A stretch of DNA of 64,000 nucleotides from a bacterium (lineage in GTDB: Bacteria > Elusimicrobiota > Elusimicrobia > UBA1565 > UBA9628), in the NCBI GenBank assembly GCA_021822495.1, contig JAKAQO010000001.1:715413-779412 (forward strand). The letters run 5' to 3'. Within the stretch, counting starts at the first letter, position 1. Every line of letters begins with the position of its first letter. Below are positions 1 through 64,000 of this stretch, in pieces. A model generated the notes under the pieces. The model was not told where the DNA came from. It worked only from the letters and a program-made list of their open reading frames with translations, and did no database searches. The position numbers and the translations under genes were made by a program.

Positions 1-2109
1 TCAACGGGTTTCAAGGGGACGCCCAACACTGTGAAGGAGAATCCTCCGGCAAACCCCGCTCCTGCGGTGCAGGCCCCGCAGTCTCAAGCGCCTAAGCCCG
101 CGGTTGAGCCGCCTAAAAAAACCGTCTTGCCGGTAGTCGGCGCTTCAGCCCCAGTGTCAGAACCGGCTAAGACCTTGCCGAATCCATCGGCGCCTCCGAA
201 AATCGTTTCTCCTGTTCAGCCGAAGCCCATCGCGAGGCCAGCGCCCGTTCCAGCGAAACCTCAGCCGAAACCCCAGGTAACGCCCAAACCCGCTCCGAGC
301 ATCCCTGCTCCGGTGGTTTCTCCCGCCGTTCCGGTTAAGCCCGCCGCGAGGGTCCTTGAAATTCCCAGTATTATCACGGTTCGGGAGTTGGCCGAGAAGA
401 TGGAGGCCACCCCTAACGAGTTGATTAAGAAACTGATGAGTCTCGGGGTTTTTGCCACGATTAATCAGCGTCTTGAAATCGACGCCGCGATGATTATCGC
501 CCAAGAATTTAACTATGAGTTGAAAGTGACGGCAATGTATAAAGAAGAAGAAATTGAAACCGCTCACGGTCAAAAAGATTCTTCTGAAAATTTAAAGCCG
601 CGCCCTCCCATTATTACGGTGATGGGACATGTCGACCACGGAAAAACTTCTCTTTTGGACGCGATTAGGTCCAGCTCGGTCGCGACCGGAGAAGCGGGGG
701 GCATCACGCAGCATATCGGGGCTTATAAAGTCACGACGCCGAAAGGAATTCTGGTCTTCTTGGACACTCCGGGGCATGAGGCCTTTACCGCCATGCGTTC
801 TCGGGGAGCCAAAGCGACCGATATCGTGGTTTTAGTCGTCAGCGCTGTTGACGGAATCATGCCGCAAACGATCGAAGCCATCGATCACGCCAAGGCGGCC
901 GGGGTTCCCATCGTGGTTGCGGTTAATAAAATCGATTTGCCCGGCGCGAATCCGCAAAAAATCCGCCAGGACTTGTCTCTTCACGGCCTTAACCCGGAAG
1001 AATGGGGAGGGAAGACGATTTTTGTCGATGTATCGGCCAAGAAAAAACTCAATCTCGATCACTTGCTTGAGATGCTTTCGCTTCAGGCCGAACTTTTGGA
1101 TTTGAAAGCCAATTATGATCGCGCGGCCTCGGGCATCGTTTTGGAAGCGAAGATGGACCCTCAAAGAGGGAGCGTCGCGACCTTATTGGTTCAGGCGGGA
1201 GTCTTGAAAATCGGAGACCCCTTGGTCGTAGGTTTGTGCTATGGAAAGGTCAAAGCGCTTTTGGATGAAAATGGCAAGAGGCTTGAAAAAGCGGAACCGG
1301 CCACCCCGGTTGAACTGCTCGGACTCTCAAAGACTCCGCAGGCCGGAGACATTTTTAGCGTCGTTAAAAGTGAAAAAGAAGCTCGTGAAATCGCGGAAGA
1401 ACGGCAAAAACTAAACCGCGAGCAAGTTTTGGCCCACCAGCGGCATGTCAGTCTTATCAGCCTTAAATCCCAGCTTGGAGCGGCGGCCAAAGACTTAAAT
1501 ATTATTCTCAAGGCCGACGTTCAGGGTTCTCTTCAAGCGTTGCGTGATTCCTTGGAAGGTTTGTCCACCAAGGAATGCCAGGTGAGAATTGTCCATGCCG
1601 GGCTTGGGAGCGCGAATGAATCAGATGTTTTACTGGCCTCGGCCTCAAACGCAATTATCTTTTTGTTCAACAATTCTTCTGAAGCGCGCGCACGGGAATT
1701 AGCGGCGCGAGAAGGAGTCGAGATTCGTTCCTATAAAATCATTTATGATTTGATTGCGGACGTCAAAGCCGGACTGGAAGGGCTTTTGGCTCCAGAAATT
1801 GTCGAGGTCATCATCGGGAAAGCGGAAGTTAGGGAAATCTTCCCGGTCAAGGGAAGCTCTTTTGTCGCGGGCTCTTTCGTGAGAGACGGCAAGGTCTCAA
1901 GGGGGGCTTTTGCGCGGGTGATGCGTAATGGGACCAAAGTCGCCGAAGGGAAAGTGATCAATCTTAAACGCTTTAAAGACGACGTCAAAGAAGTGGAAAA
2001 AAATCTCGAGTGCGGAATCCAAATTGACGGGAGCGTTTCTTATCAAAAAGGTGATACTCTTGAAATCTTTGTCAAGGAATCTCGGACGCGGCGTCTTGAG
2101 AACGTCTAA
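1..2109 (+). CDS. infB: Translation initiation factor IF-2 (5' end outside window)
   Basis: IF-2 is the GTPase that places fMet-tRNA on the 30S subunit and promotes 50S joining. The frame is open from base 1 with no convincing start, so the N-terminus lies upstream; a GTG at 31 is probably internal. Order of parts: a long Pro/Ala-rich linker (to about 350), an IF2_N-like helical domain (about 370-480), then the G domain with GHVDHGKT (about 622-645), DTPGHE (about 763), NKID (about 925) and a G5 SAKK motif, followed by the domain II-IV region to the stop. It heads a run with rbfA, truB and ribF, a common arrangement for ribosome maturation and tRNA modification genes. Identification is secure; only the start is missing. 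Confidence 0.96.
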
Positions 2110-2114
2110 CCCCC

Positions 2115-2459
2115 TTGTTTTCCAGAATTGACCGCCTTCAAGAGCTTCTCCGAAAAGAGATAGTCGGCATTCTACCGACCATCCGGGATCCCGGTTTTTC
2201 CGGGCTTATCACAGTGACCGATATTGTGTTGTCTCGGGATATGAAGACCGCGAGAATTTTTTACTCCGTCATGGGAAATCCGCGAGAGCGTTTGAATTGC
2301 GAAAAAGCCCTTCTCCGAGCGACTCCCTATGTCCGTCAAAAACTCAGCCAAAAATGGACGACGCGTGTTTTGCCGGAACTTATTTTTAAATATGACGGGA
2401 CGCCGGCCCGGGCTTCTCGAATTGACAAAATATTAGACGAACTAAAAGGAAAAGAGTGA
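2115..2459 (+). CDS. rbfA: Ribosome-binding factor A
   Basis: RbfA binds the 30S precursor and helps 16S rRNA 5'-end maturation. The 114-residue product has the family's usual size, the KH-like core and the family-typical sequence around ITVTDIVLSRDMKTARIFYS, followed by an RIDKILDEL end. The start is a TTG at 2115, five bases after the infB stop; no ATG fits better. The 3' end overlaps the truB start by four bases (GTGA), which implies translational coupling. The position between infB and truB supports the call. Confidence 0.92.
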   Translation: MFSRIDRLQELLRKEIVGILPTIRDPGFSGLITVTDIVLSRDMKTARIFYSVMGNPRERLNCEKALLRATPYVRQKLSQKWTTRVLPELIFKYDGTPARASRIDKILDELKGKE

Positions 2460-3199
2460 AGCCTGAACTTGCCGGAATGATTCTGTTCGACAAGCCGACC
2501 GGCTGGACTTCCCATGACGCGGTCAACGCCTTTCGGCGTTTTTTGCCGGCCCACGAAAAAGCGGGACATTGCGGAACCTTGGATCCTTTGGCCACTGGGC
2601 TTTTAATTATCCTAGCTGGTCGCACGCGCAAGCTTCAGGCCCATATGCAGGGGTTGGATAAAGTTTATTATGGGACGATTAAGCTGGGGGTTACGACCGA
2701 TTCGGGCGATATCACCGGAAAGGTTCTTGAGAAGCGTCCGGTTCCCCATCTGATTTTACCCGATATCCAGGCCGTTTTCGATCAATATTTAGGAGAAATT
2801 TCTCTTCCTGCGCCTGTTTTTTCCGCCGTCAAGCACAAAGGAAAGCCGCTTTATCATTACGCCCGCAAGGGAATTAGCGTTCCTGAAAAGCCGAGAAAAT
2901 CGACGGTTTACCGTTGGGAAGTCTTAAACTATGACCCGCATAGCGGAGAGATTGAAAACCGTCTTTCCTGTTCGAGTGGCACCTATGTTCGGGCCTTGGC
3001 CGAAGGGGCGGGAACAAAACTGGGGTGCGGGGCGATCGTTCAAACGCTCAGAAGAGAGAAAATCGGGCCTTTTTCAGTGGATGAAGCCATTAATTTGGAA
3101 TCCCTCAAAGGTTTTAAGATCGAAGACATCAAAAATCTTCTTGAGGCGGGGACAATGAAGCTTTTTCAATTCGCCTCGGAAATAAAAACGAAGGGCTAA
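2456..3199 (+). CDS. truB: tRNA pseudouridine(55) synthase
   Basis: TruB makes pseudouridine 55 in the T-loop of tRNAs. The 247-residue protein carries the catalytic-aspartate motif GTLDPLATGLL near residue 40 and the family N-terminal signature beginning LFDKPTGWTSHDAV. The GTG start at 2456 overlaps the rbfA stop as GTGA. It is shorter than E. coli TruB (about 314 residues), with a reduced C-terminal PUA region, as in many bacteria. The ribF reading frame follows one base after the stop. Function is confident from motif and context. Confidence 0.95.
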   Translation: MKPELAGMILFDKPTGWTSHDAVNAFRRFLPAHEKAGHCGTLDPLATGLLIILAGRTRKLQAHMQGLDKVYYGTIKLGVTTDSGDITGKVLEKRPVPHLILPDIQAVFDQYLGEISLPAPVFSAVKHKGKPLYHYARKGISVPEKPRKSTVYRWEVLNYDPHSGEIENRLSCSSGTYVRALAEGAGTKLGCGAIVQTLRREKIGPFSVDEAINLESLKGFKIEDIKNLLEAGTMKLFQFASEIKTKG

Positions 3200-3200
3200 T

Positions 3201-3650
3201 ATGCTTTACTGCGGGAGAGTCGTTTCTGGATATCAGCTTGGACGAAAACTCGGATACCCAACCGCCAATCTCAAAATAGATCCCGCCATTTTCCCCAAAG
3301 ACGGGGTTTACGCGGGGAAAGTGGACGGCTCTAAATTGGGGGTTCGACTCGCGGCCGTGAGCGTGGGGACTCGCCCCACCGTGGACGGGAAGCGACGGGT
3401 TTTTGAGATTTATATTCCCGGATTTAAAGGGAATCTTTACGGAACAAAACTCAAGGTGTCCTTACTTAAAAAAATTCGCGGCCAAAAAAAATTTTCTTCT
3501 CTTCAAGGTTTAAAACGCCAAATCGCCCAAGACGTCCGGAATGTTCTTGAATTTAAAATAAAAGGCTTGGCAAAAGATCGGCAAACTCCCGATCGGAAGA
3601 AAACATCTCGCCTTTTGGGATCGCGGAAAGTTCAGTCCAAAAAAGCTTAA
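3201..3650 (+). CDS. ribF: Riboflavin kinase domain protein (RibF C-terminal half only)
   Basis: The product matches the flavokinase half of bifunctional RibF, which phosphorylates riboflavin to FMN. Visible features are GRVVSGYQLGRKLGYPTAN at the start (with the PTAN substrate/Mg motif), then the GVYAG and VSVGTRPT segments and an EIYIPGF segment. The FAD-synthetase (nucleotidyltransferase) half is absent: 149 residues against about 310 in bifunctional RibF. Its position directly after truB is where full ribF usually sits, so FAD synthesis must be encoded elsewhere or the domain was lost. The last 98 bases overlap the convergent Nudix gene, so the Lys-rich C-terminus may be an extension without function. 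Confidence 0.85.
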   Translation: MLYCGRVVSGYQLGRKLGYPTANLKIDPAIFPKDGVYAGKVDGSKLGVRLAAVSVGTRPTVDGKRRVFEIYIPGFKGNLYGTKLKVSLLKKIRGQKKFSSLQGLKRQIAQDVRNVLEFKIKGLAKDRQTPDRKKTSRLLGSRKVQSKKA

Positions 3651-3978
3651 GGACGTCGTCGTTGTTTCCATTTTCTTTGAGCGTTCCCCCGGTTTTTTCC
3701 ACCTTCCAAAAAGAGCTGACGATTTGAATCGGTCTTTGGGTGGAGAGATGAAGTTTTTGGCTGGAGAAAAGAATTTCTTTGATTCGGATGGAGAGCCCGG
3801 TTTCTTCCTGGTATTCTCTGATAAGGGCGTCTTGTGGGGCTTCCCCAATTTCTATTCCGCCGCCGGGGAAATTGACGAACTCGCGGTCAATAAAGCGGCT
3901 TCGCGTCATCAAGACTTTTTCGCCTTCAATTAGAATCCCGTAAATGCGGCAACTAAAAGAAATTGACGGCGAGTTCAT
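3553..3978 (-). CDS. Nudix hydrolase family protein
   Basis: Nudix enzymes hydrolyse nucleoside diphosphates linked to other moieties; the substrate here is unknown. The 141-residue product contains the Nudix box as GGGIEIGEAPQDALIREY followed by QEETGLS, giving the G-x5-E-x7-REUxEExGU pattern. I start at the ATG at 3978. The frame stays open upstream to 4143, but that extension is Arg-rich, low complexity and lies in the tRNA-Leu duplicated segment, so it is unlikely to be coding. The 3' end overlaps ribF tail-to-tail by 98 bases. Confidence 0.85.
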   Translation of the reverse strand: MNSPSISFSCRIYGILIEGEKVLMTRSRFIDREFVNFPGGGIEIGEAPQDALIREYQEETGLSIRIKEILFSSQKLHLSTQRPIQIVSSFWKVEKTGGTLKENGNNDDVLKLFWTELSAIPKGEMFSSDREFADLLPSLLF

Positions 3979-4001
3979 ATTGTTTCTGGCAACCTTAAAT
4001 A

Positions 4002-4174
4002 AATAGAGTTCTTGCGCGGGGAGGGACTCCCGCTCATCCGTCGCTTCGCTCCTCCCTCGCGGCCCGCCGGTCGCGCTGACGCGAAACTTCGTTTCGCTTC
4101 TCGTCCCCCGGACGCGCGCGACTCGGCTTCGAGCCTCTTTCATTGGAATAGAGTTCTTGCGCGGGGAGGGACTC
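4002..4174. repeat. 28-bp direct repeat duplicating the tRNA-Leu 3' end
   Basis: The 28 bases at 4147-4174, which cover the last part of tRNA-Leu (T-arm and acceptor) plus its flank, are repeated exactly at 4002-4029. The 117 bases between are GC-rich, with a small inverted repeat around a GCGAAAC/GTTTCGC pair and no credible gene. Duplication of a tRNA 3' end is the usual footprint of tyrosine-recombinase integration, but no integrase is present, so this could be the scar of a deleted element or a simple tandem duplication. Confidence 0.7.
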
Positions 4175-4239
4175 GAACCCTCACGCCTTGCGGCATACGC
4201 CCCTCAAACGTACGCGTCTGCCAGTTCCGCCACCCGCGC
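4158..4239 (-). tRNA. tRNA-Leu (GAG)
   Basis: The minus strand folds as a class II tRNA: acceptor GCGCGGG pairs with CCCGCGC, the anticodon loop is TTGAGGG with anticodon GAG, there is a long variable arm, and the T-loop reads TTCGAGT. No CCA is encoded. It lies just downstream of secG on the same strand, a frequent arrangement. Confidence 0.95.
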
Positions 4240-4248
4240 GTAATGAAA

Positions 4249-4572
4249 TTATTTCTTTTTTGTGGAAGCGGCTGGAACAGCGGGGGCTTGTTGAGAAGCC
4301 GGAGCCGCCGGCAACGAAAAACGAGAAGTGACGCTCGACATTCCGCTTTTCGCCGATAATAAAGAAAGAAAAAGGGAAGTGAACGCGAAGGTTCCGGCCA
4401 AAGCCCCGGTTAAATTGCGCATGAAGCTGGATCCTGTGGGAGTCGTGATCAGGGAATCTCCAGAACTTCCAAAAAGGGCCAGCCCCGCTCCTCGACCGGT
4501 TTGAAGCAACACGACTAAAATCATCAGAACGCAGACGCAGACGTGAACGGCCAAAAGTAAATGATAGAACAT
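4249..4572 (-). CDS. secG: Preprotein translocase subunit SecG
   Basis: SecG is the small accessory subunit of the SecYEG channel. The product of about 107 residues has two transmembrane helices (near residues 3-25 and 52-72), the conserved motif VVLLQTGRGAGLALFG between them, and a Ser/Ala/Pro-rich tail with TKKK at the end. I chose the ATG at 4572, which has an AGGA about eight bases upstream; the frame extends ten codons further. The gene is followed within ten bases by tRNA-Leu. Confidence 0.92.
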   Translation of the reverse strand: MFYHLLLAVHVCVCVLMILVVLLQTGRGAGLALFGSSGDSLITTPTGSSFMRNLTGALAGTFAFTSLFLSLLSAKSGMSSVTSRFSLPAAPASQQAPAVPAASTKKK

Positions 4573-4582
4573 AGAGTTAATC

Positions 4583-7500
4583 CTATAAGAAGTCCTCATC
4601 ATTATACCATATGGGGCTGTCCGGTCTTCGCAAGAAAAGAAGTTGAAACCGGGCTTTTTTTCCTAAAGATTTTTCCAGGGCGCGCAGATAGGTTTCGGCT
4701 TGAGGACGGTAGCGCGCGCGAGCGGATATTTCCTCTTCTTCTGATAGGGGAGGCAAACCAGTTTTATAATCGACGATGATAGTTTCAGTTTCGGTTTGAT
4801 AGACGAGATCAATAATTCCTTTAACGAGAGCGCCTTGATCGGGATAGACAAAAGGAATTTCCCGCCCTAAAATTTTGGCTTTGCTGATTCCCTTGGCCGC
4901 AGGCGCGCGCAAAAATTTCTCGATTAAAGCGGCGGCTTCATCCATTAATTCCGTCTCCAGCAGTTCAGGATTTAGTTGAGCCAAGGAAGCGCTTGCGGCG
5001 CTTATTATTTTTTTTGCGTCGCCTGGATTTTTGAAATCCAAGTTTCTGAGGGCTTCGTGACAAATTTGTCCTAAAAGGGAAGCCCTGTTTTGTTGGGGAA
5101 GGGAATTTTCCTCCTCAAAAAAATCGGTCTGGGTTTGGGTGGGGCTTAAAGACCAGGGAGTTGAGGAGGCGCGCGCAAGTTTAGAGCGATTCTTCCAATG
5201 TATAGCCCATTCTTCGGGTTTGATGGAAATTTTTTTTATCTTTTCTCGCGGAGAGGATTTTGAATTTGTGAGGAGAAAATCGGCGGTTAAGTCTTGCGAG
5301 GAAAGACTCAAGTCTTGCGATAAAAATTGGGAGAAAGAGCGTTTTCCAGGAGAAAAATCCTTGTCCCCTATGAGAAATATTTTTTCCTTGGCTCTTGTCA
5401 ATCCGACATAGAGAAGCCGCAGGACTTCATGAGAGAGCCTTTCTTTCTCGTTGATTTGAAGAAGCGCCATGTTGAGGGAAGCTGCCTTGGCCTTGGGAAG
5501 ATAAAACCCGACCGTTTGCGTTTTCCAGTCCGATAGAGAAAGAGGAATTTCATTGTCTTTTCCCGCCGAAGAGATGCGGGGAATGAAGACGATGGGAAAT
5601 TCGAGGCCTTTGGCTTTGTGGATGGTCAATAAGCGAACGCAGTCAAGGGATTCATCTGCCAGGGGGTTTTCTCCTTCCTCTTCCCCCGATTTGATTTCCT
5701 GGGAGATGCGTTCAATCATTTCCCGAGCGCTGAGGCCTTCTTTCTCGGCGATTTCCTCCGCGAGACGGACGGCTTTGAGGAGATTGGACGCCGATTGGGG
5801 CCCGTGGTAGGCTTTGGCGGCGATGGGCAAAAGAGCGGTTTCCTTGAGCGCCTGATCCAAGAAACGGGGCAAGGGAATTCTTCCGAGGCGTTTGCGGAGA
5901 AAATCGAGAGTTTTTTGTAGAGGGAATGCGCTCTTGGTTTCGCTTTTAAGAGCCGCCAAATCTGAGTCCTTAGTATCACTGAGAGGGGATCGCATGAGCG
6001 CGGTGAGAGATATCTCGTCGGCTGGATTATCCAAGACGCGAATGAGGTTGAGGAAATCGATAAACTCCTGGGAAGAATAGAGCGAATTCTTTAGTTGGGC
6101 GGCATAGGGAATTTGAGCGTCTTTAAAGGCCTCGATGAGATGAGAACTGCCTGTTCGCGTTCTCCAAAGAATGGCTACGTCCTTGTAGCGGAATTTTTTC
6201 TTAGGCCCGCAATTTTCCTGAACCCACCGGCAAATCCACTGGGTTTCCGCTTTTTGAAATTCCTCGGAACTGGCGGAAGGCTTAGAAAAACTGAGTTTAA
6301 CGATCTCAAGGGCGGGCGCGGAACTTAAGGCTTGCGCGGTTTGAAGCTCCTGATGCGCGGCTTGCAGCCCTTTTTCTTCTCTCATTGTTTTAGAAAAAAG
6401 AGAGTTAATAGGGGCTAAGACTTCGGCCTTACTCCTGAAGTTAAGATTTAAGGCCAGGGATTTGGAATTTGGATATGACAAAATTTTTTGCGTGAAATCC
6501 TGGTAAGCGGCGATGTCGGCCCCGCGAAAGCGGTAGATGGATTGTTTGGGGTCGCCCACGACAAAAATCCGGCCCGGGCCCGGACGCGCTTCTTGCCAAT
6601 GATCCGACGCGGAATTGATATCTTCCGCCAGAAAAAAGAGAATTTCTCCTTGGAGGGGATCGGTATCTTGAAATTCATCCACTAAGAAGGAATGGTAGAA
6701 ACGCTTGATTTCATTTCGAATTTTTAAATGATTTTTGAGGAGTTCTCGCGCTTCAATCAAGAGGTTGTCAAAGGAGATAAATCCCGCTTTTTTAAAGGCG
6801 TCGCTGAATTTTTTGCGGAAGGGCGTAAGAAGAAGAGTCGTTTTTTCCACTAAGGCGTTTTTTTCCGGAGAGGATAATCCGACTATCTTTTGCGCGCGCT
6901 CGTAAATCTTTTTTTCATCCGCGTATTCTTCCCACGCCTTCGGCCATTTGGGCCAGGCAGATTTTTGGGTAGACTGATTCCAGTTTTCTGGAATTTCCGG
7001 ATTTTTCAGGCTTCCCGCTTGAATCAACCCTTCAATTTGATTTTGAATATCTGAAAATCTCGCTAGGAAGGCCTTGCTTTGGGGCGCAGGTTTGCCTTCA
7101 GGAATTTTTTTTAATTTTTGCCGCAGGCTTTTGAGGTTCTCCAGGGTCTCTTTTGAGGCATGAATCGCGGGTTCTATGGAAATTTTTGCTTGGCAGAGTT
7201 CTTTAGCAAAGTCCTTTAAATCCTTGATGGCGGCGAATTTAAGAATCAAGAGCCAGTCTTTTTCCCGTGGCGCGGAAGAGCTTAATTCCGAATCCAGCCA
7301 GGCTTCCCATTCCGATTCAAAGAGGCGGTTCAAATTTCGCCCCTCGTCGATTTCAAAGGCCGGGGAAAGCCCCGCTTCGAGGGGATAGAGCCTGAGAATT
7401 CGGGCCATAAAGGAATGAAAGGTTTCAATGGGAGCGCGTTCAATTAAATTGAGGGCCGATGCGGCGCGTTGTTCGATAGTCGCCTGATCTAATGGGAATT

Positions 7501-7792
7501 TGTTTTTAAGAGAGGCGAGCAGTTGTTTGAGGGTTTCTGAGACGTCTTCGGGGCGATGGGCGAGAAGGGATATTTGATGGAGTTGTTGGGCCAGGCGAAT
7601 TTTCATTTCCGCGGCGGCCTTATTGGTAAAGGTGAGAGCCGCGATTTTCTCAAGGGGAATTCCTTTTCCGATGACTAAAGAGAGAATTCGCGCAATTAAA
7701 AGGGAGGTCTTTCCCGTTCCCGCCGCCGCTTCCACGACCATGTTGGAGTCGAGATCAAATTGAGCCGCAAGACGGCTTTCGGAGTCGTTCAT
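4583..7792 (-). CDS. addA: UvrD/AddA-like helicase with C-terminal PD-(D/E)XK nuclease
   Basis: A 1069-residue superfamily 1A helicase-nuclease that probably resects double-strand breaks. Motifs in order: Walker A AAAGTGKTS (about residue 22), DEFQDTDPLQ (motif II, about 375), GDPKQSIYRFRGAD (motif III), LLTIHKAKGLEFPIVF (motif V) and LLYVGLTRAKE (motif VI). The C-terminal 150 residues hold a RecB-family nuclease with IIVDYKTG and a preceding GQICHEAL helix. This domain order is that of AddA (or RecB). No AddB or RecC partner lies nearby. It is transcribed in the same direction as secG with a ten-base gap. Confidence 0.9.
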   Translation of the reverse strand: MNDSESRLAAQFDLDSNMVVEAAAGTGKTSLLIARILSLVIGKGIPLEKIAALTFTNKAAAEMKIRLAQQLHQISLLAHRPEDVSETLKQLLASLKNKFPLDQATIEQRAASALNLIERAPIETFHSFMARILRLYPLEAGLSPAFEIDEGRNLNRLFESEWEAWLDSELSSSAPREKDWLLILKFAAIKDLKDFAKELCQAKISIEPAIHASKETLENLKSLRQKLKKIPEGKPAPQSKAFLARFSDIQNQIEGLIQAGSLKNPEIPENWNQSTQKSAWPKWPKAWEEYADEKKIYERAQKIVGLSSPEKNALVEKTTLLLTPFRKKFSDAFKKAGFISFDNLLIEARELLKNHLKIRNEIKRFYHSFLVDEFQDTDPLQGEILFFLAEDINSASDHWQEARPGPGRIFVVGDPKQSIYRFRGADIAAYQDFTQKILSYPNSKSLALNLNFRSKAEVLAPINSLFSKTMREEKGLQAAHQELQTAQALSSAPALEIVKLSFSKPSASSEEFQKAETQWICRWVQENCGPKKKFRYKDVAILWRTRTGSSHLIEAFKDAQIPYAAQLKNSLYSSQEFIDFLNLIRVLDNPADEISLTALMRSPLSDTKDSDLAALKSETKSAFPLQKTLDFLRKRLGRIPLPRFLDQALKETALLPIAAKAYHGPQSASNLLKAVRLAEEIAEKEGLSAREMIERISQEIKSGEEEGENPLADESLDCVRLLTIHKAKGLEFPIVFIPRISSAGKDNEIPLSLSDWKTQTVGFYLPKAKAASLNMALLQINEKERLSHEVLRLLYVGLTRAKEKIFLIGDKDFSPGKRSFSQFLSQDLSLSSQDLTADFLLTNSKSSPREKIKKISIKPEEWAIHWKNRSKLARASSTPWSLSPTQTQTDFFEEENSLPQQNRASLLGQICHEALRNLDFKNPGDAKKIISAASASLAQLNPELLETELMDEAAALIEKFLRAPAAKGISKAKILGREIPFVYPDQGALVKGIIDLVYQTETETIIVDYKTGLPPLSEEEEISARARYRPQAETYLRALEKSLGKKARFQLLFLRRPDSPIWYNDEDFL

Positions 7793-7810
7793 TGGTCCTT
7801 TGGGGAACCT

Positions 7811-8140
7811 TTACCGGTGCTGGAAAATAAAAAATGCGGCTAAAATCAGGAAGGAAAATCCGACGAAATGATTCCATCTGAGTTTTTCGCCCAAATAAAA
7901 CGTGGCAAAAACGACGAATACGGTCAAGGTGATGATTTCTTGGATGGTCTTCAGTTGAACGACTGAAAACTCGCCGTAGCCGATGCGGTTGGCCGGAACC
8001 TGAAAACAGTATTCAAAAAAGGCGATGCCCCAGCTGATCAAAACGACCTCCCATAGGGGAACTTGCCGGTACCGCAAATGTCCATACCAGGCGAAAGTCA
8101 TGAAAATATTGGAGAAAGTCAAAAGAAGGATGGTTTTCAT
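7811..8140 (-). CDS. DUF486 family membrane protein
   Basis: The product is a 109-residue, very hydrophobic protein with four predicted transmembrane helices, similar in size and pattern to DUF486 proteins, a branch of the drug/metabolite-transporter fold. Recognisable segments are FMTFAWYGHLR, SWGIAFFEYCFQVPANRIGY and FSVVQLKTIQEIITL. No substrate is known for the family. It lies between the helicase and the Band-7 lipoprotein gene, all on the minus strand. Confidence 0.85.
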   Translation of the reverse strand: MKTILLLTFSNIFMTFAWYGHLRYRQVPLWEVVLISWGIAFFEYCFQVPANRIGYGEFSVVQLKTIQEIITLTVFVVFATFYLGEKLRWNHFVGFSFLILAAFFIFQHR

Positions 8141-8148
8141 GGAACGTT

Positions 8149-9033
8149 TTACTTGGTTTCGGCGTTAAAATTGCGGCCGGAAGAACTCGCGTTGATGATG
8201 AGGGGCAAGCCGTCCTTTCCAATGGGAACAAAATAATAACGAGTCGCGGGATTGTCGAAGGCCTTGAGCTGAATGTATTGCCTGGTCAAGGTTTTTGAAA
8301 TTTCCATTTGAGCCTTGGCCTTGGCCTGGGCTTTGACTAAAATTGCCTTGGCGTCGCCTGAGGCTTGAATGTCCTCGGAATCAGCTTGTCCCTTGGCGTT
8401 GGTGCGGGCGATGTCGGCGTTTTCTTTCGCGATGTCTTCCTCGTAAACTTTCTGTTCTGCTTTTTGATGGGTCGCGATTTTATCCGAGATTGCGTCGGTG
8501 ACCTGCCGGTCGTATTGAATATGATCGATGGAGACGCGGGCGATGACCAGGGGCATGTCAGCCAATGTCTTTTGTAATTTCTTTAAGATGTCACTCTCTA
8601 TAATCGGAGAGTCTTGCCCAAGTCGGTTGTGCTTATGCCAGGCAAATTCCGTTCTTGTAATAGTGACAAACGGCGGGCGGATGACCTGGCTGTAGTAATG
8701 GGGGCCGATGGTTTGGGCCAATTGATAAAGTTCGCTTGCCTTTGGGCGATAGGTGACGGTGACGCGAACGAAAATATGAAGAGCTTCTTCCGTCAGGACA
8801 TGCACTTCCTCGGTGCGGCTTTGCCAGGTGGTTTTATAGACGAAAATATTGTTCCAGGGGAAATGCCAATAAAAACCGTCCATCAAGGGTTCTTTTTGAA
8901 GGGAATGTTGGCGGAAAACCAGTTGGCGGAGCCCTTCGTGCCCCGGGTCAATGAGAGTTCCGCAACCAGAGACAGAAAAAATCAGCGCCGAGGATAAGGC
9001 TAAGGTCGTTAAAAATCCGCCAAAACGGTTCAT
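8149..9033 (-). CDS. Band-7/SPFH (prohibitin-like) lipoprotein
   Basis: The N-terminus is a lipoprotein signal ending in VSGC (Cys about residue 24). The body has the SPFH pattern: a beta-rich domain with TEEALHIFVRVTVTYRP, then an alpha-helical, Ala/Glu/Lys-rich segment (about residues 185-255) with repeated QAKAKAQ-type heptads expected to form a coiled coil. SPFH proteins form oligomeric membrane scaffolds and often modulate proteases. Attachment by a lipid rather than a transmembrane helix is less usual for the family and suggests a periplasmic-side location. It is divergent from guaB. Confidence 0.82.
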   Translation of the reverse strand: MNRFGGFLTTLALSSALIFSVSGCGTLIDPGHEGLRQLVFRQHSLQKEPLMDGFYWHFPWNNIFVYKTTWQSRTEEVHVLTEEALHIFVRVTVTYRPKASELYQLAQTIGPHYYSQVIRPPFVTITRTEFAWHKHNRLGQDSPIIESDILKKLQKTLADMPLVIARVSIDHIQYDRQVTDAISDKIATHQKAEQKVYEEDIAKENADIARTNAKGQADSEDIQASGDAKAILVKAQAKAKAQMEISKTLTRQYIQLKAFDNPATRYYFVPIGKDGLPLIINASSSGRNFNAETK

Positions 9034-9124
9034 AAAATAATCTCCCTTCCGCTATGCTAGCAAAACTCGCCGCGTTTGTGCGCGTCTATGTATTTTGTAT
9101 CATATCTCTCGAAGGGAGGTGGCA
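9034..9124 (+). promoter_or_regulatory. Divergent promoter region, with ribosome-binding site of guaB
   Basis: This 91-base gap separates the leftward lipoprotein gene from the rightward purine operon. On the plus strand, TTGTGC and TATCAT separated by 16 bases are a weak sigma70 candidate, and AGGGAGGTGG immediately before the guaB ATG is a very strong Shine-Dalgarno sequence. No PurR-like palindrome or purine riboswitch is evident. Confidence 0.45.
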
Positions 9125-10285
9125 ATGTCTTTTTTTATTGGACGAGACAGACAGGCCCGGCGAGCTTATGGTTTTGATGAAATCGCCTTGGTTCCGGGAG
9201 ATTTAACGCTTAATCCGGATGAGGTGGACACGAAACTTTCCTTCGGTCCCATCAACCTGGAAATTCCTTTTCTAGCCTCCGCGATGGACGGAGTTGTGGA
9301 CGTTCCTTTCGCCATCGCGATGGGAAAACAAGGCGGCCTTGGAGTTCTTAATCTGGACGGGGTCAATACCCGCTACGATAATCCAAGCGAGGTTTTAAAT
9401 CAAATCGCCAAGGCCAGCCCCGAAGAGGCGACGGCCTTGGTTCAGGAAATTTACCAAAAACCCGTCAAAAAAGATTTAATCGCGCGCCGGGTTTCCGAAA
9501 TTAAGGCCGCGAAAGTTCTCTGCGCGGTGTCAACCATTCCTCAAAACGCGGACGAATTTGGTCCTATCGCGCAAGAAGCGGGTTGTGACCTTTTCGTCGT
9601 TCAGTCCACCGTCGCCACGGTCCGGCACCAGGCGAAAAAATACAAGCCGTTTGACATCGGAACTTTTTGTAAAAAAATGAAAATTCCGGTCGTCGTGGGA
9701 AATTGCGTGACTTATTCCGTCGCTTCGGAACTCATGGATGCCGGGGCTTCCGGGCTTCTCATCGGCGTTGGGCCCGGCGCGGCTTGCACGACCAGGGGAG
9801 TTTTAGGCCTGGGCGTTCCACAAGTCACAGCCACCGTTGATTGCGCCGCGGCGCGGGATTACTATTATAAGAGGACGGGCAAATATGTTCCCATCATCAC
9901 CGATGGGGGAATGTCTTCCGGGGGGGATATTTGTAAGGCCATCGCTTGCGGGGCTGACGGAGTCATGGTGGGTTCCGCCTTTGCTAGGTCTAAGGAAGCC
10001 CCGGGGCGAGGTTTCCATTGGGGCATGGCGACTCCTCATCAAAATCTCCCGCGCGGAACAAGAATCCAGGTGGGAGTTACCGGAAGTCTTGAAGAGATTT
10101 TGTACGGTCCTTCCCGTTTGGACGACGGCTCTCAAAACTTAGTTGGGGCGCTTAGAACCTGTATGGGGTCTATTGGGGCCTCCAATATCAGAGAAATGCA
10201 AGCCGCCGAAATTATTATCGCGCCGGCGATTAAAACCGAGGGAAAAATTTTCCAGAGAACCCAAAGAATCGGAATGGGCAAATGA
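9125..10285 (+). CDS. guaB: IMP dehydrogenase of the GuaB3 type, without CBS domains
   Basis: IMP dehydrogenase oxidises IMP to XMP, the committed step to GMP. The protein of 386 residues has the catalytic-loop motif GVGPGAACTTRGVLG with its active-site Cys, and the IMP-binding ITDGGMSSGGDICKAIACGAD segment's core. The CBS pair normally inserted in the barrel of the roughly 490-residue housekeeping enzyme is missing, as in the GuaB3 subgroup known from actinobacteria and cyanobacteria. It is followed directly by guaA (four-base ATGA overlap), so it is probably the working IMPDH. The ATG at 9125 was chosen because it has the strong ribosome-binding site. Confidence 0.88.
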   Translation: MSFFIGRDRQARRAYGFDEIALVPGDLTLNPDEVDTKLSFGPINLEIPFLASAMDGVVDVPFAIAMGKQGGLGVLNLDGVNTRYDNPSEVLNQIAKASPEEATALVQEIYQKPVKKDLIARRVSEIKAAKVLCAVSTIPQNADEFGPIAQEAGCDLFVVQSTVATVRHQAKKYKPFDIGTFCKKMKIPVVVGNCVTYSVASELMDAGASGLLIGVGPGAACTTRGVLGLGVPQVTATVDCAAARDYYYKRTGKYVPIITDGGMSSGGDICKAIACGADGVMVGSAFARSKEAPGRGFHWGMATPHQNLPRGTRIQVGVTGSLEEILYGPSRLDDGSQNLVGALRTCMGSIGASNIREMQAAEIIIAPAIKTEGKIFQRTQRIGMGK

Positions 10286-11856
10286 GAAATTCGAACATGG
10301 ATACGCTCGATGGCGTGAGACCGGAAGAAAAAATTCTGATTCTTGATTTTGGAAGCCAGTACACGCAACTCTTGGCTCGGAGGTTAAGGGAGCTTGAGGT
10401 TTTTAGCGAAATTGTCCCCTTCTCTATTTCCAAAGAGAGAATTTCTCAAATCGCCCCCAAGGGCATTATTCTTTCAGGCGGGCCCGCCGGGGTTTTAGAC
10501 AAAAACGCCCCGAAAACCTCGGTCGATCTTTTTTCCCTTGGGATTCCCGTTTTGGGAATCTGCTACGGCATGCAGCTCTTGGTTCATGAGCATGGGGGTC
10601 AGGTGCGGCCTTCAAAAAACCGGGAATACGGGGAGGCGGAGGTTCGGTCATTAGAACCCAGCGCAATCTTTGATGGAGTTTCTGGTCTTTTCAGGGCCTG
10701 GATGAGCCATGGAGACAGCGTCGAAAGCTTGGGCAACGGATTTAGGGTCATCGCCGAAACCCAAGATTGTCCGATGGCCGCTATAGCTGATGAAAAAAAG
10801 AAAATTTACGGGCTTCAGTTTCATCCCGAGGTCGCCCACACAAGCCAAGGGGAGAAAATTCTCGATAATTTTGTCCGCGCGATTTGCGGAATCAAATCCC
10901 GTTGGACGATTTCCTATGTCCTTAAGGAAGCCGTTTCTCGAATTCAGGCCCAGGTGGGAAAGGCCAGCGTTGTTTGCGCGGTTTCTGGCGGCGTCGACAG
11001 CGCGGTAGCCGCTGTTTTAATTGGGAAGGCGGTTGGCCCCAGATTACACGCGTTTTTTGTCGATACCGGGCTTTTGCGATTGGGAGATCGCGAGCGGGTT
11101 GAGGCGATTTTAGGGCAATCATTGGGTTTAAACGTCAAAACCGTGGACGCCTCGAAATTATTTTTAAGACGCCTTAAAGGCGTGAGCGATCCGGAAAAAA
11201 AGCGCAAAATTATTGGAAAAACTTTTATCGATGTTTTTGAAAAAGAAGCCCAAAAAATTAAATCGGCCGTTTTCTTGGCGCAGGGCACTCTTTATCCGGA
11301 CGTGATTGAGTCTCTTCCTGTCAGCGGGCCGTCTTCCGTCATCAAAAGTCATCACAATGTCGGGGGATTGCCCAAAAAGATGCGTTTAAAACTCATCGAG
11401 CCCTTGCGCTTTCTTTTTAAAGACGAGGCGCGGCGCTTGGGAGCGGAACTCCAAATTTCGGATGAGATTTTATTAGCCCATCCCTTTCCGGGTCCGGGGC
11501 TCGCGGTTCGGATTATCGGAGAGGTGACCGAGGAACGTCTTAAAATTCTCCGCGCGGCCGACTCTATTTTTATCGATGAGCTCAAAAAAGCGGGATATTA
11601 TTCCCAGGTCTGGCAGGCCTTGTCGGTTCTTTTGCCGGTTAAAACCGTTGGGGTGATGGGAGATTCAAGAAGCTATCAAAACGCAGTGGTTCTCCGATCA
11701 GTGACCAGCGTAGACGGCATGACTGCGGAATGGGCCAGGCTTCCGGAAAATTTGCTTCGCCGAGTTTCCGACCGGATTACCAGGGAAGTTCAGGGAATTA
11801 ACCGAGTCGTTTACGATATTACCTCAAAACCGCCCGCGACCATCGAATGGGAATGA
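10282..11856 (+). CDS. guaA: GMP synthase (glutamine-hydrolysing)
   Basis: GuaA converts XMP to GMP using glutamine nitrogen and ATP. The 524-residue protein has the class I amidotransferase domain first (nucleophile in GICYGMQLL near residue 93, His/Glu in LQFHPEVAH), then the ATP pyrophosphatase P-loop SGGVDSAVAAV near residue 232, and the C-terminal dimerisation domain ending in TSKPPATIEWE, the conserved family end. The start ATG overlaps the guaB stop, and the stop overlaps the purC start, so the three genes are translationally linked. Confidence 0.97.
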   Translation: MRNSNMDTLDGVRPEEKILILDFGSQYTQLLARRLRELEVFSEIVPFSISKERISQIAPKGIILSGGPAGVLDKNAPKTSVDLFSLGIPVLGICYGMQLLVHEHGGQVRPSKNREYGEAEVRSLEPSAIFDGVSGLFRAWMSHGDSVESLGNGFRVIAETQDCPMAAIADEKKKIYGLQFHPEVAHTSQGEKILDNFVRAICGIKSRWTISYVLKEAVSRIQAQVGKASVVCAVSGGVDSAVAAVLIGKAVGPRLHAFFVDTGLLRLGDRERVEAILGQSLGLNVKTVDASKLFLRRLKGVSDPEKKRKIIGKTFIDVFEKEAQKIKSAVFLAQGTLYPDVIESLPVSGPSSVIKSHHNVGGLPKKMRLKLIEPLRFLFKDEARRLGAELQISDEILLAHPFPGPGLAVRIIGEVTEERLKILRAADSIFIDELKKAGYYSQVWQALSVLLPVKTVGVMGDSRSYQNAVVLRSVTSVDGMTAEWARLPENLLRRVSDRITREVQGINRVVYDITSKPPATIEWE

Positions 11857-12749
11857 AGAGTTTGATTGAGCCTCAATTTGAAGTGAGGGGAATTCCCCTC
11901 TTGAGAAAGGGCAAGGTTCGGGATGTTTATGATTTGGGAGATAAGCTTTTGATTGTCTCGACCGATCGCCTTTCGGCGTTCGATTGGGTTTTGGATACCG
12001 AGATTCCTGGTAAAGGGAAGATTTTAACCGAAGCAAGCCTTTTTTGGTTTGATCTGACAAAAAAAATCATCCCCAATCACCTGATCACGGCTGATATAAA
12101 AGAAATTCGGAGACTATTACCGTCTTCGGTTCGGGCTTCCTGGGAAGACTTGGAAGGACGAACGATGTTGGTCAAAAAGGCCAAGCGCGTGGACGTTGAA
12201 TGCATCGCGCGGGGATATTTGGCCGGTTCGGGGTTTAAGGAATATCAAAAATCACGTTCCATTTGCGGCGAAGCTTTGCCGGAAGGGCTTCTTGAAGCCT
12301 CTCAACTTCCGCATCCTCTTTTCACCCCCTCGACCAAGGCCGATACGGGACATGACCAAAACATTTCCTTTGAAAAACTTAAATCCCTTGTGGGAGAAGA
12401 GATTGCCGCTAAACTTAAAAACGCGACGCTCAAACTTTATGATTTTGCGGCCAGTTATTGCCGTCTTCGTGGAATCATTTTGGCGGATACGAAACTGGAA
12501 TTTGGGTTTGTCGGTTCGGAACTCCACCTGATTGACGAAATATTGACGCCGGATTCTTCCCGTTTCTGGGATGAGACTTCTTATCGCTCCGGTTTTTCTC
12601 CGGCGAGTTTTGACAAGCAGTTCGTGCGGGATTATTTAGAGCAAACGGGTTGGGATAAGAATTCGGCGCCCCCAGCTCTCCCTCAAAATATCGTTGAGCA
12701 GACGCGGCGCCGATATCTCCAATTTTTAAAGATGTTGAAATCTTCATGA
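11853..12749 (+). CDS. purC: SAICAR synthetase
   Basis: PurC joins CAIR and aspartate to give SAICAR. The 298-residue protein shows the family signatures KGKVRDVYDLGDKLLIV near the N-terminus, DRLSAFDW, VECIARGYLAGSG and the C-terminal LIDEILTPDSSRFW. It is of the long (yeast-like, about 300 residues) rather than the short bacterial type. I use the ATG at 11853, which overlaps the guaA TGA as ATGA; another ATG lies two codons upstream. Confidence 0.96.
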   Translation: MKSLIEPQFEVRGIPLLRKGKVRDVYDLGDKLLIVSTDRLSAFDWVLDTEIPGKGKILTEASLFWFDLTKKIIPNHLITADIKEIRRLLPSSVRASWEDLEGRTMLVKKAKRVDVECIARGYLAGSGFKEYQKSRSICGEALPEGLLEASQLPHPLFTPSTKADTGHDQNISFEKLKSLVGEEIAAKLKNATLKLYDFAASYCRLRGIILADTKLEFGFVGSELHLIDEILTPDSSRFWDETSYRSGFSPASFDKQFVRDYLEQTGWDKNSAPPALPQNIVEQTRRRYLQFLKMLKSS

Positions 12750-13225
12750 TTGCGGTCTCGACCCATAAAATAGAGGTTTCGCCTAAATCAGAATATGGAG
12801 ACGCGGAATCTTCATCCCTGGCTGTTGTCTTAAAATCCTCAGGCGCGCCGTCGGTGACCAAGGTGCGCAAAAGCCGCCTTTATGAAATTCGCGGGAGTTT
12901 TACCGCGACTCATATCAATCGCTTAAGCCGGGATCTCCTCTGCGATCCAATTACCGAGGATTTTCGGGTTTTGTCCCAGCCCCCTTCGACGCAGGGGCCT
13001 TTTTGGAAAGTTGAGGTGCGGCTCAAACCTACGGTTTTGGATCCCGAGGCTGACACGATTAAAAATGCCCTCATTGAGATGGGGTTTCCTCCTCCGGATT
13101 TTATTCGAATCGCTTCGGTTTATAAGATTGAATCCAAATGCGGAAAACCCCAAATTGAATCCTCCGCTGTTCGCTCCCTTTTAAACCCCATCATCCATCT
13201 TTATTCGATTACGGCTTGTTCATGA
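12746..13225 (+). CDS. purS: Tandem PurS-like protein (FGAM synthase small subunit)
   Basis: PurS bridges PurL and PurQ in the three-part FGAM synthase. Ordinary PurS is about 80 residues; this product has 159 and appears to hold two PurS-like units. The second (about 88-140) has the standard pattern EVRLKPTVLDPEADTIKNAL with a VYKIE strand. The first (about 7-78) resembles the PurS-like N-terminal domain of large one-chain PurL, with SRLYEIRG and LLCDPITEDFRV. It overlaps purC and purL by four bases each. The PurS complex normally contains a PurS dimer, so a covalent dimer is a reasonable reading. Confidence 0.8.
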   Translation: MIAVSTHKIEVSPKSEYGDAESSSLAVVLKSSGAPSVTKVRKSRLYEIRGSFTATHINRLSRDLLCDPITEDFRVLSQPPSTQGPFWKVEVRLKPTVLDPEADTIKNALIEMGFPPPDFIRIASVYKIESKCGKPQIESSAVRSLLNPIIHLYSITACS

Positions 13226-15642
13226 CCGAGAAAATAGAAAACTCAACTTTTTCTGTCCAGGTTTTATCCGATTTTAATTCCCTGGGCGTTAAGGAATTAA
13301 AAAATCTGAGCGCTCAAAATCTGTGGTCTTTAAATGAAAAAGAAATTCTTGCCGTCCAGATGTATTTTCGTTCCTTAAAGAGAAATCCCACGCGCGCGGA
13401 GATTGAAACCGTTGCTCAAAGCTGGTCGGAGCACTGTCGGCACAAGACCTTTAAATCTCCCATTCGCTATCAAGAAGGCTCTAGAACCGTTTTGATCAAA
13501 AATCTTTTTGAAGAGACCATCGCGCGCGCGACTCGCCAAACCAAAAAACCCTGGTGCTTGTCTGTTTTTAAGGATAATGCCGGAATTATCAGTTTTGGAA
13601 ACAAGGGCAAATGGGCCTTGGCCTTTAAAGTCGAGACTCATAATCACCCCTGCGCGATTGAACCCAAAGGCGGAGCCGAGACCGGCCTTGGGGGCGTTAT
13701 TCGAGACGTTTTGGCCGCGGGGCTTGGGGCCAAGCCCGTTTTATCAACCGATATTTTTTGCGTGGCGCCGCCAGATAAAAAATTATCCTTGCCGTCCAAG
13801 GCTCTTTCTCCGGAAAGAATTTTGCGGGGCCTTATCGCCGGGGTTCGGGATTATGGAAATCGCATGGGAATCCCGACGGCGGCGGGAGGCCTTTATTTTG
13901 ATGAAGGATACGCTTTAAATCCCCTGGTTTTTGTCGGAAGCGTCGGGGTTTTGCCGGCGACGGCCGTGAAAAAAGAAATTCGACCAGGGGATTTAATCGT
14001 AGTCGCCGGAGGGCTTACCGGCAAAGACGGTCTTCACGGGGCTACGTTTTCATCCGCCAATTTAAACGGCGAGGATCATTCAACCGCAGTTCAGATTGGG
14101 CATCCGCTCAATGAAAAGCGCGTGATGGAGGCGCTACTTGCCGCTCGGGATCAAAAACTTTACCGTTCCGTCACTGACTGCGGGGCGGGAGGCCTTTCCT
14201 CGGCCGTAACTGAAATGGCCGACATTGTGGGCGCTCGCCTCCATCTTGAAAAAGAAATCCTCAAGGCCTCCGACATGGAACCGTGGGAAATTTGGGTTTC
14301 AGAATCCCAGGAACGCATGGTCTTTGCCGTTCCGCCGTCGAATTTGAAAGCCTTTGAAAAAATTTTCGCCGATGAGGGAGTTAAAACCCGGATGATTGGC
14401 GAATTTGTTAAGACCGGGAGGATCGAGGTTTTGTGGAACGGACAAACCCTCATCAATCTTTCGCTTAAGTTCCTCAATAATGGGATTCCCGTTGAGGAAA
14501 AAAAGGCCGTTTACATTTCGCCAAAAATCGCGGAATCTCGCGTTTTCCCCAAAAAATCTCTTTCGGAACAACTGAGGGATATTCTGTCTCATTTAAACGT
14601 CTGTAGCCGCGAATGGCTGATTCGGCAGTACGATCATGAGGTTCAAGGGGGAACCGTGATTAAGCCTCTTCAGGGAACTCGCCATGACGGCCCCGGAGAC
14701 GCCTCGGTCATCTGGCCCCAAGCCGCGACTAAGGACATTTCGGATTTGTTCGGTTTTGCCGTGGGTCATGGTCTCAACCCTTCTTCCGGGAAAATTGATC
14801 CCTATCAGATGGCGTGGCTGTGCGCGGACGAAGCCCTCCGCAATATTCTGTGCGTGGGGGCCGACATTTCCCGCGCGGCTTTCTTGGATAATTTTTGTTG
14901 GGGCAATCCTGAAAACCCGCAGGTTCTCGGCTCTTTGGTTAAGGCCGCTTGGGGTTGTCGCGACGCTTCCTTGGGGTTTCAAGTTCCCTTTATTTCCGGC
15001 AAAGACAGTCTTTATAACGAATCAAAAGACGCTTCCGGAAAAATGGTTTCCGTCCCTGGGACTCTTCTCATTTCCGCGATTGCGCCAGTTCCCAATATAG
15101 AAAAAGCCGTCACGATGGATATGAAAGGCCCGGGGAATTCCCTTTATATCGTCGGTCAGACCGGAGAAGAGATGGGGGGTTCGCTTTATAATGAACTTAA
15201 CGGCATCGCGGGGGGAGTGGTTCCGCGCGTTGACGTTCGTTGCGTCAGAAGAAATTTTGCCGCAGTTTATCAGGCGATGTCCAAGGGCTTGGTCGCCTCA
15301 GCCCATGACTTATCGGAAGGCGGGCTTTTGGCCGCGATAACGGAAATGGCTTTTTCGGGAGAATTTGGCGCGATGATTGATTTGGACGCCGTTCCAAAGC
15401 AAAAACCAATTTATTCCTCGGAGGTTCTGCTGTTTTCCGAGACCCCCAGCCGGATTTTGCTGGAGGTGAAACCTGAGCACGAAGCCGCTTTCGTTAAATG
15501 CGTGAAAGGGTCTTGTGTTAAGCGCGTGGGAACCAGTATTGCCAATCCGATTATCAAAATTATCGGCCTTGATGGTTTGGTTTTGTTTGAAGAATCTACG
15601 GCTCCTTTCAAAGCCGCCTGGCAGAGGACGGTGTTGCCGTGA
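13222..15642 (+). CDS. purL: FGAM synthase subunit PurL
   Basis: PurL uses ATP and PurQ-supplied ammonia to convert FGAR to FGAM. The 806-residue protein carries QSWSEHCRHKTF near residue 70, THNHPCAIEPKGGAETGLGG near 140 and GAGGLSSAVTEMA, all diagnostic of the two-fold AIRS/PurM-like architecture. It is longer than typical small PurL (about 740). The ATG at 13222 overlaps the purS stop (ATGA); two upstream codons in frame were ignored for that reason. Its GTGA overlap with purQ matches the known subunit partnership. Confidence 0.96.
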   Translation: MTEKIENSTFSVQVLSDFNSLGVKELKNLSAQNLWSLNEKEILAVQMYFRSLKRNPTRAEIETVAQSWSEHCRHKTFKSPIRYQEGSRTVLIKNLFEETIARATRQTKKPWCLSVFKDNAGIISFGNKGKWALAFKVETHNHPCAIEPKGGAETGLGGVIRDVLAAGLGAKPVLSTDIFCVAPPDKKLSLPSKALSPERILRGLIAGVRDYGNRMGIPTAAGGLYFDEGYALNPLVFVGSVGVLPATAVKKEIRPGDLIVVAGGLTGKDGLHGATFSSANLNGEDHSTAVQIGHPLNEKRVMEALLAARDQKLYRSVTDCGAGGLSSAVTEMADIVGARLHLEKEILKASDMEPWEIWVSESQERMVFAVPPSNLKAFEKIFADEGVKTRMIGEFVKTGRIEVLWNGQTLINLSLKFLNNGIPVEEKKAVYISPKIAESRVFPKKSLSEQLRDILSHLNVCSREWLIRQYDHEVQGGTVIKPLQGTRHDGPGDASVIWPQAATKDISDLFGFAVGHGLNPSSGKIDPYQMAWLCADEALRNILCVGADISRAAFLDNFCWGNPENPQVLGSLVKAAWGCRDASLGFQVPFISGKDSLYNESKDASGKMVSVPGTLLISAIAPVPNIEKAVTMDMKGPGNSLYIVGQTGEEMGGSLYNELNGIAGGVVPRVDVRCVRRNFAAVYQAMSKGLVASAHDLSEGGLLAAITEMAFSGEFGAMIDLDAVPKQKPIYSSEVLLFSETPSRILLEVKPEHEAAFVKCVKGSCVKRVGTSIANPIIKIIGLDGLVLFEESTAPFKAAWQRTVLP

Positions 15643-16415
15643 AATCTCCGAAAGTTCTGATCTTGTCCGCTCCGGGAACTAACTGCGCCATTGAGACCTC
15701 GAACGCTTTCGCTGAATTGGGGGCCAGGCCCGACATTGTCCCATTGCGCCTGTTTAAAGAAAAGCGCGTGAGGCTTTTAGATTATGATATTTTCATTCTT
15801 CCCGGAGGCTTTTCTTATGGGGACGAAGTTTCAGCTGGAAAAATCTTGGCGGCCCAGGTTAAGCTCCATATCACCGATATTAAGAATTTCATACGAATGG
15901 GGCGTCCGGTGATTGGCATTTGCAACGGATTTCAGGTTTTGGTCAAAGCTGGAATACTTCCGTTTTCTCCTTCCTGCGAACAAAGCGCGAGTTTCGTCGC
16001 CAATGATTCAGGCCGATTCGAGGACCGGTGGGTTCATTTGCGCATCAATACCCAGAATCCATCCTTATTTTTCAAGGGGCTTCCGGAAATGATTGAGCTT
16101 CCGGTTGCGCATGGGGAGGGAAAACTGGTCTTAAGAAGTCCCAAGCAACTGGAAGACTTAAAGCGCAACCGCTCGATTGCGATGCAGTACGTTTCTGACG
16201 ATGGAAAAATCGCCCCTTATCCGGCGAACCCGAACGGCTCGGTCTTTAACATTGCGGCTTTGACTAATCCAGATGGAAATTGCCTGGGCATGATGCCGCA
16301 TCCGGAAAGATACACCAAAATTCATCACCACCCCAACTGGACCCGGCAAACCTTTCAAAAACAAGCCTTTGGTATGGCTATTCTTAAAAACGCGGTTGAT
16401 TATTGCCGAGGATAA
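15639..16415 (+). CDS. purQ: FGAM synthase glutaminase subunit PurQ
   Basis: PurQ hydrolyses glutamine and passes ammonia to PurL. The 258-residue class I amidotransferase has the nucleophile Cys in GICNGFQVL (about residue 91), the family motif LPGGFSYGDEVSAGK, and the C-terminal catalytic MPHPERY. It starts with GTG at 15639 inside the purL stop. It is slightly longer than the short form of PurQ (about 227). Confidence 0.95.
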   Translation: MKSPKVLILSAPGTNCAIETSNAFAELGARPDIVPLRLFKEKRVRLLDYDIFILPGGFSYGDEVSAGKILAAQVKLHITDIKNFIRMGRPVIGICNGFQVLVKAGILPFSPSCEQSASFVANDSGRFEDRWVHLRINTQNPSLFFKGLPEMIELPVAHGEGKLVLRSPKQLEDLKRNRSIAMQYVSDDGKIAPYPANPNGSVFNIAALTNPDGNCLGMMPHPERYTKIHHHPNWTRQTFQKQAFGMAILKNAVDYCRG

Positions 16416-16561
16416 TGCTCAAAAATTCGTGGAAGCGGCGGGAATTTGAGGAGCGTTTGAAGGAGAAATCTCTTTCCCAGCTGACAAATGAGGAGGCCTT
16501 TGCTGTTTCCAATGACGCCGCTTCTCTGCTTGACGATCCTTTGTCGGGGATTAGAAATTAA
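16415..16561 (+). CDS. Small hypothetical protein in the purine operon
   Basis: A 48-codon frame begins at the ATG that overlaps the purQ stop by one base (TAATG) and ends three bases before the next gene. The product is charged and helical, with MLKNSWKRREFEERLKEK at the start and LLDDPLSGIRN at the end, and has no motif I recognise. The tight coupling on both sides argues that it is translated. Function unknown. Confidence 0.55.
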   Translation: MLKNSWKRREFEERLKEKSLSQLTNEEAFAVSNDAASLLDDPLSGIRN

Positions 16562-16563
16562 AC

Positions 16564-17016
16564 ATGGAACTCGCAACGTTTATTAAAGAATGGAAAAAAT
16601 TTTTCGTTGGGTTGTTAATGGGAGCCGTCTCTTTCTATTTACTCTCCCGCATTCCAGAAGCCGTTGATTTCTATCGCATAAAGGCTCCTTTGCGCCAGAT
16701 GGCGGCCGAGGCAAAAGTTTATAATCTTAGCTACGAACAAGCCCTCATTCATCCCGCCGACGCTCTTTGGAAGCCTGTTCGATGGTTTTTGACCCATCCC
16801 GATAGAAAGAGATGGCTTTATGAGGGGAAAGCCGCCATGCCAATTTCTTGGCGGGGGACGCCGCCGGAGATGTCTGAAACAGGGCAAAGCGGCTCATCCC
16901 ATGGCCAGTATGTCGTCGCTAGAATCGTCAATGTATCACCCTCGGAAATTACTTTACAGGCGTATATTCTTGCGAGCACGGAGAGCATTGTGACGTCTTT
17001 TAAAACATCGCGTTGA
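16564..17016 (+). CDS. Hypothetical membrane-anchored protein
   Basis: I do not recognise this 150-residue protein. It has one probable transmembrane segment near residues 12-30 (KKFFVGLLMGAVSFYLLS) and a soluble remainder containing HPADALWKPVRWFLTHPDRKRWLYEG. The C-terminal part, with YVVARIVNVSPSEITLQAYI, looks like a small beta domain. It sits between purQ and purF in the operon, but nothing in it suggests purine metabolism. Confidence 0.65.
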   Translation: MELATFIKEWKKFFVGLLMGAVSFYLLSRIPEAVDFYRIKAPLRQMAAEAKVYNLSYEQALIHPADALWKPVRWFLTHPDRKRWLYEGKAAMPISWRGTPPEMSETGQSGSSHGQYVVARIVNVSPSEITLQAYILASTESIVTSFKTSR

Positions 17017-17040
17017 TAGAGGAGGCGAGGGAATCTAAAT

Positions 17041-18408
17041 ATGTGCGGAATTTTTGGAATTGAGAATCATCCAGACGCCGCGCACCTGACCTATTTAAGC
17101 CTCTTCGCTCTTCAGCACCGTGGTCAGGAATCGGCGGGCATCGCTTCGGTTTTAAACGGGCAAATGAATTCTCATACCGGCATGGGAATTGCCGCCGAGG
17201 TTTTTTCTGAAAAGAGAATTGAAAAATTAAGCGGAACCTCGGCCATCGGGCATGTGCGCTATTCGACCACCGGTTCCAGCCACATCAAAAATGCCCAGCC
17301 TTTGGTTTCCAAAACCCGGCACGGAGTCTTAGCCCTGGGGCACAATGGAAACCTGACCAACGCTTCTGAAATCCGCAAAAATCTCGAAGCTAGGGGCGCT
17401 ATTTTTCATTCCTCGACCGATTCTGAGTCGATTTTGCATTTGTTGGCCCACTCCTCCGGTGATTTTGACGAGGCGCTTCTTGAGGCCCTTAAAAAAGTAG
17501 AAGGGGCTTACTCTCTCGTTATCTTGACGCGGGATCAAATGATCGCGTGTCGAGACCCTTACGGGTTTCGCCCGCTGGTTTTGGGAAAATTGGGGGATTC
17601 TTATGTCGTTAGCTCGGAAACGACAGCTTTGTCTTTGATTAAAGCCTCTTATATTCGCGAGATAGAGCCCGGCGAGATTCTCTTTATTCGCCAGGGAAAA
17701 TTAAAAAGCGTTAAAATTTCTCCGCGCCCCAATTTCTCGCGCTGCGTTTTTGAGCTTGTTTACTTTTCCCGCCCTGATTCCGTGGTTTTTGGAAAAAGCG
17801 TTCAGGCGGTGCGGCAAGAATTAGGAAGGTTCTTGGCGCTGGAAATGAAGGAAGTCAAAGCGGATTTAGTGATGCCAGTTCCCGATTCCGGGGTTCCGGC
17901 GGCCTTGGGGTTTTCAAGAGAATCCAAAATTCCCTTTGAAGTGGGGCTGGTTCGCAGCCACTATATCAGCCGCACCTTTATTCGTCCTAGTCAAGCGCTT
18001 AGGGAAGTGGCGGTGGATTTAAAATTAAGCCCGGTTTCCGAGGCCCTTAAAGGGAAAAAAGTGATCTTGATTGATGATTCCATCGTCCGCGGAACCACTT
18101 CCCGGAAAATTGCCCGAAGCTTAAGAGAAGCTGGCGCGCGGGAAATTCACATGGGAATCACAAGCCCCCCGATTGTTTCCGCGTGTTACTATGGAATTGA
18201 TACGCCTAAATCCGAGGCCTTGATTGCCAATCAGCGGGAGCTTGACGAAATTCGGGATTTTATCGGAGTGGACAGTCTTCACTACCTTAGTCTTGAGGCT
18301 ATGCTTAAGGCCGCCGGCGGAACCGGTTTTTGCGACGCGTGTTTCACGAAAAAATATCCGATAAAAACTCCGGATGAAGTCTTGAATTTCCAAAAGGCTG
18401 TTCCTTGA
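17041..18408 (+). CDS. purF: Amidophosphoribosyltransferase
   Basis: PurF makes phosphoribosylamine from PRPP and glutamine, the first step of purine synthesis. The 455-residue protein starts MCGIFGI, so Cys2 is the Ntn nucleophile and no propeptide is present, and shows the glutaminase signatures LQHRGQESAGIA and GHVRYSTTG. The PRPP-binding loop reads VILIDDSIVRGTTS near residue 345. Start ATG at 17041 is the only one that leaves Cys at position 2. It follows the hypothetical gene after 24 bases. Confidence 0.97.
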   Translation: MCGIFGIENHPDAAHLTYLSLFALQHRGQESAGIASVLNGQMNSHTGMGIAAEVFSEKRIEKLSGTSAIGHVRYSTTGSSHIKNAQPLVSKTRHGVLALGHNGNLTNASEIRKNLEARGAIFHSSTDSESILHLLAHSSGDFDEALLEALKKVEGAYSLVILTRDQMIACRDPYGFRPLVLGKLGDSYVVSSETTALSLIKASYIREIEPGEILFIRQGKLKSVKISPRPNFSRCVFELVYFSRPDSVVFGKSVQAVRQELGRFLALEMKEVKADLVMPVPDSGVPAALGFSRESKIPFEVGLVRSHYISRTFIRPSQALREVAVDLKLSPVSEALKGKKVILIDDSIVRGTTSRKIARSLREAGAREIHMGITSPPIVSACYYGIDTPKSEALIANQRELDEIRDFIGVDSLHYLSLEAMLKAAGGTGFCDACFTKKYPIKTPDEVLNFQKAVP

Positions 18409-19685
18409 AATTAAACGTTCTGGTCTTGGGTTCCGGCGGGCGGGAACACGCTCTTTGTGACAAAATTTCGCGGAGCCCGAGATTGGAAAAATTTTTTTGC
18501 GCGCCTGGTTCAAGCGCGATTTCTCGTTTAGCCCGTTGCGTTCATTTTGATATCTTAAACCCCGCGACCGTGCTTGAGTTCGCGGTCAAAAACAAAATTA
18601 ATCTAGTCGTGGTCGGCCCCGAGGTTCCCTTGGCGGCGGGGGTCTCCGACGCCCTAGGAAAAAGAAAAATCGCCTGTTTCGGTCCGACAAGGCGCGCCGC
18701 TCGTCTTGAATCTTCCAAGGCCTTTGCCAAGGAGTTCATGAAAAAATACGAAATTCCCACTGCTCATTTTAGGGCGTTTCAAAGTTTTTCCAGCGTTTCT
18801 CGATATTTAAGCCAAATTACAGAACGCCCCCTGGTGGTCAAGGCCAGCGGGCTTGCCGGGGGAAAAGGCGTTTTTGTCTGCGAGAATAAACGCGCAGCTT
18901 TGCTTGCGGCAAAAAAATTGATGGAAGAAAGAATATTTAAAGACGCTGGAGACAAAGTCGTGATCGAAGAATGTTTGACTGGCCCGGAACTAAGCGTGAT
19001 GGGCTTGACCGATGGGAGGTCTTTCGTTTTATTGCCTTTGAGCCGCGATCACAAGCGTCTTAAAGACAGAGACCTGGGTCCCAATACCGGCGGCATGGGG
19101 GCTTTTGCTCCAGTTTCCGTCTCGACTAAAATAAAAGAAGAAATAGAGAAAATTTTTAAGAAAACCTTGACGGGCATTCGCCGCGAAAAAATGAATTATC
19201 GCGGGCTTTTGTATTGCGGGCTGATGTTGACGGAAGACGGCCCCAAGGTCTTGGAATTTAACTGTCGCTTTGGAGACCCGGAAACGCAGGCGGTTTTGCC
19301 GCTCATGGATTCTGATTTGCTTCCGTTTCTTTGGGCGACGTCTCAAAAAAAACTCAAGGGTCTCAAACTCAAGGTTCGGAAAAAAACATCGGTTTGCGTC
19401 AATTTAGTCTCCGAGGGTTACCCGGAAAAAATTAAAATAGGGAGACGGATTTCAGGCTTGGAGAAAAAGCATGAAGGCGCTCAAATTTTCCACTGCGGAA
19501 CCGTGTTAGAAAACGGAGAATGGAAGAGCGCGGGGGGCCGGGTTCTAAGCGTGGTGGGCGTGGGTTCTAATCTCAAAGACGCTCGCCAAAAAGCCTATGG
19601 TGGGGCTGACGCGATTCTTTTCCAGGGAAGGGCATTTAGACGGGATATCGCAAAAGAGCGCATTTTTCGGCAAAAATTGAAATAG
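18405..19685 (+). CDS. purD: Phosphoribosylamine-glycine ligase
   Basis: PurD makes GAR from phosphoribosylamine, glycine and ATP. The 426-residue ATP-grasp enzyme has LVLGSGGREHAL at the N-terminus, KASGLAGGKGVFVC in the ATP-binding region, and NTGGMGAFAPV plus VLEFNCRFGDPETQAVLP near the active site, all diagnostic. The start is a TTG overlapping the purF TGA. It is the last purine gene in the run; purM, purN, purE/K, purB and purH are not in this window. Confidence 0.96.
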   Translation: MKLNVLVLGSGGREHALCDKISRSPRLEKFFCAPGSSAISRLARCVHFDILNPATVLEFAVKNKINLVVVGPEVPLAAGVSDALGKRKIACFGPTRRAARLESSKAFAKEFMKKYEIPTAHFRAFQSFSSVSRYLSQITERPLVVKASGLAGGKGVFVCENKRAALLAAKKLMEERIFKDAGDKVVIEECLTGPELSVMGLTDGRSFVLLPLSRDHKRLKDRDLGPNTGGMGAFAPVSVSTKIKEEIEKIFKKTLTGIRREKMNYRGLLYCGLMLTEDGPKVLEFNCRFGDPETQAVLPLMDSDLLPFLWATSQKKLKGLKLKVRKKTSVCVNLVSEGYPEKIKIGRRISGLEKKHEGAQIFHCGTVLENGEWKSAGGRVLSVVGVGSNLKDARQKAYGGADAILFQGRAFRRDIAKERIFRQKLK

Positions 19686-19688
19686 AAT

Positions 19689-19826
19689 ATGGAGAAGAAA
19701 TTGGGAAAATTGCCCGGGGATATTCATATTCGCCGCGGAAATTTCAGTTTATTTTTTCCGCTGACCACTTCTCTTTTGGTCAGCGCGGCGTTGAGCTTGT
19801 TGTTTTCGTTTCTTAAAAGACGGTAA
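19689..19826 (+). CDS. DUF2905 family small membrane protein
   Basis: A 45-residue product beginning three bases after purD. It has the DUF2905 pattern: LPGDIHIRRGNFSLFFPLTT followed by one transmembrane helix and a basic FLKRR end. These small proteins are widespread and uncharacterised. The length and the GDI...RGNF...FPLTTS signature make this a real gene despite its size. Confidence 0.85.
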   Translation: MEKKLGKLPGDIHIRRGNFSLFFPLTTSLLVSAALSLLFSFLKRR

Positions 19827-19847
19827 ATCAAGGAGCAAGGAGGCGTT

Positions 19848-20012
19848 ATGGGAATGGTTGAATTCGGAGAATTTAAGGGCAATAAAATGATTATTTTGAA
19901 ACGGAACGCCGAGGATAAGTTTCCGTTTCAGTTCGGGCTGGGGAAAGCGGCTTTGATTCTCGAACATATTGAGGATATCCGCAAGTTCGTGGAAGAAAAC
20001 AAAAAAGCCTAG
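19848..20012 (+). CDS. Small conserved-looking hypothetical protein
   Basis: A 54-residue product preceded by a strong AAGGAGG site four bases before its ATG. The sequence has EFGEFKGNKMIILKR, DKFPFQFGLGKAALILEHI and an IRKFVEENKKA helix, suggesting a small beta-sheet plus helix fold. I do not recognise the family with certainty. A terminator follows directly, so this is the last gene of the purine transcription unit. Confidence 0.75.
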   Translation: MGMVEFGEFKGNKMIILKRNAEDKFPFQFGLGKAALILEHIEDIRKFVEENKKA

Positions 20013-20035
20013 GGTAGGGCTTCGGTTTTTTGTCT
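20004..20035 (+). terminator. Rho-independent terminator after the purine operon
   Basis: AAGCC and GGCTT flank a seven-base loop and are followed after CGG by six T residues. The hairpin starts inside the stop codon region of the preceding small gene and closes the plus-strand operon. Confidence 0.7.
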
Positions 20036-20057
20036 TTGGCTGGGGGAAGGAAAGAAA

Positions 20058-20129
20058 CTCCGGGCGTAGGACTCGAACCTACAACCTTGCCGTTAACAGC
20101 GGCCTGCTCCACCATTGAGCTAGCCCGGA
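20058..20129 (-). tRNA. tRNA-Asn (GTT)
   Basis: The minus strand gives acceptor TCCGGGC with GCCCGGA, D-arm GCTC/GAGC, anticodon loop CTGTTAA with anticodon GTT and normal U33, and T-loop TTCGAGT. The discriminator is G and no CCA is encoded. Confidence 0.96.
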
Positions 20130-20151
20130 ATAAAGAGAAATGGACGACTCT

Positions 20152-20181
20152 ATTTTACCAGATGAGGGCTTGACGGGTCAA
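20152..20181 (-). promoter_or_regulatory. Probable sigma70 promoter of tRNA-Asn
   Basis: On the minus strand TTGACC and TAAAAT are separated by 18 bases, with the -10 about 22 bases before the tRNA. The -35 overlaps the stop region of the prepilin peptidase gene upstream on the same strand. Confidence 0.45.
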
Positions 20182-20972
20182 AATCGAAACGGAAACCCGA
20201 ACGGCAAGAGATAAAATAAATTAAAAATCGCCGCCGCGCTGAGAAAGGGTCCAAAGGGAATGGGGTCAGAGCGGGTGACCTTTCCCTTGAACATGAGGCT
20301 TAGTCCGTAGAAAGTTCCCAAAAGAGAACCCATCATCAGGCAATCAAAAGCTCCTAATGCTCCAGTTAGGGCGCCCACGGCGGCTAAGAGTTTTATGTCG
20401 CCGCCGCCCATCGCTTCCTTTCTAAATATTTTCTCGCCCAGCCAGGCGATGAAAAAACAAATCAAAAAGCCGCCGAGGCCGCCTCTGAAACTTATCCATA
20501 ATTTCATCCACCAGGATTCATGCCCAAACAAGGGATTAAAGGGCGCCGAGATGAGGCCCAAACCTACAAGGCCCAAGGATAAAATGTCGGGAATTAAAAA
20601 CGTTTCAAAATCAATGAGAGAAATAGCTATTAAAGCGGCCGCGGAAATGAGAGATGAAACAAACCACAAGGGGTGAGCGTGCCAGCGGCGCCAAAGGGCG
20701 AAAGATAAAAGCCCCATTCCCAGTTCGACCAAGGGGTAGCGAGGCGAGATAAGCCCGCGGCAATGACGGCAATGAGCCTTTAAAAATAAATAGCTAAAGA
20801 CCGGGACATTATCGTAAAAAGCGATGGGGTGTCCGCATTGAGGACAGCGGGAACGAGGCGAGGCGGGGGATTCTTCCTTGGGAAGACGGTGAATAAGCAC
20901 GTTGGTAAAACTTCCCACGATAAGGCCCAGAATAAAAACAAAGGCGCTCTCCAAGGTTTGGGGCTCAATCAT
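20178..20972 (-). CDS. pilD: Prepilin peptidase (type IV leader peptidase, A24 family)
   Basis: PilD cleaves and N-methylates type IV pilin and type II secretion pseudopilins at the inner membrane. The 264-residue protein has the N-terminal cytoplasmic domain with two CxxC pairs (CPQCG and CRHCRG) for zinc, multiple transmembrane helices, and the catalytic aspartates in IDFETFLIPD and GGGDIKLLAAVGAL. Both are in the expected positions for this family. It is ATGA-overlapped with lptB, an unexpected operon partner; no pilin genes lie nearby. Confidence 0.93.
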   Translation of the reverse strand: MIEPQTLESAFVFILGLIVGSFTNVLIHRLPKEESPASPRSRCPQCGHPIAFYDNVPVFSYLFLKAHCRHCRGLISPRYPLVELGMGLLSFALWRRWHAHPLWFVSSLISAAALIAISLIDFETFLIPDILSLGLVGLGLISAPFNPLFGHESWWMKLWISFRGGLGGFLICFFIAWLGEKIFRKEAMGGGDIKLLAAVGALTGALGAFDCLMMGSLLGTFYGLSLMFKGKVTRSDPIPFGPFLSAAAIFNLFYLLPFGFPFRF

Positions 20973-21688
20973 ATTTTAAAATCTTCTCCCAGATAAAGTC
21001 GGCGGGCTTCGGGGTCGTTGAGAAGTTTGTCGGAACTTCCGTCAACCAATATTTTCCCGTCATAGATAAGGTAGGCCCGCTCGATGATGGGAAGAGTCTC
21101 GCGGACATTGTGATCGGTAATCAAAACTCCGATGCCCTGATTCTTAAGCTTGGTGATGATGGCTTTGAGTTCTGAAACCGTGATGGGGTCAATTCCCACG
21201 AAGGGTTCATCCAAGAGGATGAGTTTTGGATTTGAAATCATGGCCCGAGCCACTTCCAAGCGCCTTTTTTCGCCGCCGGATAAAGAAGAAGCGAGTTGCT
21301 TTCTTCGCGCCCAGAGACCGAACTCATCTAAAAGTTCCTTGGTCCGGCGCAACTGTTCCATGCGGCTTTTGGAAATTCTCTCGAGTATCGCGCGCAGATT
21401 TTCTTCGACCGTCAGGCCCCTGAAAATAGTCGGTTCCTGAGCCAGATAGCTGAGTCCTTTTCTGGAACGCAAATACATCGGCAACTTCGTCACGTCTTCC
21501 TCATCAATCATGATTTGCCCCGAGTTGGGGCGAATAAACCCGGCAAGACTGTAAAAGGTGGTTGTTTTTCCGGCGCCGTTGGGGCCCAAAAGGCCCACGA
21601 TTTCTCCGGATTGAACGTAAAGGGAAACTCCCTTGACCACTTCTCTTTCCCCGTATTTCTTTCGGATGTTGACGGCGGCCAATTTCAT
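20969..21688 (-). CDS. lptB: LPS export ABC transporter ATPase
   Basis: LptB powers extraction of LPS from the inner membrane through LptFG and the LptC-LptA bridge. The product of about 239 residues has Walker A GPNGAGKTTT, signature LSGGEKRRLEVARA, Walker B LILLDEPFVGID and an H-loop ITDHNVRETL, the last typical of LptB. The ATG at 21688 overlaps the lptA stop (ATGA); the frame runs 28 codons further upstream, but that part is inside lptA. lptF and lptG are not in this window. Confidence 0.95.
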   Translation of the reverse strand: MKLAAVNIRKKYGEREVVKGVSLYVQSGEIVGLLGPNGAGKTTTFYSLAGFIRPNSGQIMIDEEDVTKLPMYLRSRKGLSYLAQEPTIFRGLTVEENLRAILERISKSRMEQLRRTKELLDEFGLWARRKQLASSLSGGEKRRLEVARAMISNPKLILLDEPFVGIDPITVSELKAIITKLKNQGIGVLITDHNVRETLPIIERAYLIYDGKILVDGSSDKLLNDPEARRLYLGEDFKI

Positions 21689-22491
21689 TGTTTTGAGTTT
21701 CCTTTTTTCGACGAAGGTTGTTTCTTTGATTTTTTCTTCTTGCGCTTTTTTGAATTTTTGAAAACAATCCACCCGCGTGCGTGTCCCATGGCGACGTAGC
21801 GGTTTTCTCCGCAGACATCACTCGAATCCGAACTTTCCTGGTTTGAGGGATGCGGCTCAAAAGTTTTTAAGCGGTCTGCTTTGACGGCCCCTGTCCAATC
21901 CTTGGGGTCTTGCCGAGATTTAACGGCCACGGGACGGTTTCCGCTGAGAGTTACGCGCCGAAGCGAGCAACCCTCTTGTTTTGCCGGGCTTTCTAAAATG
22001 ACGGCTTTATCAGACCAGCTCTCCATTTGCCCCTCTTGAGCGTGAACGCGCCCGGTTAAAGTGGTTTTGGCGGTCCCAACCCAATTGATCTTGTTGGCGG
22101 TGGCGTGTCCGGGAAAGCTATTTAAGGGCTCGTGGATGAGAAGAACCTGTTTTTGCTTGGGGCTGGGGAGAAGCCAGCCTTTTTGAGTGGCCTCATTGTA
22201 TGAGCCCTTGCTTCCATAGGCCTTAAGAACCGTTCCCGATTCCTCGACATGAAGAGCCTTGACATGTCCTTTAAAAATCCAGTTTTGAAGGGCGTGGTCA
22301 AAACGCGCCCAGTCCGACCAAATTTGATTGGGGCCGGAATGATAATGAACGTTTCCAGAGAAATCTTCAATGGTGTCTTTGCCGCGCTTGACATCCCACT
22401 CCGAGCTTGTGACCACCGCGCCAGCCACTGGACCCGCGTGACTCTTGAGAGAAGGCGCGAATAGGAGAGCCGCTAAAAAGAGAGTTTTCAT
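21685..22491 (-). CDS. lptA: LptA/OstA-like periplasmic LPS transport protein
   Basis: LptA proteins form the periplasmic bridge for LPS. The 268-residue product has a signal peptide (about residues 1-19), an OstA-like beta region with repeated strands such as GNVHYHSGPNQIWSDWARFD and FKGHVKALHVEESG, and a very basic C-terminus rich in KKRKKKKSKK. Length exceeds E. coli LptA (185), the excess being mostly the C-terminal part. The position between lptC and lptB is diagnostic. Confidence 0.85.
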   Translation of the reverse strand: MKTLFLAALLFAPSLKSHAGPVAGAVVTSSEWDVKRGKDTIEDFSGNVHYHSGPNQIWSDWARFDHALQNWIFKGHVKALHVEESGTVLKAYGSKGSYNEATQKGWLLPSPKQKQVLLIHEPLNSFPGHATANKINWVGTAKTTLTGRVHAQEGQMESWSDKAVILESPAKQEGCSLRRVTLSGNRPVAVKSRQDPKDWTGAVKADRLKTFEPHPSNQESSDSSDVCGENRYVAMGHARGWIVFKNSKKRKKKKSKKQPSSKKGNSKQ

Positions 22492-23021
22492 TGTGGATTT
22501 TGGGCGGAAGATTTAACAAAGCTTTGTTGGTGGAAAATTTTGATTTGAGACAGATCCTCGGAGGCCTTGAGCCCTCGTCCGTAGGTCGTTCCCGAGGGCC
22601 TGACGACCTTGACCTTTTCATTGGTCAAAAATTGGTGGTTGGCGGCGGAATAAAAAAGTTGGGAAGTGTAGAGCTTGTTTTGATCGCTTAAAGAAACGGC
22701 GACTACATCGGTGGATAAAACCACGTCATGGGTTTCTGTTTGAACCACCCCGGTTTTGGACTTAACCTTCGTGTCGGGGACGTCATTTTTGTAAAACAGC
22801 ATATGGGGATTGGTGAGATAGGCGAGTTCTTTTTCCTCGGATAAAATCGCCTTATCCGCCACTAAATGCCAAATTTTTGTCTTAAGGTCTGATTGGTCCA
22901 TGGCGAAGTTGGTCATGATTTGGCGCGGCTCTTCTTGGATGATATCTTTTTGTTTCTTGCAGGCAAAGGAGAGACAAAGCGAAGATAAGAACAGAAAAGA
23001 AATAGATCCTTTTCGGGTCAC
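22488..23021 (-). CDS. lptC: LptC-like LPS transport lipoprotein
   Basis: LptC accepts LPS from LptBFG and hands it to LptA. The 177-residue product fits the LptC fold: an N-terminal membrane anchor followed by beta strands such as KTKIWHLVADKAIL and VKSKTGVVQTETHDVVLS. The anchor ends in LSFACKK, a lipobox-like sequence, so it may be lipid-anchored rather than transmembrane as in E. coli. It overlaps the zinc-ribbon gene and lptA by four bases. Confidence 0.83.
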   Translation of the reverse strand: MTRKGSISFLFLSSLCLSFACKKQKDIIQEEPRQIMTNFAMDQSDLKTKIWHLVADKAILSEEKELAYLTNPHMLFYKNDVPDTKVKSKTGVVQTETHDVVLSTDVVAVSLSDQNKLYTSQLFYSAANHQFLTNEKVKVVRPSGTTYGRGLKASEDLSQIKIFHQQSFVKSSAQNPQ

Positions 23022-23365
23022 GGATGAGCGGGCGGCGGAGTCGCGGGAGAAAGAGGCGGCGCGGGCATCTGAGCAGCTTCTTGGGGAGGGGTCAACTGAT
23101 CTTCTTCCAAGTATTTTGGTCCCTTGCGCAACCAGGGGGTCACCTCAATGGGAATTTTTCGGATATCATAGGGTTTTGGAAGCTGTTTGAGGAGGAATGT
23201 CACCGTGTAATAGAAGGCGGTCACGCAAACATAGATAATGCCGAGAGTCTTTAGATGCCATTTCGCGTCCGGAAACCAGGCGGGAGGCAAGGACATCTCT
23301 CGTCCGCATTTCTTGCAGACCTTGGCCTTATCTTTATTGTCGTGATTGCAATTCGGGCATTTCAT
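23018..23365 (-). CDS. Zinc-ribbon membrane protein, function unknown
   Basis: The N-terminus is a zinc ribbon with CPNC and CKKCG (residues 3-21), then one transmembrane helix near residues 38-60 (TLGIIYVCVTAFYYTVTFLL), and a Pro/Ala-rich C-terminus ending in PPAHP. It lies between kdsA and lptC with four-base overlaps at both ends, so it is co-expressed with Kdo synthesis and LPS export genes. A role in envelope biogenesis is only an inference from that position. Confidence 0.75.
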   Translation of the reverse strand: MKCPNCNHDNKDKAKVCKKCGREMSLPPAWFPDAKWHLKTLGIIYVCVTAFYYTVTFLLKQLPKPYDIRKIPIEVTPWLRKGPKYLEEDQLTPPQEAAQMPAPPLSPATPPPAHP

Positions 23366-24213
23366 CGGTTCCCCCGGAAAATCTTGGGATTTTTCTTGAC
23401 GGCCGAGTCAATGGCTTGAATTTGAGAGAGAAACTCCGGCGCGTCTTTTAAAAAAAGCGAATTGGGGCCGTCGGAAAGAGCTTTGGGAGGATTGGGATGG
23501 GTTTCAAAAAAAATTCCGGAAATTCCCACCGCCGCCGCCGCGCGAGACAGCGGGAAAACAAATTCTCTTTGCCCTCCGGTCGCGTGCCCCAAGGCTCCCG
23601 GAAGTTGAACGGAATGAGTCGCGTCATAGACGACCGGGTATCCAAACCCCCGCATGATGTCTAAGGAACGCATATCCACGACCAGATTCCCGTAGCCGAA
23701 GCTCGCGCCTCTTTCCGTGACGATGATTTGCCGGTTGCCGGTAGACTCAATTTTAGCGATTGCGTTTTTAATGTCCCAGGGCGAGATAAATTGGCCTTTT
23801 TTGATATTAACGGGCTTTCCGGTTTTTCCGCAGGCAATGAGGAGATCAGTTTGCCGGCACAAAAAGGCCGGAATTTGGATCATATCCACGTATTGAGCGG
23901 CCATGTCGGCTTGGGCGGATTCGTGAACGTCGGTTAAAATTGGGACCTTCAGTTTTTTCGCGACGCGGCCGAGAATTTTAAGCCCTTTTTCCGCGCCCGG
24001 ACCGCGAAAGGAATTAAGGGAACTGCGATTGGCTTTGTCAAAGGAACATTTGAGAACGAACGAGGCCTTGGCTTTCGCAAAAATCTTTTTAAGCTTCTCT
24101 CCGGTTAAGAAGAGAAGCTCTTCCGATTCCAAGGCGCAGGGGCCCGCGATAAAAGACAATGTCCCGCTGTTTTTAAAGACGACATCTTGAACGACGACGG
24201 TTTTTTCAATCAT
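23362..24213 (-). CDS. kdsA: Kdo-8-phosphate synthase
   Basis: KdsA condenses PEP and arabinose 5-phosphate to Kdo 8-phosphate for the LPS inner core. The 283-residue product has FIAGPCALESEE near the start, KCSFDKANRSS, FLCRQTDLLIACG and DATHSVQLPGA, all family hallmarks. The cysteine in IAGPC is the position that distinguishes metal-dependent from metal-independent KdsA. It follows pyrG after five bases. Confidence 0.96.
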   Translation of the reverse strand: MIEKTVVVQDVVFKNSGTLSFIAGPCALESEELLFLTGEKLKKIFAKAKASFVLKCSFDKANRSSLNSFRGPGAEKGLKILGRVAKKLKVPILTDVHESAQADMAAQYVDMIQIPAFLCRQTDLLIACGKTGKPVNIKKGQFISPWDIKNAIAKIESTGNRQIIVTERGASFGYGNLVVDMRSLDIMRGFGYPVVYDATHSVQLPGALGHATGGQREFVFPLSRAAAAVGISGIFFETHPNPPKALSDGPNSLFLKDAPEFLSQIQAIDSAVKKNPKIFRGNR

Positions 24214-24218
24214 GGTTT

Positions 24219-26583
<2,365 letters not shown>

Positions 26584-26587
<4 letters not shown>

Positions 26588-27588
26588 GGAATCGCGCTCT
26601 CAATTTCTTCGATGGTTGTGGTCGCGGTGCCCAGTTTTCCAACCACGATTCCGGCCGCGTAGTTAGAAATCAAGGCCGCTTGTGTGAGGGAGGCTCCGCT
26701 GGCTAGAGCCAAGGTTAAGGTCGAAATCACCGTGTCTCCGGCGCCGCTGACGTCAAAGACTTCGCGGGCTTGAGCCGGAACATGAACGGTGAGATGAGAT
26801 TTTTGAAAGAGGCTCATTCCTTCCGGCCCCCGCGTGATTAAAGCCGAATCTGAGTTTAAGGTGCGAACCATGTCGCGGCCGAGTTTTTCCAGTTCCTCTT
26901 CGCCGGGCTTTGGGATGCGGCGCATTCCGTTCCAGGCTTCATGGAGGTTCGGGGTCACGCAGGTCACGTTCTTATATCTCTTAAAGTGCTCGATTTTTGG
27001 ATCGACAATAACGGGAATTTGATTTCTCCGGGAAAGAGAAATCGCGGTTTTTAGAATTTTTGGAGTTAAGACGCCTTTGCCGTAGTCCGATAAAATGACG
27101 GCCTCAGCTTTTTTGATCTCGGATTGAATCTGAGATAAAATCTGGGACTCGGTTTTACCTGCGACGGGAGAAATGGATTCCCGATCATAGCGAACCACTT
27201 GTTGCCTTTCGGCGACGACGCGGCATTTTTGGGAAGTCACCCGGGCCGGGTCTTTGACGATTCCGGTGGTTCCAATTTTTAAAGACGCGAAATGAGACTG
27301 AAGCTCAAAGCCGGATGAATCTTCGCCGATAACGCCAATGACCTCGACTTTTCCCAAAAGAGCGGCCAAATTTGCGGCGACGTTTCCGGCTCCGCCTGGA
27401 ACAAAGGATTCTTCCTTAACCTGGACGATGGGCACTGGCGCTTCGGGAGAGAGGCGGTTGACGCTTCCGCGGATATAATGATCGAGCATCAAATCGCCGA
27501 TGACCAAAATGCGGCGATCTTTAAATCGTCGGGGAATTTGTTTGAGCTTGCGCCTCTCCTCAATCGAGGGAAACATTTCGGAATTCAT
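26584..27588 (-). CDS. hldA: ADP-heptose pathway kinase (RfaE domain I)
   Basis: This pfkB-type kinase phosphorylates heptose 7-phosphate at C1 in ADP-heptose synthesis. The 334-residue product shows ILVIGDLMLDHYIRGSVNRL, PGGAGNVAANLA and the pfkB active-site motif DVSGAGDTVIS near residue 275. Only the kinase half of bifunctional HldE is present, so this is the RfaE1/HldA form; the adenylyltransferase half is not in the window. The heptosyltransferases at 38383-43583 would use the final product. Confidence 0.9.
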
Positions 27589-27635
27589 TGTATCATTTTC
27601 CGCTGCTTAAGCGCGTTTAATTTGCGCCGCGAGCC

Positions 27636-28430
27636 CTAATGTTTCCGGTTGTTGTCGTCTTGCGATTGCTGGCGCCGACGGTCGTTGTCGACCGAGGTCT
27701 TATAAGCCGCGATGAGGACAATAAGGCGGGAATCAACCGCTTGCGGGTTGGAAATTGTCACGGTCCAACTGTCTCTGAAAAAATTAAGCCAAGGTCTTTT
27801 CAATTCCGCGATTTTGCGTCCTTGCGTATCTCGAAGCGCGATGTCGGTGGACAAGACTTCGACTTTTTTGGATAAGGCTATCTTCCGGCCGTTGCCATCG
27901 TAAATTAAGTAAAGGTTCGTGATGCCGAGACCCGTGATTGTTTTCAATACCTTCTCTTTAATCGAGCCTATTTTATGCGGGTTCGGGGTTTGGCAGTCGG
28001 TCACATCGATATGGGTTCCCCAGGAGAATAATCGGGCGCGGGCAAGCGCCAAGCAGTTTCCGTTTTCATCCACGTAACGAAACGCTTTCGTAAGAGAAAA
28101 AAACTTTTCCTTAACGCTTCCCATGTTGCCGCTTTCAGAGATAATATCAAAGGTATCCGTCAAAGCGAAAAACCGTTCCTTGATGAAAAAGCGGCTGGGC
28201 AATGTCGGCGCGGGCGTGGTTTGCGCGTCATCAATCTTCGGGGCATCAACTTGAGTTGCGCGCGCGGCCAAAACAACGGCATTTGGAGCGATATTGTAAT
28301 CCGACGCCCAGGTCTCCAAATTTTGAAAGGCTGCTCCGCGTTCCGCGCTTACCGCCCATGCTTGGGGCGCGAGGGCGCATAGGGTCAGCAATAGTGGCAA
28401 CGCTTTATTTGATAAGTTTTTTATTTTCAT
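27636..28430 (-). CDS. Secreted LURP-one/Tubby-like domain protein
   Basis: The N-terminus is a signal peptide (LLLTLCALAPQAWA). The mature part has tandem strands FFIKERFFALTDTFDIISESG, VKEKFFSLTKAFRYVDENG and IKEKVLKTITGLGITNLYLIYD; the pattern RFFxLTDxxxIxxxxG is typical of the LURP-one-related/Tubby C-terminal beta-barrel family (the YxjI group). Proteins of this fold bind lipids in some cases, but no function is known here. The frame extends 22 codons upstream of the ATG I chose. Confidence 0.7.
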   Translation of the reverse strand: MKIKNLSNKALPLLLTLCALAPQAWAVSAERGAAFQNLETWASDYNIAPNAVVLAARATQVDAPKIDDAQTTPAPTLPSRFFIKERFFALTDTFDIISESGNMGSVKEKFFSLTKAFRYVDENGNCLALARARLFSWGTHIDVTDCQTPNPHKIGSIKEKVLKTITGLGITNLYLIYDGNGRKIALSKKVEVLSTDIALRDTQGRKIAELKRPWLNFFRDSWTVTISNPQAVDSRLIVLIAAYKTSVDNDRRRQQSQDDNNRKH

Positions 28431-28617
28431 TTGAGTTTCGTTTAAGATATAAAAAAGCGAGCTTATCAACATAGGGTCTTTGGACCTAGCGTCCATCTAG
28501 GCCTTCCAGCCCAGGCGAAAAACCGGAGCCATATGCCTTGCGAGCTCGCGTGGTTCATGGCAAGCCAAATTCGCCAATCCCGCTGCGATTTGAATGAGCG
28601 TATGTCCGGATATCGTT

Positions 28618-29301
28618 TCATTCACCATTATCTATTCCAAGTTTAAAAGAAATGGCCTGACGGATTTTGACCGCGACGGGCTTGTTCCCAACATAAGCGG
28701 GGGTAAAGCGAAGGAGTTTCGCGGCCTTAATAGCCGCTTGATCGAAGTCTGAGCCTCCGGATTTGACGAGATCAACCTTAATCACGCGTCCAGATGCGTC
28801 CAAATGAAGATCAAGAACGACGATAGATTCGATGTGTTTGAGGCGCGCTTCCTCGGGATAGAATTTCTTAAGGAGCGCTTGAAGCTGATTGAGATTGACT
28901 AATTGCGGATACCTTGAAACCTGAAGCCCCGTTCCGCTTGACGTGGGACCCGAACCTTGAGCTTGAGCGGATGATGGCGGCGTTGGAGGATGAGGAATTT
29001 CCGCCGGGGTGGACGGCGCGGGCTTGGGCGCGGGAAGCGGTTTTTGCTGAGGAGAAGGCTTGACCCATTCTTTTTTAGGAGGGGGCGGAGCCGAGGCATG
29101 AGCCGGGCCAGATTTTTTCAAGGGACCCATGGAGACGGTCGAGGTTAGATCGATTTCCATCGTCGGTTTCTCCGAGGGGCTCCAGGAGAGTTTTCCCAAA
29201 TTAAACAAAAGGATGTGAAAGAGAAAGGAGAAGGCCAGCATCTTCCAAAGAAGCGTGTCCTCATCCCAAAAATGGGATTTGAATTCGCGCAAGGAGGACA
29301 T
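28618..29301 (-). CDS. tonB: TonB family energy transducer
   Basis: TonB transmits the ExbB/ExbD-derived proton-motive energy to outer-membrane receptors. The 227-residue product has an N-terminal transmembrane anchor (about residues 20-38), a Pro/Ala/Ser-rich periplasmic linker (about 60-125), and a C-terminal TonB domain with GRVIKVDLVKSGGSDFDQAAIKAA and RFTPAYVGNKPVAVKIRQ. Adjacent exbD, exbB and receptor genes on the same strand confirm the system. Confidence 0.93.
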   Translation of the reverse strand: MSSLREFKSHFWDEDTLLWKMLAFSFLFHILLFNLGKLSWSPSEKPTMEIDLTSTVSMGPLKKSGPAHASAPPPPKKEWVKPSPQQKPLPAPKPAPSTPAEIPHPPTPPSSAQAQGSGPTSSGTGLQVSRYPQLVNLNQLQALLKKFYPEEARLKHIESIVVLDLHLDASGRVIKVDLVKSGGSDFDQAAIKAAKLLRFTPAYVGNKPVAVKIRQAISFKLGIDNGE

Positions 29302-29303
29302 TA

Positions 29304-29705
29304 TTATTTTGGTTCGATTTCGGTCGCGACCTTGGAGATACCGGCGCCCTTGAGGAGATCGAGCAAATGAGCGATGTCTCCCCAGGAAACTTGTTTGTCC
29401 GCCCCTAAAGTGACCTTGACGTTTGGATCGGCATGCGCCATTTGTCCCAAATTGAGCGCCAGCTCTTGGGAAGTGACCTTGACGTTATTGAGACGCAGGA
29501 TTTTATCCGCCGAAAGGGTTACGTGTTGGCTGGGAGTAGGAGTTTCCTGAGAATGGGCGACGCGAGGCAAATTCAGATTTAAAGAGCGGTGGGCGATGAG
29601 GTGGGCAGTGGCCATGAAGATAATTAAAAGCACCAAAACGATGTCAACCAAAGGCGTGACATTGATTCCGGTGATCGACTCTTCGTTTTCGGTAATTCCA
29701 GCCAT
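29304..29705 (-). CDS. exbD: Biopolymer transport protein ExbD/TolR
   Basis: A 133-residue protein with a single N-terminal transmembrane helix carrying the conserved proton-conducting aspartate in NVTPLVDIVLVLLIIFMA, then a small periplasmic domain with VKVTLGADKQVSWGDI. Size and motif fit ExbD/TolR. It lies between exbB and tonB with two-base spacing to tonB, so the three make one energising complex. Confidence 0.93.
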   Translation of the reverse strand: MAGITENEESITGINVTPLVDIVLVLLIIFMATAHLIAHRSLNLNLPRVAHSQETPTPSQHVTLSADKILRLNNVKVTSQELALNLGQMAHADPNVKVTLGADKQVSWGDIAHLLDLLKGAGISKVATEIEPK

Positions 29706-29720
29706 GAAAAAAATCTTGCG

Positions 29721-30347
29721 TTATGAACCCTTGTCGGCGATGCTGAGAATAAATTGTTTCCCGAATTGATCGGCGTCAAGCAAAATATCCTTGATTTTTT
29801 TTTGGATGTAGTTGTAAGAAGCGACGCAAGGCAACGCCACCATGATGCCGACCGCGGTCGCAACCAGGGCCTCGGCTAGGCCCGCCATGATGACTTCCGG
29901 GCCTTGACCGGCGGAAGTGGCCAGGCTGTGAAAGGCGTGGATGACCCCCAAGACCGTTCCCAAAAGGCCGATAAAGGGCGCGTTGTTTCCCAGGGTTCCC
30001 AAAATCAAAACCCGCTTTTCAAGGCGGCGTTTTTGGAGAGTGAGCCCGGTTTCCAGGCGTTCATTGAGAATGTCCCGCCCGCGAGAAGCGTGTTCGACTA
30101 AATCCTCGATGACCGGATAGAGAATTGATTCCGGTTTTAAAGCCTCAAGAATCGTCTTTGGCTGTTGGGAATCTAATTTTTGGTCTAATTGCGGGAGAAT
30201 TTCCTTTTGATAGCGTTCTTGGCGAAAGATGACGACGATTCTCTCCAAAATGACCCCGGCAGAAAGAACGGAAAATCCCAAAAGCAAATAAATAACCCAG
30301 CTGCCTCCGGACGCGGCTAAGGACTGCAAAAATTCAAGATGACCCAT
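29721..30347 (-). CDS. exbB: Biopolymer transport protein ExbB/MotA family
   Basis: ExbB forms the pentameric inner-membrane channel around ExbD. The 208-residue product has three transmembrane segments (about residues 15-35, 115-140 and 150-175) and the family signature APFIGLLGTVLGVIHAF followed by GLAEALVATAVGIMVALP. The order exbB-exbD-tonB after a TonB-dependent receptor is a compact dedicated uptake operon. Confidence 0.94.
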   Translation of the reverse strand: MGHLEFLQSLAASGGSWVIYLLLGFSVLSAGVILERIVVIFRQERYQKEILPQLDQKLDSQQPKTILEALKPESILYPVIEDLVEHASRGRDILNERLETGLTLQKRRLEKRVLILGTLGNNAPFIGLLGTVLGVIHAFHSLATSAGQGPEVIMAGLAEALVATAVGIMVALPCVASYNYIQKKIKDILLDADQFGKQFILSIADKGS

Positions 30348-30384
30348 AAATTTTCTCCCTTCAAAATTGTATCAATTGCGGCGA

Positions 30385-32709
30385 TTAACTCCCAAAGGGA
30401 ACCGAAACCTTCATGTAAATGTTTCTTCCGGGCTCGACAAAGCCGAACTGCTTGTCGTAAACGCTCATGGAATCGGCATAGGCCTTGTTGGTTAGATTGT
30501 CGGCGCCGAAATCAAAACTGAGCGGGTTTTGCAAAACCAAAATACGCCAGCCAAAGCTCAACCCAAAGACCGTGTATCCGCCGGTGGGAGTGTCAATTTG
30601 GTTTCCCGGCGGCCCCGGCTGGTTTTGAGCCAGGACGATGCGGGCATTGGCCCCGAAATAGGGGTGATAAAAATTGCCCCATTTATTTTGGTGAAGTTTA
30701 AAGCCCAACAGGAATCGGTCCGCCGGAACAAAAGGGATGGATTCTCCCGTTGAAATATTTGTAGCCCGGATCGTGTCATACCCTTCTTTGAGCTCAAGCC
30801 ATTTGAGCGCGTCTTCATCAAAACGCAGGGTCAGACCTTTGAGAATGGAGTTTCCCTGAGTCGTTTGAAAGACCGGCAGGGTGTTTCCGGTGTAGACGTC
30901 CGTCGCGGTTTGCCCGGTGGGCTGGGCGTAAATATAATTGTTGATGTTATTGTAGAAGTAATCAAGAGTTGAGCGGAATTTAGAGGAAACCCAACGCAGG
31001 GAGGCGTCGGAATCCCAGGAGATTTCCGGTTGAAGATTGGGATTTCCGACGGCGAATTGCCCGGTGCCTTCGTGCTCGCCAAAGGCGAAGAGCTCAAATT
31101 CATCCGGATTGCGGTATCCGCGTCCGGTATTGACGGCGAAAGCGAGAGGCTTGAAAATATGCCAAACGCCGCCCAAAGCTCCGGTGAAGGCGTCATAATT
31201 TCTGGTTTGGGCTTGGATGGAAGAAAGGCCGCTGGCTTGGGCCAAGGCGGCGTTGGCGGTCATATTCTGGGACTGAAAGGCGTCGGCGTTGAGTTGGTTT
31301 TCATCTCCGCGGATTCCGGCCGTGAGTTTAACCGATCCAAAATGCGCTTCTTCGTATCCATATTCTCCGTATTCGTTCCAGTTGGTCGAGGGAATTAAAG
31401 GGTCGATTCCTGCCGCGAGTTCGTTTTTATTGTCGGAAGTAAATCCAAAGGTTCCCTGGAAGGGGCCGATTTGTTTTTGATGAGCCTTGAGGTTGACGGT
31501 GTAACTGGTTTCAATCCAATTCGCTTCCAGACTTGGCATGAAATTAGTGGGGGGATTTGAAGAAGGATTACAGTTTGTTTCCTGACAATAACCATTATAT
31601 TCCTCACGGTCCACTCGGTCATAACCCGCCGTCACTTCATAATTAAAAAGTCCCTTGGTCTTAATATCGGCATGGATGTTTCCGTTGTCATGCGTGAGAT
31701 CCTGATATTCGTTGTCGGTTTGGGTCGCTGACTCATCCAGCTGCAAATGCTTGGTGAAATGACTGTAATTCATCGTCAAATCTCCCCAATCCTTGGTGAC
31801 CCCGAGTTCCCCGGAACCATTGACTTCTTTTGAGGCTGTATTGGCGATGGTTCCATTGGGGGTATAAACATTTCCCGCTTGGTGTTCGCTTAAATCGCTT
31901 CTCCATCCCCAATCTCCGCTGGCGCCTTGCAACACCACGCCTTCGGCCGCGCTCTGATTGACGGATTCAACATCGGTGACGATCTTTCCAGATAGAGGTC
32001 CGGCGCCCAGGGCCGCGGAAGGAAGCGGAGCTTTGTCAACCGAGATAACGCCTCCCAAGGCGTCAGATCCATACATTAGAGTTGCCGCGCCTCTTAAAAC
32101 CTCGATTCGGCTTGCGCTTAAAGTGTCGATTTCAGGCGCGTGTTCTTCTCCCCAGGCCAAAGATTCGCTGCGGACCCCGTCTTGAACGATGACAATATCC
32201 TCGGAATTAAGTCCGTCGATAGACGGCTTTGAAACGCTGGGGCCGACCGTGATGAGATTGACCCCGGGCTCGTTTTTGATCGCGTCCATTACGTTTTCGC
32301 GCGCTTTTTGTTCCAATTTGTGTCCTTGAAGAACGGTGACGTTGGCCGGGGTCGTGAGAACGGGGCTGGGCGTGGGTTCCGCAGAAATGGTAATCGGTTG
32401 CGCGTCCAAGGCGCTTTCGCTTAGAGTGACTTTAATAGCCACCGGGCTTGGGACAAAAATTGTTTCCGAGTGCTCGGCATATCCCAGGCGGTGAAAACCC
32501 ATGGCGTAATTGCCTTTCGGAAGGTCCATGTGAAAGGTTCCAGAAGAGTCGGTCAAGGTTCCTTCTTTAAGGGCCGGAACGGTGACCTGGACATTGGACA
32601 GCGGCTTATTTTCGTCGTTATAGACGACTCCTGAAAACATTTCCGCAAAACTTGACTGGGCGAGACTTGCGAGTAAAAGAGCGGTTAGAATTTTTATTTT
32701 TGTTCTCAT
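30385..32709 (-). CDS. TonB-dependent outer-membrane receptor
   Basis: The product of about 774 residues has a signal peptide, an N-terminal carboxypeptidase-like/CNA-B beta domain (GVVYNDENKPLSNVQVTVPAL), a plug domain with IVIVQDGVRSESLAWGEEH and RIEVLRGAATLMYGSDALGG, and a 22-strand-type barrel ending FVEPGRNIYMKVSVPFGS with a C-terminal aromatic-polar pattern. The plug motif VxxDGVR...W(G)EEHAPEID is like that of metal-ion receptors such as ZnuD, so a metal chelate is a possible ligand. The ligand cannot be set from sequence alone. Confidence 0.9.
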   Translation of the reverse strand: MRTKIKILTALLLASLAQSSFAEMFSGVVYNDENKPLSNVQVTVPALKEGTLTDSSGTFHMDLPKGNYAMGFHRLGYAEHSETIFVPSPVAIKVTLSESALDAQPITISAEPTPSPVLTTPANVTVLQGHKLEQKARENVMDAIKNEPGVNLITVGPSVSKPSIDGLNSEDIVIVQDGVRSESLAWGEEHAPEIDTLSASRIEVLRGAATLMYGSDALGGVISVDKAPLPSAALGAGPLSGKIVTDVESVNQSAAEGVVLQGASGDWGWRSDLSEHQAGNVYTPNGTIANTASKEVNGSGELGVTKDWGDLTMNYSHFTKHLQLDESATQTDNEYQDLTHDNGNIHADIKTKGLFNYEVTAGYDRVDREEYNGYCQETNCNPSSNPPTNFMPSLEANWIETSYTVNLKAHQKQIGPFQGTFGFTSDNKNELAAGIDPLIPSTNWNEYGEYGYEEAHFGSVKLTAGIRGDENQLNADAFQSQNMTANAALAQASGLSSIQAQTRNYDAFTGALGGVWHIFKPLAFAVNTGRGYRNPDEFELFAFGEHEGTGQFAVGNPNLQPEISWDSDASLRWVSSKFRSTLDYFYNNINNYIYAQPTGQTATDVYTGNTLPVFQTTQGNSILKGLTLRFDEDALKWLELKEGYDTIRATNISTGESIPFVPADRFLLGFKLHQNKWGNFYHPYFGANARIVLAQNQPGPPGNQIDTPTGGYTVFGLSFGWRILVLQNPLSFDFGADNLTNKAYADSMSVYDKQFGFVEPGRNIYMKVSVPFGS

Positions 32710-32778
32710 GTTAACCTGTTTGATCAATACTGATTGCTGAATTTTGGCGCCTAAAAAAGCGCTTAGGGTTAGAAAATG

Positions 32779-33048
32779 TTAGGCGAGAATGAAAGGCGGC
32801 GAGCGGGCCGATAAATCGCGGAGGGAATTAAAAACAGGCGTCTCGGGATTCGTATTCTCGATTATTCTTGCGAGAAACACCGCTGCGGGCTTTGGGATTG
32901 AGTGAAGAGTTGCGCGGGAATGAATTTGGGCCTTGACGAAACAAAGCGGGCAATGCGCGTCGCTTTTCTGAACGTGATGATGAAACGACTCAATTCCAAT
33001 GCAGGCGAAAAATCCCAAGGCGAGGATAAGTGAAAGAATTCGTTTCAT
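32779..33048 (-). CDS. Small secreted His/Cys-rich protein beside the TonB receptor
   Basis: An 89-residue product with a signal peptide (about residues 1-20), then ESFHHHVQKSDAHCPLCFVK, a cluster of four His and two Cys that could bind a metal, and a C-terminal RDLSARSPPFILA. Small proteins of this pattern (DUF2946-like) are often encoded next to metal-related receptor genes. With the receptor downstream on the same strand, handling of zinc or copper is a plausible inference. Confidence 0.65.
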   Translation of the reverse strand: MKRILSLILALGFFACIGIESFHHHVQKSDAHCPLCFVKAQIHSRATLHSIPKPAAVFLARIIENTNPETPVFNSLRDLSARSPPFILA

Positions 33049-33329
33049 TTTGATATTAATGCGATGTTAGCATAATCTTAGGCAAACATTGCGCTGAAGC
33101 CGCTTTCTTCTTGGCTGGCTAAATCTAGCATTTTTAAGTTTTATTCGTTGGGAAATATTACATATTTACGGACTACGCCCGAACTTGACGAACTCACTCT
33201 TCAGGTTCTGGCCTCTTCCGCCGGCTGCGCGATCGCTGCGTCTTAACATCACGGCTGATATGAGCGCGGCTCTTTTCCCGGCGTTGGCCTAATGGCGATT
33301 TTTGCTCATTTAGGTATAATGATGAAAAC
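33049..33329 (+). promoter_or_regulatory. Intergenic region with -10 element for tRNA-Cys
   Basis: The gap lies between the leftward secreted-protein gene and tRNA-Cys. A consensus TATAAT at 33315-33320 lies nine bases before the tRNA; the -35 is poorly conserved. No other gene or strong fold is apparent in the rest; I found no clear Fur or Zur palindrome upstream of the leftward gene. Confidence 0.5.
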
Positions 33330-33406
33330 GGTGCGATACCCAAGTGGTCCAAGGGGACGGTCTGCAAAACCGTTATTCGCGGGTTCGAATCCCGCTCGCA
33401 CCTCCA
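33330..33406 (+). tRNA. tRNA-Cys (GCA)
   Basis: Acceptor GGTGCGA pairs with TCGCACC, anticodon stem ACGGT/ACCGT, loop CTGCAAA with anticodon GCA and U33, T-loop TTCGAAT. The 3' CCA is encoded (33404-33406), unlike tRNA-Leu and tRNA-Asn in this window. Confidence 0.96.
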
Positions 33407-33432
33407 GCTCTTCGTCTCTAACTTAAAAATTT

Positions 33433-33750
33433 TTAATTGTGGGCCAAGAAATCGATTAAAAAAGAAGAAAGCTTCTTTCTGTCAGTGGCGCGGATAAAAA
33501 AAAGATAATGGGTGAAATAACCGGAGACTTCCCTCTGGTTGGTTAAAACCCTTCCTTCGATTTCAAATTTTTGCCCGCGCATCTCCCAAAAGACAAGGGC
33601 CCGCAAGCCGACTTGAAAAGGGCTCAGACTGCTGACTGAAACTCCTTGAGAAGACAGGCGGGTCAATCTCCCCCAACTCTCCGCGCGGGAAGGGTCGGAC
33701 GGAAAAATAAATTTCGCTGGAAGTGCGCGCGGGAGAACGATTTTTTTCAT
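33433..33750 (-). CDS. PilZ-like domain protein
   Basis: The 105-residue product matches the size and strand pattern of a stand-alone PilZ domain: RALPAKFIFPSD near the start, LTRLSSQGVSVSS at the position of the D/NxSxxG motif, and SPFQVGLRALVFWEM following. The second arginine of the RxxxR c-di-GMP motif is not evident, so ligand binding is uncertain. It overlaps the next upstream gene by four bases. The nearby GEMM riboswitch suggests that cyclic-dinucleotide signalling exists in this organism. Confidence 0.55.
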   Translation of the reverse strand: MKKIVLPRALPAKFIFPSDPSRAESWGRLTRLSSQGVSVSSLSPFQVGLRALVFWEMRGQKFEIEGRVLTNQREVSGYFTHYLFFIRATDRKKLSSFLIDFLAHN

Positions 33751-34898
33751 CGGGGTTCCGGCTTTTGATGTTTAAATAGAATGGCTTTGGCTGAACCCGG
33801 AGGCAGGCTTTGTCCCACGGTCCAAAAATGTTTTCCGTCAAAGCCGAGTCCGGTGGGAACATATTTCCCGTTGGAGTATTCTGGAAGCGGAGTTCGGGAA
33901 ATCACTTCATCGGGATGGTTGATGTCATGAAGGAGAATTTCCCGATTGGGAGCGTCCAAGGACCAAAGAGAGTTGTGGGCGAAAACCAATGCGGTGGCCT
34001 GGGCTCCCGGATAAGGATAAGAAGCGACTTTGCTGAGGCGCGAATTGGTCAGGCGTTTGGAGAGTCTTTTGGTGGCTTGGTTATAGGTCCAAAGATAAAG
34101 TCCGTCAAAGGCGATAGCGGTTGTTTGTGGGACCTGATCATAATGCTCAACCGGAGTGAGATTTAAGTCTTTAAGCCGCCGGACAATTTTTCCCGAGGCG
34201 TCTACCGTCCAGATGGCGTTTGTGGTGACGGCGATTGAAACCGGCATTTCATTGGGAAAGTGAATGACGCGCTTGACGGTCCAGGAATCCGTCAGGTGCT
34301 CATACAAGGATTGGCTGAACCAATCGGCGATCCAGCAATGGCTTCCGTCAAAAGCGATGGCGGAGGGATAAAAATAGGGAAGAACCCAGGAGTTTTTTTG
34401 TGCCAGCCTCTCCGCTTCGAGTGTTTCCTTGTGCCGGTGAATCATCCAGCCGGCGAGGCCGAATGCGAAAAGCGCGAGAAAAAAGAAGGCGTAAAAATAA
34501 AATCCCCGCAAAGACGCCGGAGGAACAAGAGAAAGAGAAGCCGTCGGAAGTTTTCCCGCGCGGTTGAGAGCGGCTCTTAAATGCTCCCGGCTTAGGGGCA
34601 AAGAAAGAACCTCTTCGCACCCTAAGAGCATCAGATGAACGGCGCGGTTGGCGTCTCTGGATTTGAGAACGGCAATCAGCGGATTTGCGGGAAATAACGC
34701 GATGATTTCGCGTGCGAGGAAATCGAAATCCTTGTCTTCTTCAAGAGCCAAAATCATGCGCGGTTTTTGAGAGCTGATGATTTCCTTAAGCCCCGAGAGG
34801 TCCGGCGTTCCATACGCCAAAACCCCGATTTCTCCCAAGAGAAGAGACATCTCGCGTCTTTTTTCTTCCGAAGCGCAAAGAAGGGCGATGGAAATCAT
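33747..34898 (-). CDS. Receiver-like domain, transmembrane helix and beta-propeller fusion
   Basis: The 383-residue protein begins with a response-regulator-like fold (about residues 1-118: ISIALLCASEEKRREMSLLL, then ILALEEDKDFDFLAREI, then LMLLGCEEVLSLPLSREHL), but the phospho-acceptor position in strand 3 is not a clear Asp. A transmembrane helix follows (about 132-150), then repeated units such as SAIAFDGSHCWIADW, TAIAFDGLYLWTYNQ and TGLGFDGKHFWTVGQ, the blades of an extracytoplasmic propeller. The four-base overlap with the PilZ-like gene suggests a shared role. I know no named family with this order. Confidence 0.7.
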   Translation of the reverse strand: MISIALLCASEEKRREMSLLLGEIGVLAYGTPDLSGLKEIISSQKPRMILALEEDKDFDFLAREIIALFPANPLIAVLKSRDANRAVHLMLLGCEEVLSLPLSREHLRAALNRAGKLPTASLSLVPPASLRGFYFYAFFFLALFAFGLAGWMIHRHKETLEAERLAQKNSWVLPYFYPSAIAFDGSHCWIADWFSQSLYEHLTDSWTVKRVIHFPNEMPVSIAVTTNAIWTVDASGKIVRRLKDLNLTPVEHYDQVPQTTAIAFDGLYLWTYNQATKRLSKRLTNSRLSKVASYPYPGAQATALVFAHNSLWSLDAPNREILLHDINHPDEVISRTPLPEYSNGKYVPTGLGFDGKHFWTVGQSLPPGSAKAILFKHQKPEPR

Positions 34899-34907
34899 GG
34901 GATTTCT

Positions 34908-36284
34908 TCAGAGCGGAGACGGAATGGTAAAAACGCTGCCTTCCTGTGGAATTCCACGCTCTATTTTATCTTGATTGGCGTCGTAAATGACTTCCCAATC
35001 GTCCGGATTGTGATAATACTTCTTCGCAAGTGAGCGGAGAGTATCCCCGGCTTTAATCACGCATCTCTGGGGCCAAAGGGCTTTGGGCGCGGCCTTGGGT
35101 TTGGGAATTGCCTGGGGCCTGGTCGGAGGAGTATTGAGCAGTTTGTTTTTTAATTCGGCTTTTTTGATTTGGTAGTTTAGGTCGTCATTTTTCCTTTGGA
35201 GAGATTGATATTCATTTTGAAGATCCTTAACACGGGAGTCAAGAACATTAAGTTCTCCCTGGGTGATGTCTTTTCCGGTCTGAACAGTCTTAAGCGCGGT
35301 CAGGGTTTGAGATTCTTTTTCTCCCAGGGACTCAATTTCTTGTTTAAGAGATTCCGCTTCCGCCGCCGCGTTTCCCACGAATTTGCTCCAGAAAGACGGG
35401 GCGCCAAAGTAGTAATTAAAGCTGACTTCGTAGCCTCCGCCTTGCCGGTTAATGGAGGAGGTCGGGAAATCCCAGGCGACATCAAGGGTCACAGGAGAAA
35501 GATCAATTCCAAAGCCCGCGGCCCATGCGGGGATTCCATCAAGTTGAAATCCTTTTCCGGTTCGGAGTTTAAGAAGCCCTTCGTCAAATGAGGCCTCAAG
35601 GCCGGGATAAAATTCAAGCAAGTGTTGTTGTTGATAAATGTCTCCGGCAATCGTCAGCCACTTATGCCAGACGTAAGACGAACCGAGATCCAAGGCTGCG
35701 GGGATATTCGATTCGGTCGTCAGGTTCATGATGGTGAGAGACGTTCTGATCCCGGAATTTGAGCGCGCGATGATTCCGGCATCTAAGCCGAGTCCAAAGG
35801 TTCCGGCGGAATGCGGGCTTTTGCTATCGTTGATAAACTGGGCATTGGCCCCCACTTGAAGCGGGTTAGTGAGAGGGATTCCTTGAGGAGACCAGTCCTG
35901 GGCGTAGTTGAGAAGAAGCGTGTTTTGCCCGGGCCCTCCGGTTTGTTGTTCTCCCAAATAAGCCGCTCCGACGGTCGCGGTGTTTTTCGGGTCATAGGGC
36001 CGAACGTAACTTAAAGCGTCGTAAGACATAGGGCCGCTGGGAGAATCAAGGCGTCCCATGGTTCCGCCGGTTTGGGTGTAGGGGGTGTTGGCGGTCCCCG
36101 CCGGGTTGTAAAAAAGCCCGTCGGGGCCAGAAGCGATGGATGAATAGGCCATGCCCATTCCCATGCCCGCGGCTCCGGGGCGGAAATTGAAGAGATTGTC
36201 GGCCCATAGACAGGGCGGGAATAGGGAAAAAATAAATAGGAGAAGAATAATTCGGTTCAAAGCTTCGCGCTTTTGTGAGTTCAT
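34908..36284 (-). CDS. Outer-membrane beta-barrel protein with coiled coil and LysM domain
   Basis: The 458-residue product has a signal peptide, then a PorV/UPF0164-like barrel (FRPGAAGMGMGMAYSSIASG and GLFYNPAGTANTPYT near the start; FGIDLSPVTLDVAWDF near residue 275), a coiled coil (about 310-395, with SLKQEIESLGEKESQ and QSLQRKNDDLNYQI), a Pro/Lys linker, and a C-terminal LysM domain (CVIKAGDTLRSLAKKYYHNP). LysM binds peptidoglycan, so this may tie the outer membrane to the wall. I start at ATG 36284; a TTG four codons earlier is possible. Confidence 0.8.
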   Translation of the reverse strand: MNSQKREALNRIILLLFIFSLFPPCLWADNLFNFRPGAAGMGMGMAYSSIASGPDGLFYNPAGTANTPYTQTGGTMGRLDSPSGPMSYDALSYVRPYDPKNTATVGAAYLGEQQTGGPGQNTLLLNYAQDWSPQGIPLTNPLQVGANAQFINDSKSPHSAGTFGLGLDAGIIARSNSGIRTSLTIMNLTTESNIPAALDLGSSYVWHKWLTIAGDIYQQQHLLEFYPGLEASFDEGLLKLRTGKGFQLDGIPAWAAGFGIDLSPVTLDVAWDFPTSSINRQGGGYEVSFNYYFGAPSFWSKFVGNAAAEAESLKQEIESLGEKESQTLTALKTVQTGKDITQGELNVLDSRVKDLQNEYQSLQRKNDDLNYQIKKAELKNKLLNTPPTRPQAIPKPKAAPKALWPQRCVIKAGDTLRSLAKKYYHNPDDWEVIYDANQDKIERGIPQEGSVFTIPSPL

Positions 36285-36340
36285 CTGGACACGCAAAAGG
36301 ATAGAGGGTCAATGTTAAGAAATAATTGACGAAAAAGGCG

Positions 36341-36361
36341 AAAAGGGGACTGTCCCCTTTT
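36341..36361. repeat. REP-like palindrome (GGGGAC-core)
   Basis: AAAAGGGGACTGTCCCCTTTT is almost perfectly self-complementary. The same palindrome, or its AGT form, occurs at 50247-50269, 52411-52431 and 52435-52457, with a degenerate copy at 50293-50314. Here it lies between two minus-strand genes and could also work as a terminator hairpin. Confidence 0.8.
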
Positions 36362-36363
36362 CG

Positions 36364-37209
36364 TTAGAGACCTAAAAAGCCCTTGACCCCGGAAACGAGA
36401 ACGGCGCTGACGTGGCCAAAGAAAATATCCACTTGCATCTGGACGGGGATTTTTTTCGCGTCATCCGTCAGCCAGACCTGGAGCTTCCGCCCTTTTTGGA
36501 TAAAAATTCCGTGTTTGCGCACCAGAGGCTCGACTAAAATCGTATCGAAGGTTCCCGCTGGGACGGTGATTTTTTCCTTGCGGATGACTCGAACCAAAAG
36601 CGGCCAGTTTTTCTTGGTATTGACGTTGACAAGAACGTTTTTACCGGGAGTGAGCGTTTGAGAGCGGAGATAGTAGAGGCTTGAGAGGATGTCTTCAATG
36701 TGACTGATGATAGGCCCTGTCGAGTAGATGACGCTTCCGTTTTTTGAGACGGTTCTAGCTAAAAAAAAATGAGTGTCATGGTTAAAGAAGACCCACTCAT
36801 CTCTAAAGAAATGTCCTTCTCTTAAATTTTTTGAGTATCCAAGAGAAGAGAGATTGATCGCGTCCATCCAGGATTCATTAAGGTCACGGACTTTATAGAA
36901 GGTATCGCAAAAAGAGTTGGAGCGGGCCTGGCTTATGATATGGTAGGCCAGCTTCCCATTAAAAGAAACTTTTTGGGCTACTTCCAAGGACGCTTCTCCC
37001 ACATTGACCGGCCCCCAGGAAATTTCAAATTTTAAATTTTCCGGGAAAACGGTGAGGGCGGCCAGGGGCGCTGTTGAGGGAGACAATTCGTTTGTCTGTA
37101 ATTTGTGAATGTTCAATAAAGTCGAGGAAGAAATGAGGGGAAGTTGCAACTCTGCGGCGGAAGAAGAAGTAAGCGGAATGAAAAGCAAAAGAAAAGCTAG
37201 TTTTTTCAT
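36364..37209 (-). CDS. DUF3108 family exported protein
   Basis: The 281-residue product has a signal peptide (LLLFIPLTSSSAA) and the DUF3108 pattern: LKFEISWGPVNVGEASLEV early, VNTKKNWPLLVRVIRKEKITVPAGTFDTI in the middle, and WLTDDAKKIPVQMQVDIFFGHVSAVL at the end. The family is periplasmic, common in diderm bacteria and without a known function. The gene comes directly after lpxK on the minus strand. I start at ATG 37209, where the signal peptide begins. Confidence 0.85.
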   Translation of the reverse strand: MKKLAFLLLFIPLTSSSAAELQLPLISSSTLLNIHKLQTNELSPSTAPLAALTVFPENLKFEISWGPVNVGEASLEVAQKVSFNGKLAYHIISQARSNSFCDTFYKVRDLNESWMDAINLSSLGYSKNLREGHFFRDEWVFFNHDTHFFLARTVSKNGSVIYSTGPIISHIEDILSSLYYLRSQTLTPGKNVLVNVNTKKNWPLLVRVIRKEKITVPAGTFDTILVEPLVRKHGIFIQKGRKLQVWLTDDAKKIPVQMQVDIFFGHVSAVLVSGVKGFLGL

Positions 37210-37232
37210 TGAATTAAGTCTCCAAAAGTTTT

Positions 37233-38375
37233 TCATCCGAGAAGGGCCTTCTCCCAAATTTCTTGTCCTTGGGTGATTTTGAGTTTAATCGCGAGAGCGT
37301 AAAATTCTCCGGAAAAGGTTTCCTTCCATCCAAGTGGGAGGCGAGTGGCGTCCTTAAGGGTGGTGATGAGGGCGCGTCCCGCGCGCATTGTCTCAAGAGC
37401 TTTGAGCTCCTCAATTTGATAAGGATGGTGATCGGGATATCTCCAACGCTGTTCGATTTTAGCTCCCAAATCCTTCAGCTGGTTTTCAAAAAGCTGGGGG
37501 TAGGCGATACCAGAGAGGGTCACTATGCGGCGTCCCTCAAGGAGCGAAACATCAAGCCTTCTTTGGCTTTTGAGATCGAGCAGAAAATCAGGGGCGTGAA
37601 CAGCCTCTATAATTTCCGCACGCGAATTTTTTTCCTCTATCTTTTCCCTGAGAACTTTTAAATCTTCCGTAGAAATCAAATCGGCGTGAGTGATGACCAC
37701 GAGATGCGCCCGCTTGAGAGACGAGGCGGGTTCCCGGAGGTTTCCGGAAGGCAGAAGATGATCCGCGGTAAAAGGCGCGGCGGCGTTGACTAAAACAATA
37801 TCCAAGTCCCGCTTTATTTTCCAGTGTTGAAAACCATCGTCTAAGATCAGGGCTTTGGAGTGGTAAAAAGTAATCGCTTCTTGTCCGGCTCTCACGCGAT
37901 TTTTAGAAACGAGAATGGGAATGTTAAGGCCAAAGAGGGCCTGGTGCATCATCCAGGGTTCGTCTCCGCATTCTTCCCAGTGGGGCGGGTTGTCGTCAAG
38001 AAGGGTGACGACCTCGGAGGCGTCTCTCAGACGATTGTAGCCGCGGCTGAGAATCGCCAGGGATTTGCCGTGCAGATGAAGGGTTTCAGCCGCCAATATC
38101 GCCGCGGGGGTTTTCCCAGTTCCCCCGACGCTGAGGTTTCCAATCGAGATGACCCGCGCGGGAAGGCGCAGGGGTTTCTTAAGTCCCAACTGATAGATTG
38201 CTTTTCTCAGCAAAAGCGCGCACCAGAAAATCAGGCTCAGGATTTTTAAAAGAGCGGGGCCAAAAGCGCTCCCCCTGATCTTCTCTCGGCGTTTTTCCCA
38301 GGTTCCAGTGGCGGTTCGATGATCGTGGGGCTCCTCTGGAGATTCAGGCTTTATTTTCCGTTTGGTTTCAACCAT
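37233..38375 (-). CDS. lpxK: Tetraacyldisaccharide 4'-kinase
   Basis: LpxK phosphorylates the 4' position of the lipid A disaccharide at the inner membrane. The product of about 380 residues has an N-terminal membrane helix (ILSLIFWCALLLRKAIY), the P-loop VISIGNLSVGGTGKTPAAI, ILSRGYNR, and VILDDGFQHWKIKRDLDIVLV-type residues (SKALILDDGFQHWKIKRD). The frame is open 108 codons upstream, overlapping the heptosyltransferase gene; I use ATG 38375, which leaves a charged N-terminal tail of about 40 residues before the helix. Confidence 0.93.
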   Translation of the reverse strand: MVETKRKIKPESPEEPHDHRTATGTWEKRREKIRGSAFGPALLKILSLIFWCALLLRKAIYQLGLKKPLRLPARVISIGNLSVGGTGKTPAAILAAETLHLHGKSLAILSRGYNRLRDASEVVTLLDDNPPHWEECGDEPWMMHQALFGLNIPILVSKNRVRAGQEAITFYHSKALILDDGFQHWKIKRDLDIVLVNAAAPFTADHLLPSGNLREPASSLKRAHLVVITHADLISTEDLKVLREKIEEKNSRAEIIEAVHAPDFLLDLKSQRRLDVSLLEGRRIVTLSGIAYPQLFENQLKDLGAKIEQRWRYPDHHPYQIEELKALETMRAGRALITTLKDATRLPLGWKETFSGEFYALAIKLKITQGQEIWEKALLG

Positions 38376-38382
38376 CTCTTGT

Positions 38383-39456
38383 TTATTGTATGAGATTTGT
38401 GAGGAAATCTTTGACGTGTTTAAAAACCTCGTCGGAGGAAATAGAGTTGAGACAAGACACTTCTCGGCAGAGATGTTCGTTTTTCGCTTCCTCGCGGCAA
38501 GGGCAAGATTTTTGAATAAATCGGTGCCGGGCGGGATCGGGAAAGGTCCAACTGACTGGGGAGTGCGGACCGTAAATAGTGAAGGTTGGAACCTTAAGCG
38601 CGGCGGCAATATGTTTGACCCCATTATCGTTTCCGATAAAAAGATTTGCTCCTTCCATGAAAGCGGCCAAATCCATGAGATTTCGCGTGGACGGCGCAAG
38701 AAGAGGCTTTTCCTTCATTAGGGACATGACTTGCGTCGCCTCCTCTTTTTCGCCCGGTCCCCAGGGAATCAGGATGGAAGCCTTCAGTTCCATGATCAGC
38801 CGATCAGCGAGAGAGGCGTATTTTTCAAGCGGCCAGCGGTTAAAATGCCTTCGGGAAACTGGAGATAAAATAATTTTTGGACTTCGGATTTGATTTTGAG
38901 AAAAAAAATCTCGTGCAAAGGCCTTGGAAGTCTCTGGAATTTTAATCTCCGCGCGGACATCTCCATGAAATTCAATACCCAAGGGCTGAAGGAGGCGAAT
39001 TTTTTCTTCAGCGACATAAAAGGAGCCCTGCGGATCGGTAAGCGGATAGTTGTAGGCCCAGCGGTGAAAAACGCGGGAAAGACCGGCTCGGACCTTGGCG
39101 CCGCTTAAGGCCGTTAAAACGGCGGTTCGCGGAGTTCCTAAAAAATCTATGACCCAGTCGTATTTTTGGGCGCGAATTTCTCGCATAAAATGCCAGGCGC
39201 GCTTTTTGTCATAAACGATGAGGCGATGAATAGAGGGATTGCCTTGAAGAATCTCGGCGGCTGGGTTTTCCGCGAGAAAGTCAACCGCCGCTTGCGGAAA
39301 TTTTTTTTTCAGCTCTTTAACCGTCGGAAGCGTCAAAAGCGCGTCCCCGATTCGGTAAAGTTGAATGACGAGAATTTTAGAAGGCGCGGTCAAGGCTGGA
39401 GGCCGAGGGTCTTCGTCGCGCTTTGGGGAAGGCGTCAGTGGCGGAGGCGCGGTCAA
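38383..39456 (-). CDS. Glycosyltransferase family 9 (heptosyltransferase)
   Basis: A 357-residue GT9 protein. ILVIQLYRIGDALLTLPTVKELKKKFP is the family N-terminus; VSRRHFNRWPLEKYASLADRL and LFIGNDNGVKHIAAALKVPTFTIYGPHSPVSW are the ADP-heptose binding signatures. It has a Pro-rich N-terminal tail of about 25 residues. It probably adds a heptose to the LPS core. A CPCREEAKNEHLCREVSC segment near the end holds four Cys that may bind a metal. Confidence 0.85.
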   Translation of the reverse strand: MTAPPPLTPSPKRDEDPRPPALTAPSKILVIQLYRIGDALLTLPTVKELKKKFPQAAVDFLAENPAAEILQGNPSIHRLIVYDKKRAWHFMREIRAQKYDWVIDFLGTPRTAVLTALSGAKVRAGLSRVFHRWAYNYPLTDPQGSFYVAEEKIRLLQPLGIEFHGDVRAEIKIPETSKAFARDFFSQNQIRSPKIILSPVSRRHFNRWPLEKYASLADRLIMELKASILIPWGPGEKEEATQVMSLMKEKPLLAPSTRNLMDLAAFMEGANLFIGNDNGVKHIAAALKVPTFTIYGPHSPVSWTFPDPARHRFIQKSCPCREEAKNEHLCREVSCLNSISSDEVFKHVKDFLTNLIQ

Positions 39457-40265
39457 AGCCGGGCCCTTCCGCGCGTGAGATTGAGGTGAAAATCGAGCAT
39501 GAAATCATCTCCGCGGATAAAAAGGCGGCGAATGGGGGAAGGAGCTTTTTCCCACGGAAATGGGCTGAGTCCCTGTTTGACGCTAAAATCATAAAGGTAT
39601 CCCGCCTCCAAAGCGGCTTCTCTGACTTTGGGGTTAAACGCTCCCGCGCCGTAAGGGTAGGCGAAGGCTCCGACCGGTTTTCCTAGAAATTCTTCCAGGC
39701 GCTTTTTGCTTTCGCGAAGTTCCCAAACGACATCAGCCATGGGCGCGCGGTCGAGGTTTCGGTGCCGCATCGTGTGGGAACCAAATTCCATAAGTCCCGA
39801 AGCCTGCATTTCCAGGATTTGTTCTTTCTTTAGCATCGGAATGCGGCTTTCCGTTTCCGGTTCGTGCCAGACATTATCTTTTCCGATGGTCTCAAAAACG
39901 AGGAAAATGTTTCCCTTCATCCCGAAGTCCTTGAGAATAGGAAAAGCTTCTTCGTAGTTGTTGGCGTAACCATCGTCAAAAGTAATTAAGACTGGCTTGA
40001 GCGGGAGCCCTTTTTCGCCGCTCTCGAATTTTTTAATTTCTGAAAAGAGAATGGGCGTGTATTGATGAGCTCTCAAATAGTCTAATTGCCTGCGAAATTG
40101 TTCCGGGCTCACCCACAGTTTTTTAAGCTTGGAATTTTTTGGCGGGATGCCGATCTTGTGATACATGAGAACTGGAACGCCCTTGGCCTTGGGTCTCCAC
40201 CAATTCCAGCGGGCGCTAAGCCCCGTGGCCGCGCCCATTCCAATTCCGATCAGTCCCGCGATCAT
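39453..40265 (-). CDS. Polysaccharide deacetylase (CE4) family protein
   Basis: The 270-residue product has an N-terminal hydrophobic anchor, PVLMYHKIG, the CE4 motif LITFDDGYANNYEEAFPILK (catalytic Asp and metal-binding Asp), GSHTMRHRNLDR (metal His residues), and AFAYPYGAGAFNPK. These are complete catalytic motifs. It may trim N-acetyl groups from a surface glycan or lipid-linked sugar. Start overlaps the GT9 gene by four bases downstream, within the LPS core gene block. Confidence 0.88.
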   Translation of the reverse strand: MIAGLIGIGMGAATGLSARWNWWRPKAKGVPVLMYHKIGIPPKNSKLKKLWVSPEQFRRQLDYLRAHQYTPILFSEIKKFESGEKGLPLKPVLITFDDGYANNYEEAFPILKDFGMKGNIFLVFETIGKDNVWHEPETESRIPMLKKEQILEMQASGLMEFGSHTMRHRNLDRAPMADVVWELRESKKRLEEFLGKPVGAFAYPYGAGAFNPKVREAALEAGYLYDFSVKQGLSPFPWEKAPSPIRRLFIRGDDFMLDFHLNLTRGRARL

Positions 40266-40289
40266 AGTCTCTCTCCTCCGTAAAATTTT

Positions 40290-40312
40290 AAGGACGGGAC
40301 AATGCCGTCCTT
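40290..40312 (-). terminator. Intergenic hairpin between glycosyltransferase and deacetylase genes
   Basis: AAGGACGG and CCGTCCTT flank a seven-base loop. On the minus strand it is followed by TAAAATTTTA rather than a clean U run, so it may attenuate rather than end transcription before the deacetylase gene. Confidence 0.4.
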
Positions 40313-40336
40313 ATGGTTCATTGGAAAAGGCATGGA

Positions 40337-41089
40337 TTATTCTCCTTCCTTGAGTTTGACATATTTAAGCCAATGGTGAAACGACGACAAGGCCGCCCAA
40401 ATGATTCCCGCATTTCCGTCTAAAATTCCCAACTTAAGAAAGAGGCGAGAAACCATTTCCCAGGGCAAAATCAGATGATGCCAGACATGAAAACGTTTTC
40501 CCGCCTGGCGCGCTTTCTGGCTGGAGAGTTCAAGATAAAAAAACATTTTATCGAGATATTCCCTTAAATTTTGATAAGGCTTGTGCTCCATAAACCCCGA
40601 AAAGCGAAGAGCGGTGGGACCGGAGATTTGAATTCCCTCGTGGATGAGGCCTCCGATGAAACGCCCTTTGCTTCTCCGAAAGAGGCGGAGATGTTTTTCA
40701 TGCCCCATGCCGCCAAATTTGAGGACGCGCCCCATGAATTCGACGCGAAAGCGCAAAATAATGCCGTCAATTTTCTCCGGATTCTTGAGGAAAAGAAGAA
40801 TTTCATCGCGAAGCTTTGGGCTGACACGCTCATCGGCGTCAATGGAGAGAACCCATTCCGTCGTGCAAAGGTCAAGCGCCGCTTGTTTTTGGGCGGCATA
40901 GGAGTCAAAGGCGCGCCGGATGGTTTTGCATCCCTGTTCTCGGGCGATGGTCTCGGTTTTATCCGAACTTAAGGCGTCTGTGACGACGACGATTTCCTCG
41001 ACCCAGCCTTTTAGGTTTGACAGGCATCCTGGCAAGTCCGCTTCTTCATTTTTAGCGATGATGATTGCGCCAAGAGAATTTAAGCTCAA
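40337..41089 (-). CDS. Glycosyltransferase family 2 (WaaE/KdtX-like)
   Basis: A 250-residue GT-A enzyme with LGAIIIAKNEEADLPGCLSNL, the DXD-type motif VLSIDADERVSP, and MGHEKHLRLFRRSKGRF followed by a C-terminal hydrophobic segment. The sequence pattern matches the WaaE/KdtX group of LPS inner-core beta-1,4-glucosyltransferases. Acceptor cannot be read from the sequence. It overlaps the GT4 gene by four bases. Confidence 0.82.
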   Translation of the reverse strand: MSLNSLGAIIIAKNEEADLPGCLSNLKGWVEEIVVVTDALSSDKTETIAREQGCKTIRRAFDSYAAQKQAALDLCTTEWVLSIDADERVSPKLRDEILLFLKNPEKIDGIILRFRVEFMGRVLKFGGMGHEKHLRLFRRSKGRFIGGLIHEGIQISGPTALRFSGFMEHKPYQNLREYLDKMFFYLELSSQKARQAGKRFHVWHHLILPWEMVSRLFLKLGILDGNAGIIWAALSSFHHWLKYVKLKEGE

Positions 41090-42135
41090 GATTTTTCTCC
41101 GGATATTTTTCTAAATATTTGCTCGGAATGGTCCGTGAATTTGCGCAGGCTAAACAGGGTCTCAAAACGCTTTCTGGATTCTTGTCCCATATTTTGGGCT
41201 TCCGCATAAGAGTCAATCAATTTTTTGAGGTCAAAGGCCAATTCTTCGGCGTTCCCGGGAGAAAAAAGAAATCCATTTTCTCCGTTACGTATTAAATCAG
41301 AAAGCCCCCCGACCTGGCTGGCGATCACGGGGCGGCCGGATGACATCCATTCTAAAGCCGCGCGCGAAACCGCCTCAGATCCCAGGGAAGCGACGACTCC
41401 AATTTGGCAGCGGGAGATAAATTCCCAGATGTTTTCTACGCGGCCCAAAAACTCAAATGCGTTTCCCAGTTCCAGCTGGCGAACCTGGTTTTCGAGGAAG
41501 TGGAGGCGTTCGGGTTTCCCCTCTCCCGCGATAAGAAATTTGACATTGGAATGGCTGGTTTTAACCAGGGATGCCGCTTGAATAAGGGTCTCGTGCCCCT
41601 TGACTTTGTCTAAGCGGCCTAAAATTCCGATGGTCGCTGAGGGAGGCAACTCGCGGCAAAAATTGGGAGGGCAACCGGCGATTCCTTGAGGTATCAGGTC
41701 CACGGCGGAAAGGGGAGCTGAGACTTGAAGGTTTTTCTCGATCAAGGTATTTGCCGCGATAAAATGAGAAACCATTTTAAGCCCCATGCGGGACATTAAA
41801 TTTCTTCCGGGGAGCCGCGCGTCGGCCCAGGTGCGAATCAAGACGGCTTTCCCTCGGATGGCCCAACCCAGGGTTTGGGCGGAGCCGGTGAAGGCGTCAA
41901 TGATTGAAATTCCATCCAGCCTTACTTTCCGACGCAGGGAAATGATTTGAGACCAAGGATTCTTAAGAGAAAAATAGTTTAGGCCTTGACGCTGACACTC
42001 TTTTTCGGCAAAAGATTTTTCCTGGCACCAAAATTGAACAGAATGTCCACGTTCTTTCATTTCGACGGCAAGAGATAAGGCATAAGACAATATCCCTGAA
42101 TCCCAGGGTTCGTCGTGAAGAAAGAGAATTTTCAT
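41086..42135 (-). CDS. Glycosyltransferase family 4
   Basis: The 349-residue product has the GT4 (GT-B fold) pattern: an N-terminal ILFLHDEPWDSGILSYALSLAVEMKERGH, ATIGILGRLDKVKGHETLIQAA, and the E-x7-E-like segment SLGSEAVSRAALEWMSSGRPVIAS. It probably transfers a sugar during LPS core or O-chain assembly. It is coupled by overlaps to the GT2 gene and to the double heptosyltransferase-type gene upstream. Confidence 0.85.
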   Translation of the reverse strand: MKILFLHDEPWDSGILSYALSLAVEMKERGHSVQFWCQEKSFAEKECQRQGLNYFSLKNPWSQIISLRRKVRLDGISIIDAFTGSAQTLGWAIRGKAVLIRTWADARLPGRNLMSRMGLKMVSHFIAANTLIEKNLQVSAPLSAVDLIPQGIAGCPPNFCRELPPSATIGILGRLDKVKGHETLIQAASLVKTSHSNVKFLIAGEGKPERLHFLENQVRQLELGNAFEFLGRVENIWEFISRCQIGVVASLGSEAVSRAALEWMSSGRPVIASQVGGLSDLIRNGENGFLFSPGNAEELAFDLKKLIDSYAEAQNMGQESRKRFETLFSLRKFTDHSEQIFRKISGEKS

Positions 42136-43583
42136 GCGGTTTGAGCGCCGAGGAGACTAAGAGCAGTTTTTCGAACTTCTTGAATGCTCGTCAGTTCCAT
42201 GCAGAGAAAATGCCCGCGCGGACATTTTCTCTTGCCATGAAGTCCGCAAGGCCGGCAAGGAAGGTCTTGTTCCACGACTTTGTGTTTTGATCCGTAGGGA
42301 AAAAACCCCAGTTCTCGGGTGGTCGCTCCAAAAATCGCCAAGGTGGGAATTCCCAGTCCGGTCGCAATGTGCATGGGGCCTGAATCGTTGGTGATGAAAA
42401 GGGAAAGAAGGCTAATGAGAGCTTTTAGTTCTTTAAGATCGGTTTTTCCCGCCCAGTTGAGAACGCCGCCGGGGCTTGCGATTTCCGCGCAGAGGGCTTG
42501 GTCTTGAGGCCCGCCCACCAGAATGGGAGCGTATCCATCTTTAAGGAGCGCAAGGCACAGGGCTTTGAATTTTCTTGCGGGCCAGCGCTTGGTGGGCCAT
42601 ACGGATCCCGGGTGAATGCCGATGAGTTCAAGGGGTTTTCCTTGCGTTTCCTCGCGCAGGCGACGGGTGATTTTTTGGACCGATTCTCCGTCCGCGTAGA
42701 GATAAGCCGTCTGCGGGTTTAAGGCCGCGCGCGAAGAAAAAATAGAAAGTAAAGAAAGATTTCTTTCCAGGTCATGAACGCTCCAGGAAAAAGAAATCGC
42801 GTGAGTTAAAAATATTTTTCCCGCGCTCTTGTCGAAGCCGACTCGAATGGGGATTCCGGCTAGAACCCCTAAAAGAGCGCTTCTCAAAGAGCGGTGAGGA
42901 ATAAAGGCGCAGTCGAAATTTTTTTTCCTCAAAAATTGCGCGGTTTTAAGAAGTCCCAAGGTTTTGTTTTTAAAGCCTTTTTTTTCTTCCACCCAAACAT
43001 GGTCAATCCACCCGCAGTCCTGAAACAGGGAAGCGGAATTTTTGAGAGTCACGATGTCTAAAGTCGCGTGCGGCCAGCGGGACTTAATTTCCCGCGCCAG
43101 GGGAATCGTCAGAACTGAATCGCCCAGAAACGAGCTTTGAAGGATGACGGCGCGTTCCGGCGCGGGGAGACCGGTTAAAGCGTGGGCCGCCTCCGTATAT
43201 CTTTCCAGAACATTCTTTTTTAGGCCTTCGGAATTTTTTCCAAAAAAAACAAAGAGGCGCCGAGCCCAGGCGAGCTTGCGGTAAACGGAGATTTTTGGGA
43301 TTCCGCTTAAAAAGCGCAGAATTTTAGAGCGAAGGTTATTGTGAAGGTCCAAAAGATGAGTAAAATTTTTTGAGCGGATAAAAGACATGGTTTTAAACAG
43401 GCCATTAAAAGAAATGACCTGGGTGATATGGGGGTTTCCGGCCAAAGACTCAGCGTAGGCCGGTTTGACTAAGACCCAAATCTCCGCCTCCGGCCAAGAG
43501 CGCTTGATGGCTTCATAAACAGGAGCCGTCAAGACTACGTCTCCCAAAGAAGAAAGCCGAATGACCAATATTTTAGCGGGCAT
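42132..43583 (-). CDS. waaF: ADP-heptose:LPS heptosyltransferase II (WaaF-like), extended
   Basis: The product of about 483 residues begins KILVIRLSSLGDVVLTAPVYEAIKRSWP, then a second, similar start-like segment AVILQSSFLGDSVLTIPLAREIKSRWPH near residue 155. The C-terminal half has GIHPGSVWPTKRWPARKF and FITNDSGPMHIATGLGIPTLAIFGAT, the GT9 donor-binding motifs. At about 480 residues it is longer than normal WaaF (350) because the N-terminal Rossmann part seems repeated or fused. Start ATG 43583 is chosen from the family N-terminus. Confidence 0.82.
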   Translation of the reverse strand: MPAKILVIRLSSLGDVVLTAPVYEAIKRSWPEAEIWVLVKPAYAESLAGNPHITQVISFNGLFKTMSFIRSKNFTHLLDLHNNLRSKILRFLSGIPKISVYRKLAWARRLFVFFGKNSEGLKKNVLERYTEAAHALTGLPAPERAVILQSSFLGDSVLTIPLAREIKSRWPHATLDIVTLKNSASLFQDCGWIDHVWVEEKKGFKNKTLGLLKTAQFLRKKNFDCAFIPHRSLRSALLGVLAGIPIRVGFDKSAGKIFLTHAISFSWSVHDLERNLSLLSIFSSRAALNPQTAYLYADGESVQKITRRLREETQGKPLELIGIHPGSVWPTKRWPARKFKALCLALLKDGYAPILVGGPQDQALCAEIASPGGVLNWAGKTDLKELKALISLLSLFITNDSGPMHIATGLGIPTLAIFGATTRELGFFPYGSKHKVVEQDLPCRPCGLHGKRKCPRGHFLCMELTSIQEVRKTALSLLGAQTA

Positions 43584-43613
43584 GAAGGATTGATTTATTA
43601 TACCATCTGAAAA

Positions 43614-44360
43614 ATGGCGCCCATGCGAAGAAAAGAATTTATGGCGCGGGTTTGGGCCCGGCTGAGGAAAAGTCAAAAAGAAGAAAAATTCTTTGAAGCG
43701 GGCAAGGGTATTCTAGGGGCCGTGTCCGGCGGCCCCGATTCCGTCTGTCTAGCTCACTATTTATATTCGATGAGTCTCCGAGTTCCTTTTCCACTGGAAT
43801 TGGTCTATATCAATCATGGGCTCAGAAAAGAGGCCGCGCAGGAAGCCGCTTTTGTACGCTCTCTTGGGAAAAATTGGGGCGTTCCGGTTTCGGTGATTAA
43901 AATAAACGTCAAGGGCGCGCTCAAAATGCGCGGACTTGGCCTTGAAGAGGCGTGCCGGAAATTGCGCTATCAAGCCTTGCTTGAGCGGGCCGAGGCTTTG
44001 GGGTTTCCCTTAGTGGCTGTGGGACATCAAATGGATGATCAGGCGGAGACCGCGCTTCTCAATCTTTTGAGAGGCGTCCAGCTTAAGGCTTTAGGGGCGA
44101 TGCCCCCTAGGCGATCTCTGTCTCAAAACGTCGAACTCATTCGCCCTTTATTGAGCCTTAGGCGCTCGGAAATTTTGGAATATTTGAAAGTCCATGAATT
44201 GTCTTTTAAAATGGACGGGAGTAACGACGATTTGAAATTAACGCGAAATTGGATTCGCCACAAGGTTTTACCGCTTTTAGAAGAAAGAAATCCCAAAATT
44301 CTGGAACATCTTTCCGGAATCGCGCGACAAGTAAGAGCGTTGAAATCCCTGAGCGCGTAA
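43614..44360 (+). CDS. tilS: tRNA(Ile)-lysidine synthase, short form
   Basis: TilS converts C34 of the CAU-anticodon tRNA-Ile to lysidine, so that it reads AUA. The 248-residue product has the PP-loop SGGPDSVCLAHYL near residue 40, INHGLRKEAAQEAAFV, GHQMDDQAETALLNLLRG and RPLLSLRRSEILEYL with an RNWIRHKVLP end. Only the N-terminal catalytic domain is present; the C-terminal tRNA-binding domains of E. coli TilS (432 residues) are lacking, as in several phyla. Confidence 0.92.
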   Translation: MAPMRRKEFMARVWARLRKSQKEEKFFEAGKGILGAVSGGPDSVCLAHYLYSMSLRVPFPLELVYINHGLRKEAAQEAAFVRSLGKNWGVPVSVIKINVKGALKMRGLGLEEACRKLRYQALLERAEALGFPLVAVGHQMDDQAETALLNLLRGVQLKALGAMPPRRSLSQNVELIRPLLSLRRSEILEYLKVHELSFKMDGSNDDLKLTRNWIRHKVLPLLEERNPKILEHLSGIARQVRALKSLSA

Positions 44361-44368
44361 AAAAAGGG

Positions 44369-44740
44369 GGGGGGAGCGGCCGATACCCCGGATTCTGTGA
44401 CCGGACCTCGCGGTCCAGGCGGAATCATTTATCTCAAGCGGCTACCGGGCGACTTTCGCTTTCACGAAAACGCGCAAGCGGCGCATGTCGCCGTTTATTG
44501 CCTTGCTCCCGGCGGGGTTTGCCTGGCCCCGTCTCTCGCGAAACGGGCGGTGGGCTCTTACCCCACCTTTTCACCCTTACCCGCGGGATTCTCATCCCGA
44601 AGGCGGTTTGTTTCTGTGGCGCTGTCCATCGGCAAAAAGTCGCCCTTTTGCTGTCTTGCCTTTCAGCAAGCGCCGCGCTTTATGGAGTCCGGAGGTTCCT
44701 CCCTCGAAATAAATCCCGAGAGCGATTCCCGGCCGCCCCT
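44369..44740 (-). ncRNA. rnpB: RNase P RNA, bacterial type A
   Basis: The minus strand shows the conserved 5' and 3' ends pairing as P1 (GGGGCGGCC with GGCCGCTCCCC), CCTCCGGACTCC near the 5' end, the ACAGAAACA segment, GGGTAAGGGTGAAAAGGTG-type core, GAGAGCCC-like and CACAGAATCCGG near the 3' end. These are the hallmark core regions of RNase P RNA. A run of T residues (on the minus strand) follows the 3' end and probably ends transcription. Confidence 0.95.
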
Positions 44741-44829
44741 TAAATCTATTTTAGCAAATAGTAGAATATTCCGATGACCGAGCTTGAGCGAGGAAATGGT
44801 TGGCGCCAGGGTCTGTATGAAAGGAGACC

Positions 44830-46212
44830 ATGGCTTTAAAACTTTTTAACACCCTGGGCCGCCTTAAGGAGGAATTGAAGCCCCTGAAATCTCCCGCGGT
44901 CGGAATTTATACTTGCGGGCCGACGGTTTATAATTATCAGCACATTGGGAATTACCGGACCTATATTTTCGAGGACATTTTAAAGCGGACGCTGGACTTT
45001 TTTGGGTTTAAACCTTTTCATGTCATGAATATCACCGATGTCGGGCATCTGGCGAGTCAGGGAGACGAGGGCGAAGACAAGGTGGAGGTCATGGCGCAAA
45101 GGGAAGGGAAAAGCGCCTGGGATTTAGCGAAATTTTATACGGAGGCTTTTTTAAAAGATTGCGCGTCTCTCAATATTTTGCCGCCCGATGTCTTGTGCCG
45201 GGCCACCGATCACATTCAAGAGCAAATAGATTTAATTCTTCGGCTTGAGAAAAAAGGATTCCTTTATAAGACTTCGGACGGCATCTATTTTGAAAGCGCG
45301 AAATTCCCGGACTATCATAAACTCATGGGAAAGGCGCATTTGTCCGGCATTCAGTCGGGCGCCCGGGTCGAGGCGAACCCGGAGAAAAAATCGCCGTCTG
45401 ATTTCGCGGTTTGGAAATTCTCGCCCAAAGACCACAAGCGGCAGATGGAGTGGAATTCGCCCTGGGGCGTGGGCTTTCCCGGCTGGCATATCGAGTGTTC
45501 CGCCATGGCGATGAAATATCTGGGCGAAAGTCTCGACATCCATTGCGGTGGCGTCGATCATATCCCTATTCATCATTCCAATGAAATCGCCCAGTCCGAA
45601 GGCGCGACAGGAAAACCCTTCGCCCGCTATTGGTTGCATGGAGAATTTCTGCTCGTGAATAGTTCCAAGATGGCTAAATCTGATGGGACCTTTATCACGC
45701 TTGAGGATTTGAAGGAAAAAGGTTTTGATCCCATGGACTACCGCTATCACTGTTTGACCGCGCATTACCGAAAGCAATTAGATTTTACCTGGGAAGCCCT
45801 GGAGGCTTCTAAAATTGCGCGGAGAAAACTCAAGGATTGGGCTTTGAACATGGCTTCTGAACCCCCCAAACCCGCCTGCGCGGATTTTTTTAACGCCTTT
45901 AAAGAGGCCCTGTCTGACGATCTTAATTTGCCGGAGGCTCTTTCTATCGTATGGAGCGGCCTAAAGAATGCTGATTTGCCCAAAGGCGCAAGGGCTTCTT
46001 TCGTTCAGCAGGTTGACCGCGTGTTGGGGCTAGATTTGTTTAAGACGGAAGAAAAGACTCTATCTCCGGAAATTGCGGATCTTCTCAAAAAAAGGGAAGA
46101 AGCGCGAAAAAGCCGTGATTTTGCTAAGTCCGATCAAATTCGCGATCAGCTTTCTTCTCTTGGAATTTTAGTTGAAGACACTTCTTCCGGACAAAAGTGG
46201 AGGCAAAAATGA
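44830..46212 (+). CDS. cysS: Cysteinyl-tRNA synthetase
   Basis: The 460-residue class I synthetase has the zinc and HIGH-like region VGIYTCGPTVYNYQHIGNYRTYIFED near residue 28, zinc-binding WHIECSAM and HCGGVDHIPIHHSNEIAQSE, and KMAKSDG as the KMSKS equivalent (alanine in place of the first serine). It is preceded by GAAAGGAG. A four-base overlap with rlmB matches the frequent cysS-rlmB pairing. Function is certain. Confidence 0.97.
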   Translation: MALKLFNTLGRLKEELKPLKSPAVGIYTCGPTVYNYQHIGNYRTYIFEDILKRTLDFFGFKPFHVMNITDVGHLASQGDEGEDKVEVMAQREGKSAWDLAKFYTEAFLKDCASLNILPPDVLCRATDHIQEQIDLILRLEKKGFLYKTSDGIYFESAKFPDYHKLMGKAHLSGIQSGARVEANPEKKSPSDFAVWKFSPKDHKRQMEWNSPWGVGFPGWHIECSAMAMKYLGESLDIHCGGVDHIPIHHSNEIAQSEGATGKPFARYWLHGEFLLVNSSKMAKSDGTFITLEDLKEKGFDPMDYRYHCLTAHYRKQLDFTWEALEASKIARRKLKDWALNMASEPPKPACADFFNAFKEALSDDLNLPEALSIVWSGLKNADLPKGARASFVQQVDRVLGLDLFKTEEKTLSPEIADLLKKREEARKSRDFAKSDQIRDQLSSLGILVEDTSSGQKWRQK

Positions 46213-46988
46213 GTCGCTCCAACCCGCGTTTAATCGTGTCTTCGGTCTGGATTGGCGGATTTCATTCGGTAAAAGAAACCTTGGACTCAAGACCGGAAGA
46301 CGTGTTTGAATTGTGGGTGGCGGCCAAAAACCAAAATCCGGAGATTGAGGAAATCATTCGGCAAGCGCGGAGACTGAAAGTCCCGGTTCATTTTCGGGAC
46401 AAAGACGAGCTTTCTCGCGTGACAGGGACGGACCGTCACCAAGGCCTGGCTGTCAAGGCCAAGGAAAGAGGGGTTCTCTCTTTTTCGGCTTTTTTGGATC
46501 GTTGGGAAAATCCCGGGACCTCAAAAAGGGAAAATGTTTTTTTAGTGGCCTTGGATCAAATCCAGGATCCCCAAAATCTCGGGGCCATTGCGCGTTCGGC
46601 CTCCGTTTTGGGAGCCAGCGGGCTTCTGATTTCAGATCGCAGGTCCGCTTCCGCCTCTTCCGGCGCGCTTCGCTCTTCCGCTGGGGCGCTTGAGAAAATC
46701 TCTCTTTATGAGGCTTCCAATTTAGGGCAAGCCCTTTTAAGCGCAAAAAAAGCCGGGTTTTGGATTTACGGGGCCGCGTCCGGCGGACGATTAGCCTGGG
46801 AATCGGCCCTCAATTTTCCGATGATTTTGGTGATCGGTTCCGAAGGGGAAGGCCTCAGAAAATCTACCGCGGATCTTTGCGACGAATTGGTCGGCATTCC
46901 CGTTTCGCCCGCGGGGGTTTCGAGCTTGAACGCTTCGGTCGCGGCGGGAATTCTCATGTATGAAATCGCCCGCCGGAGGAAAACTTAA
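46209..46988 (+). CDS. rlmB: 23S rRNA 2'-O-methyltransferase (SpoU/TrmH family, RlmB-like)
   Basis: RlmB methylates G2251 of 23S rRNA. The product of about 259 residues has a substrate-binding N-terminal domain and the SPOUT motifs FLVALDQIQDPQNLGAIARSA, ILVIGSEGEGLRKS and IPVSPAGVSSLNASVAAGILMYE that make the knotted SAM site. The ATG at 46209 overlaps the cysS stop (ATGA). Confidence 0.93.
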   Translation: MSRSNPRLIVSSVWIGGFHSVKETLDSRPEDVFELWVAAKNQNPEIEEIIRQARRLKVPVHFRDKDELSRVTGTDRHQGLAVKAKERGVLSFSAFLDRWENPGTSKRENVFLVALDQIQDPQNLGAIARSASVLGASGLLISDRRSASASSGALRSSAGALEKISLYEASNLGQALLSAKKAGFWIYGAASGGRLAWESALNFPMILVIGSEGEGLRKSTADLCDELVGIPVSPAGVSSLNASVAAGILMYEIARRRKT

Positions 46989-47848
46989 TGCAGTGCGAGC
47001 GCGTTTTTGTTCCCGATCGCCGCGCGGTCAGACCCGCCGCCTGGGCTTTTGGCATCGCTTTTCCTTTTTTTCTGATTGAGCTTTCCGGCGGGCTTTATGT
47101 CGGAAGTTTATCTTTGGTTGCGGATGCCATGCACCTCATGATGGACCTCATCGCTTTGGGCATGACTCTCTTTGTGGCCTTTGCCAGCCAAAGGCCGCCG
47201 GATCAAAAACGAACGTTTGGATATGAACGGCTGGAGGTTTTGGCGGCCCTGGCCAACGGAGTTCTGTTGTGGGTCGCGGTCGGTATTATCCTGCGGGAAG
47301 CGTATCAGAGATTTTCATTCCCCAAGGAAGTTTCCGGCGGCCCGATGGCGGCTATCGCGGCCTTGGGGCTTATTTGTAATCTTACTTCGGGCTGGATTCT
47401 CTATTCTTCAAGCCGGAAAAATATCAATCTTCGCGGCGCGTTTTTTCACGTGATGACCGATGCCTTGGGCTCGGCCCTGGTCATTATCGCCGGAATTGTG
47501 ATTATGAAAACCGGTTGGTATCAGGCGGATGCTGTCGCCAGCGTCCTGGTTTGTTTTGGAATTATCATAAGCTCGGTGTGGCTACTCAGAGATTCAATTC
47601 ATATTCTGCTCGAAGGGGCTCCGGCGCATATCCAAGTGGAGGAGGTTCAAAAAGCGTTGTCTGAAATTTCCGGAGTCAAAGACGCGCATGATATTCACTT
47701 GTGGTCCTTGACCCAGGGTTCGGAATCCATGAGCGGACACCTCATCATTTCTCCCGAGATGAATTCAGACCAAGCCCTGAAGGCCGCGACGGCGGTTTTA
47801 AAGGAACGCTTTGGCCTCTCTCACGTGACGCTTCAAATAGAAAAATGA
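46988..47848 (+). CDS. Cation diffusion facilitator (zinc/cobalt/cadmium exporter)
   Basis: The 286-residue product has six predicted transmembrane helices and the CDF metal site in helices II and V (DAMHLMMDLIAL and HVMTDALGS), then a cytoplasmic ferredoxin-like domain with DAHDIHLWSLTQGSESMSGHLII. It exports divalent metal in exchange for protons, most like ZitB/CzcD. Zinc is the usual cargo but is not proven. It starts within the rlmB stop (TAATG). Confidence 0.93.
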   Translation: MQCERVFVPDRRAVRPAAWAFGIAFPFFLIELSGGLYVGSLSLVADAMHLMMDLIALGMTLFVAFASQRPPDQKRTFGYERLEVLAALANGVLLWVAVGIILREAYQRFSFPKEVSGGPMAAIAALGLICNLTSGWILYSSSRKNINLRGAFFHVMTDALGSALVIIAGIVIMKTGWYQADAVASVLVCFGIIISSVWLLRDSIHILLEGAPAHIQVEEVQKALSEISGVKDAHDIHLWSLTQGSESMSGHLIISPEMNSDQALKAATAVLKERFGLSHVTLQIEK

Positions 47849-48513
47849 GCGCAAGTCAAGATTATGAAATCAGGCCGTGCCTGATTTTTCTTAATGCCAA
47901 GGTTGAAGATAAAAAAAATGTCGTTGCGGCGGCCAAATTTTGCCGCGCTCGCAAGGGAGCCGTTCTTTGCGCCGACGGAGGGCTTAAGCAGGCGTTGAAG
48001 CTAAAAATAATTCCCGATCTTGTCATCGGCGATATGGATTCTCTGCCGAGGCCTCTCCCCCAACTGCGTTTTAAAAAGCCGGTCTTTGTTTGTGATTTTG
48101 ACGAGAACTCCTCCGATTTTGAGAAAACCCTTTTTTGGGCGCTTGAGCGCGGGTTTAACACTGCCTTTGTTTGCGGGGTTCTCGGCGGAGAACTGGACCA
48201 CGCCCTGGTTAATATTGCTATGATGGAACGCTTCGGCCTCAAAATGCGGATGGTGATGTTGGGCCGCGGTGGCGGCGTTTTTTTGCCGGAAGGGCTTTAT
48301 GAATTTGCGCTTAATAAAGGAGAACGTTTCAGCCTTCTGGCTTTAGAACAAGCGACGGTGAGCCTTCACGGCGCGCGCTATGGGCTTAAAGAAGAGATTT
48401 TGTCGTCTCCCGGACGGGGACTGGGAAATACCGCGGAAGGGCCGGTTTCGGTTCGGGTGCGCCAGGGGAAAGTTTGGTTTTTCTCGGATAGGGTGGGGCT
48501 AGGTCTAAAATAG
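47845..48513 (+). CDS. thiN: Thiamine pyrophosphokinase
   Basis: ThiN phosphorylates thiamine to TPP using ATP. The 222-residue product has VLCADGGLKQALKLKIIPDLVIGDMDSL, the nucleotide and metal site, DENSSDFEKTLFWAL, and VCGVLGGELDHALVNIAMM, all family hallmarks. The frame is open earlier but the ATG at 47845 overlaps the CDF stop (ATGA), which sets the start. It salvages thiamine; the rest of thiamine synthesis is not here. Confidence 0.92.
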   Translation: MSASQDYEIRPCLIFLNAKVEDKKNVVAAAKFCRARKGAVLCADGGLKQALKLKIIPDLVIGDMDSLPRPLPQLRFKKPVFVCDFDENSSDFEKTLFWALERGFNTAFVCGVLGGELDHALVNIAMMERFGLKMRMVMLGRGGGVFLPEGLYEFALNKGERFSLLALEQATVSLHGARYGLKEEILSSPGRGLGNTAEGPVSVRVRQGKVWFFSDRVGLGLK

Positions 48514-48516
48514 GTC

Positions 48517-48544
48517 TTGACAGGAGAAAGATGTCTGTTATACT
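48517..48544 (+). promoter_or_regulatory. Sigma70 promoter of the riboswitch operon
   Basis: A perfect -35 TTGACA (48517-48522) and TATACT (48539-48544) are separated by 16 bases. The transcript would begin about 48551, right at the aptamer. The promoter lies just after the thiN stop. Confidence 0.85.
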
Positions 48545-48551
48545 AATGGCA

Positions 48552-48643
48552 CGGTCAGTGAGACCGAAAAGGCAAACCTTTCGCAAGGGAGGGGCGCAAA
48601 GCGCGGGGTCCCACGCGGATTGCCCAGCTGCCGAAGGAAACTG
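48552..48643 (+). promoter_or_regulatory. GEMM-type cyclic-dinucleotide riboswitch (c-di-GMP-I class)
   Basis: The sequence carries the GEMM core: AAAAGGCAAACC, a hairpin with a GNRA tetraloop (TTCGCAAGG), GGCGCAAAGC, a second GC hairpin, and GATTGCCCAGCTGCCGAAGG. P1 can form by pairing TCAGT at the 5' end with ACTGA at the 3' end. The Shine-Dalgarno AAGGA of the next gene (48634-48638) lies inside the 3' part of the aptamer, so ligand binding could control translation. The natural ligand is probably c-di-GMP; cGAMP (GEMM-Ib) cannot be excluded by eye. Confidence 0.82.
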
Positions 48644-48647
48644 ATTG

Positions 48648-49163
48648 ATGATTGAAATTAAAGGGTTTTCTAAAAGAGGACGCGCGGCCTTTGTTTTTGC
48701 CGCAGGCTTCTTTTTTTTAGCTCTTCCCCGCGCTTTTAGCGAGGCCCCGGTGGGGCTCAACGCTCAAGGAGTCAGCGTTAACTATGCTCTTCATAATTTC
48801 CTTCACGTGGATGTTCGCGACGCCCTGGGCCGCCCCGTTTCCGCGCCGCTCATCCGAAAAGAGATCAAAATTTCTCAAGCTAAATCCCGCGCCCGCGCGG
48901 CTTTTTCTTCTCTCCCCAAATCTCGGGAAGTGAGTTTCTTCCTTGAATGTATCTGGAAAATATCGGTTTTCTCCTGGGGCTTGTCCACCTTTAAGACCTT
49001 GGCCCGGGTGTGGGCTCTTCCCGCGCCTAAAAAGCGGGATTGGACCCTTCTTTTCCGGTTATTGATGTGGAATTTGTTGATGGCCTTCGCCGGTTCGCTT
49101 CTTAAGCGAATGTCTTTCTTTAAAGAAGTTTCCCACCGTAATTTCACTCTCCTTCTCTGTTGA
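48648..49163 (+). CDS. Secreted protein of unknown function under riboswitch control
   Basis: The 171-residue product has a signal peptide (about residues 8-30, FVFAAGFFFLALPRAFSEAP). The mature part includes GVSVNYALHNFLHVDVRDALGRPVSAPLIRK and a second hydrophobic segment near residues 130-150 (WTLLFRLLMWNLLMAFAGSLL). No family is recognised. The ATG at 48648 follows the AAGGA in the riboswitch; a TTG one codon earlier is possible. Its regulation suggests a role in a surface-attached or motile-sessile switch. Confidence 0.65.
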   Translation: MIEIKGFSKRGRAAFVFAAGFFFLALPRAFSEAPVGLNAQGVSVNYALHNFLHVDVRDALGRPVSAPLIRKEIKISQAKSRARAAFSSLPKSREVSFFLECIWKISVFSWGLSTFKTLARVWALPAPKKRDWTLLFRLLMWNLLMAFAGSLLKRMSFFKEVSHRNFTLLLC

Positions 49164-49284
49164 TTCCCGCCTTCTCCCCCTCATTCCACTAAAGAGTAAG
49201 CTCGTAGAGAAGTCGTTATTGATCATATTTTGCGCCGCGAGATGGGTTCATTCTCCGGTTCTTCGCGCGCGAATAGAGGAGAAA
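49164..49284 (+). promoter_or_regulatory. Gap with RBS of the HEAT-repeat gene
   Basis: The 121 bases contain no clear gene or terminator. An AGAGGAG site at 49275-49281 precedes the ATG at 49285, which is why I start the next gene there rather than at the first upstream ATG of that frame. Confidence 0.5.
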
Positions 49285-49953
49285 ATGAAAGAGAAGGTTT
49301 GGAGGTCTTGGCCAGCCGTCGGGGTCCTTTTGCTCGCATTAGGCGAGCTTTCCGGAGCTTGGGCCCAAAACCTGGCGTCTGCGCTTCAGCCCTTGCCAGC
49401 CTCTCCTGCCGCAACAAGGAAAAACTGGAACCAGGATTTCAGCCTGGCGCAATCTTCCTCCAGCCGTTTAGACGCGGTCAAATCCGTTTTTCAGGGAAAA
49501 CACTCCCGCGCGGCGAAAGCTTTGCGTGCCGCCTTTCTTCAAGAGCCTCGCGCGTCCATCAGGGCGTGGATGGTGCGGGCGGAAAACCATGCCGCGCCTG
49601 GGCGCCTCAAATTTTTGGAAGCGGCTTTGAAAGACCCCAGCGTCTTTGTGCGGGAAGCGGCGGTAGTCGCCCTGGGCGAATCGGGAAAACCCCAGGCCGT
49701 TTCGGATTTAGCCACGCTCTTATCCTCGGAAACCGATCCGGGAGCCCGGATGACGATTTGTTTTTGGCTCGGACAATTGGGCGGGTCTCAAGCGGTTTCG
49801 GCCCTGTCCCAGGTTTTATCCTCCGACAAAAATCCCAATCTCCGTCTTCAGGCGGTTGAGTCGCTGAAAAAAATAGGGACAGGTGGGGCTTTAAACGCTT
49901 TGTCTTTAGCCGCAAAAGATACCAATCCCCGCGTCCGGGAGGCGGCTCAATGA
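49285..49953 (+). CDS. Secreted HEAT-repeat protein, truncated at the array border
   Basis: The 222-residue product has a signal peptide (VGVLLLALGELSGAWAQ), then HEAT-like helical repeats from about residue 85: LKFLEAALKDPSVFVREAAVVALGE, then LATLLSSETDPGARMTICFWLGQLGG, SQVLSSDKNPNLRLQAVESLKKIG and SLAAKDTNPRVREAAQ. HEAT solenoids bind partners. The protein stops in mid-repeat, where REAAQ should continue into helix B. The stop codon TGA belongs to the first copy of the array's ATGAAAAGTCAATATTGG block, so the gene was cut by that insertion and a longer ancestor is likely. Confidence 0.7.
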   Translation: MKEKVWRSWPAVGVLLLALGELSGAWAQNLASALQPLPASPAATRKNWNQDFSLAQSSSSRLDAVKSVFQGKHSRAAKALRAAFLQEPRASIRAWMVRAENHAAPGRLKFLEAALKDPSVFVREAAVVALGESGKPQAVSDLATLLSSETDPGARMTICFWLGQLGGSQAVSALSQVLSSDKNPNLRLQAVESLKKIGTGGALNALSLAAKDTNPRVREAAQ

Positions 49954-49955
49954 AA

Positions 49956-49961
49956 AGTCAA
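49956..49961 (-). promoter_or_regulatory. Orphan -35 element at the array border (unit A)
   Basis: AGTCAA on the plus strand is TTGACT on the minus strand, the conserved -35 that drives the protein toxin-antitoxin pair in other units. Here the expected -10, 17 bases away, is replaced by the HEAT gene, so the promoter is broken. Confidence 0.6.
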
Positions 49962-49980
49962 TATTGGTCGAAAGAGGCGG

Positions 49981-50015
49981 GAAAAGAAAGCGGCGCCCCA
50001 ATTTCAGGCGCCGCC
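49981..50015 (-). terminator. Terminator of unit A antisense RNA
   Basis: GCGGCGCC and GGCGCCGC (49990-49997 and 50007-50014) pair and, on the minus strand, are followed by TTTCTTTT. Confidence 0.85.
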
Positions 50016-50057
50016 TTGACTACAGGGAGAATTCCGGTAACTCTGGAACTCCTTGCT
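49982..50057 (-). ncRNA. Antisense RNA of unit A
   Basis: A minus-strand promoter with TTGACA (50087-50092), a 17-base spacer and TATACT (50064-50069) is close to consensus. The predicted RNA of about 76 bases begins near 50057 and ends at the terminator. It contains GCAAGGAG (50049-50056), complementary to positions 25-32 of tRNA-like A, and TCCCTGTAGTC (50018-50028), complementary to positions 34-44. The two antisense blocks are in swapped order, so both cannot pair as one continuous helix. No coding frame is evident. Confidence 0.7.
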
Positions 50058-50063
50058 TTTTCT

Positions 50064-50092
50064 AGTATAGCCTACGAGAGTAAAATTGTCAA
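50064..50092 (-). promoter_or_regulatory. Sigma70 promoter of antisense RNA A
   Basis: TTGACA, 17 bases, TATACT on the minus strand. The -35 is directly next to the 8-bp hairpin at 50093-50128. Confidence 0.85.
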
Positions 50093-50128
50093 GGAGCGGT
50101 TGCCGGATTTACAGGGATTGACCGCTCC
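50093..50128 (-). other. Anti-anticodon hairpin of unit A
   Basis: GGAGCGGT and ACCGCTCC form a perfect 8-bp stem with a 20-base loop. On the minus strand the loop is antisense to the anticodon arm of tRNA-like A (matches TTGCCG and TACAGGGAT on the tRNA strand). It starts seven bases after the tRNA 3' end. Confidence 0.7.
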
Positions 50129-50135
50129 CTACGCC

Positions 50136-50208
50136 TGCCCCGGCTGGGACTTGAACCCAGATCATCCCTGTAGTCGGCAAGGAGCTCTATCCGTTAAGCT
50201 ACCGGGGC
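50136..50208 (-). tRNA. tRNA-like gene A (loop CCGACTA, formal anticodon GAC)
   Basis: A full 73-base cloverleaf: acceptor GCCCCGG/CCGGGGC, T8-A9, D-arm GCTT/GAGC with GG in the loop, anticodon stem CCTTG/CAGGG, T-arm CTGGG/CCCAG with loop TTCAAGT, discriminator A. The body resembles tRNA-Arg. The seven-base anticodon loop has C at 33 and T at 37, both very unusual for a working tRNA; the formal anticodon GAC would be Val. No CCA is encoded. A decoding role is doubtful. Confidence 0.7.
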
Positions 50209-50217
50209 CTACTCTTT

Positions 50218-50244
50218 ATACGGGTAAACCCGCAAAAAAGTTCC
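50218..50244 (-). promoter_or_regulatory. ECF-like promoter of tRNA-like A
   Basis: On the minus strand GGAAC, 17 bases, CGTAT. GGAAC is the typical -35 of ECF sigma factors; the same pair and spacing occur in all four units. The transcript would start within a few bases of the tRNA 5' end. Confidence 0.6.
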
Positions 50245-50246
50245 CC

Positions 50247-50314
50247 AAAAAGGGGACAGTCCCCTTTTTCTTAACAGAAGCCGGAAAAGCGGAAAAAAGG
50301 GACAGTTCCCTTTT
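50247..50314. repeat. Two REP-like palindromes
   Basis: AAAAAGGGGACAGTCCCC plus TTTTT at 50247-50269 is an almost perfect palindrome; a degenerate form with GGGACAGTTCCC lies at 50293-50314. They belong to the same family as the copies at 36341 and 52411. Confidence 0.75.
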
Positions 50315-50330
50315 AAGCGCGGTGGTGGGT

Positions 50331-50465
50331 TTAGCGGTAGATTTCTTTTCGATGGCCGACCGCGAGCACAAAAATACGGTGTTCCGAGTCATTGATGGAA
50401 TAAATAATCTGGTAATCCCCAACCCTCAACCGACAGTCTTCAGTATTTTGAAGTTTTTTGCTACC
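50331..50465 (-). pseudogene. RelE/ParE-family toxin, C-terminal remnant
   Basis: The frame encodes DCRLRVGDYQIIYSINDSEH and then RIFVLAVGHRKEIYR before a stop: the C-terminal strands of a RelE toxin with the invariant LRVGDYR-type strand and the catalytic-region HRKEIYR end. The N-terminal half is missing. The break at about 50465 joins directly to the conserved TCGAAAGAGGCGGG block of unit B, where the TTGACT promoter and the relE 5' half should be, so a deletion removed both. No antitoxin gene remains. Confidence 0.8.
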
Positions 50466-50489
50466 GAAAGGTCGAAAGAGGCGGGAAAA

Positions 50490-50516
50490 AGAAAAAGCCC
50501 CGGTTTCCCGGGGCCT
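50490..50516 (-). terminator. Terminator of unit B antisense RNA
   Basis: A GC-rich stem around a GAAA-type loop (GCCCCGG/CCGGGGC) is followed on the minus strand by TTTTTCTTTTT. The same terminator occurs in units C and D. Confidence 0.9.
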
Positions 50517-50556
50517 TGGGCAACTCTTGGAGAACTTACAGTCCAGCCGTCAACTA
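50490..50556 (-). ncRNA. Antisense RNA of unit B
   Basis: A minus-strand promoter TTGACA (50585-50590), 16 bases, TACAAT (50563-50568) would start RNA near 50556. The first twelve bases, AGTTGACGGCTG (50544-50555), are exactly complementary to positions 29-40 of tRNA-like B (50683-50694), which include the whole anticodon loop. The RNA of about 67 bases ends at the GC terminator. No start codon with a ribosome-binding site is present. Confidence 0.75.
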
Positions 50557-50562
50557 AAGGTT

Positions 50563-50590
50563 ATTGTATCAGATTCCCGCCGATTGTCAA
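50563..50590 (-). promoter_or_regulatory. Sigma70 promoter of antisense RNA B
   Basis: Minus-strand TTGACA, 16-base spacer, TACAAT; both hexamers are close to consensus. Confidence 0.8.
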
Positions 50591-50601
50591 GGGGCGTCGA
50601 G

Positions 50602-50639
50602 CGGGCCGCCACCAGCCGTTTCTGAAGAATGTCGGCTCG
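50602..50639 (-). other. Anti-anticodon hairpin of unit B
   Basis: CGGGCCG and CGGCTCG form a 7-bp stem with one wobble. The loop, read on the minus strand, is antisense to CAGCCGT and CTGAAGA of the tRNA-like B anticodon arm. It begins ten bases after the tRNA 3' end. Confidence 0.6.
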
Positions 50640-50649
50640 TTCTCGGACG

Positions 50650-50721
50650 CTACCGGGGCGGGATTTGAACCCACATCTCTTCAGTTGACGGCTGATCGCT
50701 CTACCGTTGAGCTACCCGGCA
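50650..50721 (-). tRNA. tRNA-like gene B (loop CCGTCAA, formal anticodon GTC)
   Basis: A 72-base cloverleaf: acceptor TGCCGGG/CCCGGTA, D-arm GCTC/GAGC with loop AACGGTA, anticodon stem ATCAG/CTGAA (27-43 mismatched), T-arm GTGGG/CCCGC with loop TTCAAAT. The loop has C33 instead of U. The formal anticodon GTC would be Asp, but the body does not resemble tRNA-Asp. No CCA is encoded. It is probably scored as a tRNA by automated tools. Confidence 0.7.
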
Positions 50722-50736
50722 AGGTCCTATCTCTAT

Positions 50737-50763
50737 ATACGGCCCAATCCGCAAAAAGGTTCC
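50737..50763 (-). promoter_or_regulatory. ECF-like promoter of tRNA-like B
   Basis: GGAAC at 50759-50763 and CGTAT at 50737-50741 on the minus strand, separated by 17 bases. The 27-base segment is nearly identical to that of unit D. Confidence 0.6.
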
Positions 50764-50847
50764 CGGAATTCTTGGGCGTTATCCCGGCGAGGGCCGAAAC
50801 GAGAGAAGGAATGGTCGCCGATTCCAGGAATAGTCAAGATCGTTGGA

Positions 50848-51081
50848 TTAGAGATTGTTTAGAATTCGGGAAAATTCCTCTGGAGTTAGATCAATTTCCC
50901 GAAGGATTTCGCGGATTAAGGGGCGCGATAAATCACGCCTGGGGTGATGGGGGAGGGTCGTGGTTTTTCCGTCATTTCGGCGATAAAAGGCGTGGCTTCC
51001 CTTTTGCCGCGCCTTCTCAAAGCCAAGGGAAAAAAGAACTTTTTAAAGGATTTTTGAGGAGACAATGGGCAGGCGGCTCAC
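50848..51081 (-). pseudogene. hicA: hicA toxin with in-frame nonsense codon (unit B)
   Basis: A GTG overlapping the hicB stop (GTGA) begins SRLPIVSSKIL, then an in-frame TAA (51043-51045, codon 13), then KVLFSLGFEKARQKGSH, then AFYRRNDGKTTTLPHHP and IREILREIDLTPEEFSRI to a stop. This is a complete HicA (about 77 residues, including the catalytic GSH histidine) apart from the one stop codon. The frame does not shift. The toxin is probably inactive, while its antitoxin remains intact. A sequencing error is possible. Confidence 0.8.
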
Positions 51082-51299
51082 GCTTGAATCTGGATCAGTT
51101 GCGTGCCGATGAATTCCGGTATGGGAGCGGAACTTTCTTCGGCTTCTTCAAGGCAAAGGGCAAGGACTTCCTTGAGATTCTCGTTCAGTTCATCCAAGGA
51201 AGCCGCTTGGGTGTGAGCGCCCGTAATTCCAGGGACGATGCCGATATAAAGCCCGCTTTCTGGATCTTTTTCAACGATGGCGGTAAATTGACGGATCAT
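51078..51299 (-). CDS. hicB: HicB antitoxin (unit B)
   Basis: A 73-residue HicB-fold protein: FTAIVEKDPESGLYIGIVPG, then HTQAASLDELNENLKEVLAL and an EESS tail. HicB binds HicA and blocks its mRNA-cleaving activity. It lacks an obvious C-terminal DNA-binding domain. The ATG at 51299 is six bases after TATACT, so the mRNA is probably leaderless. Its partner hicA carries a nonsense codon. Confidence 0.85.
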   Translation of the reverse strand: MIRQFTAIVEKDPESGLYIGIVPGITGAHTQAASLDELNENLKEVLALCLEEAEESSAPIPEFIGTQLIQIQA

Positions 51300-51305
51300 T
51301 GTTCC

Positions 51306-51334
51306 AGTATAACACGACAACCATGAAAAGTCAA
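51306..51334 (-). promoter_or_regulatory. Promoter of hicB (unit C border), leaderless geometry
   Basis: TTGACT, 17 bases, TATACT on the minus strand. Only six bases separate the -10 from the hicB ATG, which places the start of transcription on the A of ATG. Confidence 0.75.
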
Positions 51335-51353
51335 TATTGCTCAAAAAGGGCGG

Positions 51354-51384
51354 GAAAAAGAAAAGGCCCCGGTTTCCCGGGGCC
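51354..51384 (-). terminator. Terminator of unit C
   Basis: GGCCCCGG and CCGGGGCC pair around a short loop, followed on the minus strand by TTTTCTTTTT. It is the same element as in units B and D. Confidence 0.9.
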
Positions 51385-51386
51385 TT

Positions 51387-51433
51387 GGATAGTTCACGCG
51401 AGTCGACTGTTCTACCGGTTGAACTATCCCGGG
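51387..51433 (-). pseudogene. tRNA-like gene C, 5' half fused to an antisense tail
   Basis: The minus strand has an acceptor 5' strand (CCCGGGA), T8-A9, a D-arm GTTC/GAAC with GG in the loop, and the first half of an anticodon stem, then breaks off. It continues into TGAACTATCC, an exact complement of GGATAGTTCA in its own 5' part (51420-51429 against 51387-51396). The 3' half and the sRNA promoter seen in the other units are missing, as if deleted between tRNA and antisense RNA. Confidence 0.65.
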
Positions 51434-51446
51434 TCTCTACCTCTTT

Positions 51447-51473
51447 ATACGGATAAATCCATGAAAAAGTTCC
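51447..51473 (-). promoter_or_regulatory. ECF-like promoter of tRNA-like C
   Basis: GGAAC (51469-51473), 17 bases, CGTAT (51447-51451) on the minus strand, although the tRNA it would serve is broken. Confidence 0.55.
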
Positions 51474-51631
51474 CTGGGATGGAAAGAACGGAAAGGACGG
51501 AAACAAGAGAGAGAAACGGGCTCGTAAAGCCGCTTTCGGCTTCCGTTTTTGCTTTCCGTTCTTTCTTTTGCTTTCCGTTCTTTTTGTTCTTCGCGTTTCT
51601 TCTTTCCGCGCCAAAACCTGCGCGGGTGGAA
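51474..51631. other. Spacer with purine repeats and a signal-peptide-like remnant
   Basis: No gene is supported. The minus strand has direct repeats of GAACGGAAAGCAAAA. On the plus strand a short open stretch reads FLLSAPKPAR, matching the APKPAR cleavage region of the giant protein's signal peptide and its bases almost exactly, so this may be a remnant of the 5' end of a related gene. Confidence 0.4.
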
Positions 51632-51847
51632 TTAAAGGCTTTTGGGGTCCAAACCGGCGTCCGTCAGGATTTTTTTCAGAAGTCCTTTCCCAATGTCGAC
51701 GCCGGTATGGATGGGGACGGTGACGCTTTTTTCTGTTTCAGGATTAAAAAGCGTCAAATGGCTTCCTTTTTGGCGGTCTTTATGGAAACCATTTTTCAAA
51801 AGGAGACGAATCAGTTTCTTCGCGGTAAGGACGGGCAGGCGGCTCAA
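51632..51847 (-). CDS. hicA: HicA toxin (unit C)
   Basis: A 71-residue HicA (YcfA family) mRNA interferase with SRLPVLTAKKLIRLLLKNGF, the catalytic KGSH, VTVPIHTGVDIGKGLLKKIL and a short tail. All family positions are intact. It is co-translated with hicB through a four-base overlap. Toxins of this group cleave mRNA and stop growth. Unlike the copy in unit B, it has no nonsense codon, so this pair is likely active. Confidence 0.92.
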   Translation of the reverse strand: MSRLPVLTAKKLIRLLLKNGFHKDRQKGSHLTLFNPETEKSVTVPIHTGVDIGKGLLKKILTDAGLDPKSL

Positions 51848-52092
51848 GCGGGTATGCCTATGCAGATTTCTTCAACGTGGACTAAGCGCTCCTTGGGAGC
51901 GATTTTTGCGGATCTTTTAGAGAGGGACTCCACATGAAGCTCCAAGGCTTCGCGGATATTGCGGCGGGTTTCTTCAATGGTTTTCCCATTGGAGAAACAG
52001 CCCGGGAGGTTGGGGCAGTAGGCATAATAGCCGGCGCTTCCCTCTTCTTTTTCAATGACGACTTCAAACGGGAAATATCTCATTTTGGCCAT
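51844..52092 (-). CDS. hicB: HicB antitoxin (unit C)
   Basis: An 82-residue HicB-fold protein with FEVVIEKEEGSAGYYAYCPN, then LPGCFSNGKTIEETRRNIRE and HVESLSKRSAKIAPKERL. It has the partial RNase H fold of HicB, without a visible DNA-binding domain. The order hicB-hicA, antitoxin first, occurs in both copies here. The ATG is six bases after its -10, the same leaderless arrangement as in the other copy. Confidence 0.9.
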   Translation of the reverse strand: MAKMRYFPFEVVIEKEEGSAGYYAYCPNLPGCFSNGKTIEETRRNIREALELHVESLSKRSAKIAPKERLVHVEEICIGIPA

Positions 52093-52098
52093 AGAGAC

Positions 52099-52127
52099 AG
52101 TTTAGCAGGGAACCCATGAAAAGTCAA
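52099..52127 (-). promoter_or_regulatory. Promoter of hicBA (unit D border), leaderless geometry
   Basis: TTGACT, 17 bases, TAAACT on the minus strand, then six bases to the hicB ATG. The -35 lies within the repeated ATGAAAAGTCAATATTGG block. Confidence 0.75.
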
Positions 52128-52146
52128 TATTGGTCGAAAAAGGCGG

Positions 52147-52178
52147 AAAAAAGAAAAGGCCCCGGTTTCCCGGGGCCT
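52147..52178 (-). terminator. Terminator of unit D antisense RNA
   Basis: GGCCCCGG/CCGGGGCC stem (52158-52177) with TTTTCTTTTTT following on the minus strand. Confidence 0.9.
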
Positions 52179-52206
52179 GGGCCGTCTTGTTTCCGACCGT
52201 CAATCG
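52150..52206 (-). ncRNA. Antisense RNA of unit D
   Basis: Promoter TTGACT (52235-52240), 17 bases, TATCCT (52212-52217). The RNA would begin near 52206 with CGATTGACGGTCGG, an exact 14-base complement of positions 28-41 of tRNA-like D (52327-52340), covering the whole anticodon loop. It ends about 57 bases later in the GC terminator. As in units A and B it has no coding potential. Confidence 0.75.
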
Positions 52207-52211
52207 CCTCT

Positions 52212-52240
52212 AGGATAGCAGAGAATGGGCCTTTAGTCAA
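52212..52240 (-). promoter_or_regulatory. Sigma70 promoter of antisense RNA D
   Basis: Minus-strand TTGACT, 17 bases, TATCCT. Confidence 0.75.
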
Positions 52241-52248
52241 GAGGGCGC

Positions 52249-52289
52249 GAAAGCCGCATTCCCGACCGTTTCAGATGAATGCGGCTTTC
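52249..52289 (-). other. Anti-anticodon hairpin of unit D
   Basis: GAAAGCCGCATTC and GAATGCGGCTTTC make a perfect 13-bp stem with a 15-base loop. On the minus strand the loop contains ACGGTCGG, complementary to positions 28-35 of tRNA-like D. It begins six bases after the tRNA 3' end. Confidence 0.75.
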
Positions 52290-52295
52290 TCAAGA

Positions 52296-52367
52296 CTGCG
52301 AGGATGGGACTTGAACCCATATCACCCGATTGACGGTCGGAGGTCTTACCTCTTAGACGACCCCGTA
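52296..52367 (-). tRNA. tRNA-like gene D (loop CCGTCAA, formal anticodon GTC)
   Basis: A 72-base cloverleaf: acceptor TACGGGG/CCTCGCA (one A-C mismatch), D-arm GTCT/AGAC, anticodon stem TCCGA/TCGGG, T-arm ATGGG/CCCAT with loop TTCAAGT. The D-arm resembles tRNA-Glu/Gln, yet the loop is the same CCGTCAA as in B, with C33. The formal anticodon GTC is Asp, in conflict with the body. No CCA is encoded. Confidence 0.7.
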
Positions 52368-52380
52368 ATCTCTATTCTAT

Positions 52381-52407
52381 ATACGGCCCAATCCGCAAAA
52401 AGGTTCC
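52381..52407 (-). promoter_or_regulatory. ECF-like promoter of tRNA-like D
   Basis: GGAAC (52403-52407), 17 bases, CGTAT (52381-52385) on the minus strand. Confidence 0.6.
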
Positions 52408-52410
52408 CAA

Positions 52411-52457
52411 AAAAGGGGACAGTCCCCTTTTTCCAAAAAAGGGGACTGTCCCCTTTT
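52411..52457. repeat. Paired REP-like palindromes at the right end of the array
   Basis: AAAAGGGGACAGTCCCCTTTT and, three bases on, its inverse form with CTG in the centre. Together they mark the right border of the array, just before the ribosome-binding site of the giant gene. Confidence 0.85.
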
Positions 52458-52483
52458 GACCTCTTGAGCGGGGAGGCGGCGGG

Positions 52484-55400
52484 ATGAGAAAACGAACCTC
52501 GCGCCTTGGGCTCTTCTTGATTTTTGGAGCCGTTTTGGCGTTGGGGGTTTTCGCGCCAAAACCCGCGCGGGGGCAAGTTCTAATTTCCAATTTCACCTCT
52601 GGAGACGTTTCTTGGGCCGCCAGCCGACACGTTTTTTATGATGACGGCGTGGGCCAGGTGTATGTTTTTTATTCCCAACCCTACGGCATCGCCTACCGTA
52701 GCTACAATTTCATTTCCTGGTCGAGTGAATCCGTCGTCATTTCAACGGGAAATGCTTTGGCTTTGGACCCTGCCGGGGCGACCGATTCCAATACGATGTA
52801 CTCAAGCATCTATTACGACCAGGCCTCAAGCTCCGTTTACGTCATTGCCTCGGACCCTAATGTGATGTTGCAAAATGCTGGAAGCACTCCTTATAACAAC
52901 GTTTTCTTGATTAAAGGAACCATCAATTCCAATGGAAGTATTTCTTGGGGAAGTTTGGTGCCGAAGAGTATTACCGGAAAGGTCGCTAATTCTAATAATA
53001 CTTGCGGAGAGTGCGCGCCTGGTATGAGCGTGGGAATCACCTACATTAAGAGCGCCGGTAGCCCCGTTTCTTGGGTTTGTGATGCTCAGGCCGAAAATGG
53101 TTGCGGCGCCGGAAATCCAAGCTATAAGACATCGCTTTTGGGAATGTATGGAATGAGCGCGTCATTGACTGGCGGTTCGGCTTTTTCCGCCGATGCTATC
53201 TTTGGCAACGCGGGCAATAGTAATATCTCTCCGGGTAGTAAAAATTATGGTCAGGTTATTCCGGTTAATGATACTTCTAGCGGTTACACTTATGACTTCG
53301 TGGCGGCTCAGCATGATCCCGCCTATGACACGGAGGCAAGGCGCGTTTTTTCCATGGAGTATTCGGGCTCGAAAGTCGCCACCGAAATAAACAGCAACTC
53401 CGCCTCGACTCCCGTCAATCCCTTGGCAACCCATTCGATGGCTCCGCAGCCAGATGCGCAATCTTCCATTGTCGCGATGGGATATATTGATACGACTTCC
53501 GGCGAATTGGGGTATCAGGAACGCACGGCCGCCAATACCTGGAGCGCGGAAACGGTCGTTGACGCTTGCGGGGGCTTCGTTTGCGGCAACCCTTCGACGA
53601 TTTATGTCGCGGGGGCGCCCACCATTGACATGGCCTACATCGTCTATCTTTCAACCTACGGATCGGTCAATTATTCCTCGGGTTCCATTGACAGCGGCGT
53701 AACTTATCCTTTTACGGTGACTCATAATTGGCAACCCTCATCCAGTGGTTATACAGTGCCGCAGGCGCCGGCCTATGTTAATTACGGCGATCCCATTCCC
53801 GTAGTCATGGACAACGCCTCGGGAGGCCTGGACTTTGAGTTCATTCCGACTGACAACGCCGCGCCGCCAGCCATTACTTCTATTTCCTCATCTCCAACCA
53901 CGGCTCCTTTTACGACCAATGCTTATGACCTGGTCATTAATGGAACGGGATTTCTTCAATATAGTCTCGTCAGGACAGCGGAGGTTGCGATTCTGCAAGG
54001 TGGTTCGGCTCAAACCAGCATTACGGTTACCTCCACGACCTTTGTTTCAGCGACCCAGATTCGCGCCTCGATCGTCATTAATTCTAATAGCGGAAGCCCG
54101 TATGATATTCTGATTACCAATCCCGATGGGCGAACCGCGCTTGATTCGGGAGCCTTGGCTTTGCCGCTTCCCGTGGTTTCAAGCGTAGCCGAGGATTTCA
54201 CAAACCACCATCTCACCAGTCCCAAGTATGATTTGGTCGTCAGCGGTTCCGGTTTTGAGGACTGGACAAGCCCGGGATCGGCTTCAGTCACTCTTCTTAA
54301 AGGAGGGCTTCCCCAGACCGAGATTACGGTAACGTCGACGACTTACACAAGCCAAACAGGGCTCCGGGCCTCGGTTGTCTTGCATCCTCCTATCTCCGGC
54401 GGACCTTATGACGTTAAGGTGACCAACCCGGACGGTCAAACCTATACTTTGACCGCTGCTTATTCTATTCCAGCGCCTACCCTGACCAGCATTGAACTGC
54501 CCGGAGAAACATTGCCTTCGGGCGGAATTGAACCCGCTATTCCAGATTGCGCCGGCAATTCCTGCCCGCCGACGCCTTCCGGGCGTCCAACTCGGCAACT
54601 GGTGATTTCAGGCTCTAATTTTGAAGACTGGACCAGCCCCACCGCTTCAGTGACGATCGCCGGAGTCTATGTTGATTCCGTGACCTATGCGAGTTCGTCT
54701 CAATTTACCGCCAATATCAATGTCACGACGGCAGCGGCTTCAGGACTCCAAAATGTAACCGTCATTAACGCTGATGGACAAGCCTCGATCGTTTTGGCTT
54801 CGACTTTCACCGTCACGGTTCCGACTTCGACGGTCAATTATCCCACGGCCATTAGCGGGGTCATCGTCAATAATGGGGTGGCTTATTCTTCCGGGGTTCC
54901 CAATATATCCGGAACGGCCGCGTTTGTGCCCGCCTCAGGACAGACGAGTTTAATCACGACTCAAATTGACGTCGAACAACTCACCGGCACCGATGCGGGA
55001 TACTTCTGGAACGGGGCTAATTTTGAGTCCCCGACGGCTTTTACTGCTCCGGCTTCTGAGAATGAATGGCAACCGGCGGATTCAAATGAGACCAGTCCCT
55101 GGAGTTACACGGGGTGGACCAATAGCAATAGCGGTCAGGCGGATGGAACGAGTTATCTCGTGGCCGCCCGCGCAAGAACCGCCGATCAGGGTTGGGGCTA
55201 TCCGATTTCGACTTTTACCTTGACCATTGACAAAAGCCCGCCGGTCTCTTCCATCTTAACTCCTGTCGGCGGCACGGTGGTCAATTCCCAGCCGGATATT
55301 CAGATTCAGTCGGTTGATTCCGGCGTGGGAGTTGAGCAGATGTTTTTACTGGCGCAAGATACCAATTCTTTCTCCTGGACCGGATCGTCCTGGTCCGCGG

Positions 55401-58400
55401 TTTCGGGAACCATCTGGCTTTCCACCGCGACCGGATCCCCGGTCATGGTTTTCTCAAACCCCTATCCGCAAAATTCTGGAATCTTGACTTTTAACTCCGG
55501 AACCTCGATTCAGGTTCCGGCCTGGAATAATGGGGCTGAGTATAACATTCAGGTTGCCGGTCAAGACGCTTTGGGGCATTATCAGGCGGCTTCCGCCATC
55601 AGCTTTTTCTATGATGTGAGTAACCCGACGGTCACCCTTGTGTCTCCCGTTATCAGCACGATTTCAGCCTCTCCCACCTGGGTTAATTCCCTCACGCAAT
55701 TTTCTGGAAGTCTTTCGGATTTAGACATTATTGGCGGAAATACCATTTTCGCGGTTAATAACACGGTCGCTATTCAGATTAAAGATCTGACGAACGGACA
55801 ATTTTTTAACGGTTCCCAATCTCTTATTGAAGGTTCCAGCCAGACTTTTATTTCGACTTCAGCGGTTGTAAGTAACGAAGACGGGGCCGACCCCTTCATG
55901 TATTTTTATTATACGACGACTAACGGAAGCTGGGCGGACGCCATTTCAGGCATTCCCTTTCAAAACGGCCATGATTACCGCATCGCCCTCTATGCCTGCA
56001 ATGCCTCTCAACCCATTACCGCGCCGGCCACTCCCGGCTGCGACGGCGGAGATGGAACCACGGCATCGGATTCCGATGGTTCGGCGACCTCGGCGCCGCC
56101 GCCATTTATCGGATATTTTAATTTTAATAATCAACCGCCAACTTCCGCCGTCACTTTCCCAACGACTTTGGCCAACCCTAACGCTTTTGGAGACAACGCC
56201 TCTCAAACGGCTTCGTCTCTTTCCATGCTTTGGGGAACGGCTTCCGCCGTGACCGATGTCGCTGGAATTTTCGCGGAAGAATACACCTTGCAGGACACCA
56301 TTACCGGAGATTATTGGTGCAACCCGCTTTCAACCGCGCCGAATAGCTCTTGTTATGGAGCGGGTTCCGCGGGCTTTATCTCTTTGACTGTCGGTGAAAA
56401 CGCGCCCTGGATTATCGCCCAAACGACGACCACTCCCGCCTGGGCTTCCTGGGAGATTAATAACATTCCTTTTATTAACGGACATTCTTTTCAACTTGTG
56501 ACCAAGGCGGTGGATAACGCCGGAAACGTTCAAGTCACGTATTCCACGACCGACTTTATTTACGACTCTTCCGCGCCGACCACGGCGGCCAGTTATCCCT
56601 CTAACAATGACGCCTATTCCGTTCAAATCGGGAGCGTCTCCGGAACGGCTCTGGATGAGCCGCAGCCGTTTAACTCCGGCATCTTCGCTAACTTTTTAGG
56701 AATTCAAAGACAATCCGACGGTTCCTGGTGGACGACCGGCGGTTGGGCGGCCAATCGCGCGGACATTGGTCAACCTTCTGTTAATTTGAATACTTCCGCT
56801 TCTCCAAATACCTGGCTCTATCCCTTGCCTGCCGGGTTTTGGACTTCTATCGCGGCCGCCGATCGTTTCAAAATTTATTCCTGGAGCGAGGACAATGTTC
56901 AAAATGAAACCCTGTCTTCAACTCCCTCGGTTGAAAACGTGGAATCCTCCACCACTCTTAAAATGGTTTTTGATTTCGACACAGAAGCCCCGACTTCGAC
57001 TATCGTCAGTCCCGTTGACCAATCCTATTACTCAAATATCGCGCCGACCAGTTTAGCTTCCTTGGCTGGAACGGCCTGGGATAACCCGGCTTATCCCGGT
57101 CCGCCTGCCTTGAGTTCGGCGGATGCCGCCGGGATGTCTTCCGTGAGTTATGAAGTTGAAGACCTCTATAACAGCGAGTGTTGGAATGGGAGCTCCTGGA
57201 CGGGATGCCCTTATTTCAACTCAAGCAATATTACTCTTTATCCTTCTTCAGCAAGCTGGTCGGTTTCAGCCGGGGCGCTTGCGAATGTGGTTGGTAATTT
57301 GACGAGCGGACACAGCTATCGCGTGAGTTCTCAAGGAACCGATGCCGCGCTGAATGCCTCGGGTCTTCCTGCCGGAAACGTTGAGAGTCCGGAAAATATC
57401 ACAAGTCCCACAAGTCCCGAGCCGCCGGATGTTCGGTTTTTCCAATGGGATTCATCTCCTCCTTCTTCGGTTATTACCTCGCCCTCTAACGGTTCAACTT
57501 TGAATACGGTCAGTTCTATTTCGGGAACTGCCCAGGATGAACCCGTGGGAACGGCCCTGGTCAACTCAAACCTCGCGGCGGTTTTTGTGGCTATCTGTCA
57601 GGATAACGGTTCCGGCTCTTGCGCTTCCGGAAGTTCTTATTTTGCGAGTACCAGTACCGCCTTGATGCAGTCAACCACTTTCTGGTTTTTAGCTTCGACG
57701 ACTTCAGTTTCCGGCGTTCTCAATCAAGACGCCGTTTACGACTGGACCTTGCCCGTTTCGCAGTCTATTTTCTCAAATAACGTGACTTATGACATCATCG
57801 TTCAGTCTTCAGATACGGTCAACAACCGCGAGGTTTCCGGCGCTGTTGCCGCAGCGGGAACGGACCATATCGAGTTTACCTTTGCGACTCCTCCACCCAC
57901 TTCCGCGATGACGGTTCCGGGATCCGGAATTCCCAACTACGCTGAAAATGGATCCCTGGGTTCGAGCCAACTCCTCACCCAATTTTCTGGGACCGCCGCC
58001 AACGCGACGACGGCGCAGCTCTTAATCAATGAAATAAGAAATAACTACTACTGGACAGGATCTTCCTGGACTGTCAATAATCCCGGGGGTTGTGGCAATT
58101 GGGTGGGGGTGACGAGTCTGACGGGTTCAGGCAGCAGCCAAAACTGGAGCTATAATTGGCCGGCGTCAACGGATTGGATTGGAAATTCCAGTTATACGGT
58201 GACCGTTTGCGCTATTCAAGGCGCGACTTTGCAAAGCGGAACGCTTTCATCGGAAGAATTTATCATTGAATCGACTGCCCCGACGGTTGCGGTCGATTCT
58301 CCCCCGGGGACTTCCACCAACACCTTGACCGCTCTAAGCGGAACAGCGACGGAAATTCCGCCGAGCTCTCTTAATCAGGTTTGGTTTGTCGTTTCCAGAA

Positions 58401-61400
58401 ATTCCGATGGGAAATATTGGGACATTGCGACCGATACTTTTGATCTGACTTCAGAAACTTCAAATAGCGAAATCATGGCGCTTACTTCTGACGGACTTAA
58501 TTTTTCGTCTGCGACAGATTTGGGAAATGCGATGTGGGAAGACGGGTTTTCTTACACCATTCAAATGCACGCGACGGATCTTGCGGGGAACATCGCGACG
58601 GTCAACAGTAAATCTTTCCTTTATGACATTTCAAAGCCCACGGCCGCAGTTCAAGAACCCCTGTCCGGGGTCTATGCCAATCTTTTGAATACATTGAATG
58701 GAACTGCTGTTGACCCTAATCCCAACCCCGGAAATATTAATTCCCAGCCTTCGGGTATCGGTTCCGTTCAATTTTCGCTGGAATATTTAAATAGCGGATA
58801 CTGTTATGACGGGACTTCCAACTTTAACGCCATTTGTCCGGCTTGGCAGAGCGCGAATTTTTATCAATCTTCCGTGGGACAAGCGACCTGGAGTTTCGTT
58901 TCTTCGGGGCTTAATTCCGCGGCCTTAGACGGCAACTATTTAATCTTGGTTCAGGCCCAGGACGCCGCTGGAAATCTTCAAAATGGGTTTCAAACTGGAA
59001 TTTCTTCTCTTACTTTCCGCGTGGATAAAACCGCGCCCAATATTGGAATCACTCAACCCTCCGCGTTTTATTATCAACCCAGCGGAGTCGGAATCAATAC
59101 CGGCGGGGTCGGCATTCAAGGGACGGCGGTGGACCCCATTACCAATACAGTTGCCTCGGGGCTTTTGACTTCCGGCATTGATATTCAATTATGGTATTTA
59201 CAGGGCGGGACGAGTTATTACTGGCAAGGCTCTCCCGGCCAAGGCGCGGCGGGGTGGGTTGCTTTGCCGTCTACTTTTACGGCCAACGGCGCGACTTGGA
59301 ATTCGCCTTCAGCGCCGGATGCGGGCGACTATTCGGCGGTTGGCCCGCAGGAATTTTTCGCCTGGGCCTGGGCTCATGACGCTTCCACCCTGGCTAACGG
59401 TCAAGTCTCTCCTTCAACGGGCAATGTCAGCGCCGTCACCGCGAAAGATTCCTTTATCGTAGACGGGGTTCCGCCGGTCTCATCCATGACAGTTCCAACC
59501 AATAACACCTTCGTCAATTCTTTGACTCAAATTTCAGGAACAGCGGAAGCGCAACTGGCGGGAATTTCAAACGTTCAGGTCCGGATTACGACCAACCCTG
59601 CGACGGGGCCGGACTGGAATGGATCGGCCTGGACATTCGCCGGCGTTCCCATTTATAACGCGGCGAGTTTCACCGCTCAAACCGGGCCTACGACCTCGAC
59701 CTTGACCTGGACTTATTCCAGTTTGACGAATGCGTTTCAAACTGGAACCGTGTATGATATTTTTTCACAGGCGACCGATAATGCCGGTAATGTTCAAACA
59801 ACACCCACTGAGTTTATTATCACCTATGACACCGTTCCGCCCGATCTCGCGATTAGCTTCCCCAATCAGCCGCCGGCAGTTCCGCCTTATTCCAATAATT
59901 TTGAGTCTACCCGCATTTCGACCTGCGTTTACGGAACCGTTTCTTCGCCGGGAACCAATCCACCGGGAATTTCCCAGGTGTGGATTGCGATTTCATCAGG
60001 CTCGAACGACAATGTCTGGTGGGATGACTCGACCCAAGCCTTTGATTTGAATAACTCCGCCATTGAGTGGTCCACCCAGGTTTATTTTGGCGGAAACTCC
60101 TGGTCTTATTGTCCCACGGGATTTCAGCAGTCTAAAAATACGTTTTCAACTGGGATTACCTACACGGTTTTCACCTACGCAAAAGACAACGCCGGAAACA
60201 CGATTAATTTCGTGAGTAACCCGACTTCATCCAATGCCGGGCAGACCCAGGCTTTCCTTTATGATTCTTCAACCCCGACCGCGACGGTTTCTTTCCCAGC
60301 CAATAATACGAGCACCAATACCTGGACGACGATCAGCGGTCAGGCGACCGATCCCTTGCCGAGTCCCTCGGGCATTTCCCAAGTGTGGCTGGCGGTTCAG
60401 TGTCTTTCAGGGCCTGCTTGCGCGACTGGCGCGGCCTGGTGGGACTGGAACACCGGAGCGTTTAACGGATCATTATCCAATCCATCTCCGACCGCCCCGC
60501 CGTTTAACGCGGCCTGGACCTTGGTCTATTCTACCACGACGCAAAACCTGGGATCAGTCGTTTGGTCTACGCCGACGCCGACAGGAATGGCGGTGTCTTC
60601 CTCTGTTTATCAGGCGACGGCCTTGGCCATTGATCAGGCGACCAACGTTGAGCAAAACGCCGCCATTTCCGGCGCGGGAAATCAATTTAGATTTGACAAT
60701 CAGGCGCCTTTGATTGCTTCCACTGAACCGGTCACGGCCAGTTATCTCAACTTGGCTAATTTAGGGCTCCTTGCCGGAACCGCTAACGACGCGACCACGG
60801 GAAATTCCGGGCTCCAAAGCGTTCAGATTTTGCTGAAAGCCCAGAGTCTTCAAGCCTACTGGAACGGTTCTCGCACCGGCGTTTTCTCAAACGATTGGGA
60901 TACTAGCGGAACCAAATATAATGACTGGCAACCGGCTACGGGACTGCTCCAATGGACGACGACATATCCCCCGATGTCGGATGTGGATTCGATGCAATTT
61001 AGCTTGTGGGTCAGGGCCAATGACAACGCCGGAAACGTCGGCACGATGCCGTCTTCATCTGTTGGGCTTCCCAGCACGACTCAACTTGATAACAATCAAA
61101 ACGCCGATGGTTCCCTGGTTTTGGAATTTATTTATGATAATACCCCGCCCATTTCCCGCGCGACCTATCCACCCACCTATTATAACGCCATTCCCGCGAC
61201 TGTCTCAGGAACAGCCACCGACCCCGGTCTCTATCAACCCTCCGGCGTCAATGATGTTGAAATTTTGCTGGAACGCTCAGACGGCAGTTATTGGAACATG
61301 GTCTCTCAAAGTTGGCAAGGGACCAGTCCCGGCTTTACCAATGTCAGTCGCGTGGGACTGAACAATTGGACTTTCTCTAATTTCTCGGGGGCTTTCGCCG

Positions 61401-64000
61401 ACGGTTATCAATACGCGGTCAACCCTCAGGCGACGGATAACGCGACGAACGTCGAGACCGCTTATTCCACGCATGATTTTATCGTGGACTTATCCACCCC
61501 GGTTTCCGCGCCTGTTTGGCCGCCCAATAACGGTTTTGCTAACAATGTCAGCTCAATTACCGGAACGGCGGATGATTTCTTCTGCGACTTAAATCCCACC
61601 CTTTGTCCGTCATCGGGCCGAGATTTTCAATCCGGAATTTCAACGATTGAAGTCGCCCTTCAAGATTTGACCCAAGGGACCACTTGGTGGAACGGAACTT
61701 CTTTCGTCAGTTCCGCGGTTCCTATTTGGTCCAGCGCCGCTTTTACCGGAGCCTCTTCGGGAACCTGGGTTTATAATTTGCCGGCTAATGCCCTGACGAA
61801 TGAACATCAATTCGCGGCTTCCGCCTATGCGACTGATAACGCCGGAAACATTGAGAGAGTCAATCTTACAACGAACACTTTTATTTATGACACGACGCTT
61901 CCCGTCTCCATTACGACAGCGCCAGTGGGTTCTATTACCCAAATTTCCGAAATTTCCGGAACAGCTTATGCCGTAAGCCCCGATCAACTAAAAGTCGTGG
62001 GGGTTTCCATTGAAGAAGTCAGCGGTTGTAACGGCGGCGGAACCCCGCCTCACGCGAATGAATATTGGAACGGAACGGGTTGGCAGACCGGGCAGGTTTA
62101 TGTCGATACTGGAGCGATCGGCTCTTTTATCTCTCTTCAAAGCACTTATTCCTGGGCGATGAATACTTCCGGAGTCAGTTTTGATAACAACGCCAATTAT
62201 CAAGTCACCTCTCAAGCTCTGGACAAGGCTGGAAATTTGGAAACCGCTCACGCGACTTACGACACCACTTTCTGTTTAGGAGTTCCGCCGTCTAATCCGA
62301 CGATTACCCAGCCATCTGTGGGCGGACAATATCAGACTTTGGCTTCAGCGGTCAATACTTTCTCAGGCTCAGGCTCCAATCTTGATTCTTCTAATCCCAA
62401 CGGCATTGAAATTCAACTTCAGCGCCTGACGGCTCCCACCAGCTACTGGTATGATCCCTCGGGGCTTTGGTCGAATGATTCTTCTACTTATACACCGACT
62501 GCCCCGATTAACGCGACGACCTGGAATTATGGGCTTGTGACGGCGGGCGCCCCCTATCAAATTCAAAACGCTTCTTATAGTTTGACGGTCACTGGTTATA
62601 ACAGTGCGGATTTGCCCGGAACTCCGGCTCAGGTGACCTTTGTCATTGATAATGTGGCTCCGCAAAGTTTCATTGCGTCCCCAGTGTCTAATTATTGCCC
62701 GGTCGCCGGAACCAACGCCTGTTTTAATACCATGCCGTCCATTGTCGGAACTTCTATTGATCCCGGAAATGTCGCGCCGCCATCGGTCACTCAAAGTTTG
62801 GTTAATGTGCGCGTCAAAAATCTCTACGATAACTATTACTGGAACAGCGTTTCTTTCATTAATTCGGTTCAAGAATTTAATCCTGGGAATTTCAACTTCT
62901 CGGGAAACCCGCCGACTTATTCTTGGAGCACCTCGACCGTGGCGGGACTCGGCCTTCAAGACGGAATTACCTATGAAATTTTGGCGCACGCGGCGGACTT
63001 AGCTGGAAACGACACCCTGACTGAATCCAATATGGCCAATTTCACTTTCCTTTATGATACGAGTCCCCCAACGGCGTATTTGTCCGCCCCTGTGGCCAAT
63101 CAGGTTTATTTAGGAGTCACTCCTATTACGGGAACGGCCTTTGACCCGGCGGGAACCTACGGCAATCATTTGAAATCAGATCTGGCTAAAGTTGAAATTT
63201 CAATTTCTTATCCGCATGGAGACGTGTGTTGGTCTGACGGCAATAATCAATTTAATGTCGCGTGTCCAAGCTTTACGGTCGTCAGTGGGACGGCTTCTTG
63301 GACTTATAATAACCCGAATTTAAACGGCGCTTTGACCAATAACGAGCAGTATGTGGTGACCGTTCAAGCGACCGATAATGCGGGAAATGTTCAGAGCGTT
63401 TATTCCGTTCCGCTTTCAAGCCTGACCTTTGCTTTTGATAATGTTTCGCCCAACGTGGGGATTGCCCTTCCGCAAAATAACAAGGCCTATTCCTGCTCGG
63501 CGACCAGCGCCAACTGTCTGACCGGGGCCGCCGCCATTAATGGAACGGCCTCAAGTCCGGATCAGGCTCTTTATCCCGGTCAAAACGCGCTTCAGGATTC
63601 CCAGGTGGTCATTTGGTTCTTGGCCGATCCGACGAACATGGCTTTGTCCGGCGGGACCAGTTATTATTACACGGGGGTCGTGGGTTCCAACGGAACCAAA
63701 TTCTCATCGAACACGACTGAAGGATCGTCTTGGCAGAATGCGACTTCCACCGCGACCTGGGATTTCTTATTTAGCGGAACTGACTGGGTGAATGAAGAAC
63801 AGTATTTTGTTAAGGCGCGCGCGACCGATAATGCCCTCAACGCTGCGGGGGTTGTCACTGGAAACACGACTTCGGTCTTTACCAGCGGTCAAAATTTGAT
63901 GAGTTTCATCATTCAGAATAACGCTCCAACCTCGCAACTCATTACGCCGCCCCCGTCAAGCTACATTCAGGATTTCACTTCCATTGCCGGGACCGCCAAT
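52484..64000 (+). CDS. Giant secreted Ig-like repeat protein (3' end outside window)
   Basis: One frame is open for 3839 codons to the last base. It begins with a signal peptide (LGLFLIFGAVLALGVFAPKPARGQ in its core) after a GGGAGG site. Residues about 32-455 repeat Trp/Tyr-rich strand motifs as in a beta-propeller. Three IPT/TIG-like domains follow (about 462-785; GSGFEDWTSP, VTNPDGQTY). From about 785 on there are about 22 Ig-like modules of 118-170 residues with ISGTAxD at the start, YWNGSxW in the middle, AxDNAGNV near the end and linkers such as FIYDTxxPxS. It is rich in Asn, Ser, Thr and Gly and poor in Lys. Likely a giant surface adhesin or sheath; function unproven. Confidence 0.88.
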   Translation, partial: MRKRTSRLGLFLIFGAVLALGVFAPKPARGQVLISNFTSGDVSWAASRHVFYDDGVGQVYVFYSQPYGIAYRSYNFISWSSESVVISTGNALALDPAGATDSNTMYSSIYYDQASSSVYVIASDPNVMLQNAGSTPYNNVFLIKGTINSNGSISWGSLVPKSITGKVANSNNTCGECAPGMSVGITYIKSAGSPVSWVCDAQAENGCGAGNPSYKTSLLGMYGMSASLTGGSAFSADAIFGNAGNSNISPGSKNYGQVIPVNDTSSGYTYDFVAAQHDPAYDTEARRVFSMEYSGSKVATEINSNSASTPVNPLATHSMAPQPDAQSSIVAMGYIDTTSGELGYQERTAANTWSAETVVDACGGFVCGNPSTIYVAGAPTIDMAYIVYLSTYGSVNYSSGSIDSGVTYPFTVTHNWQPSSSGYTVPQAPAYVNYGDPIPVVMDNASGGLDFEFIPTDNAAPPAITSISSSPTTAPFTTNAYDLVINGTGFLQYSLVRTAEVAILQGGSAQTSITVTSTTFVSATQIRASIVINSNSGSPYDILITNPDGRTALDSGALALPLPVVSSVAEDFTNHHLTSPKYDLVVSGSGFEDWTSPGSASVTLLKGGLPQTEITVTSTTYTSQTGLRASVVLHPPISGGPYDVKVTNPDGQTYTLTAAYSIPAPTLTSIELPGETLPSGGIEPAIPDCAGNSCPPTPSGRPTRQLVISGSNFEDWTSPTASVTIAGVYVDSVTYASSSQFTANINVTTAAASGLQNVTVINADGQASIVLASTFTVTVPTSTVNYPTAISGVIVNNGVAYSSGVPNISGTAAFVPASGQTSLITTQIDVEQLTGTDAGYFWNGANFESPTAFTAPASENEWQPADSNETSPWSYTGWTNSNSGQADGTSYLVAARARTADQGWGYPISTFTLTIDKSPPVSSILTPVGGTVVNSQPDIQIQSVDSGVGVEQMFLLAQDTNSFSWTGSSWSAVSGTIWLSTATGSPVMVFSNPYPQNSGILTFNSGTSIQVPAWNNGAEYNIQVAGQDALGHYQAASAISFFYDVSNPTVTLVSPVISTISASPTWVNSLTQFSGSLSDLDIIGGNTIFAVNNTVAIQIKDLTNGQFFNGSQSLIEGSSQTFISTSAVVSNEDGADPFMYFYYTTTNGSWADAISGIPFQNGHDYRIALYACNASQPITAPATPGCDGGDGTTASDSDGSATSAPPPFIGYFNFNNQPPTSAVTFPTTLANPNAFGDNASQTASSLSMLWGTASAVTDVAGIFAEEYTLQDTITGDYWCNPLSTAPNSSCYGAGSAGFISLTVGENAPWIIAQTTTTPAWASWEINNIPFINGHSFQLVTKAVDNAGNVQVTYSTTDFIYDSSAPTTAASYPSNNDAYSVQIGSVSGTALDEPQPFNSGIFANFLGIQRQSDGSWWTTGGWAANRADIGQPSVNLNTSASPNTWLYPLPAGFWTSIAAADRFKIYSWSEDNVQNETLSSTPSVENVESSTTLKMVFDFDTEAPTSTIVSPVDQSYYSNIAPTSLASLAGTAWDNPAYPGPPALSSADAAGMSSVSYEVEDLYNSECWNGSSWTGCPYFNSSNITLYPSSASWSVSAGALANVVGNLTSGHSYRVSSQGTDAALNASGLPAGNVESPENITSPTSPEPPDVRFFQWDSSPPSSVITSPSNGSTLNTVSSISGTAQDEPVGTALVNSNLAAVFVAICQDNGSGSCASGSSYFASTSTALMQSTTFWFLASTTSVSGVLNQDAVYDWTLPVSQSIFSNNVTYDIIVQSSDTVNNREVSGAVAAAGTDHIEFTFATPPPTSAMTVPGSGIPNYAENGSLGSSQLLTQFSGTAANATTAQLLINEIRNNYYWTGSSWTVNNPGGCGNWVGVTSLTGSGSSQNWSYNWPASTDWIGNSSYTVTVCAIQGATLQSGTLSSEEFIIESTAPTVAVDSPPGTSTNTLTALSGTATEIPPSSLNQVWFVVSRNSDGKYWDIATDTFDLTSETSNSEIMALTSDGLNFSSATDLGNAMWEDGFSYTIQMHATDLAGNIATVNSKSFLYDISKPTAAVQEPLSGVYANLLNTLNGTAVDPNPNPGNINSQPSGIGSVQFSLEYLNSGYCYDGTSNFNAICPAWQSANFYQSSVGQATWSFVSSGLNSAALDGNYLILVQAQDAAGNLQNGFQTGISSLTFRVDKTAPNIGITQPSAFYYQPSGVGINTGGVGIQGTAVDPITNTVASGLLTSGIDIQLWYLQGGTSYYWQGSPGQGAAGWVALPSTFTANGATWNSPSAPDAGDYSAVGPQEFFAWAWAHDASTLANGQVSPSTGNVSAVTAKDSFIVDGVPPVSSMTVPTNNTFVNSLTQISGTAEAQLAGISNVQVRITTNPATGPDWNGSAWTFAGVPIYNAASFTAQTGPTTSTLTWTYSSLTNAFQTGTVYDIFSQATDNAGNVQTTPTEFIITYDTVPPDLAISFPNQPPAVPPYSNNFESTRISTCVYGTVSSPGTNPPGISQVWIAISSGSNDNVWWDDSTQAFDLNNSAIEWSTQVYFGGNSWSYCPTGFQQSKNTFSTGITYTVFTYAKDNAGNTINFVSNPTSSNAGQTQAFLYDSSTPTATVSFPANNTSTNTWTTISGQATDPLPSPSGISQVWLAVQCLSGPACATGAAWWDWNTGAFNGSLSNPSPTAPPFNAAWTLVYSTTTQNLGSVVWSTPTPTGMAVSSSVYQATALAIDQATNVEQNAAISGAGNQFRFDNQAPLIASTEPVTASYLNLANLGLLAGTANDATTGNSGLQSVQILLKAQSLQAYWNGSRTGVFSNDWDTSGTKYNDWQPATGLLQWTTTYPPMSDVDSMQFSLWVRANDNAGNVGTMPSSSVGLPSTTQLDNNQNADGSLVLEFIYDNTPPISRATYPPTYYNAIPATVSGTATDPGLYQPSGVNDVEILLERSDGSYWNMVSQSWQGTSPGFTNVSRVGLNNWTFSNFSGAFADGYQYAVNPQATDNATNVETAYSTHDFIVDLSTPVSAPVWPPNNGFANNVSSITGTADDFFCDLNPTLCPSSGRDFQSGISTIEVALQDLTQGTTWWNGTSFVSSAVPIWSSAAFTGASSGTWVYNLPANALTNEHQFAASAYATDNAGNIERVNLTTNTFIYDTTLPVSITTAPVGSITQISEISGTAYAVSPDQLKVVGVSIEEVSGCNGGGTPPHANEYWNGTGWQTGQVYVDTGAIGSFISLQSTYSWAMNTSGVSFDNNANYQVTSQALDKAGNLETAHATYDTTFCLGVPPSNPTITQPSVGGQYQTLASAVNTFSGSGSNLDSSNPNGIEIQLQRLTAPTSYWYDPSGLWSNDSSTYTPTAPINATTWNYGLVTAGAPYQIQNASYSLTVTGYNSADLPGTPAQVTFVIDNVAPQSFIASPVSNYCPVAGTNACFNTMPSIVGTSIDPGNVAPPSVTQSLVNVRVKNLYDNYYWNSVSFINSVQEFNPGNFNFSGNPPTYSWSTSTVAGLGLQDGITYEILAHAADLAGNDTLTESNMANFTFLYDTSPPTAYLSAPVANQVYLGVTPITGTAFDPAGTYGNHLKSDLAKVEISISYPHGDVCWSDGNNQFNVACPSFTVVSGTASWTYNNPNLNGALTNNEQYVVTVQATDNAGNVQSVYSVPLSSLTFAFDNVSPNVGIALPQNNKAYSCSATSANCLTGAAAINGTASSPDQALYPGQNALQDSQVVIWFLADPTNMALSGGTSYYYTGVVGSNGTKFSSNTTEGSSWQNATSTATWDFLFSGTDWVNEEQYFVKARATDNALNAAGVVTGNTTSVFTSGQNLMSFIIQNNAPTSQLITPPPSSYIQDFTSIAGTAN

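Follow-up and report, generated by a model that had tools for sequence, protein, structure and literature searches.

Covarying tRNA-like and antisense RNA genes in Elusimicrobiota form candidate DNA-damage-responsive two-RNA units

Approximately 40 units in which a tRNA-like gene is followed by a small RNA complementary to it were found in 16 Elusimicrobiota genomes, all with one element order: a GGGAAC-N17-CGTAT promoter, the tRNA-like gene, usually a hairpin, a sigma70 promoter, an RNA of 40 to 80 nt, and a terminator. At the level of sequence, the comparison establishes that each unit is a two-RNA device, consisting of a tRNA-like gene with a recA-type promoter and, in tandem on the same strand, a short-RNA gene with a sigma70-type promoter. 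We propose, with moderate confidence, that the tRNA-like RNA is a DNA-damage-induced effector silenced by its dedicated constitutive antisense RNA. The original prediction for this DNA had likewise envisaged a putative tRNA-like effector, inducible by stress and held by an antisense RNA that is made constitutively, and this scheme fits all of our measurements, including the check that had been suggested for it: when tRNA-like and antisense sequences were compared in homologous units elsewhere, the two matched in 37 of 38 units, with covariation.

The 64-kb stretch of DNA that was analyzed (the window) had been described as holding three complete units (A, B, and D) and a decayed one (C), all in one order. 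This description was borne out by tRNA calls with ARAGORN and Rfam (A, B, and D, minus strand) and by the promoters, hairpins, and terminators:

52381-52408, minus strand: unit D ECF-type promoter GGGAACCTTTTTGCGGATTGGGCCGTAT, a motif also found before recA and an ECF sigma gene
52294-52368, minus strand: unit D tRNA-like RNA (ARAGORN, Rfam), anticodon GUC, loop CCGUCAA, C33, no encoded CCA
52249-52289, minus strand: unit D hairpin, its loop with ACGGTCGG antisense to the 5' anticodon stem
52212-52240, minus strand: unit D sigma70-type promoter, TTGACT-N17-TATCCT
52154-52207, minus strand: unit D short RNA and terminator; 52192-52206 are 15 nt of exact antisense to the anticodon arm
51447-51474, minus strand: decayed unit C ECF-type promoter
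51360-51430, minus strand: decayed unit C, a deletion fusion of the tRNA-like 5' half to the short RNA's anti-D-arm segment and terminator
50737-50764, minus strand: unit B ECF-type promoter
50649-50721, minus strand: unit B tRNA-like RNA (ARAGORN, Rfam), anticodon GUC, C33
50591-50648, minus strand: unit B hairpin region, loop TCTTCAGAAACGGCTG
50563-50590, minus strand: unit B sigma70-type promoter, TTGACA-N16-TACAAT
50492-50555, minus strand: unit B short RNA and terminator; 50544-50555 are antisense, AGTTGACGGCTG
50218-50245, minus strand: unit A ECF-type promoter GGGAACTTTTTTGCGGGTTTACCCGTAT
50136-50208, minus strand: unit A tRNA-like RNA (ARAGORN, Rfam), type 2, anticodon GAC, tRNA-Arg-like body
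50093-50128, minus strand: unit A hairpin, loop TCCCTGTAAATCCGGCAA
50064-50092, minus strand: unit A sigma70-type promoter, TTGACA-N17-TATACT
49986-50057, minus strand: unit A short RNA; 50049-50056 (GCAAGGAG) are antisense to the 5' anticodon stem

The short RNAs of A, B, and D all have a GC terminator and a TTGACA/TATAAT-type promoter. Further units were sought genome-wide with a covariance model, and the unit counts are lower bounds. Within the taxonomic order, Ser-type units in two genomes (G004 and G003) scored low though they are real. Outside this taxonomic order, matches below ~75 bits were, among those read, ordinary tRNAs without downstream antisense; the exception was a genome of another class (G334), which holds a real unit, whereas similarity in its relatives was mainly promoter-like or plain tRNA. 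A single actinobacterial pattern match (L113) was rejected, having normal tRNAs only and no antisense. One tRNA-like gene (G022:C113:1078) lacks a short RNA of its own, and by inspection the short RNA of a paralogue (L024) can pair with it. Another unit (L026, in G023) combines a poorly matched short RNA with a damaged T-arm.

The longest exact antisense match of a short RNA to its own tRNA-like RNA is 11 nt in unit A, 12 nt in B, and 15 nt in D (by chance, ~0.006 matches of 11 nt are expected in 320 nt). In unit D, an anti-D-arm segment, AAGACGGCCC, follows the 15-nt stretch, while in unit A, positions 50018 to 50028 (TCCCTGTAGTC) match the loop and the 3' stem in antisense, and a D-arm-like segment separates GCAAGGAG from TCCCTGTAGTC; a second segment antisense to the D-arm is usual, being present in many units. 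Across units, the longest complementary match between the 5' end of the short RNA and the anticodon arm of the tRNA-like RNA in its unit averages 12.2 nt, versus 6.5 nt with the RNAs of other units (z = 21). Watson-Crick pairing at tRNA positions 28 to 36 is kept in 33 to 38 of 38 units, and as many as four types of pair occur at a single position. Predicted binding is also stronger for own than for other short RNAs (-15.7 versus -3.3 kcal/mol, z = -21), and both helices form in cofolds. Chance complementarity was ruled out by the cross-unit permutations, and the covariation demonstrates that the predicted base-pairing of the short RNA 5' end with its own anticodon arm is under selection. The hairpin loop had also been described as antisense to the anticodon arm; this stood for both stem strands, but not for the complement of positions ~35 to 38, and in unit B the loop TCTTCAGAAACGGCTG matches both strands of the anticodon stem in antisense but has other bases in place of the complement of positions 36 to 38.

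Since pairing is symmetrical and does not itself tell the direction of regulation, the short RNA could instead be an effector that represses some target, the tRNA-like RNA being a stress-induced sponge that removes it, a logic with precedent in tRNA-derived spacers (3'ETS-leuZ). We consider this quite unlikely given that complementarity is the short RNA's only conserved property, that the targeted anticodon arm has 35 distinct sequences among 38 units, and that conservation instead falls on the tRNA fold, together with the agreement between discriminator and anticodon. Moreover, between this genome's four short RNAs and its 30 recovered canonical tRNAs no match exceeds 8 nt, which rules out regulation of these tRNAs and likewise speaks against the sponge.

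At four syntenic loci, including loci in different genera, the anticodon arms differ between genomes and the short RNA has changed in step. These loci also bear on whether the units are mobile cassettes or recombination sites targeting tRNA sequence, in which case the complementarity would be an inverted duplication that an insertion left behind. The presence of several copies in one genome, in part clustered, and of toxin-antitoxin (TA) genes and repeats nearby in the window would suit such an origin, but units are kept between the same genes in different genera, and the covarying complementarity lies in separate segments retained with promoters and terminators. In addition, a pattern scan of viral contigs found no units, and BLAST against phage and plasmid records returned short fragments with no unit-length match. 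Viral, phage, and plasmid origins were rejected on these searches and the integron or mobile-cassette reading on synteny and covariation; the latter, an alternative raised by the original prediction, is thus most improbable.

The same prediction had combined the RNAs with hicBA or relE. This is not a feature of the system, as the TA genes are local to this genome's hotspot and mostly decayed. The window has one intact hicBA (51632-52092), following unit D and outside the core system:

51844-52092, minus strand: HicB-like antitoxin (PF15919), local neighbor after unit D
51632-51847, minus strand: HicA toxin (PF07927), local neighbor after unit D

Unit C is followed by HicB and a broken hicA, unit B by only a ParE/RelE C-terminal fragment (~50330-50470), and unit A by nothing more than a promoter remnant. 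Most units outside the hotspot have ordinary neighbors, with no TA genes seen, so that the intact toxin and antitoxin genes of a type II cassette (hicBA or relBE) are not found in each unit.

The ECF-like promoter predicted to come first in the unit proved to be part of a wider set. In 15 of 20 genomes the motif, in a variant matched to the species, lies before recA (P of ~2e-11 or below versus background windows), and it also precedes an ECF sigma gene, RadC, a RAYT, and a Gp49-like toxin, although the pattern GGAACTTTTT..CGTATGAATA is too strict for wide regulon mapping. LexA had no match in this genome. Judged by these shared motifs, the first promoter of the units belongs to a real ECF regulon, and the inducing stress is probably DNA damage. 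In G334, the tRNA-like gene stands under a sigma70-type promoter, which implies that damage induction does not hold for every unit.

The sequence turns over but the tRNA fold is retained: acceptor, D, anticodon, and T stems are intact, as are acceptor pairs and the tertiary signature bases (A14-A15, U48, and the T-loop). Unlike canonical tRNAs, C33 occurs in 16 of 39 loops (41%), which argues against efficient decoding, and the anticodon varies between syntenic loci (UUC/GUC and GAU/CUC), a pattern more in keeping with a generic effector than with dedication to a single codon. Ordinary additional tRNA genes that have acquired an unusual regulator and boost the decoding of certain codons in stress would account for the intact fold and normal T-loop, for a CUGUCAA loop identical to that of this genome's canonical tRNA-Asp, and for a G73 that agrees with Asp. 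We nevertheless regard this as very doubtful in view of the C33 frequency, the shifting anticodons, the dedicated antisense RNA, and bodies that are tRNA-Asn/Gln- or tRNA-Arg-like rather than of the anticodon's family. Protective tRNA-likes, that is, damage-induced decoys or spare tRNAs (e.g., against anticodon nucleases in stress or phage attack) whose surplus the short RNA clears, are also unlikely. Such a role is consistent with the canonical fold, the several kinds of anticodon, many with G34-U35, and the motif-based induction with recA, but no nuclease gene is consistently nearby, a decoy would be expected to keep its anticodon at a given locus, and the decoy alternative, as first put forward, leaves unexplained a dedicated covarying antisense RNA for which it has no need.

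Returning to the silenced effector, we envisage that in unstressed cells the constitutively made short RNA would catch leaked tRNA-like RNA: pairing would begin at the anticodon loop and proceed by displacement of the 5' strands of both the anticodon stem and the D stem, which would open the cloverleaf. For the 3' hairpin, whose loop is antisense to that same anticodon stem, a cis role on the precursor is probable. Upon DNA damage, the ECF sigma factor would push the tRNA-like RNA above the short RNA, and the folded form would accumulate. A weaker suggestion is that it is then aminoacylated and slows or corrupts translation. Aminoacylation is proposed because base 73 tracks the anticodon (G73 in 22 of 23 GUC units versus 3 of 16 others; Fisher P = 9e-7, uncorrected for shared ancestry). 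In many units, an Asp or Glu anticodon occurs together with U1-A72, which is the first base pair in the tRNA-Asn and tRNA-Gln of this organism. As GatA was also found, insertion of Asn at Asp codons or of Gln at Glu codons is a concrete possibility. Charging and mistranslation may thus be the most specific testable idea for how the tRNA-like RNA acts. In its fullest form, which we offer as a tentative and rather doubtful extension, the units would encode impostor tRNAs that can be charged, bear Asp/Glu anticodons and GatCAB-type acceptor ends, and upon damage recode Asp to Asn and Glu to Gln and so arrest or diversify the proteome, each silenced and unfolded by its own covarying antisense RNA in an SOS-like response under an ECF sigma factor rather than LexA. 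If the tRNA-like RNA does act on translation, the toxin of this toxin-antitoxin-like system would itself be a tRNA; the units would also offer ~40 natural tRNA/anti-tRNA pairs and suggest that one branch of the phylum relies on an ECF sigma factor for its DNA-damage response.

The original prediction knew no described system of this form. Our literature search, with most subscription journals outside its scope, likewise returned nothing comparable and no description of tRNA-like genes paired with dedicated antisense RNAs; antisense RNAs that are dedicated to single tRNA-like genes and appear to evolve in step with them are thus undescribed in the literature searched. The closest parallels are the SOS-induced type I toxin-antitoxin pairs tisB/istR-1 and symE/symR (PMC2826370, PMC1891008). 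Like these chromosomal pairs, the units have, as judged from sequence, a damage-induced effector promoter (by the motif common to recA and the ECF sigma gene) and an adjacent antisense RNA, with its own constitutive-type promoter, that would inactivate the effector RNA by pairing. In contrast to them, the target is not an mRNA for a small toxic protein but a tRNA-like RNA without a reading frame, the two genes follow one another on one strand, control apparently rests with an ECF sigma factor rather than LexA, and the toxin role is putative. Type VIII systems, namely, CreTA and SdsR/RyeA, are RNA-RNA toxin-antitoxin pairs, and CreT acts on translation by sequestering a tRNA (PMC8501985, PMC10097628). 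Both partners are RNAs in our units as well, but CreT is not tRNA-like and CreA requires Cascade, whereas no CRISPR-like repeat was seen at the units. SdsR and RyeA are overlapping antisense transcripts, whereas the pairs described here are encoded apart and covary. Finally, 3'ETS-leuZ tRNA external-spacer sponges and T-box RNAs involve RNA pairing with or near tRNA sequences; in the Elusimicrobiota units, by comparison, a dedicated small RNA is predicted to pair with a single tRNA-like RNA encoded next to it, at the anticodon and D arms.

The window carries three complete units and one decayed unit, which, together with neighboring features, lie as follows.

49986-52408, minus strand: complete units D, B, and A and decayed unit C
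50248-50269, 52411-52432, and 52436-52457: REP-like palindromes (AAAAGGGGACAGTCCCCTTTT) adjoining units
48562-48636: c-di-GMP-I-GGC riboswitch match, barely over the Rfam threshold
48645: small-protein ORF downstream of the riboswitch match

Each complete unit has the predicted order: a GGGAAC-N17-CGTAT promoter, a tRNA-like gene without CCA, a hairpin, a sigma70-type promoter, a short RNA, and a GC terminator with a T-run. What is left of unit C is its first promoter and a 5' tRNA half, joined through a deletion to the short-RNA end. The short RNA was also said to be antisense to the anticodon arm of its own unit's tRNA, and the longest exact antisense stretches, of 15 nt (D), 12 nt (B), and 11 nt (A), bear this out; with ordinary tRNAs at these loci, the stretch is only 6 to 8 nt. 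The units are correctly described, and the case for them is stronger than the original prediction could know.

BLASTN with unit D recovered partial relatives within the window's order. As had been suggested, we searched related genomes with a covariance model (promoter plus tRNA-like; 340 genomes of the phylum), in which true units mostly scored >82 bits, some scored 67 to 77, and ordinary tRNAs were separated. The units recur: across 16 genomes, the loci read comprised 39 distinct units, two Ser-type units (G004), and one near-duplicate; a single genome holds as many as seven. Fifteen of these genomes belong to the window's order; the exception, G334, is from another class and has a single unit, whose tRNA-like is under a sigma70-type promoter. 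When named genomes were scanned with a sequence pattern, the matches were Elusimicrobia MAGs, contigs of the unclassified MAG DBS1-2.bin105, and one actinobacterial sequence, rejected as a chance hit. A pattern scan of viral contigs found no units, and BLAST against phages and plasmids returned short fragments only.

Across 38 units, the mean longest complement of a tRNA-like was 12.2 nt with its own short RNA versus 6.5 nt with those of other units (z=21). In homologous units the tRNA and antisense sequences match: Watson-Crick pairs occur in register at tRNA positions 28 to 36 in 33 to 38 of the 38. All four pair types occur at position 30 (TA 2, AT 9, GC 19, CG 6) and position 31 (GC 12, AT 4, TA 10, CG 12). 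Since the two genes are arranged in tandem with the same orientation, this complementarity is not an automatic product of overlap. Both-flank conservation across genomes was found at four loci.

Syntenic loci and their anticodons
Locus 1: window cluster, G003, G022
Locus 2: G022, G230, G014; UUC/GUC/GUC
Locus 3: G016, G015; GAU/CUC
Locus 4: G022, G012; AAC and GAC/GAC

At these loci the anticodon arm varies between genomes and the short RNA varies in step; therefore, what selection keeps at a locus is the pairing, rather than a codon or arm sequence.

The predicted gain on complex formation is 15.7 kcal/mol with the own partner versus 3.3 with others. In the most favorable cases, the short RNA would form one helix of ~12 to 15 bp over the anticodon loop and 5' stem and another of 9 to 12 bp over the D-arm 5' strand plus positions 8 and 9, skipping the D-loop; together, these helices would open the entire 5' half of the cloverleaf. 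We infer that such unfolding occurs in vivo. Another type, with Val anticodons and a body like that of tRNA-Arg, has three pairing segments, the middle one inside a small hairpin; in the Ser type, pairing is on the 3' side. Between the four short RNAs of the window's genome and its recovered canonical tRNAs, no match exceeds 8 nt.

Two variant arrangements were noted. An orphan tRNA-like with a hairpin (L023, G022:C113:1078-1151) lacks a gene for a short RNA; judged by eye, it could pair with the short RNA belonging to its paralogue L024, in the same genome. In L091 (G028:C40:55000-65000), the tRNA-like at 5158-5232 is followed by two tandem short RNAs, each antisense to its anticodon arm.

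The prediction that the hairpin loop is likewise antisense to the anticodon arm holds in part. Most of the 28 units with sufficient spacer show it (z=11), the loop usually complementing both anticodon-stem strands; a complement to roughly positions 35 to 38, however, is absent or substituted. With spacers of 0 to 26 nt, ~10 units have no room for the hairpin, which is therefore frequent but dispensable. It cannot act as a short-RNA sponge, because the two have the same sense; perhaps it works in cis on the precursor.

The proposed combination with hicBA or relE did not hold up. One intact hicBA follows unit D, the window's remaining toxin-antitoxin modules are broken, and most units elsewhere adjoin ordinary genes. 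Small genes also lie downstream of units in G003 and G004; one checked against Pfam had no match, and none was identified as toxin-antitoxin. The link belongs to some hotspots, not to the two-RNA system.

As for what the tRNA-like may do, compensatory changes maintain its stems, A14-A15 and U48 hardly vary, and its T-loop is normal. In body it resembles either tRNA-Asn/Gln (with U1-A72) or tRNA-Arg, and GatA is present. Base 73 is G in 22/23 GUC units versus 3/16 others (P = 9e-7, without correction for shared ancestry), as would be expected if synthetases read these RNAs. Efficient decoding is made less likely by C33, present in 16/39. The tRNA-like might cause mistranslation, capture synthetases or EF-Tu, or jam ribosomes; among possible actions, an effect on translation ranks first. 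The predicted stress-inducible tRNA-like held by an antisense RNA is supported in its wiring and pairing and is putative in its effect.

The unit promoter motif also precedes other genes of the window's genome (G000), namely, an ECF sigma gene (G000:C4:588913), recA (G000:C9:2841), and those for a REP-associated transposase and for three coiled-coil proteins. The transposase gene (L127) is of the RAYT type (Y1_Tnp), and the coiled-coil repeat proteins form a family (L117, L124, and L126), the one member checked having no Pfam match. In relatives, the motif lies ahead of RadC-like and Gp49-like toxin genes. It precedes recA in 15/20 genomes, in the variant of that species' units (e.g., G015), versus ~8% of background windows, among which units are included. 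No LexA was found in the window's genome (94.7% complete). These observations suggest that the tRNA-like is induced by DNA damage. In this Elusimicrobiota lineage, where LexA was not detected, an ECF sigma factor apparently runs the DNA-damage regulon, which is noteworthy by itself.
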